This document shows positions 1 to 58,678 of a stretch of DNA of 58,678 bases, piece by piece (the first letter of the stretch is position 1; the number at the start of each line of letters is the position of its first letter). Source of the stretch: Candidatus Omnitrophota bacterium. Its GTDB lineage: Bacteria > Omnitrophota > Gorgyraeia > Gygaellales > Profunditerraquicolaceae. Under the pieces are notes generated by a model. That model saw nothing but the letters and a program-made list of their open reading frames with translations, was not told the origin of the DNA and searched no databases. A program made the translations under genes and the position numbers. Location: NCBI GenBank assembly GCA_026387435.1, contig JAPLLS010000046.1:1-58678 (forward strand). The letters are read 5' to 3'.

Positions 1-434
1 TCAGCGCCAAGGGCGATCTGAAAGTGGATATCCATCATACTAACGAAGATATCGGCTTGGTTTTAGGCCAGGCATTTAGAAAAGCTCTTGAGGAGAAAAA
101 AGGAATAAAGCGCATCGGTTTCGCGGCGGTCCCCATGGAAGAAGTGGTCGGTAATGTGATCCTGGACATAAACGGACGGGGATTTTTTGATTTGAAGATG
201 GATGGGGCGGCTGACAAAAAAGAAGGCTATGAAATAGAATACGCCAAGCATTTTTTTGAAGGCTTTGCCAAGCAATTAGGGATGAATCTGAACATCCGGA
301 TCGACAGCACTAATCTGGATTTGCACGCGACTCTCGAGCCCGTATTTAAAGCTTTAGGGGTGGCGCTGGACCAGGCTACCCAGATCGATCCCCGCCGAAA
401 GGGCATCCCTTCAACCAAAGGCGTAATCGATTAG
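1..434 (+). CDS. hisB: Imidazoleglycerol-phosphate dehydratase, 5'-truncated by window edge
   Basis: The reading frame is open from the window edge (first full codon at base 3), so the N-terminus is outside. HisB dehydrates imidazole glycerol phosphate to imidazole acetol phosphate in histidine synthesis, using two metal ions held by His/Glu residues. The first metal motif is intact (GDLKVDIHHTNEDIG). The M-x-E and NGR stretches and the C-terminal EPVFKALGVAL stretch also match the family. The second metal motif is unusual: the family's HHxxE reads HATLE, and the His usually found in the preceding 'TLHI' strand is Asn (NLNI). It is the first visible gene of a his operon, 27 bp before hisH. 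Identity is clear; activity is uncertain because of the substitutions. Confidence 0.88.
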   Translation, partial: SAKGDLKVDIHHTNEDIGLVLGQAFRKALEEKKGIKRIGFAAVPMEEVVGNVILDINGRGFFDLKMDGAADKKEGYEIEYAKHFFEGFAKQLGMNLNIRIDSTNLDLHATLEPVFKALGVALDQATQIDPRRKGIPSTKGVID

Positions 435-461
435 CTTCGGTTATTTATAGGTAGATGATCT

Positions 462-1070
462 ATGATCGCGATAATAGATTACGGAATGGGCAACATCCAC
501 AGCGTCAAAAAAGCCCTTGAGGCTAAAGGCGCCAAGGTCGTGGTGACCAGTAATATCCATGAGATCAAAAGGGCGGATAAATTGGTTTTGCCCGGAGTAG
601 GCGCTTTCGGCGACGCTATGGCCGAGCTGCAAAAGCGCAGCTTAGTAGTTGCAATAGCCGAGCATATTCACGATAAGAAAGTATTTCTGGGCATCTGCCT
701 GGGCATGCATTTATTGTTCGAGTCCAGCGCGGAATCTTTGGGTGTGGCGGGAATGGGGTTTTTAAAGGGAAAGGTCGAGAAATTTAAGAGTATAGATCAT
801 CTCAAAATCCCCCATATGGGCTGGAACCAGATCAAGATCAGAAAGACCAGCTGCCCGCTTTTTAAAGAGCTGAAAGAGGCCAGCGAAGTGTATTTTTGCC
901 ACTCCTATTTCCCTAAGCCGCAAGACTTAGAGATCGTCGCCGCGAGCACGGAATACGGGGAAGATTTCGCGTCGATCGTCTGGAAGGAAAATATCTTCGC
1001 CACCCAGTTCCATCCGGAAAAAAGCCAGGCAGCCGGCCTTAAGATATTGGAAAATTTTGTCAATTTATAA
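462..1070 (+). CDS. hisH: Imidazole glycerol phosphate synthase, glutamine amidotransferase subunit
   Basis: A 202-residue class I glutaminase. It releases ammonia from glutamine and passes it to HisF in the IGP synthase complex. The nucleophile is Cys79 in GICLGMH. The His-Glu pair is H184 and E186 in QFHPEKS. The N-terminal DYGMGN and LPGVGAFG stretches are typical of HisH, and length is normal. It lies between hisB and hisA in the same orientation. The synthase partner hisF is present at 2210, so the complex can be formed from this operon. Confidence 0.97.
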   Translation: MIAIIDYGMGNIHSVKKALEAKGAKVVVTSNIHEIKRADKLVLPGVGAFGDAMAELQKRSLVVAIAEHIHDKKVFLGICLGMHLLFESSAESLGVAGMGFLKGKVEKFKSIDHLKIPHMGWNQIKIRKTSCPLFKELKEASEVYFCHSYFPKPQDLEIVAASTEYGEDFASIVWKENIFATQFHPEKSQAAGLKILENFVNL

Positions 1071-1082
1071 TAGGGAGAACCT

Positions 1083-1826
1083 ATGATCATTATCCCGGCA
1101 ATAGATCTTAAAGATGGAAATGTAGTCCGGCTTTTTCAGGGTAAGCTTGATGCCAGCAATGTTTATTCTCACTCCCCGGTTACAATTGCCCGCCATTGGC
1201 AGAAACAGGGCGCGCAGCTTATCCATGTGGTTGACCTCGACGGTGCTTTCAGCGGAGAGATCAAAAACTGGCATGCCCTCAAAGAGATCATCAAGTCGGT
1301 GGACGTGCCTATCGAATTCGGGGGAGGGGTGAGGAGTCTGGAAACCATAAATTCACTTTTTGAATCCGGGGTAAGCCGGGTGGTCCTGGGCACTAAGGCG
1401 GCAGAAGACCGTGTTTTTCTCAAAAAAGCTTTTGAAAAATTCCAACAAAGAATAATCGTCAGCATTGACGCGAAAAAAGGCAAAGTTTTGACCGAGGGCT
1501 GGCAGAGCGCAAAAAAGGATCTAAGCGCAGTGGATTTTGCCTGCCAATTGAAAGAAATCGGATTTGCCGAGTTGATCTATACCGATATCTTGAAAGACGG
1601 GACTTTACAGGGGCCGAATTTCGAAGGAATAAAGAATATTTTTGAAAAATCCGGTTGCAAGGTAGTGGCTTCGGGAGGAGTATCCAGCCTCGACGATATC
1701 TCCCGGCTTAAAGATCTGGAAAGAGACGGAGTGGTAGGGGTAATAATCGGAAAAGCTTTATATGAGGAAAAATTCAGCTTAAAAGAAGCTATCAGTTTAT
1801 CTGATAAAAAAGGAGGAGTAAAATGA
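1083..1826 (+). CDS. hisA: ProFAR isomerase
   Basis: A 247-residue TIM-barrel isomerase that opens the ribose ring of ProFAR to give PRFAR, the substrate of HisHF. The catalytic Asp8 lies in IPAIDLKDG; the second acidic residue lies in YTDILKDGT. The phosphate-binding FGGGVRS and ASGGVSS loops are both present. The start follows a GGGAGA-type ribosome binding site. Its last codons overlap the start of the next gene by 4 bp (ATG at 1823), which implies translational coupling to a lipoprotein unrelated to histidine synthesis. Confidence 0.97.
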   Translation: MIIIPAIDLKDGNVVRLFQGKLDASNVYSHSPVTIARHWQKQGAQLIHVVDLDGAFSGEIKNWHALKEIIKSVDVPIEFGGGVRSLETINSLFESGVSRVVLGTKAAEDRVFLKKAFEKFQQRIIVSIDAKKGKVLTEGWQSAKKDLSAVDFACQLKEIGFAELIYTDILKDGTLQGPNFEGIKNIFEKSGCKVVASGGVSSLDDISRLKDLERDGVVGVIIGKALYEEKFSLKEAISLSDKKGGVK

Positions 1827-2210
1827 AAAAGGGTCCAGTTTTTATTCTAGGGTTGGGAGTAACGGTTTTATTCTTATCGGGTTGTGCCACTACGGGCAGG
1901 AATGTCACCCAGGAAAACGATAATCTTAAGATCCAGATCCAGAATCTCGAAACCCAGATGCAGAAAAAAGACGCGGAAATCGATAGCCTCAGGAGATCTT
2001 TAAGCTCAACCACGGAAGAAAAATATAATCCAGACAGCTTTAAAGAATGCCGGTTTTGATCCCGGGTCTGCCGACGGCAAGCTGGGAAAAAAGACCCGCC
2101 AAGCGATCAGGGATTTTCAGAGGGCTAACGGGCTGGATGCCGACGGAAAAGTAGGCAAGAGAACCTGGGAAGTATTAGCGCCTTATCTGGAAAAAGCAGC
2201 TTCTAATTAA
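1823..2210 (+). pseudogene. Lipoprotein with coiled coil and peptidoglycan-binding domain, frameshifted
   Basis: The first frame (1823-2059) encodes a 78-residue protein with a lipoprotein signal (LFLSGC, so Cys would be lipidated) and a heptad-rich coiled coil (about residues 30-65). The next frame, entered around 2019-2023 and ending at the TAA at 2208-2210, encodes a clear PG_binding_1-type domain (ALKNAGFDPGSADGKLG, then TRQAIRDFQRANGLDADG). Removing one A from the A5 run at 2019-2023 would join them into one protein of about 128 residues: an outer-membrane anchor, a spacer and a murein-binding domain. The stop overlaps the hisF ATG by one base. The shift may be a sequencing error, a real mutation or recoding; the conserved second half argues that the full protein was recently functional. 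Confidence 0.75.
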
Positions 2211-2968
2211 TGTTAAATAAAAGAATAATTCCCTGCCTGGATATCAAAGGGGGGAGGGTAGTCAAAGGGGTGAAGTTCTTGGGGCTGCGGGATGCCGGAG
2301 ATCCGGTCGAGGTGGCCAGGGCATACGATTCTCAAGGAGCGGATGAGCTGGTATTTCTGGATATCATTGCCAGTTTCGAGAACCGTAAGACCTTGATCGG
2401 CCTGGTGGAAAAGATCGCGGAAAATATTTTCATGCCTTTTACGGTCGGAGGTGGCATAAGCGGTGTCGATGACATCCGCTGCCTGCTCAGTGCCGGGGCG
2501 GACAAAGTTTCCATCAATACTGCAGCGGTAAGATTCCCGGAACTGATCAAAGACTCATCAACGCGGTTCGGATCCCAGTGCATCGTGGTGGCTATTGACG
2601 CTAAGAAACTAAAAGACGCCAAGTGGGAAGTTTTTATTCACGGGGGCAGGACCCCCACGGGGCTTGACGCCGTGGAGTGGGCAAAAGCGGCTTCCCGGCT
2701 GGGAGCGGGCGAGATTCTATTGACGAGCATGGATTGCGACGGGACTAAAGACGGCTATGATTTGGAACTGACCAGGGCCGTAAGCTCTGCGGTAAATATC
2801 CCCGTTATCGCTTCCGGAGGCGCGGGAAAGCTGGAGCATTTCTACGAAGTTTTTACCAAGGCCGGAGCCGACGCCGGGCTGGCGGCATCTTTATTTCATT
2901 ACGGTGAGCTTTCAGTCAAAGATGTAAAAAAATATTTAAAAAACAAAGGAGTGGCAATAAGAACATGA
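2210..2968 (+). CDS. hisF: Imidazole glycerol phosphate synthase, cyclase subunit
   Basis: A 252-residue TIM barrel that uses HisH-derived ammonia to convert PRFAR to imidazole glycerol phosphate and AICAR. The signature [15 protein letters not shown] contains catalytic Asp11; the second Asp sits in VVAIDAK. The phosphate loops FTVGGGI and IASGGAG are intact. Its ATG overlaps the stop of the preceding frameshifted lipoprotein gene by one base, and its end overlaps hisI by 4 bp, so translation of the block is probably coupled. Confidence 0.97.
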
Positions 2969-3300
2969 AAAAAAACATCGCGTTTGACCTAAAAGCCCTT
3001 AAGTACGACAAAAAAGGATTGATCCCGGCTATAATCCAGGATTACAAGAACGGCGAAGTCTTAATGATCGCTTACATGAACTTGGAATCGCTGAGAAGGA
3101 CTATTAAATTGGGCAAGACCTGTTTCTGGTCAAGGTCGAGAAAGGAATATTGGCTCAAGGGCGAGACCTCGGGCCATTTTCAATTCGTCAAATCCGTCTC
3201 CTACGACTGCGACATGGATGCGCTATTGATCAAAGTCCGCCAGGTCAAAGCCGCATGTCATACAGGTAACAGATCATGTTTTTACAGGAGGATAGTTTGA
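2965..3300 (+). CDS. hisI: Phosphoribosyl-AMP cyclohydrolase
   Basis: A 111-residue, single-domain enzyme that opens the purine ring of PR-AMP. Family landmarks are present in order: [18 protein letters not shown], the metal-binding DCDMDALL, and [11 protein letters not shown] with its conserved Cys residues. There is no fused HisE domain, so PR-ATP pyrophosphohydrolase must be encoded elsewhere. The gene ends in a TGA that overlaps the proposed TTG start of trpE. Confidence 0.96.
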
Positions 3301-4661
3301 TCCGTCCCTCATTACCGGAATTTATTCAATTAGCCGGGAAATCGAACGTTATCCCGATCTATAAAGAAGTCAGCGCCGACCTGGATACTCCGGTTTCCAG
3401 TTTTTTGAAGCTGCACAAGGACGAGTACGCATTTTTACTGGAATCGGTGGAAGGCCGGGAGAAGATCGCCCGTTATTCGTTCCTGGGGACCAGGCCCAGC
3501 CTGGTTTTTAGAAGCAAAGGAAACCTCATCGAGATCAACTGCCGGGATAAATCTGCCTGTGCTTGCCTAAGCCTCTGCGGCAGCGAAAAAGATCACTGCA
3601 GTTTTAAAACCGATTCCGACCCCCTGGCCGTGATCGAAAAGCTGATGTCCGGGTTTAAGCCGGCCCAGGTCCCGGGCCTGCCGCGTTTCTACGGCGGGTT
3701 AGTCGGGTTCATGGGCTATGACTGCGTCAGGTTTTTTGAAAAGCTTCCGGACAAGAATCCCGATGACCTTAAATTGCCGGATTCCGTTTTCATCCTTACC
3801 GAAACGATCCTGCTCTTTGACCACATTAACCATACCATAAAAATAGTTTCGAATTGTTTCCTGCCTCAGTATGGCAAGAAGCTTACCCAGGGGGTGGCGA
3901 AAAAGGTTTACGAACAGGCTTTAAAGAAGATCCGGGCTATTGAAGATGACCTGGCCCGGCCATTAAGCGGAAAAGGTATTGAAGTCAGGAAATCAGCTCC
4001 GAAAATAAAAATAACTTCTAATTTTGAAAAATCGGCATTTTGTGGTATAGTTAATAAAGCCAAAAGGCACATCCAAAAGGGCGATATCATCCAGGTTGTT
4101 TTATCCCAGAGATTTAAAGCCCGGATCCAGGAAAGAGGTAAAGACGAGACGCAGGACCGGGCTTTAGAGGTTGAGCTTTTAAACGACGCCAAAGAAAAAG
4201 CCGAACATTTGATGCTGGTCGATCAAGGCCGCAACGATATCGGCCGGGTTTGCCGGATCGGTTCGATCAAAGTCGATGATTTTATGTTCGTGGAGCGGTA
4301 TTCGCATGTAATGCATATCGTCAGTGAAGTCAGCGGCGTGCTGGACCGCAAAAATAACGCTTTTGATGTGCTCAGGGCCTGTTTTCCCGCGGGTACGGTT
4401 TCCGGAAGCCCGAAAGTCCGGGCCATGGAGATCATCGACGAGCTGGAAAATTCGCGGCGCGGCCCATACGCGGGATCTGTCGGATATTTCAGCTTCTCGG
4501 GAAATCTGGATACCTGCATAACCATCAGGACCATCTGCGTCAAAGGCAACACCGCCTACATTCAGGTAGGCGCCGGGATCGTAGCAGATTCCCGGGGTAA
4601 AAATGAGTATAACGAGACAGTCAATAAAGCGAAAGCTTTGTTCGAGGCAATAACAAAATAA
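3297..4661 (+). CDS. trpE: Anthranilate synthase component I with an internal deletion
   Basis: TrpE converts chorismate and ammonia to anthranilate. I choose the TTG at 3297 rather than the ATG at 3276: an AGGAGG lies 5 nt upstream of the TTG, and [13 protein letters not shown] matches the usual TrpE N-terminus. The N-terminal domain ([21 protein letters not shown]) and the C-terminal chorismate-binding part ([44 protein letters not shown]) are well conserved. However, [13 protein letters not shown] is followed directly by [13 protein letters not shown]. The family's NPSPYM, SSPE and PIAGTRPRG segment, roughly 50-55 residues, is missing in frame. The protein is 454 residues against about 490-520 usually. 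No other trp gene is nearby; activity is doubtful. Confidence 0.9.
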
Positions 4662-4683
4662 CAATAATAAGAGGAGGATACAA

Positions 4684-4944
4684 ATGGCAGTAAGAATACG
4701 TTTAAGAAGGATCGGTAAAAATCCCATTAAGAAGCCGCATTTCCGGGTTACGGTTTTCGACGAACGCACCACCCGTGACGGCAGGTTTATCGAGGAATTG
4801 GGCTATTATAATCCCATTTCCAAATCGGTGAAAGTCGATTTAGAGCGGTACAATTACTGGCTGACCAAGGGCGCGCTGCCTACGCTGGCGGTTAAGACCG
4901 TAGTCAAGAACGCGATCAAGAAAAATACCCCAAAGGAGTCTTAA
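4684..4944 (+). CDS. rpsP: 30S ribosomal protein S16
   Basis: An 86-residue protein with the S16 signature ([19 protein letters not shown], then [14 protein letters not shown]). It is a primary binder of 16S rRNA in the 30S subunit. A strong ribosome binding site (AGAGGAGG) precedes the ATG. The usual neighbours (ffh, rimM, trmD, rplS) are absent; instead it lies between trpE and yajC. Confidence 0.97.
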
Positions 4945-4945
4945 T

Positions 4946-5248
4946 ATGCCTACACAGACAGCTGCGGTAAATCCTATTCTGCAATTAGTGCCATTTATTT
5001 TTATTTTTGCGATCTTTTATTTCATGATTATCATGCCGCAGAGAAAGCAGCAAAAAGAGCACCGTAACCTGCTTGCCAATCTAAAAAAGAACGACGAGGT
5101 GGTGACCGCCAGCGGCATACACGGGACTATCATCAACGTCAAGGATACTACCGTTATTTTAAGGGTAGACGATAACGTCAAGATAGAGGTGGAAAAAATC
5201 TCTATCGCCGCTTTGAAAAACATACCTAGTACAACTCAAGGGAAATAA
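4946..5248 (+). CDS. yajC: Preprotein translocase accessory subunit YajC
   Basis: A 100-residue protein with one N-terminal membrane segment (about residues 10-30, LQLVPFIFIFAIFYFMIIMP) and the diagnostic RPQ-like MPQRKQQKEH after it. A small cytoplasmic domain follows (GDEVVTASGIHGTI-like: NDEVVTASGIHGTIINV). YajC associates with SecDF in the Sec holotranslocon. It starts 1 bp after rpsP and ends 1 bp before secDF. Confidence 0.95.
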   Translation: MPTQTAAVNPILQLVPFIFIFAIFYFMIIMPQRKQQKEHRNLLANLKKNDEVVTASGIHGTIINVKDTTVILRVDDNVKIEVEKISIAALKNIPSTTQGK

Positions 5249-5249
5249 G

Positions 5250-7457
5250 ATGGACAAAAAACTTATTGTAAAGATCGGTTTGGTTCTAGCTGTTATCGGG
5301 CTATGTATTTATTATTCTTTTCCTTTAGATAAAAGGATAAACCTCGGCCTGGATTTAAAAGGCGGGATGCATCTTCTTTTAAAGGTAGATACCAGCAATT
5401 TAAGCGGAAAGGCTAAAGATGACGCCGCTGACCGGGCGATCGAGGTCGTCCGTAACCGTATCGACGAATTCGGGGTCAGGGAAACCTCGATCGCCAAACA
5501 GGGCGAAGACGAGATCGTGGTCCAGCTTCCCGGAATCACTGACCGCGAACGGGCTTTGGAGATCATCGGCCGGACCGCGCTTTTGGAATTTAAACTGGTT
5601 TCTCAGGACCAGGAGAAATTAAAGGCGGCTTTGGACGGTAAAGTCCCCGAGGGTTTCGAGTTAAAACGTTCGGAGGAAGATTCCGAGACGCTCTTGCTGG
5701 AAGCGAAAGCTGTTCTTACCGGTGATTCTTTAACCAACGCCGAAGTGCATTTCAGTTCCGGGGACTTTGGCGAGCCGGCAGTCGGTTTGAAATTCAACGC
5801 TGACGGCGCCAAAAAATTCGCCGATCTGACCGCGGCTAACGTCGGCCGGAGGCTGGCCATTGTTTTGGACGGCAAGATCCAATCCGCACCCCGGATCAGG
5901 GAAGCGATTCCCTCGGGCGAAGCGGTGATCAGCGGACATTTTGATGTCGAACAGGCTCAGGATCTATCGGTAATCCTGCGCGTAGGCGCGCTTCCCGCGC
6001 CGATGAAAGTCGAGGAAGAAAGGACTGTCGGGCCTTTATTAGGCCAGGATTCCATTAACAGCGGGGTCAAAGCCGCTTTAATCGGAGTCAGCCTGGTTTT
6101 CTTAGTAATGATCATATATTACTTTCTTGCCGGATTTATTTCCGATATCGCTTTATTCTTGAACCTTATAATGACCCTTGGGATTTTGGGGATGCTCAAA
6201 GATATCCTGGGATCGGGAGCTTCAGTTACTTTGACTTTACCCGGCATCGCCGGTATTGCTTTGTCATTGGGTATGGCCGTGGATGCCAATGTCCTTATCA
6301 ACGAACGGATCCGGGAAGAATTAGCAATAGGCAGGAATTTGCGCACGGCTATCGCTAACGGTTATCAAAAAGCCTTTAGCGCGATCTTTGATTCTAACCT
6401 TACTACTTTGATCGCGGCGTTCCTTTTGTTCCAATTCGGCACCGGGCCGATCCGGGGTTTCGCGATCACTTTGACCATCGGTTTGTTGACCAGCATGTTC
6501 ACGGCGATCGTGGTCACCCGCACAATATTCGAGGTTTTGCTGCATTTTAACCTGATCAAGTCCTTGCCGATGTTAAAGCTGTTCAAGGAACCGAAATTTG
6601 ATTATATCGGAAAGAGAAAGATTTTCTACGCCATTTCCGTGCTGGTTATCGGCATAGGGCTGTTTTCTTATTTTTCCAAAGGAAAACAGGCTTTCGGCAT
6701 AGATTTCGCCGGAGGCCAGTTACAGGAATACAGTTTTAAGGATACGGTTAACGTGGAAAAGGTCCGCAGTGTGTTAAAAGAGCTTAACCTGGCCGACGCC
6801 TCTTTGCAGCAGTATAAAGATCAACCCAAAGTGCTCTTGATCCGCACCGCGCAAGATAAAAATACCGAGATCACCGCGAAATTAAAACAGGCTTTTCCTG
6901 CTGAAGACATTCAGGTGCTTAAAATAGAGCGGGTCGGGCCGGTAGCCGGGAAACACCTTCAGGATAAGGCCGTCAAAGCTTTAATTTGGTCTTTGATCGG
7001 GATCCTGATCTATGTGGCTTTCCGGTTCAAGCATTTCAATTTCGCGATCGCCGGTGTTATCGCTCTTCTGCATGACGTTTTGGTGGCTGTCGGAGGCTTG
7101 GCTATTACCGGCAGGCAGATCGACCTCTTGTCGGTTACCGCGTTATTGACTATTGCCGGTTATTCCATCAACGACACCATTGTTATTTATGACCGGGTCA
7201 GGGAGAATATGGCTTTACAGAGGAAAATGAGCCTGGCCGAGGTGATTAACTTAAGCGTAAACCAGTGTATGTCCCGGACGATCCTTACATCAGGAGTCAC
7301 TTTATTGGTGGTCTTCGCGATATTCTTTTATGGCGGAGAAATTTTGAGCAATTTTGCCTATACCCTGATAGTCGGGTTCATCTCCGGCGTATACTCTACG
7401 GTATTTATTGCTTCGCCTCTGATTTTAGCTTGGAGCCGGGTGAGAGGAAAAAAATAA
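5250..7457 (+). CDS. secDF: Fused protein-export membrane protein SecDF
   Basis: A 735-residue single-chain fusion of SecD (about residues 1-440) and SecF (about 450-735). The SecD half carries LDLKGGMHLLLKV (34-46), the periplasmic domain with RIDEFGVRE, and the TM block with PGIAGIALSLGMAVDANVLINER. The SecF half carries GIDFAGGQ (about 482) and its own TM block with TIAGYSINDTIVIYDRVREN. The membrane Asp residues used for proton-driven pulling are present in both halves. Fusions of this size are known from Bacillus and some other lineages. The gene is followed by a strong terminator at 7488-7527. Confidence 0.97.
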   Translation: MDKKLIVKIGLVLAVIGLCIYYSFPLDKRINLGLDLKGGMHLLLKVDTSNLSGKAKDDAADRAIEVVRNRIDEFGVRETSIAKQGEDEIVVQLPGITDRERALEIIGRTALLEFKLVSQDQEKLKAALDGKVPEGFELKRSEEDSETLLLEAKAVLTGDSLTNAEVHFSSGDFGEPAVGLKFNADGAKKFADLTAANVGRRLAIVLDGKIQSAPRIREAIPSGEAVISGHFDVEQAQDLSVILRVGALPAPMKVEEERTVGPLLGQDSINSGVKAALIGVSLVFLVMIIYYFLAGFISDIALFLNLIMTLGILGMLKDILGSGASVTLTLPGIAGIALSLGMAVDANVLINERIREELAIGRNLRTAIANGYQKAFSAIFDSNLTTLIAAFLLFQFGTGPIRGFAITLTIGLLTSMFTAIVVTRTIFEVLLHFNLIKSLPMLKLFKEPKFDYIGKRKIFYAISVLVIGIGLFSYFSKGKQAFGIDFAGGQLQEYSFKDTVNVEKVRSVLKELNLADASLQQYKDQPKVLLIRTAQDKNTEITAKLKQAFPAEDIQVLKIERVGPVAGKHLQDKAVKALIWSLIGILIYVAFRFKHFNFAIAGVIALLHDVLVAVGGLAITGRQIDLLSVTALLTIAGYSINDTIVIYDRVRENMALQRKMSLAEVINLSVNQCMSRTILTSGVTLLVVFAIFFYGGEILSNFAYTLIVGFISGVYSTVFIASPLILAWSRVRGKK

Positions 7458-7487
7458 TCTTCGAGCTGGTGATGTTTTTTAAAAAAT

Positions 7488-7527
7488 AAAAAATCGTCCG
7501 TCAAATACCATGGCGGACGATTTTTTT
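7488..7527 (+). terminator. Intrinsic terminator after secDF, probably bidirectional
   Basis: A perfect 13-bp inverted repeat (AAAAAATCGTCCG at 7488-7500 and its complement at 7514-7526) with a 13-nt loop. A-run on the left and T-run on the right would allow termination in both directions. It closes the rpsP-yajC-secDF unit. Confidence 0.85.
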
Positions 7528-7549
7528 CCAAATAACCGATACCGACCGA

Positions 7550-7589
7550 TACAACCTCGTAGGTTGTACTTTGTACAACCTACGAGGTT
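7550..7589. repeat. Palindromic intergenic repeat, inverted double copy
   Basis: A 9-bp stem (TACAACCT / AGGTTGTA around a CGT loop) is followed after TTT by its inverted copy, so bases 7553-7569 pair perfectly with 7573-7589 (17 bp, 3-nt loop). The same palindrome occurs at 20218-20238 before oppD. It fills most of the 153-bp gap between secDF and mfd. No T-run follows, so it does not look like a terminator. Confidence 0.8.
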
Positions 7590-7610
7590 AGTGACGGTGG
7601 TGGTAAGGCA

Positions 7611-9503
7611 ATGTTTAAATCCCTTAAAATCTTTAGCGGTGGTCACGCCAACCTGGATTATATCTGTAATACTCTGGTCAGTTTTGGGTATAAACGCCAG
7701 GACGCGGTCATGGAAGAAGGAGAGTTTTCCCTGCGCGGGGGGATCATCGATGTTTTTCCTTTTACTTTTGAACTGCCTATCCGTATCGACATCGATCTGG
7801 ACAAAGTTCAAACGATCAAGTCTTTTGACCCTCACCAAGGAAAATCCCTCTGGGATCACAAAATAGCGATTATTCTGCCTTTTAAAAAATCTATCGCTTC
7901 CCGGTCAGCGGTCTTTAGCGAGAACTCCCCTTTAGAAAATTTTGTGGATATCAATATCGGCGATTATGTGGTGCATAATGAATACGGCATCGGCAGGTTC
8001 AAGGGGTTTGAGAAGATCAAAGTGCGCGACAAGCCCGTGGATAACCTGGTCATTGAATACGAAGGCCATGAAAAGCTTTATGTACCGACCGAGTCGATGC
8101 ATTTGGTCCAGAAATACATCGCTTTTGCCAGCCGCCGGCCCAAGCTGCACAAACTGGGGGGCAAAGAATGGCAGGGGATCAAGAACCGGACCAAAAAAGG
8201 GATCCAGAAATTAGCCTGGGATTTGCTTTCCTTGCAGGCCATGCGGATGAGCGCCAACGGGTTTGAATTTTCCAAGGATTGCGAATGGCAGTCTGAATTC
8301 GAAAAGACGTTCCCCTATAAGGAGACTCCTGACCAGGTAAAAGTGTGCCTCGAGGTCAAGCAGGATATGCAGCAGACTAAGCCGATGGACCGGCTTATTT
8401 GCGGGGATGTGGGTTACGGTAAAACTGAAGTGGCCATGCGCGCGGCTTTCAAGGCGGTAGTGGACAAAAAGCAGGTGGTCTACCTGGTGCCGACCACGAT
8501 CCTGGCCGAGCAGCATTATCAGAACTTCACCCAGCGGCTCAAGGATTTTCCGGTCAATGTCGAGATGCTTTCGCGTTTCCGCACTCACGCCCAGCAGCAG
8601 GAGATCATTAAGCGCCTGGCTAAGGGCGGGGTGGATATTGTCATCGGCACCCACCGTTTGCTTTCCGAAGACGTGGTTTTTAACGACCTGGGGCTGGTGA
8701 TCATTGACGAGGAACAGCGTTTTGGAGTTAAAGCCAAGGAAAAACTCAAGGCCCTCAGGCTGACTACGGATGTTTTGACTTTGACCGCGACTCCCATCCC
8801 CCGGACACTGTATATGAGTCTGATGGGCGCCAAGGACTTGTCAATGATCAATACTCCTCCAGAAAATAGGTTGCCTATAAAAACCATAGTGGTAGAATAT
8901 GATGAAGATTTGGTCCGGCAGGTGATCCAGAAAGAGCTGAATCGTAAAGGCCAGGTGTTCTTTTTGCATAACCGTATCGAGGATATTGAACATATCCGCG
9001 AAAAACTGGCCCGTATCTTGCCTTCCAGCGCCAGGATCGCCGTGGGCCACGGGCAAATGGCTTCCCGGGAGCTGGAAAAGGTCATGGCTGATTTTTTGTC
9101 CGGCAAGATCGACGTTTTTCTTTGCACGATGATCATTGAATCGGGTATTGATATTCCTAATGCCAATACTATTATAGTTAACAACGCTAACACCTTCGGT
9201 TTATCCGATTTGCACCAGTTGCGAGGCAGGGTGGGCAGGTTCAACCGTTCGGCCTATGCCTATTTTCTGGTTCCCCGCTCGGAAATAGTTTCTGCTGTAG
9301 CCGGTAAAAGGCTAAGTGCCATTCAGGAATACGCGCATCTGGGGGCGGGGTTTAAGATCGCCATGGAAGACCTGGAGATCAGGGGAGCCGGCAATCTTTT
9401 AGGGCTGGAGCAGCACGGATTTGTCAACGCCGTGGGGTTTGACCTGTACTGCCGGCTTCTAAGAGAGGCCATTAACACTTTAAAAACATTACCGCGAGGC
9501 TAA
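7611..9503 (+). CDS. mfd: Short transcription-repair coupling factor (Mfd), lacking UvrB-like parts and the C-terminal domain
   Basis: A 630-residue Mfd; typical members have about 1,100-1,200. The N-terminus keeps a UvrB-like domain 2 stretch (EEGEFSLRGGIIDVFP, residues about 36-50). The RNA polymerase-interacting domain follows (GDYVVHNEYGIGRF, about 117, then LYVPTESMHLVQKY). The translocase follows: Walker A GDVGYGKTE (about 265-273), DEEQ (about 367), TATPIPRTLYMS, and QLRGRVGR, ending in the TRG-like GNLLGLEQHGFVNAVGFDLY. Domains 1a, 1b and 3 and the C-terminal autoinhibitory domain 7 are missing. The DNA upstream is a terminator and a palindrome, so no lost N-terminus is hidden there. 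It should still push stalled polymerase, but recruitment of UvrA may differ. Confidence 0.9.
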   Translation: MFKSLKIFSGGHANLDYICNTLVSFGYKRQDAVMEEGEFSLRGGIIDVFPFTFELPIRIDIDLDKVQTIKSFDPHQGKSLWDHKIAIILPFKKSIASRSAVFSENSPLENFVDINIGDYVVHNEYGIGRFKGFEKIKVRDKPVDNLVIEYEGHEKLYVPTESMHLVQKYIAFASRRPKLHKLGGKEWQGIKNRTKKGIQKLAWDLLSLQAMRMSANGFEFSKDCEWQSEFEKTFPYKETPDQVKVCLEVKQDMQQTKPMDRLICGDVGYGKTEVAMRAAFKAVVDKKQVVYLVPTTILAEQHYQNFTQRLKDFPVNVEMLSRFRTHAQQQEIIKRLAKGGVDIVIGTHRLLSEDVVFNDLGLVIIDEEQRFGVKAKEKLKALRLTTDVLTLTATPIPRTLYMSLMGAKDLSMINTPPENRLPIKTIVVEYDEDLVRQVIQKELNRKGQVFFLHNRIEDIEHIREKLARILPSSARIAVGHGQMASRELEKVMADFLSGKIDVFLCTMIIESGIDIPNANTIIVNNANTFGLSDLHQLRGRVGRFNRSAYAYFLVPRSEIVSAVAGKRLSAIQEYAHLGAGFKIAMEDLEIRGAGNLLGLEQHGFVNAVGFDLYCRLLREAINTLKTLPRG

Positions 9504-9505
9504 AT

Positions 9506-10420
9506 ATGAGGATGATCAACAATTGTCTTAAATTTTTAATTATTTTTTCTCTTATCAGCGGGTTTATTTCTTTTGCCCGGGCCGAAGAGAAGATCGTGGC
9601 CGTCGTCAATAACGAAATAATCACCCAGCGCGATCTGGAAGCCTTCCTGAATTTCATGCGCATACAGTTATCCAAAGAGTATTCGGCTAAGGAATTAGAC
9701 GAAAAGATCGCGGTGATGAAATCGGATCTCCTGGACCGTTTGATCGAGGACAGGCTGATCCTTCAGGAAGCCAGGAGAAATAACCTCAAGGCCGATGAAG
9801 GAAGGATCAAAGCTAAGATCGACGAACTCAAAAAGCGCTACGATTCGCCAACCGATTTCGAGAATTCTTTAAAAAACCAGGGGTTGGTGGAATCGGACTT
9901 GGAAGCCAGGGTCAGGGACCAGATCCTGATGTATAATATTGTCGAGGTAAAAATCAGGGATAAGATTGTGATCAAACCCGCGGAGATTACTGAATATTAC
10001 AACAAAAATACCTCCGAATTTAATCTTAGTGAGGAACGTGATTTTCATTCTCTGGCCGGCGCGGACGAATCCGATGCCCGTAAAGCCGTGGAGAGCCTTA
10101 AGCAGGGAAAAGACATGAAAACAGTGGCCAAGGAGACTGCGTTTAGTTTGAATGCTTTCAGCGCCCGTAAAAACGGGGAATTAAAGAAGGACGTGGAAGA
10201 TGTATTGTTTAGTTTAAATTCCGGCGAGGTATCCGACCCGATCAAGATCAAAGATAGTTATTATGTGTTTCAATTGTTTAAGATCAAACCCGCTCACCAG
10301 CAGGCTTTAAGCGAAGTGCAGGAAGCCATACACGCAACTCTCTATGAAAAGAAAATGCAGGAGGCCATGACCAAGTGGGTAGAGGAACTCAAGAAAAAGG
10401 CCTACCTTAAGAAAATATAA
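9506..10420 (+). CDS. SurA-like periplasmic chaperone / peptidyl-prolyl isomerase
   Basis: A 304-residue exported protein. A signal peptide ends near residue 26 (FISFARA-EEKIVAVVNNEIIT). The SurA N-terminal chaperone domain follows (VVNNEIITQRDLEAFL; LLDRLIEDRLILQEARRNNL). One parvulin-type domain lies at about residues 175-270 (FHSLAGADESDARKAVESL, then SGEVSDPIKIKDSYYVFQLFKI), but its central glycine-rich part is shortened, so isomerase activity is uncertain. It starts 2 bp after mfd and ends 1 bp before pdxA. A role in outer-membrane protein folding is inferred from the family. Confidence 0.85.
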   Translation: MRMINNCLKFLIIFSLISGFISFARAEEKIVAVVNNEIITQRDLEAFLNFMRIQLSKEYSAKELDEKIAVMKSDLLDRLIEDRLILQEARRNNLKADEGRIKAKIDELKKRYDSPTDFENSLKNQGLVESDLEARVRDQILMYNIVEVKIRDKIVIKPAEITEYYNKNTSEFNLSEERDFHSLAGADESDARKAVESLKQGKDMKTVAKETAFSLNAFSARKNGELKKDVEDVLFSLNSGEVSDPIKIKDSYYVFQLFKIKPAHQQALSEVQEAIHATLYEKKMQEAMTKWVEELKKKAYLKKI

Positions 10421-10421
10421 A

Positions 10422-11375
10422 ATGAATTTGAGAGACGTACACATAGGCATAACTATGGGCGATCCTTCGGGGATCGGCCCGGAGATCTGCGTTCAGGCAA
10501 CCCGGGCACTTGGCGGGAAATTTAAGCTGGTTATTATCGGAGATCTGGGGGTTTGGAGAAAAGTCGCAAGTCACAAGTCACATGTCACATGTGAATTTGT
10601 TGATCTTAAGAATGTTGATCTTAAACGATTTAATTTCGGCCAAGTGAATGCCGAATACGGAAGAGCTTCCATGGAGTATCTGGACAAGGCCATGGAGCTT
10701 CTTCGTAAGCGTCAGATAGACTGCATTGTCACGGCCCCGATTTCTAAAGAGTCGATCAATCTGGCCGGCTTTCATTATTCCGGCCACACCGAATATTTCG
10801 CGGAGAAAACCAGATCCAAAAATGTGGTAATGATGCTGGTCAATAAGGAATTGAAATTTTGCCTGGTTACCCGGCACATCCCTTTAAAAGAGGTAGCCGT
10901 GAAATTGAACCGGGCCAAGATCACCAACACTATCACGGTTTGCCGCAAGGCCTTAACGGAGTTTTTTGCGCTCCAAGATCCGCGCCTGGTTGTTTGCGGG
11001 ATAAATCCTCATGGTTCGGATAACGGTTTGATCGGCAGAGAAGAGAACCAAATCATCCGTCCGGCACTTCAAGCTTTGAAAAAAAAGTTTAAACACCTGG
11101 ACGGGCCTCTGGGAGCTGATGTGGCCATAGGTAAAGCTAAAAACAATCTCTATGACTGCGTTATCGCCATGTACCACGACCAGGCTTTGATCCCTTTAAA
11201 GCTTTTGGGTGATGAAACCGGGATCAACATGACCCTCGGGCTGGGTTTTGTCCGGACTTCTCCTTTACACGGCACAGCTTTTGACATCGCCGGGAAGAAT
11301 ATTGCCAGCCCCGCATCTTTAATCGCTGCAATTAAATTAGCCGCTCAATGCACACTAAACCAAAAAAAAGCTTAG
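10422..11375 (+). CDS. pdxA: 4-hydroxythreonine-4-phosphate dehydrogenase
   Basis: A 317-residue enzyme of the DXP-dependent pyridoxal phosphate pathway. Landmarks are ITMGDPSGIGPEI, VTAPISKESINLAGFHYSGHTE (metal-binding His), CGINPHGSDNG, GPLGADVA and AMYHDQALIPLK. A short tandem-repeat block (10563-10630) changes a surface segment near residues 48-70. The start follows the SurA-like gene by 1 bp, and the 3' end overlaps rsmA by 28 bp, an arrangement (pdxA next to ksgA) also known in E. coli. Confidence 0.96.
   Translation: MNLRDVHIGITMGDPSGIGPEICVQATRALGGKFKLVIIGDLGVWRKVASHKSHVTCEFVDLKNVDLKRFNFGQVNAEYGRASMEYLDKAMELLRKRQIDCIVTAPISKESINLAGFHYSGHTEYFAEKTRSKNVVMMLVNKELKFCLVTRHIPLKEVAVKLNRAKITNTITVCRKALTEFFALQDPRLVVCGINPHGSDNGLIGREENQIIRPALQALKKKFKHLDGPLGADVAIGKAKNNLYDCVIAMYHDQALIPLKLLGDETGINMTLGLGFVRTSPLHGTAFDIAGKNIASPASLIAAIKLAAQCTLNQKKA
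10563..10630. repeat. Tandem GTCACAN heptamers and a 15-nt duplication inside pdxA
   Basis: Four heptamers in a row (GTCGCAA, GTCACAA, GTCACAT, GTCACAT at 10563-10590) are followed by two copies of TGTTGATCTTAA 15 nt apart. They encode the low-complexity peptide VASHKSHVTCEF and two VDLK units. The same heptamer is found in the argG-argH gap at 29491-29511. Confidence 0.7.
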
Positions 11376-12130
11376 GACAGAACTTCCTTATTGACAGGAA
11401 TATCCAGGATAAGATCATCGACAGTGTAGGTCTTGCTCAGGAGGATACGGTTTTAGAGATCGGCCCGGGTGAAGGGGCGATAACCGGTTTACTTTGCCGG
11501 GATGCGGGTAAAGTTTTCGCGGTGGAGATCGATCGCAGCCTCTGCGCTTTATTAACTAACAAATTCGCCAAAACCCAGAATCTCAGTGTGATTAACGCGG
11601 ATTTTCTTAAATTTGACCTGCGCAGCTTGCCGCCCGGAAACAAGCTTAAGGTCATCGGCAATATCCCCTATTACATTACCTCTCCGATCGTCGAGCACTT
11701 GCTGCTTTACCGCGAGAGGGTGGAGGTTATCTATCTTACGGTTCAGAAGGAATTTGCCCAGAGGATGGCGGCTGACCCCGGATCAAAAGCTTACGGATCG
11801 TTCAGCTGTTTTGTCCAGTATTACACCGAGCCGGAGATTTTGTTTCTGATCAAGAAGAACAGTTTTCATCCTCCGCCTAAAGTGGATTCCTGTTTTTTAC
11901 GGATGAAATTAAGGCAGGAGCCGGCGGTTAAGGTCAAGAACGAGACATTGCTTTTCAAGATCATCCGCACCGCTTTCCAACAGAGAAGAAAGACCATGAA
12001 AAACGGCCTGGAGGAACTGATCCCCAACCGCCAACTCGAGGAATTCTTTCGGCAATACGATATCGATCCCCGGATCCGCGCTGAAGACCTTTCCTTGCAA
12101 GACTTCGCCAACCTGGCGAATCTAATTTAA
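11348..12130 (+). CDS. rsmA: 16S rRNA (adenine1518-N6/adenine1519-N6)-dimethyltransferase
   Basis: A 260-residue KsgA/RsmA that dimethylates two adjacent adenines of 16S rRNA late in 30S assembly. The start MHTKPKKSLGQNFLIDRNI matches the family, so the 28-bp overlap with pdxA is probably real. The SAM-binding loop is EIGPGEGAIT and the catalytic motif is NIPYYITSPI. The C-terminal helical domain (TAFQQRRKTMKNGL) is present and length is normal. Confidence 0.96.
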   Translation: MHTKPKKSLGQNFLIDRNIQDKIIDSVGLAQEDTVLEIGPGEGAITGLLCRDAGKVFAVEIDRSLCALLTNKFAKTQNLSVINADFLKFDLRSLPPGNKLKVIGNIPYYITSPIVEHLLLYRERVEVIYLTVQKEFAQRMAADPGSKAYGSFSCFVQYYTEPEILFLIKKNSFHPPPKVDSCFLRMKLRQEPAVKVKNETLLFKIIRTAFQQRRKTMKNGLEELIPNRQLEEFFRQYDIDPRIRAEDLSLQDFANLANLI

Positions 12131-12152
12131 GAGTCCCTATTTTAAAAAACTG

Positions 12153-12181
12153 TTGCCAGTAATAACTTTTATATATATATT
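12153..12181 (+). promoter_or_regulatory. Sigma70-type promoter for the FtsX-like permease
   Basis: TTGCCA (12153-12158), a 17-bp spacer, then TATATT (12176-12181) in an AT-rich 57-bp gap. The ATG at 12188 is only 6 nt past the -10 box, so the predicted start point is at or next to the ATG and there is no Shine-Dalgarno. Confidence 0.6.
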
Positions 12182-12187
12182 AATAAA

Positions 12188-13411
12188 ATGGTAAACGATT
12201 TCTGGAAATGTGTTTGGCGTGAGCTGTGGCGGAGGAAAAGCCGTACCATCATCCACGTCATAAGCTATATTTTGGCGATAAGCGTAATGCTCGTATTGAT
12301 CAGTTTGCTTAACTTTTCAAGAAGAGCGGCGGATGAGGTATTGGCCACTACCGGAACACATTTTATAGTTTTTTCTGTGGAAAAACAACCTTGCTGTCCG
12401 GTGAATATGTCGTCTGAATGCAGCGAAGGTTTTGTGGCAATGGGGGTTAGTTCTAAACTGATCCCGGCAGTTTACGTGGAGAATGTCAAAAGCCTGCCTT
12501 CGGTGAAAGACGCTTCACCTTTTCTATTATTTCGTTTTAAAGACGATAAGGACAACCATTTATTTACAATAGGGGGTTTTGACCCTGGCCGGGCCGTCTC
12601 GATCGGCTCAACAAGCTGCGCTCCGAATGATCTTGTCAGCGGAAGATTTATCGCGGCGCGGGACAGGTTGGTTGTCATGCTGGAGATGGATTACGCCAAC
12701 TCCCGAGGCCTGAAAACAAAAGACACTTTAAATATCAACGGGACCGATTTTAAGATTATAGGCATCGTCGCTCCCGGCGTTCGCCCGGCAAAAGCCGATA
12801 TATATATGAATATTAAGGACGCTGAATCGGTCATTAATAAACGCTTATCCTCGCCTATCCACTATACCGAAGATATCAACATTATCGTTGTGGAGGTAAA
12901 AAGCTCCACAGTGCAGGATGAAGCGATCCAAGAAGTCAAAAAAATAGACCCCCAGCTTACAGTTTCAAGCTTTGCTTGCTACCGGCCTGCGGCCAAAGTA
13001 ATCGGGATAAACGAAAAGGGCATGTGGATAACAATTTTGATCATAGCTTTGGGGCTTATCGTTTTTTCCGCGCAATTCCAATTTTCTTCGGTAATGGAAC
13101 GGCAGCATGATATCGGTATTCTGAAAGCGATCGGCTGGTCTAATAAAATTGTAGTAACCCAGATTTTAGCGGAATCTATCCTGAAGTCTATAATCGGCGG
13201 TATATTAGGCTGTATTTTGACATTTTTAATCATAATTTTTGTGCCGCTAAAAGGATTCAGCGGTCTTCAAACCGGAGGCGCGCTAACTATTTCACCTCTA
13301 ATGGTAGCCATTTTACTGGGGTTATCAGTTGTTTCAGGTATTATTGCCGGCGCTTTTCCGGCGATACGGGTTAGTTGCCAGAATCCGGCCGAAACTTTAC
13401 GGAGATTATAA
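12188..13411 (+). CDS. FtsX/MacB-type ABC transporter permease
   Basis: A 407-residue membrane protein: one N-terminal TM helix (about 20-42), a large extracytoplasmic domain (about 45-275) and three C-terminal TM helices (about 278-300, 325-352, 365-390), ending in the typical AIRVSCQNPAETLRRL. This is the FtsX/LolC/MacB layout, which usually drives conformational work in the periplasm rather than ordinary transport. The extracytoplasmic domain has a Cys cluster near its start (Cys69, Cys70, Cys78 in QPCCPVNMSSEC), which could be disulphide-bonded or bind metal. The cognate ATPase begins 1 bp downstream. The substrate is unknown. Confidence 0.85.
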   Translation: MVNDFWKCVWRELWRRKSRTIIHVISYILAISVMLVLISLLNFSRRAADEVLATTGTHFIVFSVEKQPCCPVNMSSECSEGFVAMGVSSKLIPAVYVENVKSLPSVKDASPFLLFRFKDDKDNHLFTIGGFDPGRAVSIGSTSCAPNDLVSGRFIAARDRLVVMLEMDYANSRGLKTKDTLNINGTDFKIIGIVAPGVRPAKADIYMNIKDAESVINKRLSSPIHYTEDINIIVVEVKSSTVQDEAIQEVKKIDPQLTVSSFACYRPAAKVIGINEKGMWITILIIALGLIVFSAQFQFSSVMERQHDIGILKAIGWSNKIVVTQILAESILKSIIGGILGCILTFLIIIFVPLKGFSGLQTGGALTISPLMVAILLGLSVVSGIIAGAFPAIRVSCQNPAETLRRL

Positions 13412-13412
13412 T

Positions 13413-14093
13413 ATGCAAAGTAATGAAATTATTCTTGAGTGTAAAGAGTTGAAAAAGAGTTTTCAGGTCAGGAAAAGGAATATTCCTGTCCTTAATGGTT
13501 TAAATCTAAGAATCAAAAGGGGAGAGATAGTCGCTATTTCCGGCAAGAGCGGTGCGGGTAAATCCACGCTCATCGGATTATTGGGGGGCCTCGAACGCCC
13601 GACTTCCGGCGCCATAGTTTTTGAAAATAAGCATCTGGATGAATTATCTAATGAGGAATTGGCGTTATTACGGCGTAAAAAGATCGGGATAATTTTCCAG
13701 AATTTTAATCTTTTGCCTTCGTGGACAGCTTTGGAAAATGTGCAAGCTTCTTTGATGCATCGCGGTTTATCTGAAAGAGAACAACGCCGCAGGGTGGAGC
13801 CGTTATTAAAACAGCTCGGGTTGCCTGCAAGATACAACAGCCTGCCGGCTGAATTAAGTATGGGGGAGCAACAACGCGTTGCGGTAGCCAGAGCTTTAGT
13901 AAACGAGCCGGACCTGATTTTAGCCGATGAGCCTACGGGAGATGTTGATTCCGAAAACGCAAAAGATATCACCAGCCACCTTGTGTCGGCGGTCAGAAAA
14001 AACGGCGCTACTATGATCTTAGCAACTCACGCGGATACACTGTTGGACATTTGCGATAGAGTTCTTAATCTGAAAAACGGCAGCCTTTCCTAA
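13413..14093 (+). CDS. ABC transporter ATP-binding protein, LolD/MacB family
   Basis: A 226-residue ATPase. Upstream in-frame ATGs exist from 13329, but they lie inside the permease gene; MQSNEIILECKELKKSF at 13413 is the natural family start and gives a 1-bp gap. Walker A is GKSGAGKST (44-52), the Q-loop is IFQNFNLLPSWTALENV, the signature is LSMGEQQRVAVARAL (Met in place of the usual Gly-Gly core residue), Walker B is LILADEPTGDVD, and the switch His is in LATHADTL. Together with the FtsX-like permease it forms an export or mechanotransmission complex. Confidence 0.93.
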   Translation: MQSNEIILECKELKKSFQVRKRNIPVLNGLNLRIKRGEIVAISGKSGAGKSTLIGLLGGLERPTSGAIVFENKHLDELSNEELALLRRKKIGIIFQNFNLLPSWTALENVQASLMHRGLSEREQRRRVEPLLKQLGLPARYNSLPAELSMGEQQRVAVARALVNEPDLILADEPTGDVDSENAKDITSHLVSAVRKNGATMILATHADTLLDICDRVLNLKNGSLS

Positions 14094-14111
14094 AACTAAG
14101 CTGGCGGATTG

Positions 14112-14223
14112 GCGTATTTCGTCCTCGGCTAACATTCGCGGATTTTGTTGAAATCCGCTCATGCCTCGGACTAAATTCGGCCCAATGACTTATGTTCGTT
14201 ATCGCTTCGCAAGTTGTGGCTAA
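14112..14223 (+). repeat. Two-hairpin intergenic element, copy A
   Basis: First of two head-to-tail copies filling the 310-bp gap between the ABC ATPase and pgk. Layout: CGTCCTCGG, then hairpin 1 (GCGGATTT / AAATCCGC), CCTCGGACTAAATTCGGCCC, then hairpin 2, which is degraded in this copy (GACTTATG ... CAAGTTGTGGC). The sequence is shared with copies at 14226, 21788, 22917 (inverted) and 34850. Confidence 0.8.
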
Positions 14224-14225
14224 GT

Positions 14226-14340
14226 ATCCGTCCTCGGTAACATTCGCAAATTTCGTTAAAATTTGCTCATACCTCGGACTAAATTCGGCCCAATAACTTA
14301 TGTCGCACTACGTGCTCCATAAGTTATGGCCTCATTTAAA
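14226..14340 (+). repeat. Two-hairpin intergenic element, copy B
   Basis: Complete copy. Hairpin 1 has stem GCAAATTT / AAATTTGC: two bases on each side differ from copy A and still pair. Hairpin 2 (14287-14331) pairs ATAACTTATG with CATAAGTTAT, with an inner GCAC/GTGC stem and outer GGCC/GGCC and AAAT/ATTT pairs. It ends 6 bp before the -35 box of pgk. Confidence 0.85.
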
Positions 14341-14346
14341 TTCTTT

Positions 14347-14375
14347 TTGACAAGTCCGGCTTTGTAAGGTATATT
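14347..14375 (+). promoter_or_regulatory. Sigma70-type promoter for pgk
   Basis: TTGACA (14347-14352), a 17-bp spacer, then TATATT (14370-14375). The pgk ATG follows at 14404 with an AAGGAG ribosome binding site, so this mRNA has a short ordinary leader. Confidence 0.8.
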
Positions 14376-14403
14376 ATTACTTCTTAATAAAAGGAGCTCA
14401 AAG

Positions 14404-15585
14404 ATGGCCAAATTGACCGTAAAAGACCTGGATTTGAAAAATAAGACTGTTTTGATGCGCGCGGACTTCAATGTTCCTTTGGATGGGGAGTTCAATATCA
14501 CTGATGATACCCGGATCAGGGAAACTTTACCTACGATTCAGTATATTCTCAAGAACGGCGCCAAAAATCTGGTTTTGATGAGCCATTTAGGCCGGCCGGA
14601 CGGCAAGAGAGTGGATAAATACAGCCTTAAACCAGTAGCCAAGAAACTGGCGGATCTGCTGGGAGAAAAGATAAATTTCCTCAGTGATTGCGTAGGTCCG
14701 GAGGTCAAAGCTGCGGTTGATTCTTCCCAGGATAGGGTTATTCTCCTGGAAAACCTCAGGTATCATGCCGAAGAAGAGGGCAATGACGAGAATTTCGCCA
14801 AGCAGCTGGCTTCTTTAGGCGAATTATTCGTTAACGACGCTTTCGGCACCGCGCACCGGGCTCATGCTTCCACAGCCGGAGTGGATAAATTCCTCAAATC
14901 CGCTGCGGGATTCCTGCTGGAAAAGGAAATAAAATACCTGGGAGACGCGGTCAGCAATCCCCAAAAGCCTTTTATGGTTATCCTCGGCGGCGCCAAGGTT
15001 TCGGATAAGATCGGCGTTATCGAGAATTTACTGCCTAAATGCGAAACGATCATTATAGGCGGGGGAATGGCCTATACTTTTTTAAAGGCCCAGGGTAAAT
15101 CAATCGGAAATTCCAAATTGGAGAAAGATAAGCTCGACTTGGCTAAGACTATCTTAGATAAAGCAGCAGCCATGAAAAAAGAGATCCTTTTGCCCATCGA
15201 CCATGTGGTTGTGGAAACAGTCGATCCCAATGCCAAGTCAGAGATAGTCGGCGAGCAGATACCAGAAGGCAAGATCGCCGTGGATATCGGCCCGAAAACC
15301 ATCGCTTTGTTCAATGCCAAGCTTCAATCCGCAAAGACTGTGGTCTGGAACGGACCGCTGGGAATATTCGAGATGGATGCTTTCAGCAAGGGGACTTTAG
15401 AAGTAGGGAAATGTTTGGCTGGATTAAAAGCAGTTACTATTATCGGCGGAGGCGATACTGCCGCCGCTGTAGCCAAGTTCAAATTACAGGATAAAATGAC
15501 CCATATTTCCACGGGCGGCGGAGCGAGCCTGGAGTTCTTAGAGGGGAAGACCTTGCCCGGGATCGCGGCGTTAACCGACAGATAA
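14404..15585 (+). CDS. pgk: Phosphoglycerate kinase
   Basis: A 393-residue glycolytic kinase that makes ATP from 1,3-bisphosphoglycerate. The N-terminal substrate-binding RADFNVPLD, the SHLGRPDG motif, the ENLRYHAEEEGND loop, the LGGAKVSDKIGV nucleotide-domain motif and the C-terminal GGGDTAAAV / HISTGGGASLEFLEG are all intact. It is followed after 10 bp by tpiA, forming a glycolytic pair; gapA is not in the window. Confidence 0.98.
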   Translation: MAKLTVKDLDLKNKTVLMRADFNVPLDGEFNITDDTRIRETLPTIQYILKNGAKNLVLMSHLGRPDGKRVDKYSLKPVAKKLADLLGEKINFLSDCVGPEVKAAVDSSQDRVILLENLRYHAEEEGNDENFAKQLASLGELFVNDAFGTAHRAHASTAGVDKFLKSAAGFLLEKEIKYLGDAVSNPQKPFMVILGGAKVSDKIGVIENLLPKCETIIIGGGMAYTFLKAQGKSIGNSKLEKDKLDLAKTILDKAAAMKKEILLPIDHVVVETVDPNAKSEIVGEQIPEGKIAVDIGPKTIALFNAKLQSAKTVVWNGPLGIFEMDAFSKGTLEVGKCLAGLKAVTIIGGGDTAAAVAKFKLQDKMTHISTGGGASLEFLEGKTLPGIAALTDR

Positions 15586-15595
15586 GGACACGTTA

Positions 15596-16375
15596 ATGAG
15601 AAAACCTATTATTGCGGGCAATTGGAAGATGTATAAGACCATCGGTCCGGCTATTGAGCTGGCTAACGGCTTAAAAAGGGAATTTTATAAAATCGAACCT
15701 GCGGACATTGACATTGTGCTTTGTCCGGTTTATACTTGTTTGAGCGAAGTAGCCGAGGTGATCGCCAATTCCAATATCGCCTTGGGCGCACAGGACGTTT
15801 ACTGGCAGGATGAAGGCGCGTTTACCGGTGAAGTCTCGGCGCCCATGCTTAAGGATGCCGGCTGCACTTACGTGATCATCGGCCATTCCGAGCGCCGGCA
15901 GTTCTTCGCAGAGACAAATGATACGGTTAATAAAAAAATAAAAGCGGCCTTAAAACACGGGCTTTTGCCGATAGTCTGCGTGGGCGAATCCCTGGCGGAA
16001 AGAGAAGCCAACAAAACTTTTGACGTTTTGACCGGCCATGTGCAAAACGGACTTGTTGGTCTGACCGCAGAAGAAGTTGCCAGGATCGTCATTGCTTATG
16101 AGCCGGTCTGGGCTATCGGGACCGGGAAAACCGCGACCTCCGCCCAGGCTCAGGAAGCGCATAAATATATCAGGGACCTTTTGGTCAAGTTTTACAATAA
16201 AGAGCTTGCCGCAGGTGTAAGGATCCAATACGGTGGCAGTGTTAAACCGGAAAACATCGAAGAAATAATGGCTCAGCCGGACGTTGACGGAGCTTTGGTC
16301 GGCGGGGCAAGCCTTAAAATCGAATCTTTTTCCGAAATCATAAAGCGCGGTTTGAAAGTTAAGGTGAAAAAATGA
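15596..16375 (+). CDS. tpiA: Triosephosphate isomerase
   Basis: A 259-residue TIM barrel that interconverts dihydroxyacetone phosphate and glyceraldehyde 3-phosphate. Catalytic residues are visible: Lys11 in GNWKMYK, the His in IIGHSERRQFF, and the Glu in AYEPVWAIGTGKTA. The phosphate loop QYGGSVKPEN and VGGASL are normal. It overlaps secG by 4 bp, a common pgk-tpiA-secG arrangement. Confidence 0.98.
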   Translation: MRKPIIAGNWKMYKTIGPAIELANGLKREFYKIEPADIDIVLCPVYTCLSEVAEVIANSNIALGAQDVYWQDEGAFTGEVSAPMLKDAGCTYVIIGHSERRQFFAETNDTVNKKIKAALKHGLLPIVCVGESLAEREANKTFDVLTGHVQNGLVGLTAEEVARIVIAYEPVWAIGTGKTATSAQAQEAHKYIRDLLVKFYNKELAAGVRIQYGGSVKPENIEEIMAQPDVDGALVGGASLKIESFSEIIKRGLKVKVKK

Positions 16376-16773
16376 TGAGTTTAGTGATTGCGGTCCATGT
16401 CACAGTCTGCATAGTTTTAATAACGCTGATCCTTATTCAAAGAGGAAGAGGCGGCGGTTTTATCGAGAGTTTTTCCGGCCTGGAATCCATGTTCGGCACT
16501 AAAACCAGCGCATTCCTTTCCAAGGCGACTTCGGTCCTGGCGGTAATGTTCTTTTTTACCTGCCTGTTTTTGGCTTTTCTGTCTTTAAAAGAAAGCAAAT
16601 CCTTGATGCGCGGAGTCAAGCCGAAATCCCTGATCCCCGCGGCAACAACGGGTCCGGCTAATACTACAGCAGTGGCAAACTCGGCTCAGAAGCCGGAAGC
16701 GGCCTCACAGGCCCAGCAGCAACCGTCTGTTGCAGCGACCACCGCAGCTCCAGCGAATCAGACGGCTAAATAG
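16372..16773 (+). CDS. secG: Preprotein translocase subunit SecG
   Basis: A 133-residue membrane protein with two TM helices (about residues 3-22 and 52-72) and the conserved LIQRGRGGG loop followed by FGTKTSAFLSKAT. SecG assists the SecYEG channel. The C-terminal 50 residues are a low-complexity Ala/Gln/Thr/Pro tail, longer than the core family needs. It starts inside the end of tpiA. Confidence 0.93.
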   Translation: MMSLVIAVHVTVCIVLITLILIQRGRGGGFIESFSGLESMFGTKTSAFLSKATSVLAVMFFFTCLFLAFLSLKESKSLMRGVKPKSLIPAATTGPANTTAVANSAQKPEAASQAQQQPSVAATTAAPANQTAK

Positions 16774-16819
16774 ATCTTCTTTAAAAGGAGTCAAAGCCTC
16801 TTTAAGGATTTTACCGGGC

Positions 16820-18433
16820 ATGCGCAGAAAAACGCTTAACATATTAAAGCTACCAATCGTCTTGGTAGCTTTTTTATTTGTTTTTATCTGTCTTCAAGCT
16901 TTTGCCCAGGATTATGGCGACGCTATTGTCGGCGCTTCCATCTCCGATGCCCGCAACCTTTTGCCGATGCTGGCTTCGGATTCAGCCTCCAGCGAAATAA
17001 GCGGGATGGTCTTTAACGGCCTGGTCAAATACGACAAGGATATAAACCTGGTCGGTGACCTGGCAAAAAGCTGGGAGGTGCAGGAGGGCGGACTGGTCAT
17101 AATTTTTCATTTAAGGGCAGATGTGCGCTGGCACGACGGATCGCCTTTTACCGCTGCTGACGTAGAATTTACCTACAGGAAAATGATCGATCCGTCCGTT
17201 CGCACGCCTTACGGAGGGGATTTTGAGCGGGTCAAGTCTTTAGAAGTTCTGGATGATCATACAATCAAGGTTACTTATAAAGAGCCATTTGTCCCGGGGT
17301 TGGCCAGTTGGGGGATGTCCATTATTCCCAGGCACCTGCTGGAAAAAGAGGATCTCAACAATACGGCTTTCAGCCGCTATCCCGTAGGAACCGGGCCTTA
17401 TAAATTCAAAACCTGGAAAACTCAGGAGAAGATAGAACTGGTTTCCAACCGCGATTACTTCGAGCACCGGCCGTTTCTCGACCGGGCCATTACCCGGGTC
17501 ATTCCGGATGAGTCAACTATTTTTCTTGAACTTCAGACTCAGGGGGTGGATTCAGCCGGGTTGACCCCGTTACAATACAGCCGCCAGACTGATACCGATT
17601 TTTTCAAAAAACATTATCGCAAATTCCGGCTTCCTGGTTTTAATTATACTTATCTCGGTTATAACTTGAGTAATCCTAAATTTTCCGATAAACGGGTCAG
17701 GCTGGCTTTGAATTACGCCGTGGACAAAACCGAGATAATCAATATCGTCCTTCTGGGTTTCGGAACAGTTTCGACAGGGCCGTTCGTTCCCCAGTCCTGG
17801 GCGTATGATCAGGGTGTTTTACCTGTCGCTTTTGATCCGGCCAAAGCCAGGAGCCTTCTGGCCGAAGCTGGTTGGAAAAGCGTCAATAAAGACGGCTGGC
17901 TGGAAAAAGACGGCCGGGTTTTTGAATTTACCATCGCCACCAATCAGGGCAATGAGGAACGCCAGAAAGTCGCTGAGATCATCCAGCGCCGGCTCAAAGG
18001 CGTGGGTATCCGGGTCAAGATCAAAGTAGTGGAGTGGAGCGTTTTTCTCTCGGAGTTTATCGATAAGAAAAATTTCGAAGCCATCCTGCTGGGTTGGTCG
18101 GTTCCCAGGGATCCGGATATCTACGATATCTGGTATTCCGGCAAGACCAAAGAGGGGGAGTTCAATTTTATCGGTTACAAGAACGATGAAGTAGATAAAC
18201 TGCTTATTGAAGGCCGGCGTATTTTTGATCAGCAAGAAAGGCAGAAAATTTACCACCGGATCCACGAGATAATTTACGACGAACAACCGTATATGTTCTT
18301 ATTCACCGCGGAAAGCCTGTCTATCTTGCATAACCGTTTTCAGGGGGTCAAGCCAGCTCCGGCCGGTATCGGTTACAATTTTATTGACTGGTGGGTGGCC
18401 AGACCCCAGCAGAAGTATAGGATAGCGAAATGA
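16820..18433 (+). CDS. Oligopeptide ABC transporter substrate-binding protein (SBP_bac_5)
   Basis: A 537-residue periplasmic solute-binding protein of the OppA/DppA family. I choose the ATG at 16820 (MRRKTLNILKLPIVLVAFLF), which gives a basic n-region and hydrophobic core ending at AFAQ; in-frame starts further upstream lie inside secG. Family landmarks are AKSWEVQEGG, FHLRADVRWHDGSPFTAADVEFTY, YPVGTGPYKF and VRLALNYAVDK. It is followed, with overlapping or adjacent ends, by two permeases and two ATPases. Peptides are the expected ligands, but related proteins bind nickel or glycosides, so specificity is open. A terminator-like hairpin lies inside its signal-peptide codons. Confidence 0.9.
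   Translation: MRRKTLNILKLPIVLVAFLFVFICLQAFAQDYGDAIVGASISDARNLLPMLASDSASSEISGMVFNGLVKYDKDINLVGDLAKSWEVQEGGLVIIFHLRADVRWHDGSPFTAADVEFTYRKMIDPSVRTPYGGDFERVKSLEVLDDHTIKVTYKEPFVPGLASWGMSIIPRHLLEKEDLNNTAFSRYPVGTGPYKFKTWKTQEKIELVSNRDYFEHRPFLDRAITRVIPDESTIFLELQTQGVDSAGLTPLQYSRQTDTDFFKKHYRKFRLPGFNYTYLGYNLSNPKFSDKRVRLALNYAVDKTEIINIVLLGFGTVSTGPFVPQSWAYDQGVLPVAFDPAKARSLLAEAGWKSVNKDGWLEKDGRVFEFTIATNQGNEERQKVAEIIQRRLKGVGIRVKIKVVEWSVFLSEFIDKKNFEAILLGWSVPRDPDIYDIWYSGKTKEGEFNFIGYKNDEVDKLLIEGRRIFDQQERQKIYHRIHEIIYDEQPYMFLFTAESLSILHNRFQGVKPAPAGIGYNFIDWWVARPQQKYRIAK
16846..16876 (+). terminator. Terminator-like hairpin inside the oppA-like signal peptide
   Basis: AAAGCTACCAA (16846-16856) pairs perfectly with TTGGTAGCTTT (16862-16872) over a 5-nt loop, and the right arm runs into T6. 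It lies in codons 9-18 of the substrate-binding protein gene, so it may attenuate read-through from pgk-tpiA-secG into the opp genes. A chance effect of Leu/Phe-rich codons is also possible. Confidence 0.5.
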
Positions 18434-19401
18434 TCAATTATATTCTTAAAAGATTACTAGGAATGATCCCCGTGCTTTTGGGGGTTACTGTTCTTAGTTT
18501 TGCCATTATTAATTTAGCTCCGGGCAAGTTTTCGACTCTGGACCAGGCAATGAATCCTAAGGTTTCTCCGGAATACCAGATGCGTTTGGTTAAGGCTTTT
18601 AACCTCGATAAACCCCTGCCCGTTAGGTATTGGCTTTGGCTTAAAAGTTCAATTTGTTTTGATTTCGGCCGGTCTTTCAGCGATAACCGGTTGATTATGG
18701 ACAAGATCGCAGAACGTCTTCCGGTGACTGTCGGGATCAACGTGCTTTCCCTGTTGTTCGTATTTCTGGTCGCCATCCCCATAGGTGTCAAAGCGGCGAC
18801 TAAAGCCGGCGGCGGGTTTGATACGGTTACGACCTATTTTTCTTTCTTGCTGCTGGCGGCTCCTACCTTTTGGCTGGCTTTGTTACTGATGCAGTTTTTT
18901 TGTATCCAGCTGGGTTGGCTGCCGATCTCGGGCATACATTCCCTTGATTTTGAGTACTTTAGTCCTTTGCGTAAAGTCTGGGATATATCCTGGCATTTGA
19001 TCCTGCCGGTGTTTGTTTCTTCTTTGGGAGGGTTTGCGGTCATTTCGCGGTATATGCGTTCGAGCATGATGGAGGCTTTGAACCAGCCGTATATTTACAC
19101 CGCCCGCGCCAAAGGATTGCCGCAAAGCCAGGTAGTTTACAAACACGCCCTGCGCAACGCGAGTTTACCGATAGTCACGATGATCGGGTTGTCTATCCCG
19201 GGGCTTTTGGGAGGCAGCGTTATTTTTGAGTCGATTTTTGCTCTCCCCGGCTTAGGCCAGCTCTTTTTTCAAGCGGTAATGGCCAGGGATATGCCGCTAA
19301 TAATGGCGGAAGTAGTTTTAGGTGCGGTACTGACCATGTTGGGGAATTTGATTGCTGATATCAGCTATGCTTATGTTGATCCGCGAATACGGTATAAATA
19401 A
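18430..19401 (+). CDS. Oligopeptide ABC transporter permease, OppB/DppB type
   Basis: A 323-residue inner-membrane permease. The N-terminal MINYILKRLLGMIPVLLGVTVLSFAIINLAPG is typical of DppB/OppB. Six TM helices are expected, and the ATPase-contact EAA-like loop YTARAKGLPQSQVVYKHALRNA is clear. It overlaps the binding-protein gene by 4 bp and abuts oppC directly. Confidence 0.93.
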   Translation: MINYILKRLLGMIPVLLGVTVLSFAIINLAPGKFSTLDQAMNPKVSPEYQMRLVKAFNLDKPLPVRYWLWLKSSICFDFGRSFSDNRLIMDKIAERLPVTVGINVLSLLFVFLVAIPIGVKAATKAGGGFDTVTTYFSFLLLAAPTFWLALLLMQFFCIQLGWLPISGIHSLDFEYFSPLRKVWDISWHLILPVFVSSLGGFAVISRYMRSSMMEALNQPYIYTARAKGLPQSQVVYKHALRNASLPIVTMIGLSIPGLLGGSVIFESIFALPGLGQLFFQAVMARDMPLIMAEVVLGAVLTMLGNLIADISYAYVDPRIRYK

Positions 19402-20196
19402 ATGAAGAATAATCCTTATTTGTTCTGGGGGCTGGCGATAATCGTTTTTTTTAGCGGCGTAGCGCTTCTGGCGCCCTGGATCAGCCCGCATGATCCAACG
19501 CTGATCGACGGCCAGAATTTGCTTATGCCGCCGTCTCTAAAATATTGGTTAGGGACTGACGGTTTGGGCAGGGATCTCTTGAGCCGGATGATATTTGGCG
19601 CCCGGATATCGCTTTCTGTCGGTATTATCGCGGTGGGGATCTCGATCTTTCTGGGTTTGCTTCTGGGCTCTTGCGCCGGATTTTACGGAAAAACCGTTGA
19701 TTCGCTGGTCATGCGTTTCGCAGATATCATGTTGTGTATCCCTACGTTTTTTCTGATTCTGGCGGTCATCGCTATGGTCGAACCGTCGATCTATAACATC
19801 ATGATTGTAATCGGACTGACCAGCTGGATGGGTCCGGCCAGGCTTATCCGGGGAGAAATACTCTCTTTAAAAGAAAGGGAGTTCATCCAGGCTGAGCGGG
19901 CGTTGGGAGCAACTGATGCCCGGATAATCATTCGCCATCTAATCCCTAATGCGGCCGGTCCGGTACTGGTCAATGCTACTTTGGGGATCGCCGGAGCGAT
20001 CTTGCTGGAATCCAGCTTGAGTTTTTTGGGGCTGGGAGTGCAGCCGCCGATCCCCAGCTGGGGCAATATCCTGATCGAGTCTAAATCTACCCTGGGGATA
20101 GCCTGGTGGATCACCTTATTCCCCGGGCTGGCAATATTGGTCACTATTTTGGGATTTAATTTCATCTCTGAAGGGTTGAAGAAGATCATAGGTTAA
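19402..20196 (+). CDS. Oligopeptide ABC transporter permease, OppC/DppC type
   Basis: A 264-residue permease. The family markers are LAPWISPHDPT, LGTDGLGRDLLSRMIFGARISL and the EAA loop EFIQAERALGATDARIIIRHLIPN, followed by LLESSLSFLGLGVQPPIPSWG. It starts right after the oppB stop codon. The gap to oppD contains a palindromic repeat. Confidence 0.94.
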   Translation: MKNNPYLFWGLAIIVFFSGVALLAPWISPHDPTLIDGQNLLMPPSLKYWLGTDGLGRDLLSRMIFGARISLSVGIIAVGISIFLGLLLGSCAGFYGKTVDSLVMRFADIMLCIPTFFLILAVIAMVEPSIYNIMIVIGLTSWMGPARLIRGEILSLKEREFIQAERALGATDARIIIRHLIPNAAGPVLVNATLGIAGAILLESSLSFLGLGVQPPIPSWGNILIESKSTLGIAWWITLFPGLAILVTILGFNFISEGLKKIIG

Positions 20197-20199
20197 CAA

Positions 20200-20238
20200 A
20201 CCAGTACAACCTAACCAGTACAACCTCGTAGGTTGTAC
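20200..20238. repeat. GTACAACCT palindrome between oppC and oppD
   Basis: Bases 20218-20238 form a palindrome (GTACAACCT, loop CGT, AGGTTGTAC), the same as at 7550-7569. A half copy (CCAGTACAACCT) lies just before it in direct orientation. It interrupts an otherwise tight operon 10 bp before the oppD ATG and could act as a processing or attenuation site. Confidence 0.8.
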
Positions 20239-20248
20239 TAAGGGTTAT

Positions 20249-21043
20249 ATGGAAAAATTATTGGAAGTAAAAAACCTTAAAGTCGATTTTCAGCTGGATG
20301 ACCGGGTTATTCATGCCGTAGATGGCGTTGACCTTCGGTTGGATAAAAACGAGACCGTTGTTTTGGCCGGGGAGTCGGGTTCAGGCAAAACCATAACCGC
20401 GCTCGCGCTTACCCGGATTCTGCCCCGGAATGCCCGGATAGTTTCCGGAGAAGTGCTCCTGGAGGGGAAAAACATCCTTGATCTGGAGGAAAGACAGCTT
20501 TCTTTGATAAGAGGCGCTAGAATAGCGTACATTTTTCAGGAGCCCACCAGCTATTTAAACCCGGTTTATACTATCGGCGAACAGATAACTGAGGTAATAA
20601 TCCTGCACCAGGATAAGCTCAGAAAAGTTGCACAGGTGCAGGCTAAAAAACTGCTTGAGGCTGTTCAGATCGGCGAAGTGAACCGGGTTTTTTCCAGTTA
20701 TCCTCATCAGCTTTCCGGCGGAATGAACCAGCGGGTATTTATCGCCATGAGTTTGGCTTGTAAACCCGGCCTGCTTATCTGCGACGAACCCACGACTTCT
20801 TTGGATGTGACTATTGAAGCTCAGATATTGAAGTTGTTAATCCGGCTGAAGAAGGAAATGGGATTTTCTCTGTTGTTTATTACCCATAATTTGGCTATTG
20901 CCAATAAGATCGCCAGCAGGATCTATGTGATGTACCAAGGTAAAATAGTAGAAGAGGGGCTGACCGCCAAGATTTTTAATGATCCTCAGCATTTTCACAC
21001 CAAAGAGCTGATCACCGCTTATCAGAAGATAGGTAAACTATGA
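20249..21043 (+). CDS. Oligopeptide ABC transporter ATPase, OppD/DppD type
   Basis: A 264-residue ATPase: Walker [10 protein letters not shown]-loop [18 protein letters not shown], signature LSGGMNQRV, Walker [15 protein letters not shown], switch His in FITHNLAI. It is shorter than usual OppD (about 320 or more) because the C-terminal oligopeptide-type extension is reduced to a few residues. It overlaps oppF by 4 bp. Confidence 0.93.
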
Positions 21044-21789
21044 TCCTGGAAGCCAGAGATATCAGTAAGGAATTCAAGATAGAGCAAGGGATGTTTAAGA
21101 GTGAAGCGGGAAGAACCCTGGCCCTGGATAAGGTAAGTTTTGTTCTGGATGAATTCACCACCCTGGGGGTCGTGGGGGAATCGGGTTCGGGTAAAACAAC
21201 TTTGGCCAAGATTTTATTGGGACTGGTTCCAGCAAGCTCCGGGGAAATTGTTTTTAATGATAAGTTCATCAAAGATTTCCGCAAAGACGTCCAGATAATC
21301 TTCCAGAATCCTTATAACAGCCTGGATCCGAAGATGCGCATCAAAGACGCCCTTTATGAGCCGCTTTTGATACACAACATCTTGCCGCGGCGATCATTCC
21401 GGCTCAAGGCGACAGAATTGCTTAACCGGGTTGGGCTGGATGAGAGCGCTTTGGAAAGATACCCCGTTCAGTTTTCCGGCGGCCAGCGCCAGAGGATCTG
21501 TATTGCCCGGGCCATTGCCTGTGAACCGAAGCTTCTGGTTCTGGATGAGCCGATCTCATCTTTGGACTTGACCATCCAGGCTAAACTGCTGGAGCTCTTT
21601 TTGGAACTCAAACGTGAATTCAATCTTACCTATATATTTATCAGCCATAACCTGTGCGTAATCAAATATATTGCCGACAAAGTTATGGTCATGCACCAGG
21701 GCCGGGTAATAGAAGAGGCCAGCTCGTCGGAGATCTTCGCCAGCCCCAGCCAGGAATACACCCGCGAGCTGCTGGAAGCGGCCAAGTAG
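21040..21789 (+). CDS. Oligopeptide ABC transporter ATPase, OppF/DppF type
   Basis: A 249-residue ATPase: Walker [11 protein letters not shown]-loop IFQNPYNSLDPKMRI, signature FSGGQRQRICIARA, Walker B LLVLDEPISSLDLT, switch His in ISHNLCV. It pairs with the preceding OppD-like ATPase to power the importer, and like it has only a minimal C-terminal extension. It ends the operon, followed by a copy of the two-hairpin element. Confidence 0.93.
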   Translation: MILEARDISKEFKIEQGMFKSEAGRTLALDKVSFVLDEFTTLGVVGESGSGKTTLAKILLGLVPASSGEIVFNDKFIKDFRKDVQIIFQNPYNSLDPKMRIKDALYEPLLIHNILPRRSFRLKATELLNRVGLDESALERYPVQFSGGQRQRICIARAIACEPKLLVLDEPISSLDLTIQAKLLELFLELKREFNLTYIFISHNLCVIKYIADKVMVMHQGRVIEEASSSEIFASPSQEYTRELLEAAK

Positions 21790-21956
21790 CGTATCTCGTC
21801 CTCGGTAACATTCGATGAGTCGATGATCTTCCCCTCGCATGGCGTTTGCAAATTCCTACGGGAATTTGCTCACACGCTCGGGGTAAATTCGCACATATGA
21901 GTTAATGTCGCTTAGCGTATTTGGTAGCGGGCTCCATAACTCATGTGCTCATTTAA
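21788..21956 (+). repeat. Two-hairpin intergenic element, copy C (long form)
   Basis: Same start (CGTCCTCGG-type CTCGTCCTCGG) and end (GCTCATTT) as copies A and B, but with extra sequence in both hairpins. Hairpin 1 is GCAAATTCC / GGAATTTGC. Hairpin 2 pairs ATGAGTTA with TAACTCAT and has an enlarged tip (GCTTAGCGTATTTGGTAGC). Every stem differs from copy B in sequence but still pairs. It lies between oppF and rplM and is the inverted partner of copy D. Confidence 0.8.
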
Positions 21957-21976
21957 TTTATTTTTTGAAAAAACAT

Positions 21977-22004
21977 TTGACAGGTTTACAAAGTATGTTA
22001 TACT
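21977..22004 (+). promoter_or_regulatory. Sigma70-type promoter for rplM-rpsI
   Basis: TTGACA (21977-21982), a 16-bp spacer, then TATACT (21999-22004). The rplM ATG is at 22014, so the expected 5' leader is only a few bases, and no Shine-Dalgarno is present. Confidence 0.8.
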
Positions 22005-22013
22005 TTACTACCT

Positions 22014-22451
22014 ATGCAAAAAACATATTTACCTAAAGAAAACGAGATCGTAAGAAAATGGTTCCTGGTGGACGCCAATGGCCAGATTTTGGGCCGTTTG
22101 GCCAGCAGGATCGCCATGATTTTACGCGGCAAGCACAAAGCGATATTTACTCCTCATATGGATACAGGTGACGGAGTGATCGTGATCAATGCCTCCAAGA
22201 TCAAGGTGACCGGCAAGAAACTGACCGATAAGGTCTATGAGAGGTATTCCGGTTACCCGGGCGGCAAGAGGTCAGTCACACTGGAGAACATGCTGGCTAA
22301 GAAGCCGGAAATGGTGATCAAACTGGCGGTTAGCCGGATGCTCGCTAAAGGGGCTTTATCGGAAAAAGTGATCGGTAAATTAAAAGTGTATGCGGGTGAT
22401 GTTCATCCGCATGCTGGGCTTAAACCTGAAAAGATAGAATTGGTGAAATAA
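22014..22451 (+). CDS. rplM: 50S ribosomal protein L13
   Basis: A 145-residue L13, an early-assembling 23S rRNA binder. KWFLVDANGQILGRLAS, ILRGKHKAIFTPHMDTGD and YSGYPGGKR are diagnostic. The ATG at 22014 is supported by the family N-terminus, although no ribosome binding site precedes it. Translation of a leaderless or nearly leaderless mRNA is inferred. rpsI follows after 2 bp, the usual pair. Confidence 0.98.
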   Translation: MQKTYLPKENEIVRKWFLVDANGQILGRLASRIAMILRGKHKAIFTPHMDTGDGVIVINASKIKVTGKKLTDKVYERYSGYPGGKRSVTLENMLAKKPEMVIKLAVSRMLAKGALSEKVIGKLKVYAGDVHPHAGLKPEKIELVK

Positions 22452-22453
22452 AT

Positions 22454-22852
22454 ATGGAAAACGCGGCAGTAAAGACTAATGCAGTGGGTAGACGTAAAGA
22501 AGCGATCGCCAGGGTAAATGTTTTACCTGGTAAAGGCGATCTGATCGTTAACGGCATGGAATGCGATAAATATTTTGTCAGAGAAACCGACAAGATCATC
22601 GTCAGACAGCCGTTGCGGGCTACCAACACCTTGACTAAATACGATATAGTCGCCATCACTAACGGCGGCGGTATTTCCGGCCAGGCCAACGCCCTGCGCC
22701 ACGCGATATCCAGAGCGATCTTGAGCCTGGAACCCGAGACCAAGGATATCCTGAGAAAAAGCGGATATCTCACGCGGGACCCCCGGATGAAGGAGCGCAA
22801 GAAATACGGACAAAAAGGAGCACGTAAGCGCTTCCAGTGGACCAAGAGGTAA
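22454..22852 (+). CDS. rpsI: 30S ribosomal protein S9
   Basis: A 132-residue S9. The N-terminal GRRKEAIARVNVLPGKGDLIVNG and the C-terminal LTRDPRMKERKKYGQKGARKRFQWTKR tail (which reaches the P-site tRNA) are typical. It forms a two-gene operon with rplM and is closed by a strong terminator at 22883. Confidence 0.98.
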   Translation: MENAAVKTNAVGRRKEAIARVNVLPGKGDLIVNGMECDKYFVRETDKIIVRQPLRATNTLTKYDIVAITNGGGISGQANALRHAISRAILSLEPETKDILRKSGYLTRDPRMKERKKYGQKGARKRFQWTKR

Positions 22853-22882
22853 GGTAGACATCCAGGAATTTCGAAACTATGG

Positions 22883-22914
22883 AGCCCCGCAAGAAATCTT
22901 GCGGGGCTTTTTTG
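22883..22914 (+). terminator. Intrinsic terminator after rpsI
   Basis: AGCCCCGCAAG (22883-22893) pairs perfectly with CTTGCGGGGCT (22898-22908) over a tiny loop and runs into T7. It is a textbook GC-rich terminator ending the rplM-rpsI transcript. Confidence 0.95.
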
Positions 22915-22916
22915 TT

Positions 22917-23058
22917 AAATGAGCGCATAAGTTGTGGAGCCAGCTACCAAATACGCTAAGCGACATCAACTTATCCGCGCGAATTTATCCCGAGGCTGTG
23001 AGCGGATTCCAGAGAATCCGCGAACGAATTGCCGAGGGAGCAATACGCTACCCGAGGA
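22917..23058 (-). repeat. Two-hairpin intergenic element, copy D (long form, inverted)
   Basis: Read on the - strand it is the same element: CCTCGG, hairpin 1 (GCGGATTC / GAATCCGC), GCCTCGGGATAAATTCGCGC, then hairpin 2 (ATAAGTTG / CAACTTAT) with the same long tip as copy C (GCTTAGCGTATTTGGTAGC), and GCTCATTT. Copies C and D thus flank rplM-rpsI as inverted repeats. Confidence 0.8.
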
Positions 23059-23111
23059 AGAACCGGTCGAAAGGCCCTTTTTCCCCCGTCGACTACCCGA
23101 CGAGAAAATAC

Positions 23112-23139
23112 TTGATAAAATTTATCTTAATTGTATAAT
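23112..23139 (+). promoter_or_regulatory. Sigma70-type promoter for the arg operon
   Basis: TTGATA (23112-23117), a 16-bp spacer, then TATAAT (23134-23139). The argC ATG follows at 23177 with an AAGGAGG ribosome binding site. No clear arginine-repressor palindrome was recognised around it. Confidence 0.75.
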
Positions 23140-23176
23140 ATTAATCTATCCTGTTAAATTCAAGGAGGCGCATAAG

Positions 23177-24193
23177 ATGGCCATAAATGCCAGCATCGTC
23201 GGAGCAACCGGGTACACCGGGCAGGAATTGATCGACATACTCTTAGATCATCCTAATGTCAGGCTGACGGGCTTGTATTCCACCACCGACGAGCCTAAGC
23301 CGATAGGCTTGCTAGTTCCCAGGTTCGTTAAGCGCACGGATCTGGTCTGCAAAAAATTCGACAGTGCCGAGGTCATCGCTAAATCCAACGTGGTCTTTTT
23401 GGCTTTGCCGCATACTCAGGCCATGGATGCGGTGCCGGCTTTGTTGAAGGCCGGGAAATTAATTATCGACTTAAGCGCGGATTACCGTTTCAAGGATTTG
23501 AAAGCCTACGAGAAAGCCTACAATCTTAAGCACAAAGATAAAGCCAATATCGCCAAAGCGGTATACGGCCTTCCCGAACTATACCGGGAGAAGATCAAAA
23601 ACGCCAAACTCGTCGCTAATCCCGGGTGTTATCCTACTTGCGCGATCCTGGCTTTGGCTCCGTTGGTGGCCACCGGCGCTATTGATCTTGATTATTTGAT
23701 CATTGACGCCAAGTCCGGGACAAGCGGCGCGGGAAAGAAAGCTGTCCAGGAATCGCTGTTCAGCGAAGTGGACGAGGATTTCCGGGCCTATAAGGTCAAT
23801 ACTCACCCGCATATGCCGGAGATCGAACAGGAACTGACCAAGCTGGCCGGCGAAAAAGTGGGAGTGACTTTTGTCCCGCATCTTTTGCCTTTAAAACGCG
23901 GGATCCTGGAAACTATATATTTAAGGACGGATAAAAAATTGACCTCGGAAAACGTGCTGCAGCTTTACCTTAAATTCTACAAAAACGAACCTTTTGTGCG
24001 GATCAAAGAAGAAAGTTTTCCTTCTATCAAAGACGTCGGCTTGACTAATTTCTGCGACATCGGGATCAAAGTTTTCGCCAAAGAGATCATTATCGTCGCA
24101 GCCATAGACAATCTTTTAAAAGGCGCTTCCGGCCAGGCGGTCCAGAATTTGAACATCATGATGGACTATCCTGAAACCGCGGGACTTTTATAA
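23177..24193 (+). CDS. argC: N-acetyl-gamma-glutamyl-phosphate reductase
   Basis: A 339-residue NADPH-dependent reductase of arginine synthesis. An in-frame start at 22934 exists but would translate repeat copy D; the AAGGAGG before the ATG at 23177 and the family start MAINASIVGATGYTGQELI decide for 23177. The catalytic Cys is in VANPGCYPT, and SGTSGAGKKA and HLLPLKRGILETIY are present. First gene of a complete argCJBDFGH run. Confidence 0.96.
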   Translation: MAINASIVGATGYTGQELIDILLDHPNVRLTGLYSTTDEPKPIGLLVPRFVKRTDLVCKKFDSAEVIAKSNVVFLALPHTQAMDAVPALLKAGKLIIDLSADYRFKDLKAYEKAYNLKHKDKANIAKAVYGLPELYREKIKNAKLVANPGCYPTCAILALAPLVATGAIDLDYLIIDAKSGTSGAGKKAVQESLFSEVDEDFRAYKVNTHPHMPEIEQELTKLAGEKVGVTFVPHLLPLKRGILETIYLRTDKKLTSENVLQLYLKFYKNEPFVRIKEESFPSIKDVGLTNFCDIGIKVFAKEIIIVAAIDNLLKGASGQAVQNLNIMMDYPETAGLL

Positions 24194-24213
24194 GCCACAC
24201 TTCAAGGAGTTAG

Positions 24214-25350
24214 GTGAAAGTATTTTATAAGGCAGTATTACCAAAGGGCTTTAAAGCTTCGGCTGCAGCGTGCGGTTTAAAGAAATCCGGAAAGCTGGAT
24301 CTCGCGCTTTTCTATTCCATAATCCCCGCCCAGGCCAGCGCTATGTTCACCAGCAATAAGATGGCCGCCGCTCCGGTTAAAGTTTGCCGGGAACATCTTA
24401 AGAATACCAGGTTTTTTCAGGCGATCATCGCTAATTCCGGGAATGCCAATTGTTTTACCGGTCTTGCCGGAATGAAGGCCTGCCGCCGGAGTGTTGAGGT
24501 TCTGGCCAAGGAGCTGGTGGTGGAAAAAAAATCGATTCTAGTAGGTTCGACCGGAGTGATCGGGAAACCTCTGGATTTTATGAAGATCGAGAAAGCTATT
24601 CCGGCTCTGGTGAAGAATCTTTCTTCTAAAGGGATCAGCCTCGCCGAAAAAGCGATCATGACCACGGATAAATTCCCGAAGACCGTCACCGTAAAATTCA
24701 GGCTGGGATTGCAGGATATTACTGTTTGCGGAGTGGCTAAAGGAGCGGGAATGATCGCTCCGCACATGGCTACGATGTTCGCTTTTATTTTTACCGATGC
24801 GGCTATAGCCCGGCCGGCAATGAAGGAGGCTCTAAAAGAAGCGGTGGAGAATTCTTTTAATCGCGTAACCGTTGACGGCTGCATGAGCACTAACGACACG
24901 GTGATTCTCCTGGCTAACGGCTGCGCGGAAAATAAGCTCATTCAAAACAAATCCGACAAACTTAAGTTCGCGCAAGCTATAAACACGGTTTGTCGGGAAT
25001 TAGCCAAGATGATGGTTAAAGACGGCGAAGGCGCTTCCAAATTCATCGAAATTAAAGTCGAGCGGGCGGCTACTGTCGCCGAAGCTAAAAAGGCAGGGCT
25101 GGCTATCGCTAATTCAAATTTATTCAAAACCGCGATTTATGGCGAGAACCCGAATTTCGGCCGGATCGTAGCTGCTGTGGGTGCTTGCGGGATAAAAGTT
25201 AAAGAAGAAAACCTAAAAATAGATCTGGGCGATTTAAAGAAAAAAAACATCCTGGTCAGGGTATCTTTAGGCAGGGGGAAAGCCGGATGCATCGTTTATA
25301 CATCGGATTTGACTCCTGAATATATCAAGATCAACGCGGCTTATAATTAA
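24214..25350 (+). CDS. argJ: Glutamate N-acetyltransferase / amino-acid acetyltransferase
   Basis: A 378-residue ArgJ. It recycles the acetyl group from N-acetylornithine to glutamate and, in bifunctional forms, also uses acetyl-CoA. The self-cleavage nucleophile is Thr187 in GAGMIAPHMATMFAF, which splits the chain into two subunits. NSGNANCFTG and GENPNFGRI are also conserved. The start is a GTG preceded by AAGGAG. No separate argA or argE is in the cluster, which fits the cyclic pathway. Confidence 0.95.
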   Translation: MKVFYKAVLPKGFKASAAACGLKKSGKLDLALFYSIIPAQASAMFTSNKMAAAPVKVCREHLKNTRFFQAIIANSGNANCFTGLAGMKACRRSVEVLAKELVVEKKSILVGSTGVIGKPLDFMKIEKAIPALVKNLSSKGISLAEKAIMTTDKFPKTVTVKFRLGLQDITVCGVAKGAGMIAPHMATMFAFIFTDAAIARPAMKEALKEAVENSFNRVTVDGCMSTNDTVILLANGCAENKLIQNKSDKLKFAQAINTVCRELAKMMVKDGEGASKFIEIKVERAATVAEAKKAGLAIANSNLFKTAIYGENPNFGRIVAAVGACGIKVKEENLKIDLGDLKKKNILVRVSLGRGKAGCIVYTSDLTPEYIKINAAYN

Positions 25351-25382
25351 GGCCGCCCCCCTGATTCTAACGAGGAAAAATT

Positions 25383-26190
25383 ATGGAAGAAGCTATTAAG
25401 AAAGCTGATGTGCTCATTGAGGCGCTGCCTTATATCCGTCAGTTCAAGAAAGATCCGCAAGTCGGTGCTTGAGGATATAGTTTTTCTAAATTTTATGGGT
25501 CTAAGACCGGTTCTGGTCCACGGCGGCGGACCGAATATCAGCGACCGCATGCGCGCAACGGGTAAAAAGACGGATTTTGTTGACGGTATGCGGGTTACGG
25601 ATGAAGAAACGCTTCTGGTTGTTGAGGAAGAATTGAGAAAGCTCAACCAGGTCATTGTCAGCGAAATAATCGCCTTGGGAGCCGCAGCTGTCGGTTTGAA
25701 CGGCAAGGACAAGAATCTTATCCAGGCGGAGAAAAAGAAAGCCAAGGTTGATCTCGGGTTAGTCGGGAATATTATCGGAATTAACGCTCAGGTCATGCTC
25801 GGTGAACTGGAAGCTTCCCGGATCTGCGTGGTTTTACCGATGGGCCGTGGCTCGGACAAGAAGACTTACAATGTCAATGCCGATGAGGCAGCTTCCAGCA
25901 TCGCCGCCAGCCTCAAGGCCGAGAAATTCGTTCTTTTAACCAACGTTAAAGGGATCATGCGTAACCCCGAAGACCCGCATTCTTTTATTTCCCATTTGAC
26001 CAGGGAAAAAGCCGAGGGGTTGATCCGGGATAAAGTCATCCAGACCGGGATGATCCCTAAGGTCAAGGCTTGTATCGACGCTTTGGACAAAGGGGTGAAG
26101 AAAACCCACATTGTCGACGCCTGCATTCCGCACGCGTTGCTTCTGGAGATTTTTACCGATAAAGGAATAGGGACGGAGATAGTTCTCTAA
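25383..26190 (+). pseudogene. argB: N-acetylglutamate kinase, frameshifted and missing the N-terminal glycine-rich loop
   Basis: Translation from the ATG at 25383 gives a normal ArgB beginning (MEEAIKKADVLIEALPYIRQFKK) and then stops at 25470-25472. The rest continues in another frame from about 25450: RKSVLEDIVFLNFMG, then the acetylglutamate-binding VHGGGPNISDRM, NADEAASSIA and GGMIPKV-like TGMIPKVKA. Between the two parts the family's VKYGGxAM loop, about 18 residues that bind ATP phosphates, is missing. The size of the loss is not a multiple of 3. The longest uninterrupted frame starts inside the gene at 25408 and has a spurious N-terminus. Either the gene is broken or the assembly lost about 50-56 bp here. 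The reading frame downstream is clean, so any decay is recent. Confidence 0.85.
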
Positions 26191-26209
26191 CCGAAGGAAA
26201 CTCAAAATC

Positions 26210-27391
26210 ATGAAAATGGAAGAAGTTTTTAAGTCGTATGAAGATTATGTGATCCCCAGTTACACGAAGCTTCCTTTGATATTTGTCAAAGGCAAGGGAT
26301 CTTATCTTTGGGACGTCCAGGGCAAGAAATACCTGGATTTTTTCCCGGGTTTTGGAGCGGGCAATCTCGGCCATTGCCATACCAAGGTTTTATCCGCGGT
26401 AAGGGACCAGATCGCTAAGCTCGTGTTTGTCCCGAATACTTATTACAATGTTCCCCAGGCGAAATTAGCCAAAGAGCTGAATTACTGGGCCAAAAATGAT
26501 TTTAAGGCTTTTTTCTGCAATTCCGGGGCTGAGGCCAATGAAGCGGCGATAAAACTTTCCCGGAAATTCGGCCAGGGCAGGTTTGAAATGATCACTTTTG
26601 AGAATTCTTTTCACGGCCGGACTATGGCGGCATTATCGGCTACGGGACAAACCAAATATCAGCAGGGATTCAGTCCGTTAGTAGAAGGTTTTAAGGTGGT
26701 AAAATTCAACGACCTAAATGCGGTCAAGTCAGGGATCACCGAGGATACCGTCGCGGTGATGCTGGAGTTGGTCCAGGGCGAGGGCGGGATCAATATCGCC
26801 AATAAAGATTTTATTCTTGACCTGCGCAAGCTTTGCAACGAGAAAAAACTGTTGTTGATCATCGATGAAGTGCAGACCGGTGTCGGCCGGACCGGAAAAA
26901 TGTTCGCCTGGCAGAATTACGGCATCGTGCCGGATATTTTCACTTTGGCTAAATCCCTGGCCGGCGGATTGCCTATCGGAGTAATGATGGCCCGTAAAGA
27001 CATTGCTGATCTGCTTACTCCCGGCACCCACGCTTCAACATTCGGAGGAGGCCCGGTTATCTCTAAGGCTGCTCTGGCGGTTTTGACCGCGGTGGCTGAC
27101 GAAAAGCTGCTCTCTAAAGCCAATAAGGCGGGAGAATATCTTTTGGCTGAATTGTCGAAACTACAGGAAAAATATCCTTTGATTAAAGACGTGCGGGGGT
27201 TGGGATTAATGTGCGGTTTGGAATTAGACCGGGAAGGCAGGCCTATAGTTGAAGCCTGCATTAAACTAGGTTTACTTATAAATTGCACTCATGGAAGTGT
27301 ATTGCGGATCATGCCGGCGCTTGGGGTAAGCAAGAAGGAGATCGATAAGGCCGTGACGATCCTGGATAAAGTGTTAAAAGAGGTGAAATGA
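26210..27391 (+). CDS. argD: Acetylornithine aminotransferase
   Basis: A 393-residue class III PLP aminotransferase that makes N-acetylornithine from the semialdehyde. PLP-site features: NSGAEANEAAIKLSRKF, FHGRTMAALSATGQ, IIDEVQTGVGRTG, and the Schiff-base Lys248 in LAKSLAGGLPIG. Related enzymes also serve as succinyldiaminopimelate aminotransferase; here DapL makes that unnecessary. It overlaps argF by 4 bp. Confidence 0.95.
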   Translation: MKMEEVFKSYEDYVIPSYTKLPLIFVKGKGSYLWDVQGKKYLDFFPGFGAGNLGHCHTKVLSAVRDQIAKLVFVPNTYYNVPQAKLAKELNYWAKNDFKAFFCNSGAEANEAAIKLSRKFGQGRFEMITFENSFHGRTMAALSATGQTKYQQGFSPLVEGFKVVKFNDLNAVKSGITEDTVAVMLELVQGEGGINIANKDFILDLRKLCNEKKLLLIIDEVQTGVGRTGKMFAWQNYGIVPDIFTLAKSLAGGLPIGVMMARKDIADLLTPGTHASTFGGGPVISKAALAVLTAVADEKLLSKANKAGEYLLAELSKLQEKYPLIKDVRGLGLMCGLELDREGRPIVEACIKLGLLINCTHGSVLRIMPALGVSKKEIDKAVTILDKVLKEVK

Positions 27392-28320
27392 TGAAAAAAG
27401 ATCTGATATCGATCGGTTTAATGAGTTCTGATGAGATCAAGGGGATCCTTTCTTTATCTAAAGAAATCAAGAATAATCCCGGCAAGTTCTCCAATGTTCT
27501 TAAAGGCAAATCCCTGGCTCTGATTTTTGAGAAGCCTTCGAACCGCACCTATGTTTCGTTTGCGGTGGGGATGTATCAATTGGGAGGCAACGCCCTTTAT
27601 CTGGGGCCGGAACAGATCAAGCTGGGAGTCAGGGAAACTATCCATGATGTGGCCAAGACCTTGAGCCGCTATGTCGACGGGATAGTCCTGAGGACTTTCG
27701 GCCACGAGAAGCTGCTGGAAATGGCCAGATACGCCAGTGTTCCGGTTATCAACGGTTTGTCTGATTATTCTCATCCTTGCCAAGCTTTAGCCGATACTTT
27801 CACTATCCTGGAAAAGTTCGGTGATCTTAAGAACCGGACTATGGTTTATATTGGTGACGGGAATAATGTTTGTAATTCTCTGCTTTTGATCTCGGCCAAG
27901 CTGGGGATCAATTTCAATGTCGCTACCCCCAGAGGTTACGAGCCGGACTATCTGCTTTTTAAGAATACCGTTGCCGCTGCCGCACGAAGAGGAGTTAAGA
28001 TCAGTCTTTCGCGCGATCCTGAATCCGCGGCCAAGGGAGCGGACGTGATTTACACCGATGTCTGGGCTTCGATGGGCCATGAAGATGAGGCTGCCAAGCG
28101 TAAAAGAGATTTTAAGAAATTTCAAGTGACGGGAAAGCTGGTTTCCCTGGCGAAGAAAAACTGCCTGGTGATGCATTGTCTTCCGGCGCACCGGGGGGAA
28201 GAGATATCCGATGATGCCATCGACGGCAAGCATTCCGTGGTTTTTGACCAGGCCGAGAACCGGCTGCATGTGCAAAAAGCGATACTTGTTAAATTATTAA
28301 AACACGGAGTTAAATCATGA
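27388..28320 (+). CDS. argF: Ornithine carbamoyltransferase
   Basis: A 310-residue enzyme that makes citrulline. Ornithine/carbamoyl-phosphate motifs SHPCQALADT and MHCLPAHRGEEI are intact. The carbamoyl-phosphate loop, STRTR in most family members, reads SNRTY here, keeping the central Arg and Thr but changing two positions. It sits between argD and argG, overlapping both by 4 bp, so ornithine rather than a succinylated or acetylated substrate is the likely acceptor. Confidence 0.93.
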   Translation: MMKKDLISIGLMSSDEIKGILSLSKEIKNNPGKFSNVLKGKSLALIFEKPSNRTYVSFAVGMYQLGGNALYLGPEQIKLGVRETIHDVAKTLSRYVDGIVLRTFGHEKLLEMARYASVPVINGLSDYSHPCQALADTFTILEKFGDLKNRTMVYIGDGNNVCNSLLLISAKLGINFNVATPRGYEPDYLLFKNTVAAAARRGVKISLSRDPESAAKGADVIYTDVWASMGHEDEAAKRKRDFKKFQVTGKLVSLAKKNCLVMHCLPAHRGEEISDDAIDGKHSVVFDQAENRLHVQKAILVKLLKHGVKS

Positions 28321-29486
28321 AGAAGATCGTACTGGCATATTCCGGCGGGTTAGATACTTCCTGCGCCATCAAATGGCTTAAGGATAAAGGTTTTGAAGTG
28401 GTCTGTTTTATCGCTGACCTTGGTCAGGACGAAGATTTCCAGAAGATCGAAGAGCGCGCTTTGGCCGGCGGTGCTTCTAAAGTCTATGTTAAGGATCTCA
28501 AGGACGAATTTATCAAAGATTTCATTATTCCTGCGATAAAGGCTAATGCTGTTTACGAAGGGAAGTATCTTCTGGCTACCGCTTTGGGCCGCCCCTTGAT
28601 CGCCAAATACCTGGTGGAAGTCGCGCATAAGGAAAAAGCCGAATACGTCGGCCATGGCTGCACCGGCAAAGGCAATGACCAGGTCCGCCTGGAAGTGACT
28701 ACGGGCATTCTCGACCCGAAGTTAAAGATTATTGCCCCTTTGCGGGAATGGGAATTCAAGTCCCGCGAGGAAGAAATCGATTATGCGCTCAAGCACAATA
28801 TACCCATAGACGTGACCAAGAAAAAAGTTTACAGCCTGGACCGCAATCTTTGGGGCATCAGTATTGAGGCGGGGATCCTGGAAAACCTGGATCAGGAGCC
28901 TCCGGAAGACGCCTATATCATGACTAAAAGCCCTAACTCAGCCTCGACCTACCCTAAATATGTGGAGATCTCGTTCGAGAAAGGCGTGCCCAAGAAAGTA
29001 GACGGGAAAGCTTACGGTTTAAAGGAAATGATCTTTATGCTCAACGAAATCGGCGGCGCTTACGGGGTAGGCCGGTCGGATATGGTCGAGAACAGGTTGG
29101 TAGGGATCAAGTCCCGCGAGATCTACGAAGCACCGGCGGGAACCATACTTTATACCGCGCACAGGGAGTTGGAGTGTTTGGTTTTGGACCGGGAGCTGGC
29201 CCATTTCAAGGAGATCATCTCCCTGAAATACGCGGAGCTTATTTATTACGGATTGTGGTATTCGCAATTGAAGGAAGCGCTGGATGGGTTTATCAATTCC
29301 ACCCAGGAGCACGTCAGCGGTACTATCAGGCTGAAATTGTTTAAAGGCGCTTGCGTGGCTGTCGGACGGCAATCCCCGCAGTCGCTTTACAAAAAAGAGT
29401 TGGCTACTTACGGCAAGGAAGATAAGTTCGACCAGAAACTGGCTGAGGGGTTTATTAAGATATGGGGAATGCCATATAAGCGATAA
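28317..29486 (+). CDS. argG: Argininosuccinate synthase
   Basis: A 389-residue synthase that joins citrulline and aspartate with ATP. The N-terminal AYSGGLDTSCAIKWL ATP-pyrophosphatase loop, GHGCTGKGNDQVRLE, SLDRNLWGISIE and GAYGVGRSDMVENRLVGIKSREIYE are conserved. Length is slightly below the usual 400. The following 53 bp contain the heptamer repeat. Confidence 0.97.
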   Translation: MKKIVLAYSGGLDTSCAIKWLKDKGFEVVCFIADLGQDEDFQKIEERALAGGASKVYVKDLKDEFIKDFIIPAIKANAVYEGKYLLATALGRPLIAKYLVEVAHKEKAEYVGHGCTGKGNDQVRLEVTTGILDPKLKIIAPLREWEFKSREEEIDYALKHNIPIDVTKKKVYSLDRNLWGISIEAGILENLDQEPPEDAYIMTKSPNSASTYPKYVEISFEKGVPKKVDGKAYGLKEMIFMLNEIGGAYGVGRSDMVENRLVGIKSREIYEAPAGTILYTAHRELECLVLDRELAHFKEIISLKYAELIYYGLWYSQLKEALDGFINSTQEHVSGTIRLKLFKGACVAVGRQSPQSLYKKELATYGKEDKFDQKLAEGFIKIWGMPYKR

Positions 29487-29490
29487 CAGA

Positions 29491-29518
29491 GTCACACGTC
29501 ACATGTCACAAGTGATAC
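29491..29518. repeat. GTCACAN heptamer repeat between argG and argH
   Basis: Three perfect heptamers (GTCACAC, GTCACAT, GTCACAA at 29491-29511) followed by a degenerate unit (GTGATAC). The same unit is tandemly repeated inside pdxA at 10563. Confidence 0.7.
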
Positions 29519-29539
29519 TTATTTAAAAAAGAGGAAGCT

Positions 29540-30889
29540 ATGGCGGAAAAATTGTGGGGAGGAAGGTTCAAAAAGCAGCTTGATAACGAATTTTATCTCT
29601 TCCAGAAATCGATCCAGTATGATTATAAGCTGGCGATGTATGATATTTACCACTCCATGATCCATATCAGCGCTTTGGTCTACACTAAGGTCCTGAAAGT
29701 TGAGGAAGCTCACAAGCTGGAGATGGGGCTTTTAGCCATTCTCAAAGAAGTAAAAGCGGGCAAGTTCAAATATGACCCGCTTTCCGAGGATATTCATACC
29801 GAGATCCAGAACCGGTTGGAGAAGAAATACAAAAGCATCGCTTTGAAAATGCACAGCTTTCGTTCCCGTAACGACCAGATCGTTTTTGACGAGAAGTATT
29901 ATTGCATCCACCAGGGGCTGGACATTGAGCGACTGCTGGCTAATGTTTTTGTTTCCCTGTTCGAGCTGGCGGAAAAATACAAGGATAATTTCTTTGTCGG
30001 ATACACCCATACCCGCCGGGCGCAGGTGATCAAGTTCTCCAATTACATTTTAAGCTTTGGCCGGATGCTGGAACGCGACCTCAAGCACCTGGAGTATTAC
30101 TGTAAAAATACGGAGATCTTTCTGGGATCAGGGGCGCTGGCCGGCTCTTTTATCAAAAAAGAGGATTATGATAAAGCGATCAAAGTGTTCATTAAAAAAT
30201 ATTCCCAGGATTTCCCTTTTAAGATCTCTCTGACCCGTAATTCCCTGGATAATGTCAGCTCCCGGGATTTTATTGTTGAGTTTTTAAGTATCCTGGCGAT
30301 CTTACAGACGCATCTTTCGCGCCTGGCCGAGGATTTTATCCTGTATTCGACCAAGGAGTTCAATTACCTGGGCCTTCCGGAGGAATTTTGCACGGGCTCC
30401 AGCCATATGCCGCATAAGAAGAACCCGGATTTCCTGGAGCTGGTCCGCGGTTATACCGGACGCATCCACGCTAACCTTTTTGCGGTACTGACGATCATGA
30501 AAGGGCTACCTTTGACTTACAATCGGGATATGCAGCTGGATAAAGAGCCGCTGTTTTCAACGGTTGAGATTGTAAAAAGCGAGCTCTCTATCCTGGCCAG
30601 GTTTCTTCGGGGAATAAAAATCAATACCAGGCAAGTCGATCTGGCCCTGGAAGATGAAAGTCTCTACGCTACTGAGCTGGCCGAGCATCTGGTCGGAAAA
30701 GGGCTGCCTTTTAAGACCGCCCATGAAGTTATCGGCAAACTTATCCGCTATTCCGAAGAAAAGAATGTCAAGCTCACCGACATAGTGGATGAGATATTGA
30801 AGGAATTTTCCCCTCATTTGAACAAAAATGAGATCAAAAAGATATTCAGTCCTGCTTTTGCCGTGCAGACCAAGCGTTCGGTACAGTGA
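29540..30889 (+). CDS. argH: Argininosuccinate lyase
   Basis: A 449-residue fumarase-superfamily lyase releasing arginine and fumarate. The start MAEKLWGGRFKKQLD is canonical. The catalytic His is in GYTHTRRAQ and the flexible serine loop is GSSHMPHKKNPDFLELVRG. Several usual positions are changed (MHSFRSRNDQIVFDE where most have HTARSRNDQ), so this is a divergent member. It closes the arginine operon; lysA follows after 43 bp. Confidence 0.93.
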   Translation: MAEKLWGGRFKKQLDNEFYLFQKSIQYDYKLAMYDIYHSMIHISALVYTKVLKVEEAHKLEMGLLAILKEVKAGKFKYDPLSEDIHTEIQNRLEKKYKSIALKMHSFRSRNDQIVFDEKYYCIHQGLDIERLLANVFVSLFELAEKYKDNFFVGYTHTRRAQVIKFSNYILSFGRMLERDLKHLEYYCKNTEIFLGSGALAGSFIKKEDYDKAIKVFIKKYSQDFPFKISLTRNSLDNVSSRDFIVEFLSILAILQTHLSRLAEDFILYSTKEFNYLGLPEEFCTGSSHMPHKKNPDFLELVRGYTGRIHANLFAVLTIMKGLPLTYNRDMQLDKEPLFSTVEIVKSELSILARFLRGIKINTRQVDLALEDESLYATELAEHLVGKGLPFKTAHEVIGKLIRYSEEKNVKLTDIVDEILKEFSPHLNKNEIKKIFSPAFAVQTKRSVQ

Positions 30890-30932
30890 TAGCCGTTTGT
30901 GAAATTTTCTAAAAGGAGAAGAACCGGAAAAT

Positions 30933-32177
30933 ATGCATGAATTCAAGTTTAAGAACAACTTACTTTACTGCGAAGATGTTCAGGTCCGCGATCTGGTCAA
31001 GAAGTATAATACCCCGTTGTATGTTTACTCCTACAATACTTTTATCGGCCATTTCCTGAAGTTAAAGGCGGCTTTTCAACAGGTTAACCCTTTGATCTGT
31101 TATTCCGTCAAAGCTAATTCCAATCTGGCTATCCTTAAAGCTTTGGTGGCTCGTGGCGCGGGGCTGGATATCGTTTCCGGCGGTGAATTGTTCCGCGCCA
31201 TCCGCGCCGGATGCGACCCGGCTAAGATCGTTTACGCTTCCGTCGGAAAGACCGATGTCGAGATAGAAGAGGCGATCCGCAAGGGTATAAAGTTTTTTAA
31301 CGTGGAGTCCCTGCCGGAACTGGAGAATATTAACCGCATCGCCGGGCGATTGCGCAAGATCACCAATGTGGCGATCAGGATAAATCCCGATGTCGCTCCC
31401 AAGACCCATCATTATATCACTACGGGTAAGCTGACTAATAAGTTCGGCATTGATTTCGCTACTGCCCGGAAAGTGCTTTTATTAGGCAGGAAATTGCGCA
31501 ACGTTAATATCAGCGGCATCCATATTCATATCGGTTCACAGATCACTGACGGCGCTCCTTTTTTGGAGGCGATCAAGAAAGTTATCGCTTTTATTTCCCA
31601 GCTTAAGCTCAAAGGAGTTAATATCGAGTACTTGAATATCGGCGGGGGCTTAGGAATAATTTATCAAAACGAAAAGCCTCAGACCGCAGATGAGTTTGCC
31701 CGGAAAGTTTTGCCCGTGTTAAAGGACAGCGGTTTAAAGATCATTATGGAGCCGGGCAGGTTTATTATCGGTTCAGCCGCGATCCTGGCGGTGAAAGTCC
31801 TTTACATCAAGAAGACTCCGCTCAAGAATTTTATGATCGTTGACGCGGGAATGAATGATCTTATCCGTCCCGCGCTGTATGACGCGCATCATGAGATCGT
31901 CCCGCTAAAAACACCTTCATCAAAAAAGACGATGAAAGTAGATGTGGTCGGCCCGATATGCGAAAGCGGGGATTTTTTGGCCAAGGCCCGGAATCTGCCG
32001 GTAACCAAAGAGGGGGATTTTCTGGCGGTAATGTGCACCGGAGCGTACGGCTTCAGCATGGCCAGTAATTATAATTCCCGCAGACGTCCGGCGGAAGTAT
32101 TAATAAAAGGCGATCAGGTAAAGCTGATCCGCAAGAGGGAAAGTCAGGAAGACCTGATCCGTAACGAGATTTGGTAA
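30933..32177 (+). CDS. lysA: Diaminopimelate decarboxylase
   Basis: A 414-residue fold-III PLP enzyme converting meso-diaminopimelate to lysine. The Schiff-base Lys60 is in CYSVKANSN. The PLP phosphate site GGGLGI, MEPGRFIIG, and the C-terminal GPICESGDFLAK and TGAYGFSMASNYNSRRRPAEVLI are conserved. First gene of the lysine block, which is interrupted after it by an AT-rich gap. Confidence 0.96.
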   Translation: MHEFKFKNNLLYCEDVQVRDLVKKYNTPLYVYSYNTFIGHFLKLKAAFQQVNPLICYSVKANSNLAILKALVARGAGLDIVSGGELFRAIRAGCDPAKIVYASVGKTDVEIEEAIRKGIKFFNVESLPELENINRIAGRLRKITNVAIRINPDVAPKTHHYITTGKLTNKFGIDFATARKVLLLGRKLRNVNISGIHIHIGSQITDGAPFLEAIKKVIAFISQLKLKGVNIEYLNIGGGLGIIYQNEKPQTADEFARKVLPVLKDSGLKIIMEPGRFIIGSAAILAVKVLYIKKTPLKNFMIVDAGMNDLIRPALYDAHHEIVPLKTPSSKKTMKVDVVGPICESGDFLAKARNLPVTKEGDFLAVMCTGAYGFSMASNYNSRRRPAEVLIKGDQVKLIRKRESQEDLIRNEIW

Positions 32178-32364
32178 GTAAGTCTGAGTAAATAGAAGTA
32201 AGTTTAAGTAATAATATTATAGAATATAATATAAAATAGTAAAAAAATTATAAATATAGATAAATAAGTAAGTAGTTAGAATTGAAATAATAGAATATAG
32301 AGAGATAAATGAGTAATAAGCGAGTAATATTAAGTAGGTTTAAGTAAAACGGAGTAAGTTTATA
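32178..32364. repeat. AT-rich spacer with dispersed AGTAAGTTTA repeats
   Basis: A 187-bp gap, far richer in A+T than its surroundings, between lysA and dapF. It contains repeated AGTAAGTTTA-like decamers near both ends (AGTAAGTTTAAGTAA at about 32197; TAAGTAGGTTTAAGTAA at 32331; GGAGTAAGTTTATA at 32351). The same decamer is perfectly tandem at 47713-47732. No gene, terminator or clear promoter was recognised in it. Confidence 0.65.
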
Positions 32365-33195
32365 ATGAATAAAAAGAAGATAGATTTTGATAAACTGGAA
32401 GGTGCAGGCAATGATTTTGTCCTGATCGACAACCGTGTTTATAAGATTTCTTCGACCAAACTTCTCCAGGCTCTGGCCCGGAAAATGTGCGACAGGAAAC
32501 TCGGGGCAGGCGCGGACGGGCTTTTGGTCCTGGAAAGATCCAGGGTCGCAGATGTGAGAATGAGGATCATTAATGCTGACGGTTCCGAAGCTGAAATGTG
32601 CGGTAACGGAGCCCGGTGTTTTGCTTATAATTTTGCCAGGCAAAAGAAAGCTTTAAATAATTTTTCTCTGGCTTTGGAGACCAAAGCCGGCATTGTCAAA
32701 GCCCAGGTCTTCAAGGATAACGTTAAAATAAATCTTACTCCGCCTAAAGATTTAAAGCTGGATATTCCCTTAAAAGTAAGCGGTCGAACTATTAAAGTTA
32801 ACGTTATTAATACCGGAGTGCCGCACGCGGTAATTTTTGTCCAGGGGTTGGATAAGATCGACGTGCAAACCCTGGGCTGCGAGATCCGCAATCACCGCTA
32901 TTTCGCGCCGGCAGGGACGAACGTCAATTTTGTCGAGGTTTTAAACCGGGATTCAATGAGGATCAGGACTTATGAAAGAGGAGTTGAAGCAGAGACTTTG
33001 GCTTGCGGCACCGGCTCTACTGCGGCGGCATTAATTACGAGTATTAAGATGAACAAGAATATCGATAAGATCAACGTGCACACTGCCGGCGGCGAGATCC
33101 TGAAAATCAGTTTTAACAAGAGTAAAAACTCGTTTAGCGATGTCTGGCTGGAAGGCCGGGCCAGGTTAGTCTACAGAGGAGAATACTATGTTTGA
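32365..33195 (+). CDS. dapF: Diaminopimelate epimerase
   Basis: A 276-residue cofactor-independent racemase turning LL- into meso-diaminopimelate. The two catalytic Cys residues are Cys79 in EMCGNGARCF and Cys214 in LACGTGSTAAA. LEGAGNDFVLID is the usual start motif. It overlaps dapA by 8 bp. Its product feeds both LysA and peptidoglycan synthesis. Confidence 0.97.
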   Translation: MNKKKIDFDKLEGAGNDFVLIDNRVYKISSTKLLQALARKMCDRKLGAGADGLLVLERSRVADVRMRIINADGSEAEMCGNGARCFAYNFARQKKALNNFSLALETKAGIVKAQVFKDNVKINLTPPKDLKLDIPLKVSGRTIKVNVINTGVPHAVIFVQGLDKIDVQTLGCEIRNHRYFAPAGTNVNFVEVLNRDSMRIRTYERGVEAETLACGTGSTAAALITSIKMNKNIDKINVHTAGGEILKISFNKSKNSFSDVWLEGRARLVYRGEYYV

Positions 33196-34066
33196 AGGTT
33201 CGTTAGTAGCTTTGGTTACCCCGTTCAAGAACGGCAAAGTCGACGAGAAAAAATTAAAAGAGCTGATCGAATTCCAGATCAAGAACGGCACTTCCGGAAT
33301 TGTCCCCTGCGGAACGACCGGAGAATCCGCCACGCTTTCCACCGCTGAGCATGAGCGGGTGATCGAGATCACCATTGAGAAAGTGAACAAAAGGGTCCCG
33401 GTGATCGCCGGAACCGGTTCTAATTCCACCGAAGAAGCCATCAACCTGACCAAGCACGCGGCAGCCAGCGGAGCAAGCGCTTCTTTGCAGGTTTCGCCGT
33501 ATTATAACCGGCCGACCCAGAAAGGTCTTTATGAACATTTCAAGGCTATTGCCGATGCCGTGAATATTCCCATCGTCCTTTACAACATTGCCGGGCGCAC
33601 CGGAGTGAACATCGAGCCGGAGACCATTGCGAAATTAGCCAAGGATTGCAAGAACATCGTGGGGGTCAAGGAAGCTTCGGGAAATCTGGAGCAAATGTCC
33701 AGGATCAAATTTCTCTGCCCGGAAAATTTTGACCTTATTTCCGGAGACGACGGATTGACTTTGCCGGTTTTAGCGATCGGAGGCACCGGGATCATTTCGG
33801 TCGTAGCCAACATCGCGCCTAAGGATGTAGCTAATATGGTCAAGGAGTACCGGAAAGGCAATGTGGACAAAGCCCGCAGCCTGCATTACAAATTATTCCC
33901 GCTGGTCAAGGCCATGTTCATCGAGACTAATCCTATCCCGGTTAAAACGGCGATGGGTATGCTGGGTATTTGCGAGCCGGATCTGCGCTTGCCGATGACC
34001 GCGATGCTGCCGGAGAACGCCGACAAATTAAGGAAGGCCCTTAAAGAGTACGGGCTTTTAAAATAG
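33188..34066 (+). CDS. dapA: 4-hydroxy-tetrahydrodipicolinate synthase
   Basis: A 292-residue class I aldolase condensing pyruvate and aspartate semialdehyde. The Schiff-base Lys161 is in VGVKEASG; CGTTGESATL and SPYYNRPTQKGLYEHF (catalytic Tyr) are intact. It starts with an AGAGGAGAA ribosome binding site inside dapF. A small hairpin (ATCACC/GGTGAT, 34079-34095) lies in the 49-bp gap before dapB. Confidence 0.97.
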   Translation: MFEGSLVALVTPFKNGKVDEKKLKELIEFQIKNGTSGIVPCGTTGESATLSTAEHERVIEITIEKVNKRVPVIAGTGSNSTEEAINLTKHAAASGASASLQVSPYYNRPTQKGLYEHFKAIADAVNIPIVLYNIAGRTGVNIEPETIAKLAKDCKNIVGVKEASGNLEQMSRIKFLCPENFDLISGDDGLTLPVLAIGGTGIISVVANIAPKDVANMVKEYRKGNVDKARSLHYKLFPLVKAMFIETNPIPVKTAMGMLGICEPDLRLPMTAMLPENADKLRKALKEYGLLK

Positions 34067-34115
34067 CTAACCTGCAACATCACCTACGCGGTGATCTTGG
34101 GTAAGGAGAGTACTT

Positions 34116-34838
34116 ATGATAAAGCTAGGAGTCGCCGGAGCGATCGGCAAAATGGGAAGAAGGATCATTGAACTTGCCCAGCAGGACAAGGATTTTGAAG
34201 TTACTTTTGCCCTGGAACGCCGGGGGATCCCGGAGATAGGCAAGGAGATCGGAAAACTCAAGATCTCCTCCAATCCCGACGGAATGTTTTTGATCGACGT
34301 GTTCGTGGATTTTACCACGCCTGAGGCCAGCGACGGCCACCTGGATTACGTGGCCAGGTATAAGAAAGGGTTGGTCCTGGGAACAACCGGGTTAAGCGAG
34401 GCCCAGATCAAGAAAGTCGAAGAAGTTTCCAAAGTAGTCCCGGTAGTATTTACTCCCAATATGTCCATCGGAGTCAATACTTTATTTAATGTTCTGCCGG
34501 AAATAGCCAAGAAGCTGGGGCCGGATTACAGCATTGAAATAGTCGAGGCCCACCATAAGTTCAAGAAAGACGCGCCTTCGGGAACCGCCAAGAAAATGGC
34601 TGAGGTAATTACCGGTGTTACCGGAAAAACAATCCCGACCCATTCTGTCCGGCTGGGGGACATTTTCGGTGACCACACGGTTATCTTCTGCGGCAATTCC
34701 GAGCGGATCGAGATTAAACATCAAGCTCACACCCGCGACCTGTTCGTGGTCGGGGCCTTAAAGGCGGCAAAATGGATCGCCAACAAGCCGGCGGGATTGT
34801 ATACCATGCAGGACGTGTTGTACTCGAGTAAAGCGTGA
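34116..34838 (+). CDS. dapB: 4-hydroxy-tetrahydrodipicolinate reductase
   Basis: A 240-residue NAD(P)H reductase. The nucleotide-binding GVAGAIGKMGRR and the catalytic EAHHKFKKDAPSGTA are intact, as is HSVRLGDIFGDHTVIF. It is somewhat shorter than E. coli DapB (about 270), mainly in the N-terminal domain. It is followed by copy E of the two-hairpin element. Confidence 0.95.
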   Translation: MIKLGVAGAIGKMGRRIIELAQQDKDFEVTFALERRGIPEIGKEIGKLKISSNPDGMFLIDVFVDFTTPEASDGHLDYVARYKKGLVLGTTGLSEAQIKKVEEVSKVVPVVFTPNMSIGVNTLFNVLPEIAKKLGPDYSIEIVEAHHKFKKDAPSGTAKKMAEVITGVTGKTIPTHSVRLGDIFGDHTVIFCGNSERIEIKHQAHTRDLFVVGALKAAKWIANKPAGLYTMQDVLYSSKA

Positions 34839-34849
34839 CAGGTCATTAG

Positions 34850-34962
34850 TTCGTCCTCGGCAGACATTCGCGGATTTCATTAAAATCCGCTCATGCCACG
34901 GACTAAATTCGGCCCAATAACTTATGTCGCACTTCGTGCTCCATAAGTTATGGCCTCATTTA
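34850..34962 (+). repeat. Two-hairpin intergenic element, copy E
   Basis: Fills the 134-bp gap between dapB and the M42 peptidase gene. Hairpin 1 is GCGGATTT / AAATCCGC (as copy A); hairpin 2 (34912-34954) is almost identical to copy B (ATAACTTATG / CATAAGTTAT with a GCAC/GTGC tip). It ends directly before the AAGGGGGAG ribosome binding site of the next gene. Confidence 0.85.
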
Positions 34963-34972
34963 AGGGGGAGTT

Positions 34973-36004
34973 ATGGACCAGCTATTAAAGAAAATTTTGG
35001 ATGCTTCCGGGATCTCGGGATACGAAAAAGAGATCACCGGGATAATGAAGGCTGAATTGAAAAAAAGTTGTTCTGAAGTGATCATCGATAATTTCGGCAA
35101 TGTCATCGCCAGAAAAGGCAAAGGCAAGAAGAAGATCATGATCGCCGCGCACATGGATGAAGTTGGTTTCCTGGTAAAACATATCAGTAAAGAGGGCTTC
35201 ATTTATTTTATCAAGGTCGGCGGGATCGACGACCGGATCCTTCTCGGCCAGAGGGTGGTTATTAAGTCCAAAAAAGGCGACATCCAGGGTATTATCGGAG
35301 CCAAGCCGCCGCATCTGATGAAAGACGATGAATCCAAGCGCACGGTAAAATACGAGGACATGTTCATCGATATCGGCTGCAAGAGCAGGGAAGAAGCGGC
35401 CAAGAAAGTGGAGATCGCCGACCCTATAGTTTTTGACGCGGACGCCGGGATTTTGAACGGGGATTTGTGTTACGGTAAAGCCATAGATAACCGTGTCGGT
35501 TGTTACGCGATGATCAAGATCATGGAAAAGCTCAAAGTTCCGGCTGAGGTTTACGCCGTGGCGACTGTCCAGGAGGAAGTCGGGTTAAAAGGCGCGCGCA
35601 CTTCGTCGTTCAAGATCAATCCCGATTTTGCCATCGCCATCGACACTACGGTCGCCGGAGACACTCCGGGGATCAAGGAGACCGAATCCAACTTGAAACT
35701 GGGATCCGGCGTGGCTATCACCATAATCGAGGCATCCGGACGGGGAGTGATCGTCAACGAAAAAGTCAAAGAACTTTTTATCGAGACCGCGAAAAAGAAC
35801 AACGTCCGCTATCAGATCGATGTCATCGAAGGCGGGATGACCGACGGCGCGATCATTTATATGAACCGCGAGGGAATTCATACCGGGGTTTTGAGCATTC
35901 CTACCCGGTATATCCATTCCTCGACCGGGGTTTTTAATCTTAATGACCTGGACTCGGCGGTGGATCTGGCGATCAGAATTATTGAGAAAGTAGCCAAAGC
36001 TTAA
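34973..36004 (+). CDS. M42-family glutamyl aminopeptidase / endoglucanase-type metallopeptidase
   Basis: A 343-residue dinuclear metallo-aminopeptidase. Metal and catalytic residues are visible: His and Asp in IAAHMDEVGF, Asp in KAIDNRVGC, Glu pair in TVQEEVGLKGA, Asp in AIDTTVAGD, and His in RYIHSSTG. M42 enzymes form tetrahedral dodecamers that trim peptides in the cytoplasm. It sits inside the lysine cluster between dapB and dapL, but there is no sign that it acts on diaminopimelate precursors (the DapL route needs no desuccinylase). Confidence 0.9.
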   Translation: MDQLLKKILDASGISGYEKEITGIMKAELKKSCSEVIIDNFGNVIARKGKGKKKIMIAAHMDEVGFLVKHISKEGFIYFIKVGGIDDRILLGQRVVIKSKKGDIQGIIGAKPPHLMKDDESKRTVKYEDMFIDIGCKSREEAAKKVEIADPIVFDADAGILNGDLCYGKAIDNRVGCYAMIKIMEKLKVPAEVYAVATVQEEVGLKGARTSSFKINPDFAIAIDTTVAGDTPGIKETESNLKLGSGVAITIIEASGRGVIVNEKVKELFIETAKKNNVRYQIDVIEGGMTDGAIIYMNREGIHTGVLSIPTRYIHSSTGVFNLNDLDSAVDLAIRIIEKVAKA

Positions 36005-36018
36005 AAAGGAGATATTCG

Positions 36019-37182
36019 ATGGATTATGCTTTTTCCAAAAGACTGCAGGAATTACCTCCTTATCTTTTTCTGGAGATCGATAAAGCCAAAAGAAAAGCCC
36101 GCCAGGAAGGCCGGGATATTATCGATTTAGGCGTGGGAGACCCGGATCTTCCTACTCCGCAGTTCGTGATTGAGGCCTTAAATAAAGCGGCCAATGACCC
36201 GGCTAACCATCGCTACGCCCTGGACCAGGGAATGCCGATTTTACGCCAAGCCATCGCTAAATGGTACGCCAGAAGATTCAATGTCCAGCTGGAACCGGAC
36301 ACTGAGGTCCTGCCTTTGATCGGCTCAAAAGAAGGGATCGCCCATTTTCCTCTGGCTTTCATCAATCCCGGCGAGTATTCATTAGTTCCTGATCCCTGTT
36401 ATCCTCCCTATAAAGGCGGGACGATATTCGCAGACGGCAAAGTTCATCTAATGCCTTTACTGGAAAAAAACGGTTTCCGGCCTGACCTGGATAAGATTCC
36501 GGCGGCTAAACTCAAAAAAGCCAAAGTTCTTTATCTGAATTATCCCAATAATCCCACCGGCGCGACCTGCGACTTGGAGTTTTATTGCAAGGCCGTAGAT
36601 TTCTGCCGGAAAAATAATCTTATTCTGCTTTCTGACCTGGCGTATTCGGAGATGGCTTATGACGGGTACAAGCCGCAGAGCGTCTTTGAAGTCGATGGGG
36701 CCAAGGACGTAGCTATCGAGTTCCATTCACTCTCCAAGACTTACAATATGACCGGGTGGCGGGTAGGCTGGGCTTGCGGGAATAAAAGCCTGGTTGCGGG
36801 ATTAGCTAAAGTAAAATCCAACCTGGATTCGGGAATATTCTCTGCGATCCAGGTAGCGGCAACCGCGGCTTTGGAAGCCGATGACAGCCACATTCGCAAG
36901 ATGTGCCAGATCTATCAGGAGCGCAGGGATTGTCTGGTCAGCGGGCTGAAAGCTTTAGGCTGGAAGACCCAAAATCCCAAAGCCACGTTCTATGTCTGGG
37001 TCAAGACTCCCAGAGGCAAGAGCTCAATAGATTGCGCGGCCGAGATCCTGGAAAAGGCGAATCTGGTGGCAACACCGGGTGTTGGTTTCGGTAAATACGG
37101 CGAAGGTTATATCCGTTTCGCTTTGACCGTGAAAGTCGAAAAAATCAAGGAAGCCATCGAAAGGCTGAAAAAGTTCCGTTAA
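36019..37182 (+). CDS. dapL: LL-diaminopimelate aminotransferase
   Basis: A 387-residue class I/II PLP aminotransferase. It converts tetrahydrodipicolinate to LL-diaminopimelate in one step, replacing DapD/C/E. Markers are LGVGDPDLPTP, YPNNPTGATCD, DLAYSEMAYDG and Lys240 in EFHSLSKTYNMTGWRVG, the pattern of DapL rather than aspartate aminotransferase. Context (dapF, dapA, dapB, lysA) supports the assignment. DapL is typical of plants, Chlamydiae and several uncultivated bacterial phyla. Confidence 0.92.
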   Translation: MDYAFSKRLQELPPYLFLEIDKAKRKARQEGRDIIDLGVGDPDLPTPQFVIEALNKAANDPANHRYALDQGMPILRQAIAKWYARRFNVQLEPDTEVLPLIGSKEGIAHFPLAFINPGEYSLVPDPCYPPYKGGTIFADGKVHLMPLLEKNGFRPDLDKIPAAKLKKAKVLYLNYPNNPTGATCDLEFYCKAVDFCRKNNLILLSDLAYSEMAYDGYKPQSVFEVDGAKDVAIEFHSLSKTYNMTGWRVGWACGNKSLVAGLAKVKSNLDSGIFSAIQVAATAALEADDSHIRKMCQIYQERRDCLVSGLKALGWKTQNPKATFYVWVKTPRGKSSIDCAAEILEKANLVATPGVGFGKYGEGYIRFALTVKVEKIKEAIERLKKFR

Positions 37183-37197
37183 CCTTAACCGGAGAAC

Positions 37198-37704
37198 ATG
37201 GTCAACTGTTTTATCGCGCTCGGTTCAAATCTTGGGGACAGGAAATACTACATCGATACGGCGATAAGAAAGATCCGTACTCTGGCTAATACCAGAGTGA
37301 TCAAGGTCTCGCGCCTTATCGAGACTTTGCCTCAAGGCGGTCCGGCGCAAGGTCCGTATCTTAACGCGGTATTGGAGGCGGCGACCGAACTTTCGCCGTA
37401 CCAGTTGCTTTTTGAATTGCAGAGGATAGAAGCGGCTTTAGGCCGTGTGCGCGTAGTGTTGAACGGGCCGCGGACCATAGACCTGGATATCCTGACGTAC
37501 GGGGATTGCCGTATCAACGAGCAAGCCCTTTGTATTCCTCATCCCCGGATGCTGGAAAGGGATTTTGTGCTCATTCCCCTTAAGGAAATCGCCGGCGGGG
37601 TGGTTAAGAAGTTGTTCAGCAAAAAGAAAAATGTTGTCAGCCGCAAGGTTGTGAAGAATAAATCGTTGAAATCAAAGCGTACTAAACGGAATAAACGCGG
37701 ATAA
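37198..37704 (+). CDS. folK: 2-amino-4-hydroxy-6-hydroxymethyldihydropteridine pyrophosphokinase
   Basis: A 168-residue HPPK that pyrophosphorylates the pterin for folate synthesis. FIALGSNLGDR, the magnesium-binding NGPRTIDLDIL and PHPRMLERDFVLIPL are intact. Beyond residue about 133 there is a highly basic tail (KKLFSKKKN ... KSKRTKRNKRG) not needed by the enzyme; it may bind RNA or be a disordered extension. It starts 15 bp after dapL and is followed by panC. Confidence 0.94.
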   Translation: MVNCFIALGSNLGDRKYYIDTAIRKIRTLANTRVIKVSRLIETLPQGGPAQGPYLNAVLEAATELSPYQLLFELQRIEAALGRVRVVLNGPRTIDLDILTYGDCRINEQALCIPHPRMLERDFVLIPLKEIAGGVVKKLFSKKKNVVSRKVVKNKSLKSKRTKRNKRG

Positions 37705-37720
37705 CGAACTAACGATTATT

Positions 37721-38569
37721 ATGCGCATTATTCGAAGTATACCCGAAATGCAGAAAATCTGCGCAGCCCTAAAGCGCAAAGGCCGGACCATCGGTTTTGT
37801 TCCTACTATGGGCGCTTTGCATAAGGGCCATTTAAGCCTGATCCAACAGGCCCGCAAAGATAACCGTACGATCGTAGTCAGTATTTTTGTCAATCCTATC
37901 CAATTCGCTCTCCACGAAGACCTTAAAGCTTATCCCCGTCCTTTTAAAAAAGATATTCCTCTTTTACAAAAAGAGAATGTTGATTTTCTTTTTTATCCCC
38001 AGGCAGAAAAAATGTACCCGGAAAATTTCCGGACTTCGGTTGAGGTGAAAGTTATGGGCAAAGTGCTTTGCGGTGTTTCCCGGCCCGACCATTTTTGCGG
38101 GGTAGCCACGGTGGTAACCAAACTTTTCAATATCATCCAGCCGGACGCCGCTTATTTCGGACAGAAAGACGCTCAGCAGGCAACGATCATCCGCAGGATG
38201 GCCGATGATCTGAATATGCCTTTCAAGATCAAAGTCATGCCCACGGTCAGGGATACTGACGGCCTGGCTTTAAGCTCAAGGAATGTTTATCTCAACTCTC
38301 AAGAGCGCCAAGACAGTCTGGTTTTGTCCAAGGCTTTAGGATTGGCCCGGGAATTGATCCGCCATGGCCAGAGAAACGCGCTGTGCGTAATCAACAGGAT
38401 GAAAGCCTTGATCAGAACCAAGAAAACCGCTAAGATCGGCTACATCGCTATAGTAGATAGCCGGACTCTCAATCCGGTTAAAATTGTCGGCAACAACTGT
38501 CTGATCTGCCTGGCAGTGCGTTTCGGAAAGACCAGGTTGATAGATAATTTATTAACGAGAGGGGAATAA
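37721..38569 (+). CDS. panC: Pantothenate synthetase
   Basis: A 282-residue ligase joining pantoate and beta-alanine with ATP. FVPTMGALHKGHLSLI contains the HIGH-like motif; SIFVNPIQF, YFGQKDAQQ and the LSSRN loop (KMSKS equivalent) follow. Length is normal. nadX begins 8 bp downstream. Confidence 0.97.
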   Translation: MRIIRSIPEMQKICAALKRKGRTIGFVPTMGALHKGHLSLIQQARKDNRTIVVSIFVNPIQFALHEDLKAYPRPFKKDIPLLQKENVDFLFYPQAEKMYPENFRTSVEVKVMGKVLCGVSRPDHFCGVATVVTKLFNIIQPDAAYFGQKDAQQATIIRRMADDLNMPFKIKVMPTVRDTDGLALSSRNVYLNSQERQDSLVLSKALGLARELIRHGQRNALCVINRMKALIRTKKTAKIGYIAIVDSRTLNPVKIVGNNCLICLAVRFGKTRLIDNLLTRGE

Positions 38570-38577
38570 GGGAAATT

Positions 38578-39399
38578 ATGAAAATACTCAAAATTGGAAT
38601 CGTGGGATGCGGAGCGATCGGAAGTTCATTGGCTAAGGCGGTCAGCCGGGATTTTAATAAGGCGGCGAAACTCGCGGCTTTATACGATCTTATCCAGGAT
38701 AAATCGGAAGGACTTTCGTTTAAGCTGACCGGAAAAAAAGATCTGGCGGTTGACAGTTTAGAGAGACTTATTCGTAAATCGGACCTGGTCATCGAAGCCG
38801 CCCACGCCAATTGTTCCCTGGATATCGCCCGTAAAGCAGTTTCCAGGGGCAAAGACGCGATGATCATGAGCGTGGGCGGGGTTGTCGGCGGGTTTATTTC
38901 CCTGGCCAGATCAGCTTCCCTGGCCAACGCCAGGATCTACATCCCCAGCGGAGCTATTGCCGGCATCGACGCGCTTAAAGCCGCTCATTTAGGCAAGGTC
39001 AGAAAAGTCGTTCTGACCACCAGGAAAAACCCTTTATCTTTTAAAGGCGTTAAATATGTTCAGGACAAAAAGATCAAGCTGGATAAAATAAAGAAAGATA
39101 CCGTGCTGTTTTCCGGATCCGCGCGCCTGGCGATGAAATTTTTCCCGCAAAACGTCAATGTCGCGGGGATCCTCAGCCTGGCCGGAATAGGATCGAACAA
39201 GACCAGGGTCAAGATCATCGCATCTCCCAGCGCTTTGAGGAATATACACGAGATAGAGATCGAATCGGAAGCCGGCAAAGTTTTTACCCGGACCGAGAAT
39301 GTTTTGCATCCCGATAACCCCAAGACCAGTTACTTAGCGGTTTTATCGGCTGTGGCCACCTTGATACTGATCCTTGAGCCTTCAAGAGTGGGCTCTTGA
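38578..39399 (+). CDS. nadX: Aspartate dehydrogenase
   Basis: A 273-residue NAD(P)-dependent L-aspartate dehydrogenase. The Rossmann loop is GIVGCGAIGSSLAKA. The C-terminal domain has YIPSGAIAGIDALKAA, FPQNVNVAGILSLAGIG, IHEIEIESEAGK and HPDNPKTSYLA, all characteristic of NadX. It makes iminoaspartate for NAD synthesis (with NadA and NadC) in Thermotoga and others. No nadA/nadC is nearby; the neighbour panC makes a link to aspartate or coenzyme metabolism possible but unproved. Confidence 0.9.
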   Translation: MKILKIGIVGCGAIGSSLAKAVSRDFNKAAKLAALYDLIQDKSEGLSFKLTGKKDLAVDSLERLIRKSDLVIEAAHANCSLDIARKAVSRGKDAMIMSVGGVVGGFISLARSASLANARIYIPSGAIAGIDALKAAHLGKVRKVVLTTRKNPLSFKGVKYVQDKKIKLDKIKKDTVLFSGSARLAMKFFPQNVNVAGILSLAGIGSNKTRVKIIASPSALRNIHEIEIESEAGKVFTRTENVLHPDNPKTSYLAVLSAVATLILILEPSRVGS

Positions 39400-39637
39400 T
39401 AAGGTACAGAAGGTGGGGATCAAAAGAGAAAAGGGATTCCTTTATTACCTGGATAAGCAGGGTGATGTTTCTTGCGCGAAAATGGCAAGAGGCAAAAATA
39501 AGGGAGGAAAACCTAAGAAAGTAGCCAAATGCGGTATCAAGAGAAAAGAGGGCTATCTCTACTTCATCGACAAAGCAGGTGATGTCTCTTGCGCTAAGAT
39601 GGTAAGAGGCGGAAAGAAGAAGAAGAGTAAGAAATAA
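39374..39637 (+). CDS. Small basic protein made of two copies of a GIKR-GYLY-GDVSCAKM module
   Basis: An 87-residue protein, not assigned to a named family. It consists of two near-identical modules of about 28 residues: VGIKREKGFLYYLDKQGDVSCAKMARG and CGIKRKEGYLYFIDKAGDVSCAKMVRG, joined and ended by Lys/Gly-rich linkers. Each module would make a few short beta strands with one Cys. The TTG at 39374 overlaps nadX by 26 bp and has no ribosome binding site; a GTG at 39413 is an alternative start. I recall similar short proteins in candidate phyla, but cannot confirm this. The basic charge suggests nucleic-acid or ribosome binding; that is only a guess. Confidence 0.7.
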   Translation: MSLQEWALDKVQKVGIKREKGFLYYLDKQGDVSCAKMARGKNKGGKPKKVAKCGIKRKEGYLYFIDKAGDVSCAKMVRGGKKKKSKK

Positions 39638-39647
39638 GTGTCCTTGA

Positions 39648-39698
39648 AAGAATGAAGCCTCTGTTGAAATTACTTCTTTCGGCAGGGGCTTCATTCTT
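39648..39698 (+). terminator. Long hairpin between the two-module protein and uvrA
   Basis: AAGAATGAAGCC (39648-39659) pairs perfectly with GGCTTCATTCTT (39687-39698), and the stem can extend inward by four more pairs. No long T-run follows, so it is a likely but imperfect terminator. A TATAAT at 39698-39703 directly follows, 9 nt before the uvrA ATG, but no good -35 box accompanies it. Confidence 0.6.
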
Positions 39699-39712
39699 AT
39701 AATACTAAAAAT

Positions 39713-42511
39713 ATGGAAGAATTTATCGTAATCAGGGGAGCTAAGGAACACAATCTTAAGAGTATTGACCTGAAGCTGCCCCGCAATAAATTTATCGTGG
39801 TTACCGGGCTATCCGGCTCGGGAAAGTCCAGCCTTGCCTTTGACACTATTTATGCCGAAGGCCAGCGCCGTTATGTGGAGAGCCTTTCCAGCTATGCCCG
39901 TCAGTTCTTGGAGCAGCTGCAAAAGCCGGACGTGGAATACATCGAAGGGCTGTCCCCGGCTATATCCATAGAGCAGCGTAATGCCGGCGCGAATCCCCGT
40001 TCCACGGTCGCCACGCAGACCGAGATCTACGATTATCTGCGGCTTCTTTTCGCCCGGGTAGGCCATGCTCACTGTTATAAATGCGGCCAACCGGTAGAGC
40101 GGCAGAGCGCCCAGGAAATAGTCCAAAGGGTAAACGTTATTTTCGCGGATAAGCCGGTGCAGGTTTTAGCGCCGTTCGTTCAAGGTAAAAAAGGCGAATA
40201 CAGGGATATTTCCAACCAGGTCCAGAAAGCGGGATTCGTGCGCTGCCGCATCGACGGAAAAGTCTTTGAGCTGCCCATAAAAGTCAAGCTGGAAAAATAT
40301 AAGATCCATAATATCGAAGTCGTTGTCGACCGTCTTAAAATTACCCCCGAAAATACCAGCCGCCTTACGGATTCCGTGGAAACCGCGCTTAAGACTTCCA
40401 AAGGATCGGTGATCATCAGCCCCGGAGACAACCCGGCAAATGATATCGTTTTTAGCGAGAAATACGCCTGCGCCAAGTGCGGGATCGATATCTCCGAGAT
40501 CGAACCGCGTCTTTTTTCTTTTAATTCTCCTTATGGTGCCTGTCCCGCTTGCAATGGATTGGGGATAAAACTGGAATTCGACCCGGACCTGGTCATCCCG
40601 GATAAGACCAAATCCATTAACGAAGGGGCGATTGCGCCCTGGAAACGCGGAGGCCGGGGCTATATTCTTTATTACCGTTGGCTTTTGCGGGAGTTATCCC
40701 ATAAATTGAGCTTTAGCCTGGACACCCCTTTCAATAAATTACCTAAAGATATCGCCAATGCCATTCTCTACGGCAGTGAGGAATATGCCGGCAGCAAACC
40801 GTTTGAAGGAGTCATTCCGCATTTAGAAAGGCTTTTTAAGGAATCCGACAGTGATTATCTTAAAGAAGAGATCCAAAAATTCATGTCCAGCCTGCCTTGT
40901 CCGCAATGTGACGGTGCCCGGCTTAAAAAAGAGGCGTTGGCAGTAACCATTAATAAGAAGAATATTTCCCAGGTGGTCAATATGCCGATCAAAGAGGCGC
41001 AGGAGTTTTTCCGCGCTTTGAGCTTCAATGAAACCGAGAAACTGATCGCTGTTCAGATATTAAAAGAAGTGATAGCCCGGCTGCAGTTTTGCATCGATGT
41101 GGGGCTGGATTATTTGACCCTGGAGCGAAAAAGCGCCACCCTTTCCGGAGGAGAAGCGCAAAGAGTAAGGCTTGCCACTCAAGTGGGTTCGGGGCTGGTG
41201 GGAGTTTTGTATATCCTGGATGAGCCGAGCATCGGGTTGCACCCTAAAGATACGGCGAAGCTTATCGCCACCCTAAAGAAACTAAGGGACTTGGGCAATA
41301 CCCTGATCGTGGTCGAGCACGATGAATCTTTGATCCGTTCTTCGGATTACGTGGTTGATTTGGGGCCGGGAGCCGGACGCCACGGAGGAGAAGTGATATT
41401 CTCGGGTCCCCTGGATGATCTGTTGAAAAATAAGAATTCGCTTACCGCAAAATATTTGCGCCGGGAATTTTCCATCCCAATGCCTTTGAACCGCAGGAGC
41501 TGGAAAGCAAATAAGTTCCTGGAGATCAAGGGGGCGTGCGAGCATAATTTAAAAAACATCGACGTGAAATTCCCGCTGGGCAATTTCATCTGTGTCAGCG
41601 GAGTTTCCGGATCGGGGAAATCAACCCTGATCCAGGATATACTCTCCAAGAGCCTGATGAGAAAAATTTACCTTTCTAAAGAAAAACCCGGTGCCTGCAA
41701 AAAAGTCTTAGGGATGGAGAATATCGATAAAGTGATCATCGTTGACCAGTCGCCTATCGGCAGGACCCCGCGTTCCAACCCGGCCACTTATACCGGGATA
41801 TTCACTCAGATCCGGGATATTTTCAGCCGGCTGCCCGAGTCCAGGGTGCGCGGTTTTAAACCGGGCAGGTTTTCTTTTAACGTTAAAGGCGGCCGGTGCG
41901 AAGCCTGCACCGGAGACGGGATCAAGAAGATTGAGATGCATTTTCTTCCAGATGTTTACGTCAAGTGCGGCGTATGCTCCGGCCGGCGTTTTAACGAGGC
42001 CACGCTGCAGATAAAATACAAGGGCAAATCCATAGCCGACGTTCTGGAGATGACCGTCGAAGAAGGGCTTAACCTTTTCGAGAATATAAGCTCCATCAAG
42101 AATCCTCTTCTAACTCTTTACGAAGTCGGCTTAGGCTATATCCAGCTGGGGCAATCCGCGACTACCCTTTCCGGCGGAGAGGCTCAGCGGATCAAGTTAT
42201 CTGCCGAGCTCTCTAAGCGCGCCACCGGAAAGACGGTTTATATCCTGGATGAGCCCACTACCGGGCTGCATTTTGCCGACGTGGAAAGATTGGTCGCGGT
42301 CCTGCAGAGGCTGGTTGACCGCGGCAATACCGTGATTGTTATCGAGCATAACCTGGAAGTGCTCAAATGCGCGGATTACCTTATCGATCTGGGTCCGGAG
42401 GGAGGGGACCGGGGCGGCAATCTGGTGGCCAGCGGCAGCCCGGAAGATTTAGTTAAAGCGGCCGGATCTTATACCGGGGAGTTCTTAAGAAAGGTATTGA
42501 ATAACCGTTGA
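39713..42511 (+). CDS. uvrA: Excinuclease ABC subunit A
   Basis: A 932-residue UvrA, the damage-recognising ATPase of nucleotide excision repair. Two ABC modules: Walker [10 protein letters not shown] (32-40) with signature [12 protein letters not shown], and GVSGSGKST (about 630) with signature [14 protein letters not shown]. Zinc modules are visible as [16 protein letters not shown] and [16 protein letters not shown]. The UvrB-binding and insertion domains are full length. No Shine-Dalgarno precedes the ATG. It contrasts with the neighbouring short Mfd, since UvrA is the partner Mfd normally recruits. Confidence 0.98.
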
Positions 42512-42525
42512 AGTAGTGGTATAGT
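42497..42525 (+). promoter_or_regulatory. Sigma70-type promoter for the TPR-ExbBD cluster
   Basis: TTGAAT (42497-42502), a 17-bp spacer, then TATAGT (42520-42525), overlapping the end of uvrA. The next ATG is at 42536, only 10 nt later and without a ribosome binding site. Confidence 0.55.
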
Positions 42526-42535
42526 TTAAATTCCA

Positions 42536-45028
42536 ATGAATAAAATCACGTTTAAAAAATCAATTTTACTTATTTTGGTTTGTGGATTTTTGTTATCCTG
42601 CGGATTGCCTGTTTCTGCGCAGGAAGGCAAGGAAGAAGAGTCGCTTTTTGTGGCCCAGAAGGCTTTTGACGACGGGTTTTATGACGTGGCCCTGTCGCTT
42701 CTGGAGCGGTTTGGGAAAAATTATCCTTCCTCGAACAAATTCGCCGAAGTAAACCTTTTGATCGGCGAATGTTATTTCCACCAGAACAAATTCCTCGATG
42801 CTTTGAATACTTTCGAATCCCTCCTGGCCCAGCCGGCCGGCCAGCGGGTCAAAGACGCGGTGCTTTATTGGATAGCCGAGGTGCATTTCCGGGGGAATAA
42901 TTTCTCCAAGGCCGCAACTTACTACAAAATGATCATCGACGATTTTCCCAACTCGACTTATTTGGCCAGCGCTTATTATTCCATGGGCTGGTGCCTTTTT
43001 CAGGAACAAAAATTCGAGGAAGCGATCAATTATTTCAAGATCGTGGAAGAAAAATTCCCCCGCCAGTCCCAGGTCCAGGAAGCGTCTTTTAAGATCCTGG
43101 AATGCCTTTATAACTTGAAAGATTATTCCGGGCTTAAAGAGCGGATCAAATCGAACATGAAGATGTATTCTAAAGACAGCGCCAAGGTTCCTTATCTGCA
43201 GTTTTATCTGGCGGAAGCGGAGTATTACCTGAATAATTTACAGGAAGCGGCGGATAGCTATTCCAAGGTATTAACGGGGGTCGTTGAGCCGAAGCTGCAG
43301 GCTTTATCCCGGCTGGGTTTAGCCTGGACTAATCTTAAAATGAAAAATTACCAGCAGGCCGGAGATAATTTCAATCAGGTCCTCACGGATTCGTTGGACA
43401 AACGCAGCCGGGATGTTTTATACCTGGGCAAAGCCGCGATGTATTCCGAAACCGACAAATGGCAGGAAGCCAAGAACGCCTACGACGAGCTTGTGATTTC
43501 GAGTTCCGAACCGCTGACTTTAGTCCAGGGATATCTCGGTAAAGCCGATTCCCTGTATAACCTGGGTAATTTTAAAGAGTCTATCGCGGCCTATAAGGAG
43601 GCAGCAGAAAGGTCTGAATCCGCCTCGGTCCCCAATGAAATGCTGGACAAGCTGCACTACGGCCTGGCCTGGGCTTACCTTAAAGACGGCCGGTTCAAGG
43701 AAGCGATCGTGGAATTCCAAAAGATAGTCAAACAGAGCGAGGATAAAATATTCAAGGTAAGCGCGCTTTGCCAGATAGGGGACGCTTACCAGGATTCCGG
43801 GGATTACCAGAAAGCTCAGGAGGCTTATGAGACTATCCTGCGGGATTATCCGGACAGTCTTTACAGCGATTATGTCCAGTACCAGACCGGGCTGATCATG
43901 CTTAAGCTTTCTAATTACGATGGAGCGATCTTGAGTCTGTCAAATTTTAAAAGGAATTTTCCCAGCTCGAAACTGGTTGATAACGCTGCCTACTCTTTGG
44001 GGCTGGCTTATTTTCAGAAACAAGATTATAATTCCAGCAAAGAGATCTTTCAGAAATTCCCGGATGAATTCCCCAATTCCGGATTAAAGTCCCAGGCCAG
44101 CTATCTTTTGGGAACAAGCCTTTATAATATCGGCGATTTCAGCGGAGCCATCGAAGTGTTCAAGAATATCATCAGGTTCAACGGAGCCGACATTGAGCTT
44201 GTCCAGAAAGCCGAATACGAAATAGCTGATTGCTATTACCGCCTGGGAAACGAGAAAGAAGCTATGGCCAGGTTCAATATGCTCAGGGTCAAGTATCCTG
44301 ATTCGAGCTTGACCGCGGAGATCATGTGGTGGCTGGGAGAGTATTACTACCGGCAAAACGACCTGAATCTGGCTTTGCGTTATTTTTCTTCTTTGATCCA
44401 GGATTTTCCCTCCAGCACCATAATCCCCGATGCCTATTACGCCCTGGGTTCGATTTATGCCGAGGAAGGAAAATTTCCCGAAGCCATAGATAATTTCAAC
44501 AAGGTCATTGAATTGAGCAAGTCCGATCTTGCCGGCCAGGCTTCCGTCGCCATCGCCGATATCTACGTAAAACAGGAAAAATTCGATAAAGCAATAGAAG
44601 CTTACAAGGACAAAGTTAAGGTTTATCCTAACCTTTCGCATTTGATATTCCCCAAGATCGGCGAAATTCTTTACAAGCTGGCCAAATACGACGAAGCGCT
44701 GGAATTCTATCAGAAAAGCCTGGACGTGGTGCCATTGCGGGAAATGGCGGATATCCATTTCAAGATCGCAGAAATCTACCAGGCCCAGGGTAAGGCGGAT
44801 GAGGCGAGTGTTGAGTATTTGAAAGTCACTTATCTTTACCCGGATAACAAAGAGTTGAACGTGAAATCCCTGCTGCGGGTAGCCCAGATCTACGAAGAAA
44901 AAGAAAATTTTATGGAAGCGGAGAATATTTATAAAAAGATAGTTTCCCTGGATGTGGCGGAATCAAAGTTCGCCAGAGAAAGGCTGGAAGCTATCCAGGC
45001 CAGCCCTAAAGGGTTAAAGTCAAAATAA
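42536..45028 (+). CDS. Large TPR-repeat lipoprotein
   Basis: An 830-residue exported protein. The N-terminus has a lipoprotein-type signal (LVCGFLLSC, lipobox LLSC). The rest is a continuous array of about 20 TPR-like repeats (typical units: YYSMGWCLFQEQKFEEAINYF; YALGSIYAEEGKFPEAIDNF). Such solenoids act as scaffolds; BamD and YbgF/CpoB are smaller relatives in the outer-membrane assembly and Tol systems. It is followed 24 bp later by exbB- and exbD-like genes, so it probably works with that energy-transducing complex in the periplasm. No specific family name can be given. Confidence 0.85.
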   Translation: MNKITFKKSILLILVCGFLLSCGLPVSAQEGKEEESLFVAQKAFDDGFYDVALSLLERFGKNYPSSNKFAEVNLLIGECYFHQNKFLDALNTFESLLAQPAGQRVKDAVLYWIAEVHFRGNNFSKAATYYKMIIDDFPNSTYLASAYYSMGWCLFQEQKFEEAINYFKIVEEKFPRQSQVQEASFKILECLYNLKDYSGLKERIKSNMKMYSKDSAKVPYLQFYLAEAEYYLNNLQEAADSYSKVLTGVVEPKLQALSRLGLAWTNLKMKNYQQAGDNFNQVLTDSLDKRSRDVLYLGKAAMYSETDKWQEAKNAYDELVISSSEPLTLVQGYLGKADSLYNLGNFKESIAAYKEAAERSESASVPNEMLDKLHYGLAWAYLKDGRFKEAIVEFQKIVKQSEDKIFKVSALCQIGDAYQDSGDYQKAQEAYETILRDYPDSLYSDYVQYQTGLIMLKLSNYDGAILSLSNFKRNFPSSKLVDNAAYSLGLAYFQKQDYNSSKEIFQKFPDEFPNSGLKSQASYLLGTSLYNIGDFSGAIEVFKNIIRFNGADIELVQKAEYEIADCYYRLGNEKEAMARFNMLRVKYPDSSLTAEIMWWLGEYYYRQNDLNLALRYFSSLIQDFPSSTIIPDAYYALGSIYAEEGKFPEAIDNFNKVIELSKSDLAGQASVAIADIYVKQEKFDKAIEAYKDKVKVYPNLSHLIFPKIGEILYKLAKYDEALEFYQKSLDVVPLREMADIHFKIAEIYQAQGKADEASVEYLKVTYLYPDNKELNVKSLLRVAQIYEEKENFMEAENIYKKIVSLDVAESKFARERLEAIQASPKGLKSK

Positions 45029-45052
45029 CAGCGCCATAAGGGGGGGTATCAA

Positions 45053-45685
45053 ATGGACTTATACAAGATGAGTTTTTGGCAGATGATCCTTGCCGGCAAA
45101 GCGGTGATGTGGCCGATAATCCTTTGTTCGGTTTTGGCATTGGCGATTGTTCTGGAAAGGTTGAGGTATTTTAAATCCATCAAGATCGATACCCAGCAGT
45201 TCCTATTAGGGATCTTTGAGCAGCTCAAGCGCCATCAGATAAAAGAAGCGCTGCAGCTTTGCGATAAGGCCAAACACCCTATGGCGCATATCCTCAAGGC
45301 CGGCATTCTTAAATACGACCGGCCTCGTTCCCAGATCAAAGAAGTCATGGAAGATGCTTCTTTGTATGAGATCCCTAAACTGGAAAAAAACCTTTTGGCG
45401 CTGGCGACTATCGCGCATATTGCACCGCTCTTGGGCCTTCTGGGCACAGCCACGGGCATGGTCCGTTGTTTTCAGGCGATCTCGATTAAATCAGCCGGCC
45501 TGAATACTATCGCCATAGCTGATCTTTCGGCCGGGATATGGGAAGCCTTGTTGACTACGGTCGCCGGTTTGGTTGTGGCTATACCGGCATATGTGGCTTA
45601 TAATTATCTGGTCAGCCTGGTCAACAGCGCGATCCTGGAAATGGAGAAGGCCGGTGCGGAATTGATCAATTTTCTGGCCGAGTGA
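45053..45685 (+). CDS. MotA/TolQ/ExbB proton-channel family protein
   Basis: A 210-residue membrane protein with three TM helices (about 15-35, 112-135, 155-185). The C-terminal pair holds the family core: APLLGLLGTATGMVRCFQ and LSAGIWEALLTTVAGLVVAIPAYVAYNYL, including the conserved Glu and Thr residues of the channel lining. It forms a pentamer around ExbD/TolR dimers in known systems. The preceding ribosome binding site is AAGGGGGG. The channel subunit looks intact, unlike its ExbD partner. Confidence 0.92.
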   Translation: MDLYKMSFWQMILAGKAVMWPIILCSVLALAIVLERLRYFKSIKIDTQQFLLGIFEQLKRHQIKEALQLCDKAKHPMAHILKAGILKYDRPRSQIKEVMEDASLYEIPKLEKNLLALATIAHIAPLLGLLGTATGMVRCFQAISIKSAGLNTIAIADLSAGIWEALLTTVAGLVVAIPAYVAYNYLVSLVNSAILEMEKAGAELINFLAE

Positions 45686-45700
45686 CGCGAGGGCGAACTT

Positions 45701-46102
45701 ATGCATTTTAAGAGGCGTTTACTTTACGAGCAGGGGCTTAAACAAATGGATATCGCCCCGTTGATAAACATCATTTTCCTGCTTCTAATATTCATCCTGC
45801 TTATCCTGGGTTTTACGGGATTGCCGGGTATCAGTGTCAGTTTGCCGGGATTGGCGACAAGTGCTAACTTCAGGGCCCGCAACCTGGAGATCGTCGTTAA
45901 CAGGCAAGGTGTGATATTATATAAAGGAAAAGAAGTTTCTTCCCAGGAGCTTCGCGGATTGCTGGTTCAATTGCCGTTGTCAAAAACGGCGGTTTTGATC
46001 AAGGCGGATAAAGCTGTACCGCTGACCAGCGTGATGGAGCTTTGGAAAATCTGTCAGGAGCTTGGGCTGCAGCAGGTAAATATCGCTACTACCAGAGAAT
46101 GA
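45701..46102 (+). CDS. ExbD/TolR-family protein with Asn at the proton-relay position
   Basis: A 133-residue protein: short cytoplasmic N-terminus, one TM helix (about 20-40) and a periplasmic domain (GKEVSSQELRGLL, KTAVLIKADKAVPLTSVMELWKICQELGLQQVNIAT) that matches ExbD/TolR. The family's TM-entry motif is P-L-x-D, where Asp (D25 in E. coli ExbD, D23 in TolR) is essential for proton use. Here it reads APLINIIFLL, so position 23 is Asn (codon AAC). The only nearby acid is Asp17. The stop overlaps the next ATG (ATGA). Confidence 0.88.
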   Translation: MHFKRRLLYEQGLKQMDIAPLINIIFLLLIFILLILGFTGLPGISVSLPGLATSANFRARNLEIVVNRQGVILYKGKEVSSQELRGLLVQLPLSKTAVLIKADKAVPLTSVMELWKICQELGLQQVNIATTRE

Positions 46103-46725
46103 TAAGAGCTATTTTAAGAAATACGGTCATAATTTCATCTCTCGGCCATTTGCTGGTTTTGGGAATGTTCAGTTTTTCTTTTAATTCCAGCAAACCGGGC
46201 AATTTGGAGCCGGCTTTGATATTCTGGGGCCAGATCTTACCTAAGGCGGCGCTTGATTTCAGGGGCTTTGGTTCGGATGTCCGCCAGGCGATAAACCCGA
46301 AACTGGATACTGTTTTGCCAAAAAGACTTAGCCCGGAATCCAGCCTATCAATGAAATACAGTTTAAAGCCTGGGGTTGAGTTGCCTTTTAATACTGAAAA
46401 ACCGGCTTTTACCCCGCCGGATGTTATTCCCGAGTTCGTGCCACAGAAGAGAGACAGCCCGATCATGTTCCATCCAATGCTGCCTTATCAGTTACAGCTT
46501 TATTTCAAAGACCGGCAGGCGGTGCATATTGAGCTGATGTTCAATATAGTGTCGCTGAGGGAGAAAAATTCGATCCTGATCAAAAGAAAGATCTCATCCG
46601 GGAATCTGGAGGCGGATCTTTTAAGTTCCAGGTATATCAACCACTATCTTTTCATTCAACAGGCAAGGTTTTCCCGGGACAATTGGCAGACGGTAAAAAT
46701 CGACCTTTCGAGTAAAAATGATTAA
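46099..46725 (+). CDS. TonB/TolA-like single-pass inner-membrane protein
   Basis: A 208-residue protein starting at the ATG at 46099, which overlaps the ExbD stop; an in-frame start at 46042 lies inside exbD and is rejected. One N-terminal TM helix has the TonB/TolA-like pattern SSLGHLLVLGMFSFSF. A proline-containing linker (LPFNTEKPAFTPPDVIPEFVPQK) and a C-terminal periplasmic domain of about 75 residues follow. Position after ExbB and ExbD suggests it is the energy-transducing arm of the complex, but no recognised TonB C-terminal motif is visible. Confidence 0.6.
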   Translation: MIRAILRNTVIISSLGHLLVLGMFSFSFNSSKPGNLEPALIFWGQILPKAALDFRGFGSDVRQAINPKLDTVLPKRLSPESSLSMKYSLKPGVELPFNTEKPAFTPPDVIPEFVPQKRDSPIMFHPMLPYQLQLYFKDRQAVHIELMFNIVSLREKNSILIKRKISSGNLEADLLSSRYINHYLFIQQARFSRDNWQTVKIDLSSKND

Positions 46726-46948
46726 TCTGGATTTTACCTTTGCAGTCGCAGGCTACTCGGTGATATTCTTGTCGATAATCTTTATTCTCTGGCTTACCGG
46801 CAAGAAACTTAAAGATAAAGACTTATTGTTGGACGATAAATTCCTTTGGTACTGCTGGGTCTGCACCTACACTTATATAAGTACAAAAGAAGAACCGATC
46901 TCAAGGTGCCCCCGCTGCGGCAGTTATAACAAAAAAACATTGACATAA
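46718..46948 (+). CDS. Small membrane protein with a C-terminal zinc ribbon
   Basis: A 76-residue protein: one TM helix (about 8-28, FAVAGYSVIFLSIIFILWL), then a four-Cys zinc-ribbon (CWVC ... CPRCGSYN). It overlaps the TonB-like gene by 8 bp. Family not recognised; it may be a small cytoplasmic-facing adaptor of the ExbBD complex. Its end overlaps the promoter of the next transcription unit. Confidence 0.65.
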   Translation: MINLDFTFAVAGYSVIFLSIIFILWLTGKKLKDKDLLLDDKFLWYCWVCTYTYISTKEEPISRCPRCGSYNKKTLT

Positions 46949-46975
46949 AGAACTTTTATTCATAGAATGTTCTTT
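46940..46975 (+). promoter_or_regulatory. Promoter with overlapping inverted repeat upstream of the winged-helix gene
   Basis: TTGACA (46940-46945), a 17-bp spacer, then TAGAAT (46963-46968). A 7-bp inverted repeat, AAAGAAC (46947-46953) and GTTCTTT (46969-46975), brackets the spacer and -10 box and may be an operator. An AGGAGG ribosome binding site precedes the ATG at 46990. Confidence 0.7.
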
Positions 46976-46989
46976 AGGAGGTAGTATCT

Positions 46990-47196
46990 ATGATTACCGA
47001 AATAGGGATTGTGGCAGGCGAAATATGGCATTTTCTTGATTCTCACGGAGTGGTAAGTCTTTCGGCTTTAGTCAAAGGCATAGACCGGCCGCGGGATAAT
47101 GTGCTTATGAGTCTGGGATGGCTTGCCAGGGAAAGCCATGTGATCCTACAAAAAGAAGAGAACGATTACATCGTTTCTCTTAGAAAGAACGCTTAA
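46990..47196 (+). CDS. Winged-helix protein of the DUF2582 type
   Basis: A 68-residue single domain: IGIVAGEIWHFLDSHGVVSLSALVKGIDRPRDNVLMSLGWLARESHVIL. This matches my recollection of the small winged-helix family PF10771 (DUF2582), whose members usually have the EIG-IAGKIWHYL and LGWLARE stretches. It is likely a DNA-binding regulator, possibly of its own promoter, which carries an inverted repeat. The PilX-like gene follows 1 bp later. Confidence 0.75.
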   Translation: MITEIGIVAGEIWHFLDSHGVVSLSALVKGIDRPRDNVLMSLGWLARESHVILQKEENDYIVSLRKNA

Positions 47197-47197
47197 G

Positions 47198-47602
47198 ATG
47201 AATAAAAAAGGGGTAGCTTTGTATTTTGTCCTGGCAATACTTTTAGTGGTAGTTATATTGGCTAACATTGTTTTGAATTTCGTTTCCAGCCAGCAAAGGC
47301 TGACCACTCATCAAGTCAAGCGGGTTCAGGCTTATTATGCGGCCCAGGCCGGGGTTAATTATGCCCTGGAACAATTGAGATTAAACAATACTCCCTATAA
47401 TGCTATTGCCGGAGGTAATTTCACGATTTGCGGGAGTAGTTATAAATTAAGTAATCCCGCTATTTGTAACGGTGCCGGCAATATTACCGAAACCTCATTT
47501 CCGGCTTCGATCAACTATGTTCAGATATTCATCGGCCCGTTAGATGCCACAAACAACAACCGGACGGTTAACGCGACAGTCAACTATACCTCGGCGTTTT
47601 AA
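47198..47602 (+). CDS. PilX/GspK-like minor pilin
   Basis: A 134-residue protein with an N-terminal pilin-type helix (KKGVALYFVLAILLVVVILANIVLNF) and the following amphipathic QAYYAAQAGVNYALEQLR, typical of PilX. It lacks the usual Glu at +5, as PilX/GspK proteins often do. The small globular part has two Cys and six N-X-S/T sequons (NNT, NFT, NIT, NRT, NAT, NYT). It is separated from the main pilus operon by an AT-rich gap and a regulator gene. Confidence 0.75.
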   Translation: MNKKGVALYFVLAILLVVVILANIVLNFVSSQQRLTTHQVKRVQAYYAAQAGVNYALEQLRLNNTPYNAIAGGNFTICGSSYKLSNPAICNGAGNITETSFPASINYVQIFIGPLDATNNNRTVNATVNYTSAF

Positions 47603-47894
47603 TTCTAATTTACCTTTTATTAGTCCGCTGTTTTAAATAATCTTTCCTGATTTATGTTTGTTAATCCCCTAATAATTCCTTTCAAGTCCGCTTAAGCTTT
47701 TAACCAAGCTTGAGTAAGTTTAAGTAAGTTTATTATAATTTAAATATGTTTATATTAAAAAAAGTAAAATAAAAGTGTATTTTATAAGTATAATGTGATT
47801 TAATTAAGATTTTTATAAAAAATACTTGACAAAATATATCTTTTATGATTTAATTAACATTAAGCTAATTGGTAATGAAATAGGGAAGGATAGA
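47603..47894. other. AT-rich intergenic region with decamer repeat and promoter
   Basis: A 292-bp gap of very high A+T. It holds a perfect tandem of AGTAAGTTTA (47713-47732), the repeat also seen at 32178-32364. Near its end a candidate promoter occurs: TTGACA (47826-47831), a 17-bp spacer, TTTAAT (47849-47854). A long-frame start at 47826 runs through the promoter and is not credible. No RNA gene was recognised. Confidence 0.6.
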
Positions 47895-48095
47895 ATGACT
47901 AGGTTTGCGACGAGATTAATGAATATTGAAGAACTTGCCGACTACTTAAGAATTCAGCGCCAGACGATCTATAATTGGCTGAACCAGGGTAAGATTGCGG
48001 GGATTAAAGTCGGCGGAGTGTGGCGTTTTGACCGTAAAGATGTTGATGATTGGTTGAACAGCAGAAGGCGCTCAACTAGAACCGGAGATAAATAA
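47895..48095 (+). CDS. Excisionase-type (MerR-like) helix-turn-helix regulator
   Basis: A 66-residue protein starting at the ATG at 47895, which has an AGGGAAGGA ribosome binding site. NIEELADYLRIQRQTIYNWLNQGKIAGIKVGGVWRFDRKDVDDWL is the HTH_17/excisionase fold: a helix-turn-helix then a short wing (GGVWRF). It overlaps the pilMN start by 1 bp, so it is the first gene of the pilus operon and probably regulates it. No phage or integrase gene is present, so a role in excision is unlikely. Confidence 0.85.
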   Translation: MTRFATRLMNIEELADYLRIQRQTIYNWLNQGKIAGIKVGGVWRFDRKDVDDWLNSRRRSTRTGDK

Positions 48096-49630
48096 TGAAA
48101 ACTTTGGGGATATATTTCGGGCCCAAGTCCATTAGCCTGGTAGAAACCGAGGGGCAGAAGGTCACGAATAATGTTTTGATCCCCTTGCAGCGGCTTACAG
48201 GGACAGCCGTAGAGGAAAAGATCCCCGAAGAGATCAAGATCGCCGCCGCGATAAAGGATGAATTAAGGAAGAATAATATTGAAGCCAAAGAAGCGGGATT
48301 GGTCCTTTTGGGCAGGGATTTGATCATTCGTACCTTTCATATGCCTGTTTTGGCCGCCAATGAACTTTATACCGCGGTCCGCTTTGAGGCCAAGAAGTAT
48401 ATACCTTTTAAGGTTGAAGAGTTAGTTTACGATTTTCAGGTTTCTTTAGATAAAGCTAACCGGAAAAACCTGGTTTTATTCGTAGGGGTCAAAAAAGACA
48501 ATCTGGAGAAGTATATTTCGATTTTTAATCAGGTGGGCCTAAGGGTAAACTCCATTGAATATTCCGGTTTTGGGGTTTTGAGGCTGCTGCAAATGGCTAA
48601 GATCAAAGAAAAAGGGATCATCGCGGTAGTGGATATTGATCTTGCCGAAGAAGACGAAGTTAATTTTATCGTCCTGGAAAACGGCATGCCGTTGTTCAGC
48701 CGGGATATAATCCTTTCCGGAGACTCCGCCAGCGCCATGGATGGCGGGGTGCCGGTAAAATTAGATTTTGCTCAAAGCCTGGACAAGCTTAAAGTCGAAT
48801 TGCGGATTTCCCTGGATTTCTATCTGCGTAAGTTCCCAACCAAAAATATAAATAGTATCGTGGTCATCGCTCCCGATGATTGCCGCCAGGAGCTGGAATC
48901 GTTCGTCCGGGAGCGGGGGATAGCCATAAAATTCGCCGATGCCCGGAAGTTGGTGGACCGTCCGATGGCTTTTTCTCTGGGGTTTTTCAAAGCTTATGCG
49001 GTAAATTTGAAGAAAATAATCAAGAGCAATATCAATATCGATCTACTGCCTGCCAAGATCAAGGCCAAGGGGCAGGATCGTTCAGGCTCAGGTCTCGGGT
49101 CAGCTTTATTCGGTTTTAAGTTCGACATCAGGTTTATTTTGCTGGCCATCGCCATAATCGGCATTCCCTTCGGACTTAATTACTACCGGGTGCAGCCGGT
49201 GCAGTCGGCATTAAACTCGGTTAAAAGCAGCCGTCCGCAGGTCCGGTCAATAAAATCCGAACTTAATCTGGATGAACTAAAGGCTGTAGATGCCAAATAT
49301 AAGGAAAGTATCAAAGCCATAGCCGAAGTTCTAAAGAAAAGGATGTTTATTACCGGACAGTTGGACAGCATCCCCAGGATTATTGCCGATGGGCTTTGGT
49401 TGCGGGATTTCAATTTCAAGAAAAGCGATAGTGATTTTATTATGACCATCCGCGGTTCGTGTTATCAGGAGGATGCCGATAAGGAGAGGGAAACGGTTAC
49501 CAAATTCAAAAATGACCTTAAGGGAAACCCTAATTTCAGCAAATTTAGCGCAATAGATTGTACTTCTATGGAACGAGGGCAATTGGGCAAGGTTTCTTTA
49601 ACCAATTTTGTAATTGAATGCAGGAGCTGA
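48095..49630 (+). CDS. Fused type IV pilus assembly protein PilM-PilN
   Basis: A 511-residue fusion. Residues 1-300 are the actin-like PilM (LGIYFGPKSISLVE; RFEAKKYIPFKVEELVYDFQV; VVDIDLAEEDEVNFIVLENG). At about 313-320 the sequence NINIDLLPAK matches the PilN N-terminus that normally binds the PilM groove. A TM helix (about 342-362) and a periplasmic ferredoxin-like domain follow, as in PilN. In most bacteria these are two genes. The fusion would make a permanent PilM-PilN platform. Confidence 0.88.
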   Translation: MKTLGIYFGPKSISLVETEGQKVTNNVLIPLQRLTGTAVEEKIPEEIKIAAAIKDELRKNNIEAKEAGLVLLGRDLIIRTFHMPVLAANELYTAVRFEAKKYIPFKVEELVYDFQVSLDKANRKNLVLFVGVKKDNLEKYISIFNQVGLRVNSIEYSGFGVLRLLQMAKIKEKGIIAVVDIDLAEEDEVNFIVLENGMPLFSRDIILSGDSASAMDGGVPVKLDFAQSLDKLKVELRISLDFYLRKFPTKNINSIVVIAPDDCRQELESFVRERGIAIKFADARKLVDRPMAFSLGFFKAYAVNLKKIIKSNINIDLLPAKIKAKGQDRSGSGLGSALFGFKFDIRFILLAIAIIGIPFGLNYYRVQPVQSALNSVKSSRPQVRSIKSELNLDELKAVDAKYKESIKAIAEVLKKRMFITGQLDSIPRIIADGLWLRDFNFKKSDSDFIMTIRGSCYQEDADKERETVTKFKNDLKGNPNFSKFSAIDCTSMERGQLGKVSLTNFVIECRS

Positions 49631-49634
49631 AAAA

Positions 49635-50150
49635 GTGGATAATGCCGGTTTAACAGCTAAAATAAAAGAAAACGCGATTACCGTGCTTGTTCTAGTAATT
49701 GCGGTAATAATCGCTTTTAAAGTTTACCAGAGCAAGGAAATTGAAATTCAGAAGCTCAATACCCGGAAAGCGGAGGAAGAACAAAAAAACGCTGTCCTGG
49801 GAGAGATCGGCGGCCTGGAAAATAAACTGGAGAATTTGAAGAAGAATTTCACTGCTAAAGAGCCGAAAACCGGAATGGAAAAAATCGGGGATATCGCCAA
49901 GTCCGCCTCGGTGCAGATCGTCAGGATAAACCCTTTAAAAGAAACTGTTTCCAACGTATATACCAAGTACCCTTATGAGGTGATCTTATCGGCAAAAGAT
50001 TACCATCAGGTAGGCAAGTTCATAAGCTTGCTGGAAAATTCCCCGGATAGTTATTTAGTAGAGAATCTGGTGATAAACAGCAATGCTGCCGGCGGCACGG
50101 TTTCGATCAGTGCATCGCTTACAGTTTACACTATCATAATCAATAAATGA
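49635..50150 (+). CDS. Type IV pilus inner-membrane platform protein PilO
   Basis: A 171-residue protein. I choose the GTG at 49635, which has AGGAG 8 nt upstream, over the TTG at 49614 inside pilMN. One TM helix (about 12-32, ITVLVLVIAVIIAF), a coiled coil (about 35-72) and a C-terminal ferredoxin-like domain (YPYEVILSAKDYHQVGKFISLLENSPDSYLVENLVI) give the PilO layout. It would heterodimerise with the PilN part of the preceding fusion. Confidence 0.82.
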   Translation: MDNAGLTAKIKENAITVLVLVIAVIIAFKVYQSKEIEIQKLNTRKAEEEQKNAVLGEIGGLENKLENLKKNFTAKEPKTGMEKIGDIAKSASVQIVRINPLKETVSNVYTKYPYEVILSAKDYHQVGKFISLLENSPDSYLVENLVINSNAAGGTVSISASLTVYTIIINK

Positions 50151-50638
50151 GCGGGATGACGAGCAGGATAAAAATTAAAGCTGATATCAATCTCTTGACT
50201 GTACTGGGGATGTTCATATTCTTTTTGACCGGGGCGTTCGCCCAAGGGCAACCTCAGGTAAATGCCGATGTCGAGGGTATTGTTCTTAAACCCGGAGTAT
50301 CTTATACGGCCGAGAATTTGCGGGATCCTTTTACCAATCCGGTTCTGACCGAGACATCGCCCGATACCGGAGATTCGAATACTAATATTCCGGAAGTTCA
50401 TCTTCCGGCCATGAAAGTACAGGGGATTTTCTGGGGAGGGAAGTTCCCTCAGGCAATAATCAATGACAAAGTCGTTAAAGTTAACGAGAAAATAGATAAC
50501 GTCCAGATACTCGAAATAACAAAAGATTCGGTCACGGTATTCTTCGGCAACAAGCAATTTGTTCTAACTTCGCCCGCGTTCGATAATTTAGAGGCTTCTT
50601 CTAATAAAAAAGATGCTAAAAAAGGAGGAAATCAATGA
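50147..50638 (+). CDS. PilP-like periplasmic pilus protein
   Basis: A 163-residue protein with an N-terminal TM or signal segment (LLTVLGMFIFFLTGAFA) and the RDPF motif (ENLRDPFTNP) found in PilP/GspC-type connectors. It ends in a small beta domain (VQGIFWGGKFPQAIINDKVVKVNEKIDNVQILEITKDSVTVFF). Such proteins link the inner-membrane platform to the secretin, which is the next gene (4-bp overlap). Confidence 0.75.
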   Translation: MSGMTSRIKIKADINLLTVLGMFIFFLTGAFAQGQPQVNADVEGIVLKPGVSYTAENLRDPFTNPVLTETSPDTGDSNTNIPEVHLPAMKVQGIFWGGKFPQAIINDKVVKVNEKIDNVQILEITKDSVTVFFGNKQFVLTSPAFDNLEASSNKKDAKKGGNQ

Positions 50639-52218
50639 GGAACAATTTAAGATTATCCGGTTTTTTTATGGTCTTCTTTCTTTCTATTTTGATCCCCAGG
50701 CTTAATGCCGAAACAGGATTGTCGTCTATTCTTGATTCCGACAAGACTGTCTCCATGGATCTGCAGGATGCCAACCTCAAGGACGTATTGAAAATATTCT
50801 CGATACAATCGGGCTTGAATTTTATATCCTCGGATGCGGTAAAGGACCGTAAAATCACCCTCTACCTGGAAAATGTCCCGATACAAATGGCCATGGAGAA
50901 GATCTTCTCGGCGAATAAACTGAATTACGATTACGATGAAGCTGCGGGAATTTTTACCATAAATTACGCCGACGACCCCGCCAACCCGGATATGTTGACC
51001 AAGATATATCAGCTGAAATACCGCAGTGTTTCCAGCGCAAATCTGGAGAAGGAGAAAGTTAATTTGTTCTCCGGGGCGTCAGTTACCTCCGGGGGCACCA
51101 CTACTGGCACTGTAGGCGCTACTTCTTCTACCTCAGCATCAACCACATCCAGCCTTTTGGAAACACTTAAGCAGCTTTCAAGCAAAACCGGAAAGATCGC
51201 CGAAGACAGCAAGACCAACAGTATAATCATCACCGATGTCGCCAGCAAGTTTCCTTTATTTGATGAGATCATTTCCCGGCTGGACGTTCCCCAGCCGCAG
51301 GTAATGCTGGAAGTCGAGATGCTCGACGTCAGCAAGGACGTCGTGGATAAAATGGGGTTCAATGTCGGCTCATCCACTTCTCCCAGCCCGTTTACCATGA
51401 TCTTGGGTTCAAGTACGAGAAATAGCACGGCGTTTATCGGAGATTTGGCTTTGAGATCAGCTAGTATCGACACCGCTAATGTCGCCGGCAATGTGGTTAT
51501 GGGCCATACTTTAGCCATGGTCCTGGATTATTTGAATGAGCAGGCTGATACCAAATATTTGGCCAGGCCCAGGATCCTTACTTTGAATAATGAGACGGCT
51601 GAAATCGGTATCACCAAAGATGAGATCGTAAGCTCGTCACAAACTGTCGAAACCCAGCCTAGCGGTCTGTTTACAACGTCAACTACATACACCAGGGCCA
51701 CGGAATTAAAACTGACTCCGGAAGGTATCGGTATTTTCCTGAGGGTTACTCCGCAGATCAATATAGATACCGGAGAGATCAACCTGGTAATTAACCCCAA
51801 GACCAGTTCTACCGTCAAAAGCCCGGTTATTAATTCCGCAACTGAGTCCGCTTATGACCCCGAGGTCAGGTCCACTAAATCCATCATCAAGGTCTTTGAC
51901 GGAGAAACCGTAGTCCTGGGCGGACTTATTCACCAGGAAAAGCAGGAGACCGACACTAAACTGCCGCTCTTAGGAGATATTCCGGTGCTGGGCGCTTTGT
52001 TCAGGCATAAAAATGTCGAAAAGAACCTGGAAAGGGAGTTACTGGTTTTTATTACCCCGCGGATCATGAAAGAAAGGGGCTTGAAAGTCGCCCAGAACGG
52101 CAAACCAGTGGTTACTGATTTAGCTTATTCCGCTGGGCAGCCGATGACTACTTCCGAGCGCAAGCAGGCGATTATCGACATGCTCGATACTTTTGAAAGG
52201 GAAAGAAACAAACGCTAA
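50635..52218 (+). CDS. Secretin, PilQ/GspD family
   Basis: A 527-residue outer-membrane channel protein with a signal peptide (about 1-26). An STN-type N0 domain (MDLQDANLKDVLKIFSIQSGLNFI) and an N1-like domain follow, with a Ser/Thr/Gly-rich linker (about 143-170). The secretin core ends with VVLGGLIHQEKQETDTKLPLLGDIPVLGALFRHK and LLVFITPRIM. It has fewer N-domains than classical GspD and more closely resembles the PilQ/MshL size class. Its presence indicates an outer membrane. Confidence 0.93.
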   Translation: MRNNLRLSGFFMVFFLSILIPRLNAETGLSSILDSDKTVSMDLQDANLKDVLKIFSIQSGLNFISSDAVKDRKITLYLENVPIQMAMEKIFSANKLNYDYDEAAGIFTINYADDPANPDMLTKIYQLKYRSVSSANLEKEKVNLFSGASVTSGGTTTGTVGATSSTSASTTSSLLETLKQLSSKTGKIAEDSKTNSIIITDVASKFPLFDEIISRLDVPQPQVMLEVEMLDVSKDVVDKMGFNVGSSTSPSPFTMILGSSTRNSTAFIGDLALRSASIDTANVAGNVVMGHTLAMVLDYLNEQADTKYLARPRILTLNNETAEIGITKDEIVSSSQTVETQPSGLFTTSTTYTRATELKLTPEGIGIFLRVTPQINIDTGEINLVINPKTSSTVKSPVINSATESAYDPEVRSTKSIIKVFDGETVVLGGLIHQEKQETDTKLPLLGDIPVLGALFRHKNVEKNLERELLVFITPRIMKERGLKVAQNGKPVVTDLAYSAGQPMTTSERKQAIIDMLDTFERERNKR

Positions 52219-53936
52219 TGGCTAAAGAAAAGTATCTTAAGTTGGGCGAGCTTTTGATCAAGGAAGGATTGCTTAGCCAAGCTGACCTTGATAAAGCGAT
52301 AAGCGCGCAAAGGCAGGACGGGGGACGTTTAGGCGAAATAATCGTCAAGTTGGGGATAACTCAGGAAGAAGAGATAATCCGCGTCCTCGGTAAGCAGCTG
52401 GGTATACCTTATTTTACCCTGGGGACCGGCATGCTTAAGCCGACTATGGGCCAGAAGCTGGAGAATTTCATTCCCCACGAATACGCGATGAAGAATTATG
52501 TTTTGCCTCTGTCGCATACTTTAAAATCCATAACCGTGGCCATGTCGGATCCGCTGGATTTGCTTCTACTTGATAACCTGAGAAAATTGACCGGTTGTGA
52601 GATCAACCCGGTGATCGCCACCAAAGGCGATATCCTCAAGGCCGTCGATGATTTCTACGGCAAAGCTACGATGCTCAAGGACGCGGTCAGCGCTTCTTAT
52701 GAGGAAACCGGAGCGCACAATATAGATGCATCGGAGACCATAGAATCCGAGTTAAGCCTGGATAAGCTCATAGCCCGGGCGGAAGAAGCTCCGGTGGTAA
52801 AGCTTGTGGATTTGATCATCAGGCAGGCGATCAACGAACGGGCATCGGATATTCATATTGAGCCGTTTAAAGACCGGATGAGCCTGAGGTACCGTATTGA
52901 CGGCAAGCTCTATGAAATTCCGCCTCCGGCAAAACATCTGCACCTGGCGATCATTTCCCGCGTTAAGATCCTGGCCAAGCTGGATATCGCCGAAAAACGG
53001 CTTCCCCAGGACGGGGCTATTTTGGTCAAGATCGACGAGCGGCCGATCGACTTGAGAGTTTCCACAGTCCCTACTATCTACGGGGAAAAAGTGGTTTTAA
53101 GAATTTTGGATAAAGGGGCGGTGGTGCTTGATCTGGGTCAGCTGGGTTTTGACGCTAAACAGCTGGAGCAATTACGCAGAGCGATGAGCTCTTCTTACGG
53201 CTTGATATTATTGACCGGCCCCACGGGAAGCGGAAAGACTACTACCCTTTACGCGATGTTAAGCGAGTTGAAAGATGCCACCAGGAATATCGTGACCATA
53301 GAAGATCCGGTGGAATACAAGATGGACGGTATCAATCAGGTCCAGGTAAAACCGGAGATCGGGCTGACTTTTGCCGGAGCATTACGGAGTTTTTTAAGGC
53401 AGGACCCGGATATACTGCTGGTGGGTGAGGTCAGAGATATGGAGACAGCGGAGATCTGTATCCGGTCGGCTTTGACCGGCCATATGGTCTTAAGCACGCT
53501 GCATACTAACGACGCGCCGTCGGCTATAAACCGGCTTATGGATATCGGGATCGAACCGTATTTGATCACTCCGTCTTTATTGTGCGTGGTCGGCCAGAGG
53601 TTGATCCGCAAGCTTTGCCCGGATTGCAAAGAAGCTTACGAGCCGACAACCAAACAGGTGGCTGATTATAAGATCAAAGCGGATTTGATATATAAGCCTA
53701 AAGGCTGCCCGAAATGCAATCATTTGGGTTATAAAGGAAGAATGAGTATCGCCGAGGTTATGATGGTCAATCTGGAGATCAGGGAAATGATCTCCAAGAG
53801 GGCCACGTTCCAGGAGATCCGGGATGTGGCCAGGAAAACCGGAATGCAGTCTTTGTCTGATTCAGCGATGAAAAAAGTCGAATTGGGTTTGACTTCGCTT
53901 GAAGAAGCGATCGCCGTCACTTTGGGGGTGGATTAA
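52218..53936 (+). CDS. Assembly ATPase, PilB/GspE family
   Basis: A 572-residue hexameric motor. An MshEN-type N-domain (about 1-150: LGELLIKEGLLSQADLDKAI) precedes the ATPase. Walker A is GPTGSGKTTTLYAML (about 334-348), the Asp box is EDPVEYKM, Walker B is DPDILLVGEVRD, and the His box is HMVLSTLHTNDAP. The zinc motif CPDCKEAYEP...CPKCNHLGYKGR is typical of PilB/GspE rather than the retraction ATPase PilT. No pilT gene was found in the window. Confidence 0.95.
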   Translation: MAKEKYLKLGELLIKEGLLSQADLDKAISAQRQDGGRLGEIIVKLGITQEEEIIRVLGKQLGIPYFTLGTGMLKPTMGQKLENFIPHEYAMKNYVLPLSHTLKSITVAMSDPLDLLLLDNLRKLTGCEINPVIATKGDILKAVDDFYGKATMLKDAVSASYEETGAHNIDASETIESELSLDKLIARAEEAPVVKLVDLIIRQAINERASDIHIEPFKDRMSLRYRIDGKLYEIPPPAKHLHLAIISRVKILAKLDIAEKRLPQDGAILVKIDERPIDLRVSTVPTIYGEKVVLRILDKGAVVLDLGQLGFDAKQLEQLRRAMSSSYGLILLTGPTGSGKTTTLYAMLSELKDATRNIVTIEDPVEYKMDGINQVQVKPEIGLTFAGALRSFLRQDPDILLVGEVRDMETAEICIRSALTGHMVLSTLHTNDAPSAINRLMDIGIEPYLITPSLLCVVGQRLIRKLCPDCKEAYEPTTKQVADYKIKADLIYKPKGCPKCNHLGYKGRMSIAEVMMVNLEIREMISKRATFQEIRDVARKTGMQSLSDSAMKKVELGLTSLEEAIAVTLGVD

Positions 53937-55183
53937 TGGGAAAATTTAATTATGTAGCCAGGGATGGTTCCGGCAAAAGGGTAACCGGTGCTCTTGAAGG
54001 GCCAAATGAAGAAGAGGTGATCAATCGTCTCCAGGCAATGAATTTACTGGTCGTGGAAATTTACGCCGAAGGCATTAGTCAGGGAGCGGCTTTAACTTCA
54101 GAAATGAGCGTGAAAGTCGCCGGCCGGGGGAAAAGGCATTACGGGATCCAGAGTAATGACCTGGTGATTTTTTGCCGGCAGCTGGCGACTTTGCTGGGCG
54201 CGGGGGTCACGATCTTAAGAAGTTTGGATACGATCTCCAAGCAGGTGGCCAGCCAAAAGCTTTATTTGGTTATCGCCAACTTGAAGAAGAATATGGAACA
54301 GGGTTTGAGTTTTCACGAGGCCCTGGCTAAAGAGCCGGCCGTTTTCTCGGACCTCTGGGTCAATTTGGTGGAATCCGGCGAGGCTTCGGGAAACCTGGCC
54401 ATAATCCTGGACCGCCTGGCGGTTTATCTGGAAAGAAACGCGGAATTTACCAGAAAACTGATTTCCAGTTTGATCTATCCTTTTATACTTTTGGGCGCTT
54501 CGGTAGTAGCGCTATTATTTTTGACGATCAAGATCGTCCCGACTTTCGCGGAGGTATTTAAAAGCTTCAATATAACTCTTCCTTTACCGACTTTGGTCCT
54601 TCTTGCAGTAAGTAATTTTATCCGAAAAACCATCATCTTTATGGCTATCGGCGCAGTCATCCTTTATTTTTTGTTTATGAACTATATCAAGACCAAAGAC
54701 GGCCGGAGGAATTTTGAGAAGTTTCTGTTTAGTTTGCCTTTGTTCGGCGAGTTCTTCCGGGCTTTGGCGATTGAGCGTTTCTCTTCGGAGATGTCAACTC
54801 TGGTTGAATCCGGGGTGCCTATTTTGTATTCACTGGAAATTTCCGAAAACAGCGTAGGCTCTGTCGTGATCGGGGAGATAATCCGCTCGATCAAGGAAGA
54901 CGTGCGCGCGGGAAAACCATTAAGCCAGCCTTTGGAAAGAAGCGGTTTTTTTGAGCCGATGGTTGTGCAGATGGTCCATATCGGAGAAGAGATTGGGGAA
55001 TTATCCCAGATGTTCAAAAGGATCAACGTTTTCTACCAGAACTACGTGGAAACTTTTCTGGGCCGGTTTCTGGCTTTGTTCGAGCCGATGATCCTGATCT
55101 TCATGGGCCTGGTGATCGGCATGATGGTTATCGGGATGTTCTTGCCGATCTTTAAGATCAGCCAGATCGGCAGCCAGGGGTAA
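53936..55183 (+). CDS. Inner-membrane platform protein, PilC/GspF family
   Basis: A 415-residue polytopic protein with two repeated GspF domains: FCRQLATLLGAGVTILRSLDTIS and ERFSSEMSTLVESGVPILYSLEIS. Three TM helices (about 180-203, 225-250, 385-408) are evident. It starts with FNYVARDGSGKRVTGALEG, the usual family beginning. It abuts pilB and is followed by the pilin promoter. Confidence 0.95.
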   Translation: MGKFNYVARDGSGKRVTGALEGPNEEEVINRLQAMNLLVVEIYAEGISQGAALTSEMSVKVAGRGKRHYGIQSNDLVIFCRQLATLLGAGVTILRSLDTISKQVASQKLYLVIANLKKNMEQGLSFHEALAKEPAVFSDLWVNLVESGEASGNLAIILDRLAVYLERNAEFTRKLISSLIYPFILLGASVVALLFLTIKIVPTFAEVFKSFNITLPLPTLVLLAVSNFIRKTIIFMAIGAVILYFLFMNYIKTKDGRRNFEKFLFSLPLFGEFFRALAIERFSSEMSTLVESGVPILYSLEISENSVGSVVIGEIIRSIKEDVRAGKPLSQPLERSGFFEPMVVQMVHIGEEIGELSQMFKRINVFYQNYVETFLGRFLALFEPMILIFMGLVIGMMVIGMFLPIFKISQIGSQG

Positions 55184-55203
55184 TACGAGTAAAGAGTAAA
55201 ATA

Positions 55204-55231
55204 TTGACAACAGCTAGGGGGATGGTATAAT
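55204..55231 (+). promoter_or_regulatory. Strong sigma70-type promoter for the pilin genes
   Basis: TTGACA (55204-55209), a 16-bp spacer, then TATAAT (55226-55231), both consensus. It lies in the 90-bp gap after pilC and gives the first pilin its own strong expression, as expected for a major structural subunit. Confidence 0.85.
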
Positions 55232-55273
55232 AAACTAGTTGTTCAAAAAAAGCGGTTAATGAGAGGAGGAAAC

Positions 55274-55705
55274 ATGAAAAAAGGGTTTACGTTGTTGGAA
55301 CTGTTAATTGTTATCATAATCGTCGGTGTCATGGCTACTTTGGGGTTGACCCAGTATACGGCGGTAGTGGAAAGATCCAGGGGCGCTGAAGCCAGGCAGA
55401 TCTTAGGGCAGCTGCGAAGTGTTTGCGCTGCGTTATACATGGATGGGAATAATGTTTCTATGTGCACCGACGGGAACCTGGGATTAGGCAACGCAGCCGG
55501 GCAAATTCCTAATACGCTATGTAATCAGTCGCATTTCTTTAGGTACATTCAGACAGCCGTTACCCAACCTGATCAAATTTCTTTTCAAGCTCTAAGATGT
55601 ACCGCTGACGGTAAATCCCCGCAACACACCGGGGGAGGAACTGTTACTTTAGTCGTTGATTATGGCGCTGGAACCGCGACTTGGAACAGCCCTAACGGGT
55701 ATTAA
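55274..55705 (+). CDS. Type IV pilin-like protein, probable major pilin
   Basis: A 143-residue prepilin starting at the ATG after GAGGAGG (an in-frame ATG at 55259 is before the ribosome binding site). The prepilin site is KKG|FTLLELLIVIIIVGVMATLG, with Phe+1 and Glu+5 of the mature chain. The C-terminal domain has four Cys residues and two N-X-S sequons (NVS, NQS). The consensus promoter just upstream suggests it is the major subunit. Confidence 0.9.
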   Translation: MKKGFTLLELLIVIIIVGVMATLGLTQYTAVVERSRGAEARQILGQLRSVCAALYMDGNNVSMCTDGNLGLGNAAGQIPNTLCNQSHFFRYIQTAVTQPDQISFQALRCTADGKSPQHTGGGTVTLVVDYGAGTATWNSPNGY

Positions 55706-55718
55706 GAGATAGGAATCC

Positions 55719-56117
55719 ATGCGAAAAAGCTTTAAGGGGTTTACTCTCCTGGAAGTGATTATAGTTACGATAATCATAGGTATCCTGGCTGTTTTAGGGC
55801 TCGCGAGTTTTGCGGGCCCTAAAGAACAGGCCGCCGAGAGGGAAGCCCAGGCTAATGTGAAACTTGTTTCTTCCGCGGAGAAGATTTACCGGATGGAAAT
55901 CGGGGAATACATTGGCTGCACTAACACGGGCGAGGTCAACGGTTTTTTAAAGTTGATGCTGCCGGTCAGCGATACCAACTGGAAATACTCGGTTAAGACC
56001 GCAAGCCTTAATACTACTTTCATTGCCAAGGCCCAGCGCACCAGCGGACCGAAAAGCGGTATCACGGCATACTGTATCGACGAAACCCAGGATAATGCGA
56101 GCATTTGCGCCTGGTAA
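55719..56117 (+). CDS. Type IV pilin-like protein
   Basis: A 132-residue prepilin with site FKG|FTLLEVIIVTIIIGILAVLG. The globular part is small, with three Cys and two sequons (NTT, NAS). It follows the first pilin by 13 bp. It resembles GspG-type pseudopilins in length, so the system could be a type IV pilus or a type II-like secretion pseudopilus. Confidence 0.87.
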   Translation: MRKSFKGFTLLEVIIVTIIIGILAVLGLASFAGPKEQAAEREAQANVKLVSSAEKIYRMEIGEYIGCTNTGEVNGFLKLMLPVSDTNWKYSVKTASLNTTFIAKAQRTSGPKSGITAYCIDETQDNASICAW

Positions 56118-56151
56118 GTCGGAATAGATTTTTCGGAAAAAAGGATCGAAA

Positions 56152-56520
56152 ATGAGCAAAACAAAACATTCTTCGGGAATCAGCATGTTGGAAATAATTA
56201 TATCGATGATGATTTTGGCTTTGGTGCTGGTCGGCCTGATCAACGTGTTTGTGGTCAGCAGAGGCTACATGGCTCACAGCCGTTCCCGGACATCAGCCGG
56301 CCAATTAGCTACGGTTTTCATGGATCCCTTGCAGAATGAGGTTAACCAGAGTAGTTGGGATACTCCCGGTAATCTGCTTAATGCAAGTAACAGGGCCGGC
56401 TCACCAGTTGTTATCGACGGAGTAACTTATACCCCGACCTATGAGATAACCAATGAAACTACGGGGGGATCCACCTTGAGACGGGTTAGAGTCAATATTA
56501 CCTGGAATGAAACCAAATAA
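56152..56520 (+). CDS. PilV/GspI-like minor pilin
   Basis: A 122-residue prepilin. The site is HSSG|ISMLEIIISMMILALVLVGL, with Glu+5. The small C-terminal part has five N-X-S/T sequons (NQS, NAS, NET, NIT, NET). It overlaps the next gene by 14 bp. Minor pilins of this kind prime pilus assembly. Confidence 0.8.
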   Translation: MSKTKHSSGISMLEIIISMMILALVLVGLINVFVVSRGYMAHSRSRTSAGQLATVFMDPLQNEVNQSSWDTPGNLLNASNRAGSPVVIDGVTYTPTYEITNETTGGSTLRRVRVNITWNETK

Positions 56521-57106
56521 TAATAGAGCGATAACGCTTATTGAACTGATCATCAGTGTTGTTCTTTTGGGAATGGTTATGCTGGGGTTTTACGGAATTG
56601 ACATGTTCAGCCGCCAGCAGTTTTTAGCCGCCGACAAAAGGTCTAAGGTGCAGAATGAGGCTAATTATGCCCTTAGCCATATGAGCAAGCATCTTTTGGC
56701 GGCGATCGGTGATTTTGATAATCCCGCGGTGATTATTACTTCTTCCGGCGCAAATAATGCTAAAATTGTCGCAACAATCGATTCCGTCGCTGATGGGGTG
56801 AGGAATACAAGCAGCGGCAGCGATTGTAATATCGGTTACTGTTTTAATGATGCCGGCTGTAACGCGGCCGCCCAAGCCTACACGATCCTTTTTAATTCCA
56901 ACATTTCTTCTTCTTCTCCGCCTGCTGCCGAAGTTATTGCCAGGCATGTCCGGTCTTTTAACGTTACCCAGAACGGAAACTACCTTACTATGCATATTAT
57001 TACCTGCTGGCAGCCTTCGGGAACCCCCAAAGCCTGCGGAACGCTCGACAATCCCGCCATGAACTTGACCAATATCATAAAAATGCCTTCTGTTTCAGCT
57101 CAATAG
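56507..57106 (+). CDS. PilW/GspJ-like minor pilin
   Basis: A 199-residue prepilin-like protein. The helix ITLIELIISVVLLGMVMLGFYG has Glu+5, but the residue before the cleavage point is Ala (NNRA|ITLIE) rather than the usual Gly. The C-terminal domain has several Cys residues (CNIGYCFNDAGC, CWQPSGTPKACG) and four sequons (NTS, NIS, NVT, NLT). It is the largest of the pilin set, as PilW/GspJ usually is. Confidence 0.8.
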   Translation: MKPNNNRAITLIELIISVVLLGMVMLGFYGIDMFSRQQFLAADKRSKVQNEANYALSHMSKHLLAAIGDFDNPAVIITSSGANNAKIVATIDSVADGVRNTSSGSDCNIGYCFNDAGCNAAAQAYTILFNSNISSSSPPAAEVIARHVRSFNVTQNGNYLTMHIITCWQPSGTPKACGTLDNPAMNLTNIIKMPSVSAQ

Positions 57107-57140
57107 GGTTTATCCGACGAGAATACTGAATAATTTAAAT

Positions 57141-57168
57141 TTGCCAAAACCTGAATTAATGTTATAAT
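57141..57168 (+). promoter_or_regulatory. Sigma70-type promoter for the STT3-like gene
   Basis: TTGCCA (57141-57146), a 16-bp spacer, then TATAAT (57163-57168), in the 95-bp gap after the PilW-like gene. The downstream ATG at 57202 has a CCGGAG ribosome binding site. Confidence 0.7.
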
Positions 57169-57201
57169 AATTTCAATTAACTTCAATCCGGAGAATATGA
57201 A

Positions 57202-58678
57202 ATGAAAAAAAATGTGGGCATCGTTTTATCTTTACTTGCCGTATTAAGCATAAGCATTTATTTTCGGAGCTATCCTATTTTTTTACCCCAGTTTGTCAAG
57301 CTTGCCGGACAAAAGGTGGATCGCCAAGTCCAGCAGAGGATAGCCCGGGAAATCAGTAAAAACTTTCCCGCTCTTTCCGACGTGGCTAAATCCAAATTAT
57401 TCGATGCTGCGGTAAAGGATTATGAGAAAACCAACAAAAAAACCCTCCAAGAGCAAAAGAAAGAAGAGTTTGCCAGGTTGAAAGACCGCTTCCAAGATAA
57501 GTTCGGCCGGACATATTTGATGGAGTTGGACGGTTGGAATTGGGCAAGATACGTAGAGAACATCGACCGCCTGGGCCGGACAGGTGACGAGGTCAAGGAT
57601 GGCAAACAGCATGATAACCTGATGGTTTTTCCTCAGGGGAGAGATTTCAATTGGAGCACTTTTTTCTATTACACTTCTTGGGCGGCCTATAAGTTTTTTG
57701 CCTTATTTAAACCGATTGTTCTTTTTGATTTTATTTTCTACCTGCCCTTATTTTTTTTATCAGTTTTCATTATCCTTTTATATTTTTTTTGCTGCCGGTA
57801 TTGGGGAAGCATTACAGCTTTTATTTGCTGTATTTTTGTGGGGACGGCACCGATTTTTATACCTCGAAGCTGCGTTGGGTGGTTTGATCTTGATATTTTG
57901 ACCATGATTTTCCCGCTTTTGATCATCTGGTTTTACATTCATGCTTATAATTCTTCTTCCTGGCCGCGCAGTGTTGGTTGGGCTGTTTTGGCGTCTTTAT
58001 GGCTGAGCTTGTTCTGCGCGACCTGGCTCGGTTGGTCGTTAATTTTGGCCATTATTTTTTTCTACGAGTTTATCGTACTGGCCAATTGTTTTTCCGAGAG
58101 GTTCCAGTACGGCCAGGATACTTCCGGCGAGATCAAAAGGCATCTGTTAGTTTTTACGACTTTTCTATTCTTCGGAGTGTTCTGGATAATTTTGTTTTCC
58201 GGATTTGAGCCTTTAGATGCCCTGGCGGCGCAGATAAAATCCGCCGTCTCTTTAAATAACCCTTTGACCTCGATTATCTGGCCGAATGTCTACTCTACGG
58301 TGGGCGAATTAAAAAAAGGCGACTACTTATCCGTAGCCAATGCGGTGGGTGGGGTTTTCATGCTGGCTATTGTATTATTATTAATGCTCTGGAGCTTCCT
58401 GAAGATCAAGAAATACAGGGGCGCGAAAAGAGAGTTGCTGATAATCATGGTGGTCTGGTTTATGACCGTATTTTTCTTGTGCTCTAAAGGCATCAGATTC
58501 GCGATATACTTGCTGATCCCCATGGGAGTGTTTCTGGGCTGGGGTATAGTTGAGCTGTACGAATTTATTTTGGAAAAAGGCCGGAAGTTGTTTTTGGTCC
58601 CGTTGACTCTTGGTTTGGTCTGGCTGGCGGGCTCTAGTATCCAAAAAGCCGACAACACGGCCAAAGGCTGCCTGCCGC
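57202..58678 (+). CDS. STT3-family oligosaccharyltransferase (GT-C), 3'-truncated by window edge
   Basis: 492 codons are open to the window end. After TM1 (about 5-23) there is a charged helical insert of about 75 residues. The first external loop follows, MELDGWNWARYVENIDRLGRTGD (Asp110), leading to LMVFPQGRDFNWSTFFYY. Several TM helices and a second acidic motif, VGWFDLDILTMIFPLL (Asp229, Asp231), come next. This order (acidic EL1 motif, P-G, then DxD) is that of STT3/PglB/AglB catalytic subunits, which transfer lipid-linked glycans to Asn. SKGIRFAIYLLIP near residue 430 also fits. The C-terminal domain with WWDYG is outside the window. Position after the pilin genes suggests pilin glycosylation. 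Confidence 0.75.
   Translation, partial: MKKNVGIVLSLLAVLSISIYFRSYPIFLPQFVKLAGQKVDRQVQQRIAREISKNFPALSDVAKSKLFDAAVKDYEKTNKKTLQEQKKEEFARLKDRFQDKFGRTYLMELDGWNWARYVENIDRLGRTGDEVKDGKQHDNLMVFPQGRDFNWSTFFYYTSWAAYKFFALFKPIVLFDFIFYLPLFFLSVFIILLYFFCCRYWGSITAFICCIFVGTAPIFIPRSCVGWFDLDILTMIFPLLIIWFYIHAYNSSSWPRSVGWAVLASLWLSLFCATWLGWSLILAIIFFYEFIVLANCFSERFQYGQDTSGEIKRHLLVFTTFLFFGVFWIILFSGFEPLDALAAQIKSAVSLNNPLTSIIWPNVYSTVGELKKGDYLSVANAVGGVFMLAIVLLLMLWSFLKIKKYRGAKRELLIIMVVWFMTVFFLCSKGIRFAIYLLIPMGVFLGWGIVELYEFILEKGRKLFLVPLTLGLVWLAGSSIQKADNTAKGCLP

Follow-up and report, generated by a model that had tools for sequence, protein, structure and literature searches.

The window, a stretch of 58,678 nt that makes up contig 129 of the Omnitrophota genome G000 (1.78 Mb, 136 contigs), contains five copies of a repeat built from two hairpins. 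The five copies had been proposed in the original prediction, and a covariance model (R1) recovered all of them at the expected places; a second model (R2) describes hairpin 2 alone. Two copies lie in tandem between an ABC transporter gene and the PGK gene. The first (14121–14226, + strand, R1 83 bits) is a type-1 copy in which hairpin 1 is followed by a decayed hairpin 2 without its base (R2 14 bits). The second (14230–14338, + strand, R1 125 bits) is a complete two-hairpin type-1 unit upstream of PGK, which folds with z = -7.8 as DNA and -8.4 as RNA of the - strand. Its hairpin 2 (14280–14338, + strand, R2 74.7 bits, E 4e-21) is the conserved terminal hairpin of the family and ends in CTCATTTA. 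Between an ABC transporter gene and rplM (L13)-rpsI (S9), the copy originally placed at 21788 was found to be a composite, in which a complete type-2 unit (21831–21955, + strand, R1 83.5 bits; hairpin 2 at 21884–21955, R2 55.6 bits) interrupts a type-1 hairpin 1 after its 5' half (21790–21810, + strand, CGTCCTCGGTAACATTCG). Directly after the rpsI terminator lies an inverted copy of mixed type-2/type-1 sequence (22916–23039, - strand, R1 88.7 bits; hairpin 2 at 22916–22987, R2 47.5 bits). The fifth copy, of type 1, lies between dapB and an M42 peptidase gene (34853–34962, + strand, R1 129 bits; hairpin 2 at 34904–34962, R2 75 bits).

All copies were outside genes, as predicted. They were not all between operons, as had also been claimed: the right end of the copy at 34853–34962 abuts the Shine-Dalgarno sequence AGGGGGAG of the next gene, in the order CTCATTTA-AGGGGGAGTT-ATG. 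Further, the copies were of two types. Type 1 has the motif CCTCGGACTAAATTCGGCCC, and the type-2 or mixed copies at 21831 and 22916 have CTCGGGGTAAATTCGCAC and CCTCGGGATAAATTCGCGC. Type-2 units inside broken type-1 units were also found at L018, L023, L028 and L049, and this nesting suggests insertion. In the window, the interval between the PGK stop codon and the start of the next gene (15583–15596, + strand) is an empty site, at which a relative (L162) has an element in the orthologous comparison.

Other repeats were noted in the window. The short palindromic repeat TACAACCTCGTAGGTTGTA, with inverted arms, occurs twice (7545–7589 and 20214–20242), as does a AGTCACAAGTCACATGTCACATGTGA-like stretch (10569–10594 and 29490–29515). 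An A/T-rich TAAGTAAGTYTGAGTAA-like stretch occurs at three places (32175–32206, 32331–32362 and 47701–47732).

Copy number and folding of the repeat

A 17-base pattern yielded about 25 real copies of the two types in G000, from which R1 was built. The original prediction had proposed a covariance-model search of the genome and its relatives; this search detected 31 strong copies at unrelated sites in G000 (E 6e-28 to 4e-15) and matches in 45 of 58 relatives, with up to 59 copies. The mean identity of 17 aligned type-1 copies was 86%. R2 matched 191 of the 285 Omnitrophota genomes sampled, representing 152 of 224 genera; hairpin 2 is thus the constant part of the family and hairpin 1 the variable part. 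When a pattern was scanned across all genome contigs, at least 111 stretches were found, and among the matches listed nearly all had Omnitrophota titles. No match to the element was detected in the viral contigs and plasmids searched.

G000 is a metagenome bin, the relatives are titled MAGs, and the copies in the window are only about 110 nt long, as would be the case for chance palindromes or an assembly artefact. We regard this explanation as negligible, given the E-values in G000, the independent recovery in 191 genomes and the presence of the family in the one-contig genome G129. No Rfam family reached its gathering threshold (the best weak match scored 17.8 bits against the 48 needed), and no earlier description of the element was found in the non-subscription literature searched. 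These results agree with the initial statement that no described family with such a layout was known.

The stems share a regular design. Hairpin 1 reads GTCC-TC-GGY...AT-TC-GCGGATTT/AAATCCGC-TC-AT-RCC-TC-GGAC and is closed by an outer stem, GTCC-TC-GG(Y)/(R)CC-TC-GGAC, that had previously been missed. Hairpin 2 follows directly and reads TAAAT-TC-GGCC(CA)ATAACTTATG-TC-GCAC TTC GTGC-TC-CATAAGTTATGGCC-TC-ATTTA. TC/TC internal loops, which read GA/GA on the other strand, interrupt all of the long stems. At L018, L025 and L017, some copies have lost this mismatch: TC on one arm has become GA, so that the loop is fully paired, as though that arm had been templated by the other.

Both strands of complete type-1 copies folded far better than shuffled sequence (z about -8). 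The compensatory stem changes of the original prediction were borne out in the 25 G000 copies: 95.5% of paired cells were standard pairs (85.0% when shuffled), 20 of 40 pairs had changed on both sides, and the covariation score was 0.312 compared with 0.131 for shuffled sequence. The outer stems also covaried, as GTCC/GGAC, CTCC/GGAG, TCCC/GGGA and GCCC/GGGC. Among 56 hairpin-2 sequences from across the phylum, 94.2% of cells were paired (78.6% when shuffled), and double-changed cells numbered 205 as against 66. Most of these sequences were retrieved with a pattern fixing AATTCG, CTTAYG and TCCRTAAG, so that the constancy of those columns arises by construction; the covariation sits in other columns. 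The 25 G000 copies had 19 G-T and 13 A-C cells. Of the 1064 cells in the 56 hairpins, 1023 were Watson-Crick, 9 were G-T and 16 were A-C; in this phylum-wide set there was almost no wobble and no strand signature of RNA, which fits a DNA hairpin or the copying of one arm from the other.

The complete element and its nuclease gene

In many copies, a second, inverted hairpin 2 lies upstream of hairpin 1, and the full short form is therefore hp2'-hp1-hp2. In relatives, the complete element consists of an inverted hairpin 2, a hairpin-1 arm, a GIY-YIG gene, a second hairpin-1 arm and hairpin 2, and measures about 330–430 bp. Neither the inverted second hairpin nor the nuclease gene had been part of the original prediction. 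The left terminus reads T N A A T G A G followed by the inverted hairpin 2, and the right terminus is hairpin 2 followed by C T C A T T N A. Complementarity runs exactly two bases past CTCATT and so defines the terminus CTCATTNA. We rejected a guide-sequence model as in IS200/IS605, in which internal bases pair with the flank, because these two bases of complementarity are the base of the hairpin. On the left, the element ends at the stop codon of the gene upstream or overlaps it. The right end lies at a Shine-Dalgarno sequence or start codon, at the antisense stop codon of a neighbour or at the 3' end of a tRNA. Of 110 copies, 31 had a Shine-Dalgarno-like sequence no more than 10 nt from the right terminus, compared with 18.6 expected (maximum 28).

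A long copy between pyrB and pyrC (L140) was recognized when orthologous loci were compared; the loop of its hairpin 1 holds a degenerate GIY-YIG reading frame. Intact versions were present at L155 and L118 (Pfam PF01541, E 6e-11). The element-borne protein is about 76–82 aa, and homologues of the L155 protein were detected in 56 of the 285 Omnitrophota genomes. In an alignment of 19 proteins, the Y-G, R, H and R-E positions were kept, and the GIY-YIG fold is assigned from these residues together with the PF01541 match. Purifying selection acts on the gene: pN was lower than pS in 105 of 105 pairs, and the closest pair had a dN/dS of 0.06.

R2 detected inverted hairpin-2 pairs around GIY-YIG genes at L255, L277, L284, L287, L290–L294, L302 and L307, and weaker or one-sided flanks at L285, L286, L288, L289 and L256. 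Most of the closest homologues of the element protein sit within hairpin pairs, the start codon lying directly 3' of the hairpin-1 arm. Further, the arm families of gene-less copies (CCCAGCACTAATTTT, CCCCACACC, CCCTTGACAT and CCCCACACCCAG) equal those that flank the gene. One genome, G227, had six GIY-YIG matches and 125 hairpin-2 hairpins. No element-type GIY-YIG gene was detected in G000 at E 1e-5, and the copies in that genome would thus be relics or have been moved by a lost or trans-acting enzyme.

Other GIY-YIG genes outside elements in the same genomes, including L252 in G000, were not flanked by hairpins. The top Pfam GIY-YIG matches were likewise discarded as element genes: they were unflanked and belonged to other GIY-YIG subfamilies, and only homologues of the element-borne gene were flanked. 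At L257, L295, L296, L300 and L304 (around 1501–1750), GIY-YIG genes lie in inverted CCCCGCACCTT arms without hairpin 2, near gene starts such as that of an nrdR-like gene; these loci perhaps represent a sister element type.

Empty sites, target duplications and modes of movement

We compared G227 with G294, a genome of the same genus with 26 hairpin-2 matches; the comparison took in nearly all of the G294 genome and most of the element regions of G227. At 28 of 32 alignable G227 sites, the G294 site was empty or nearly so, with no more than 42 nt between the flanks. At three of these sites the spacers were 271–298 nt, the size of the nuclease gene, and two of the three were GIY-YIG matches. 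The flanks overlapped by at least 4 nt at 10 of these sites, as in CCAAGGGGGGT<element>AGGGGGGTAGGA compared with CCAAGGAGGCTAGGA. The duplication score for 30 inverted pairs of G227 was 2.93, as against 0.97 (maximum 1.68) when the flanks were shuffled 200 times, although target duplications were clear in only 9 of the 30. The duplicated sequences included AGGAGGT, ACCTCCT, CCTCCT, AGAAAAG, AGGAAGTC and AGGGGGGT. For 46 other elements from across the phylum the signal was weaker (1.16 compared with 0.59, maximum 1.01), as expected if these insertions are older and the redundant left copy has been decaying. In part of the insertions, a duplication of 4–8 nt falls at the Shine-Dalgarno sequence (AGGAGGT or ACCTCCT), and the ribosome-binding site of the downstream gene is thereby restored. 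Mobility of the element is well supported.

These results bear on the suggestion that the repeat is a transcription-end or processing signal or a small RNA, or more generally a structured RNA or cis-regulatory element, such as a leader hairpin or a stability signal at ribosome-binding sites, that functions at the level of RNA. The strong covariation would suit such a role, as would the stable tandem-GA loops on the - strand and the many right ends that meet a Shine-Dalgarno sequence or start codon in the sense direction (among co-directional neighbours, 52 were sense and 23 antisense). However, substitutions in the stems preserve Watson-Crick pairing, and G-U is almost absent from either strand. 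Copies lie in both orientations and also at tRNA 3' ends, and their sites are empty in sister species. Further, the functions of neighbouring genes are unrelated, and the full element has inverted symmetry and a nuclease gene of its own. We therefore consider an RNA-level function improbable.

The original prediction also proposed a REP/MITE-like element moved by a transposase in trans. The REP/MITE-like character was upheld, but not the RAYT/IS200-like transposase. REP/REPIN elements moved by RAYT, a Y1 tyrosine transposase, are similarly palindromic, intergenic, multicopy and arranged in inverted pairs, and G000 has three Y1_Tnp genes. The consensus of the type-1 and hairpin-2 alignments (A1 and A3), however, lacks GTAG. 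None of 33 Y1 loci had an element beside the gene, the nearest being one weak R2 match (E 0.0018) about 1.5 kb away at L192. Several genomes with 20–59 copies had no Y1 gene (PF01797), among them genomes with 59, 40, 35 and 25 copies, the 59-copy genome being 98% complete, and a genome without copies had seven Y1 genes. Co-occurrence and the lack of linkage thus refute a RAYT/IS200 product, unless its Y1 family is too divergent for PF01797, and we assign this explanation only a very small probability.

Two observations were made beside the Y1 genes themselves. One Y1 transposase gene of G000 (L029, 1300–2100) is ringed by its own short repeats of the GGAAAGTGTTTCC type, a candidate RAYT-REP pair unrelated to the hairpin family, and a sequence that by eye resembles a c-di-GMP riboswitch lies upstream of a Y1-domain gene (L030, around 1200–1350). 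Two further classes were rejected. The RYYYAAC/GTTRRRY core of integron attC sites was absent by eye from the hairpin-2 alignment A3, and the neighbours were housekeeping genes, not an array of promoterless cassettes; a DDE-MITE with simple terminal repeats was ruled out on sequence.

A more serious alternative is that the hairpins are mobile but are moved by another recombinase, their loops having been colonized by an independent, selfish GIY-YIG nuclease gene. Element-type GIY-YIG genes are missing from copy-rich genomes such as G000, and GIY-YIG genes also occur in the hairpin-1-like CCCCGCACCTT arms without hairpin 2, so that the gene could be a guest of the hairpins. Duplications of 6–8 nt, moreover, resemble the staggers of transposases. 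GIY-YIG enzymes usually leave 2-nt overhangs, which do not directly explain duplications of this length. Against this alternative, the nearest GIY-YIG homologues, drawn from many families and genera, mostly occupy the same central position right after the hairpin-1 arm, the arms around the gene match those of short copies, and the presence of Y1_Tnp, the only class of transposase tested, does not follow that of the element. We consider movement by another recombinase unlikely, though clearly less so than the RNA and RAYT explanations.

Proposed mechanism and comparison with known systems

We conclude, with a probability of roughly 0.7, that the repeats in the window derive from a hairpin-ended mobile element of Omnitrophota that encodes a GIY-YIG nuclease, and are themselves non-autonomous and MITE/REPIN-like. 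The short copies share their ends with the coding element, since hairpin-2 pairs and identical hairpin-1 arms flank GIY-YIG genes; orthologous sites are empty and target sites are duplicated, the duplication being weak outside G227. Judged from its cis-linkage, its position, the shared arms and the selection on its sequence, the GIY-YIG protein probably carries out the movement.

In the proposed mechanism, the hairpins would be extruded as cruciforms or form on single-stranded DNA, and would be recognized by the nuclease together with their TC/TC (or GA/GA) internal loops. The nuclease would then make staggered cuts at the element ends and at a Shine-Dalgarno-like target (AGGAGGT or ACCTCCT). 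Repair of the staggered cut would produce the 4–8-nt duplication and keep a working Shine-Dalgarno sequence before the downstream gene. On this reading, loss of the GIY-YIG gene from the complete element gives rise to hp2'-hp1-hp2, and further loss to the hp1-hp2 units of G000.

Somewhat more tentatively, we favour the existence of a minimal class of transposon, of about 330–430 bp with TC/TC hairpin ends, which would use a nuclease of ~80 aa as its sole mobility protein, target Shine-Dalgarno sequences with a gene-sparing duplication and be the source of non-autonomous hairpin swarms throughout the phylum. Mobile palindromic elements as such are a known kind; should the nuclease turn out to drive the movement, this class would be new. 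The enzymes known to move bacterial DNA elements are DDE, HUH/Y1, tyrosine and serine recombinases and reverse transcriptases. A multicopy element with a GIY-YIG enzyme as its sole protein would be a new way of moving DNA, and possibly a very small tool. Insertion at, and regeneration of, the Shine-Dalgarno sequence would offer dense genomes an elegant safe-site strategy and, if the proposal is true, a large share of the intergenic DNA in this widespread phylum of uncultured bacteria would be explained.

Several known systems resemble the element in part. Double-hairpin elements of fungal mitochondria also consist of two adjacent hairpins, are intergenic and are thought to be mobile; compared by description only, they differ in genome and in sequence. 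Bacterial MITEs derived from DDE elements are likewise deletion derivatives that share inverted ends with an autonomous parent and have target-site duplications. The parent in the present case, however, encodes a GIY-YIG nuclease instead of a DDE transposase, and its ends are hairpins rather than simple terminal repeats. UPF0213/YhbQ-like proteins (PDB 1zg2 and 1ywl) have the same compact GIY-YIG domain (phmmer E 0.0014), but nuclease genes outside elements are not flanked by hairpins. Free-standing GIY-YIG homing genes, such as the Seg genes of phage T4, whose mobile DNA has been reviewed (PMC2988022), are similar in that a lone GIY-YIG gene spreads between intergenic places. Homing, in contrast, concerns one allelic site, whereas the present element occupies tens of unrelated sites per genome, has hairpin ends and has gene-less derivatives.

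REP/REPIN elements with RAYT are also short, palindromic, multicopy and extragenic, often form inverted pairs and have conserved stem mismatches. The Omnitrophota repeat differs from them in lacking the GTAG tag and a link to Y1, and in its longer, compound hairpins with TC/TC loops. Further, REPs lie mainly downstream of genes and between convergent genes (PMC3733652), whereas this repeat lies at Shine-Dalgarno/start and stop sites of co-directional genes. The CGTC REPs (Di Nocera et al., 2013; PMC3733652), which have an unpaired CGTC tag, a single 8–9-bp stem, a 4–5-nt loop and a CCA tail, are likewise palindromes without a known transposase, and the copies in the window begin with CGTCCTCGG. 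However, CGTC occurs here in one type only and its GTC is base-paired, the stems are compound with TC/TC loops, and hairpin 2 ends in CTCATTNA. For palindromic repeat families without a known enzyme, the CGTC REPs among them, the element described here offers a concrete model.
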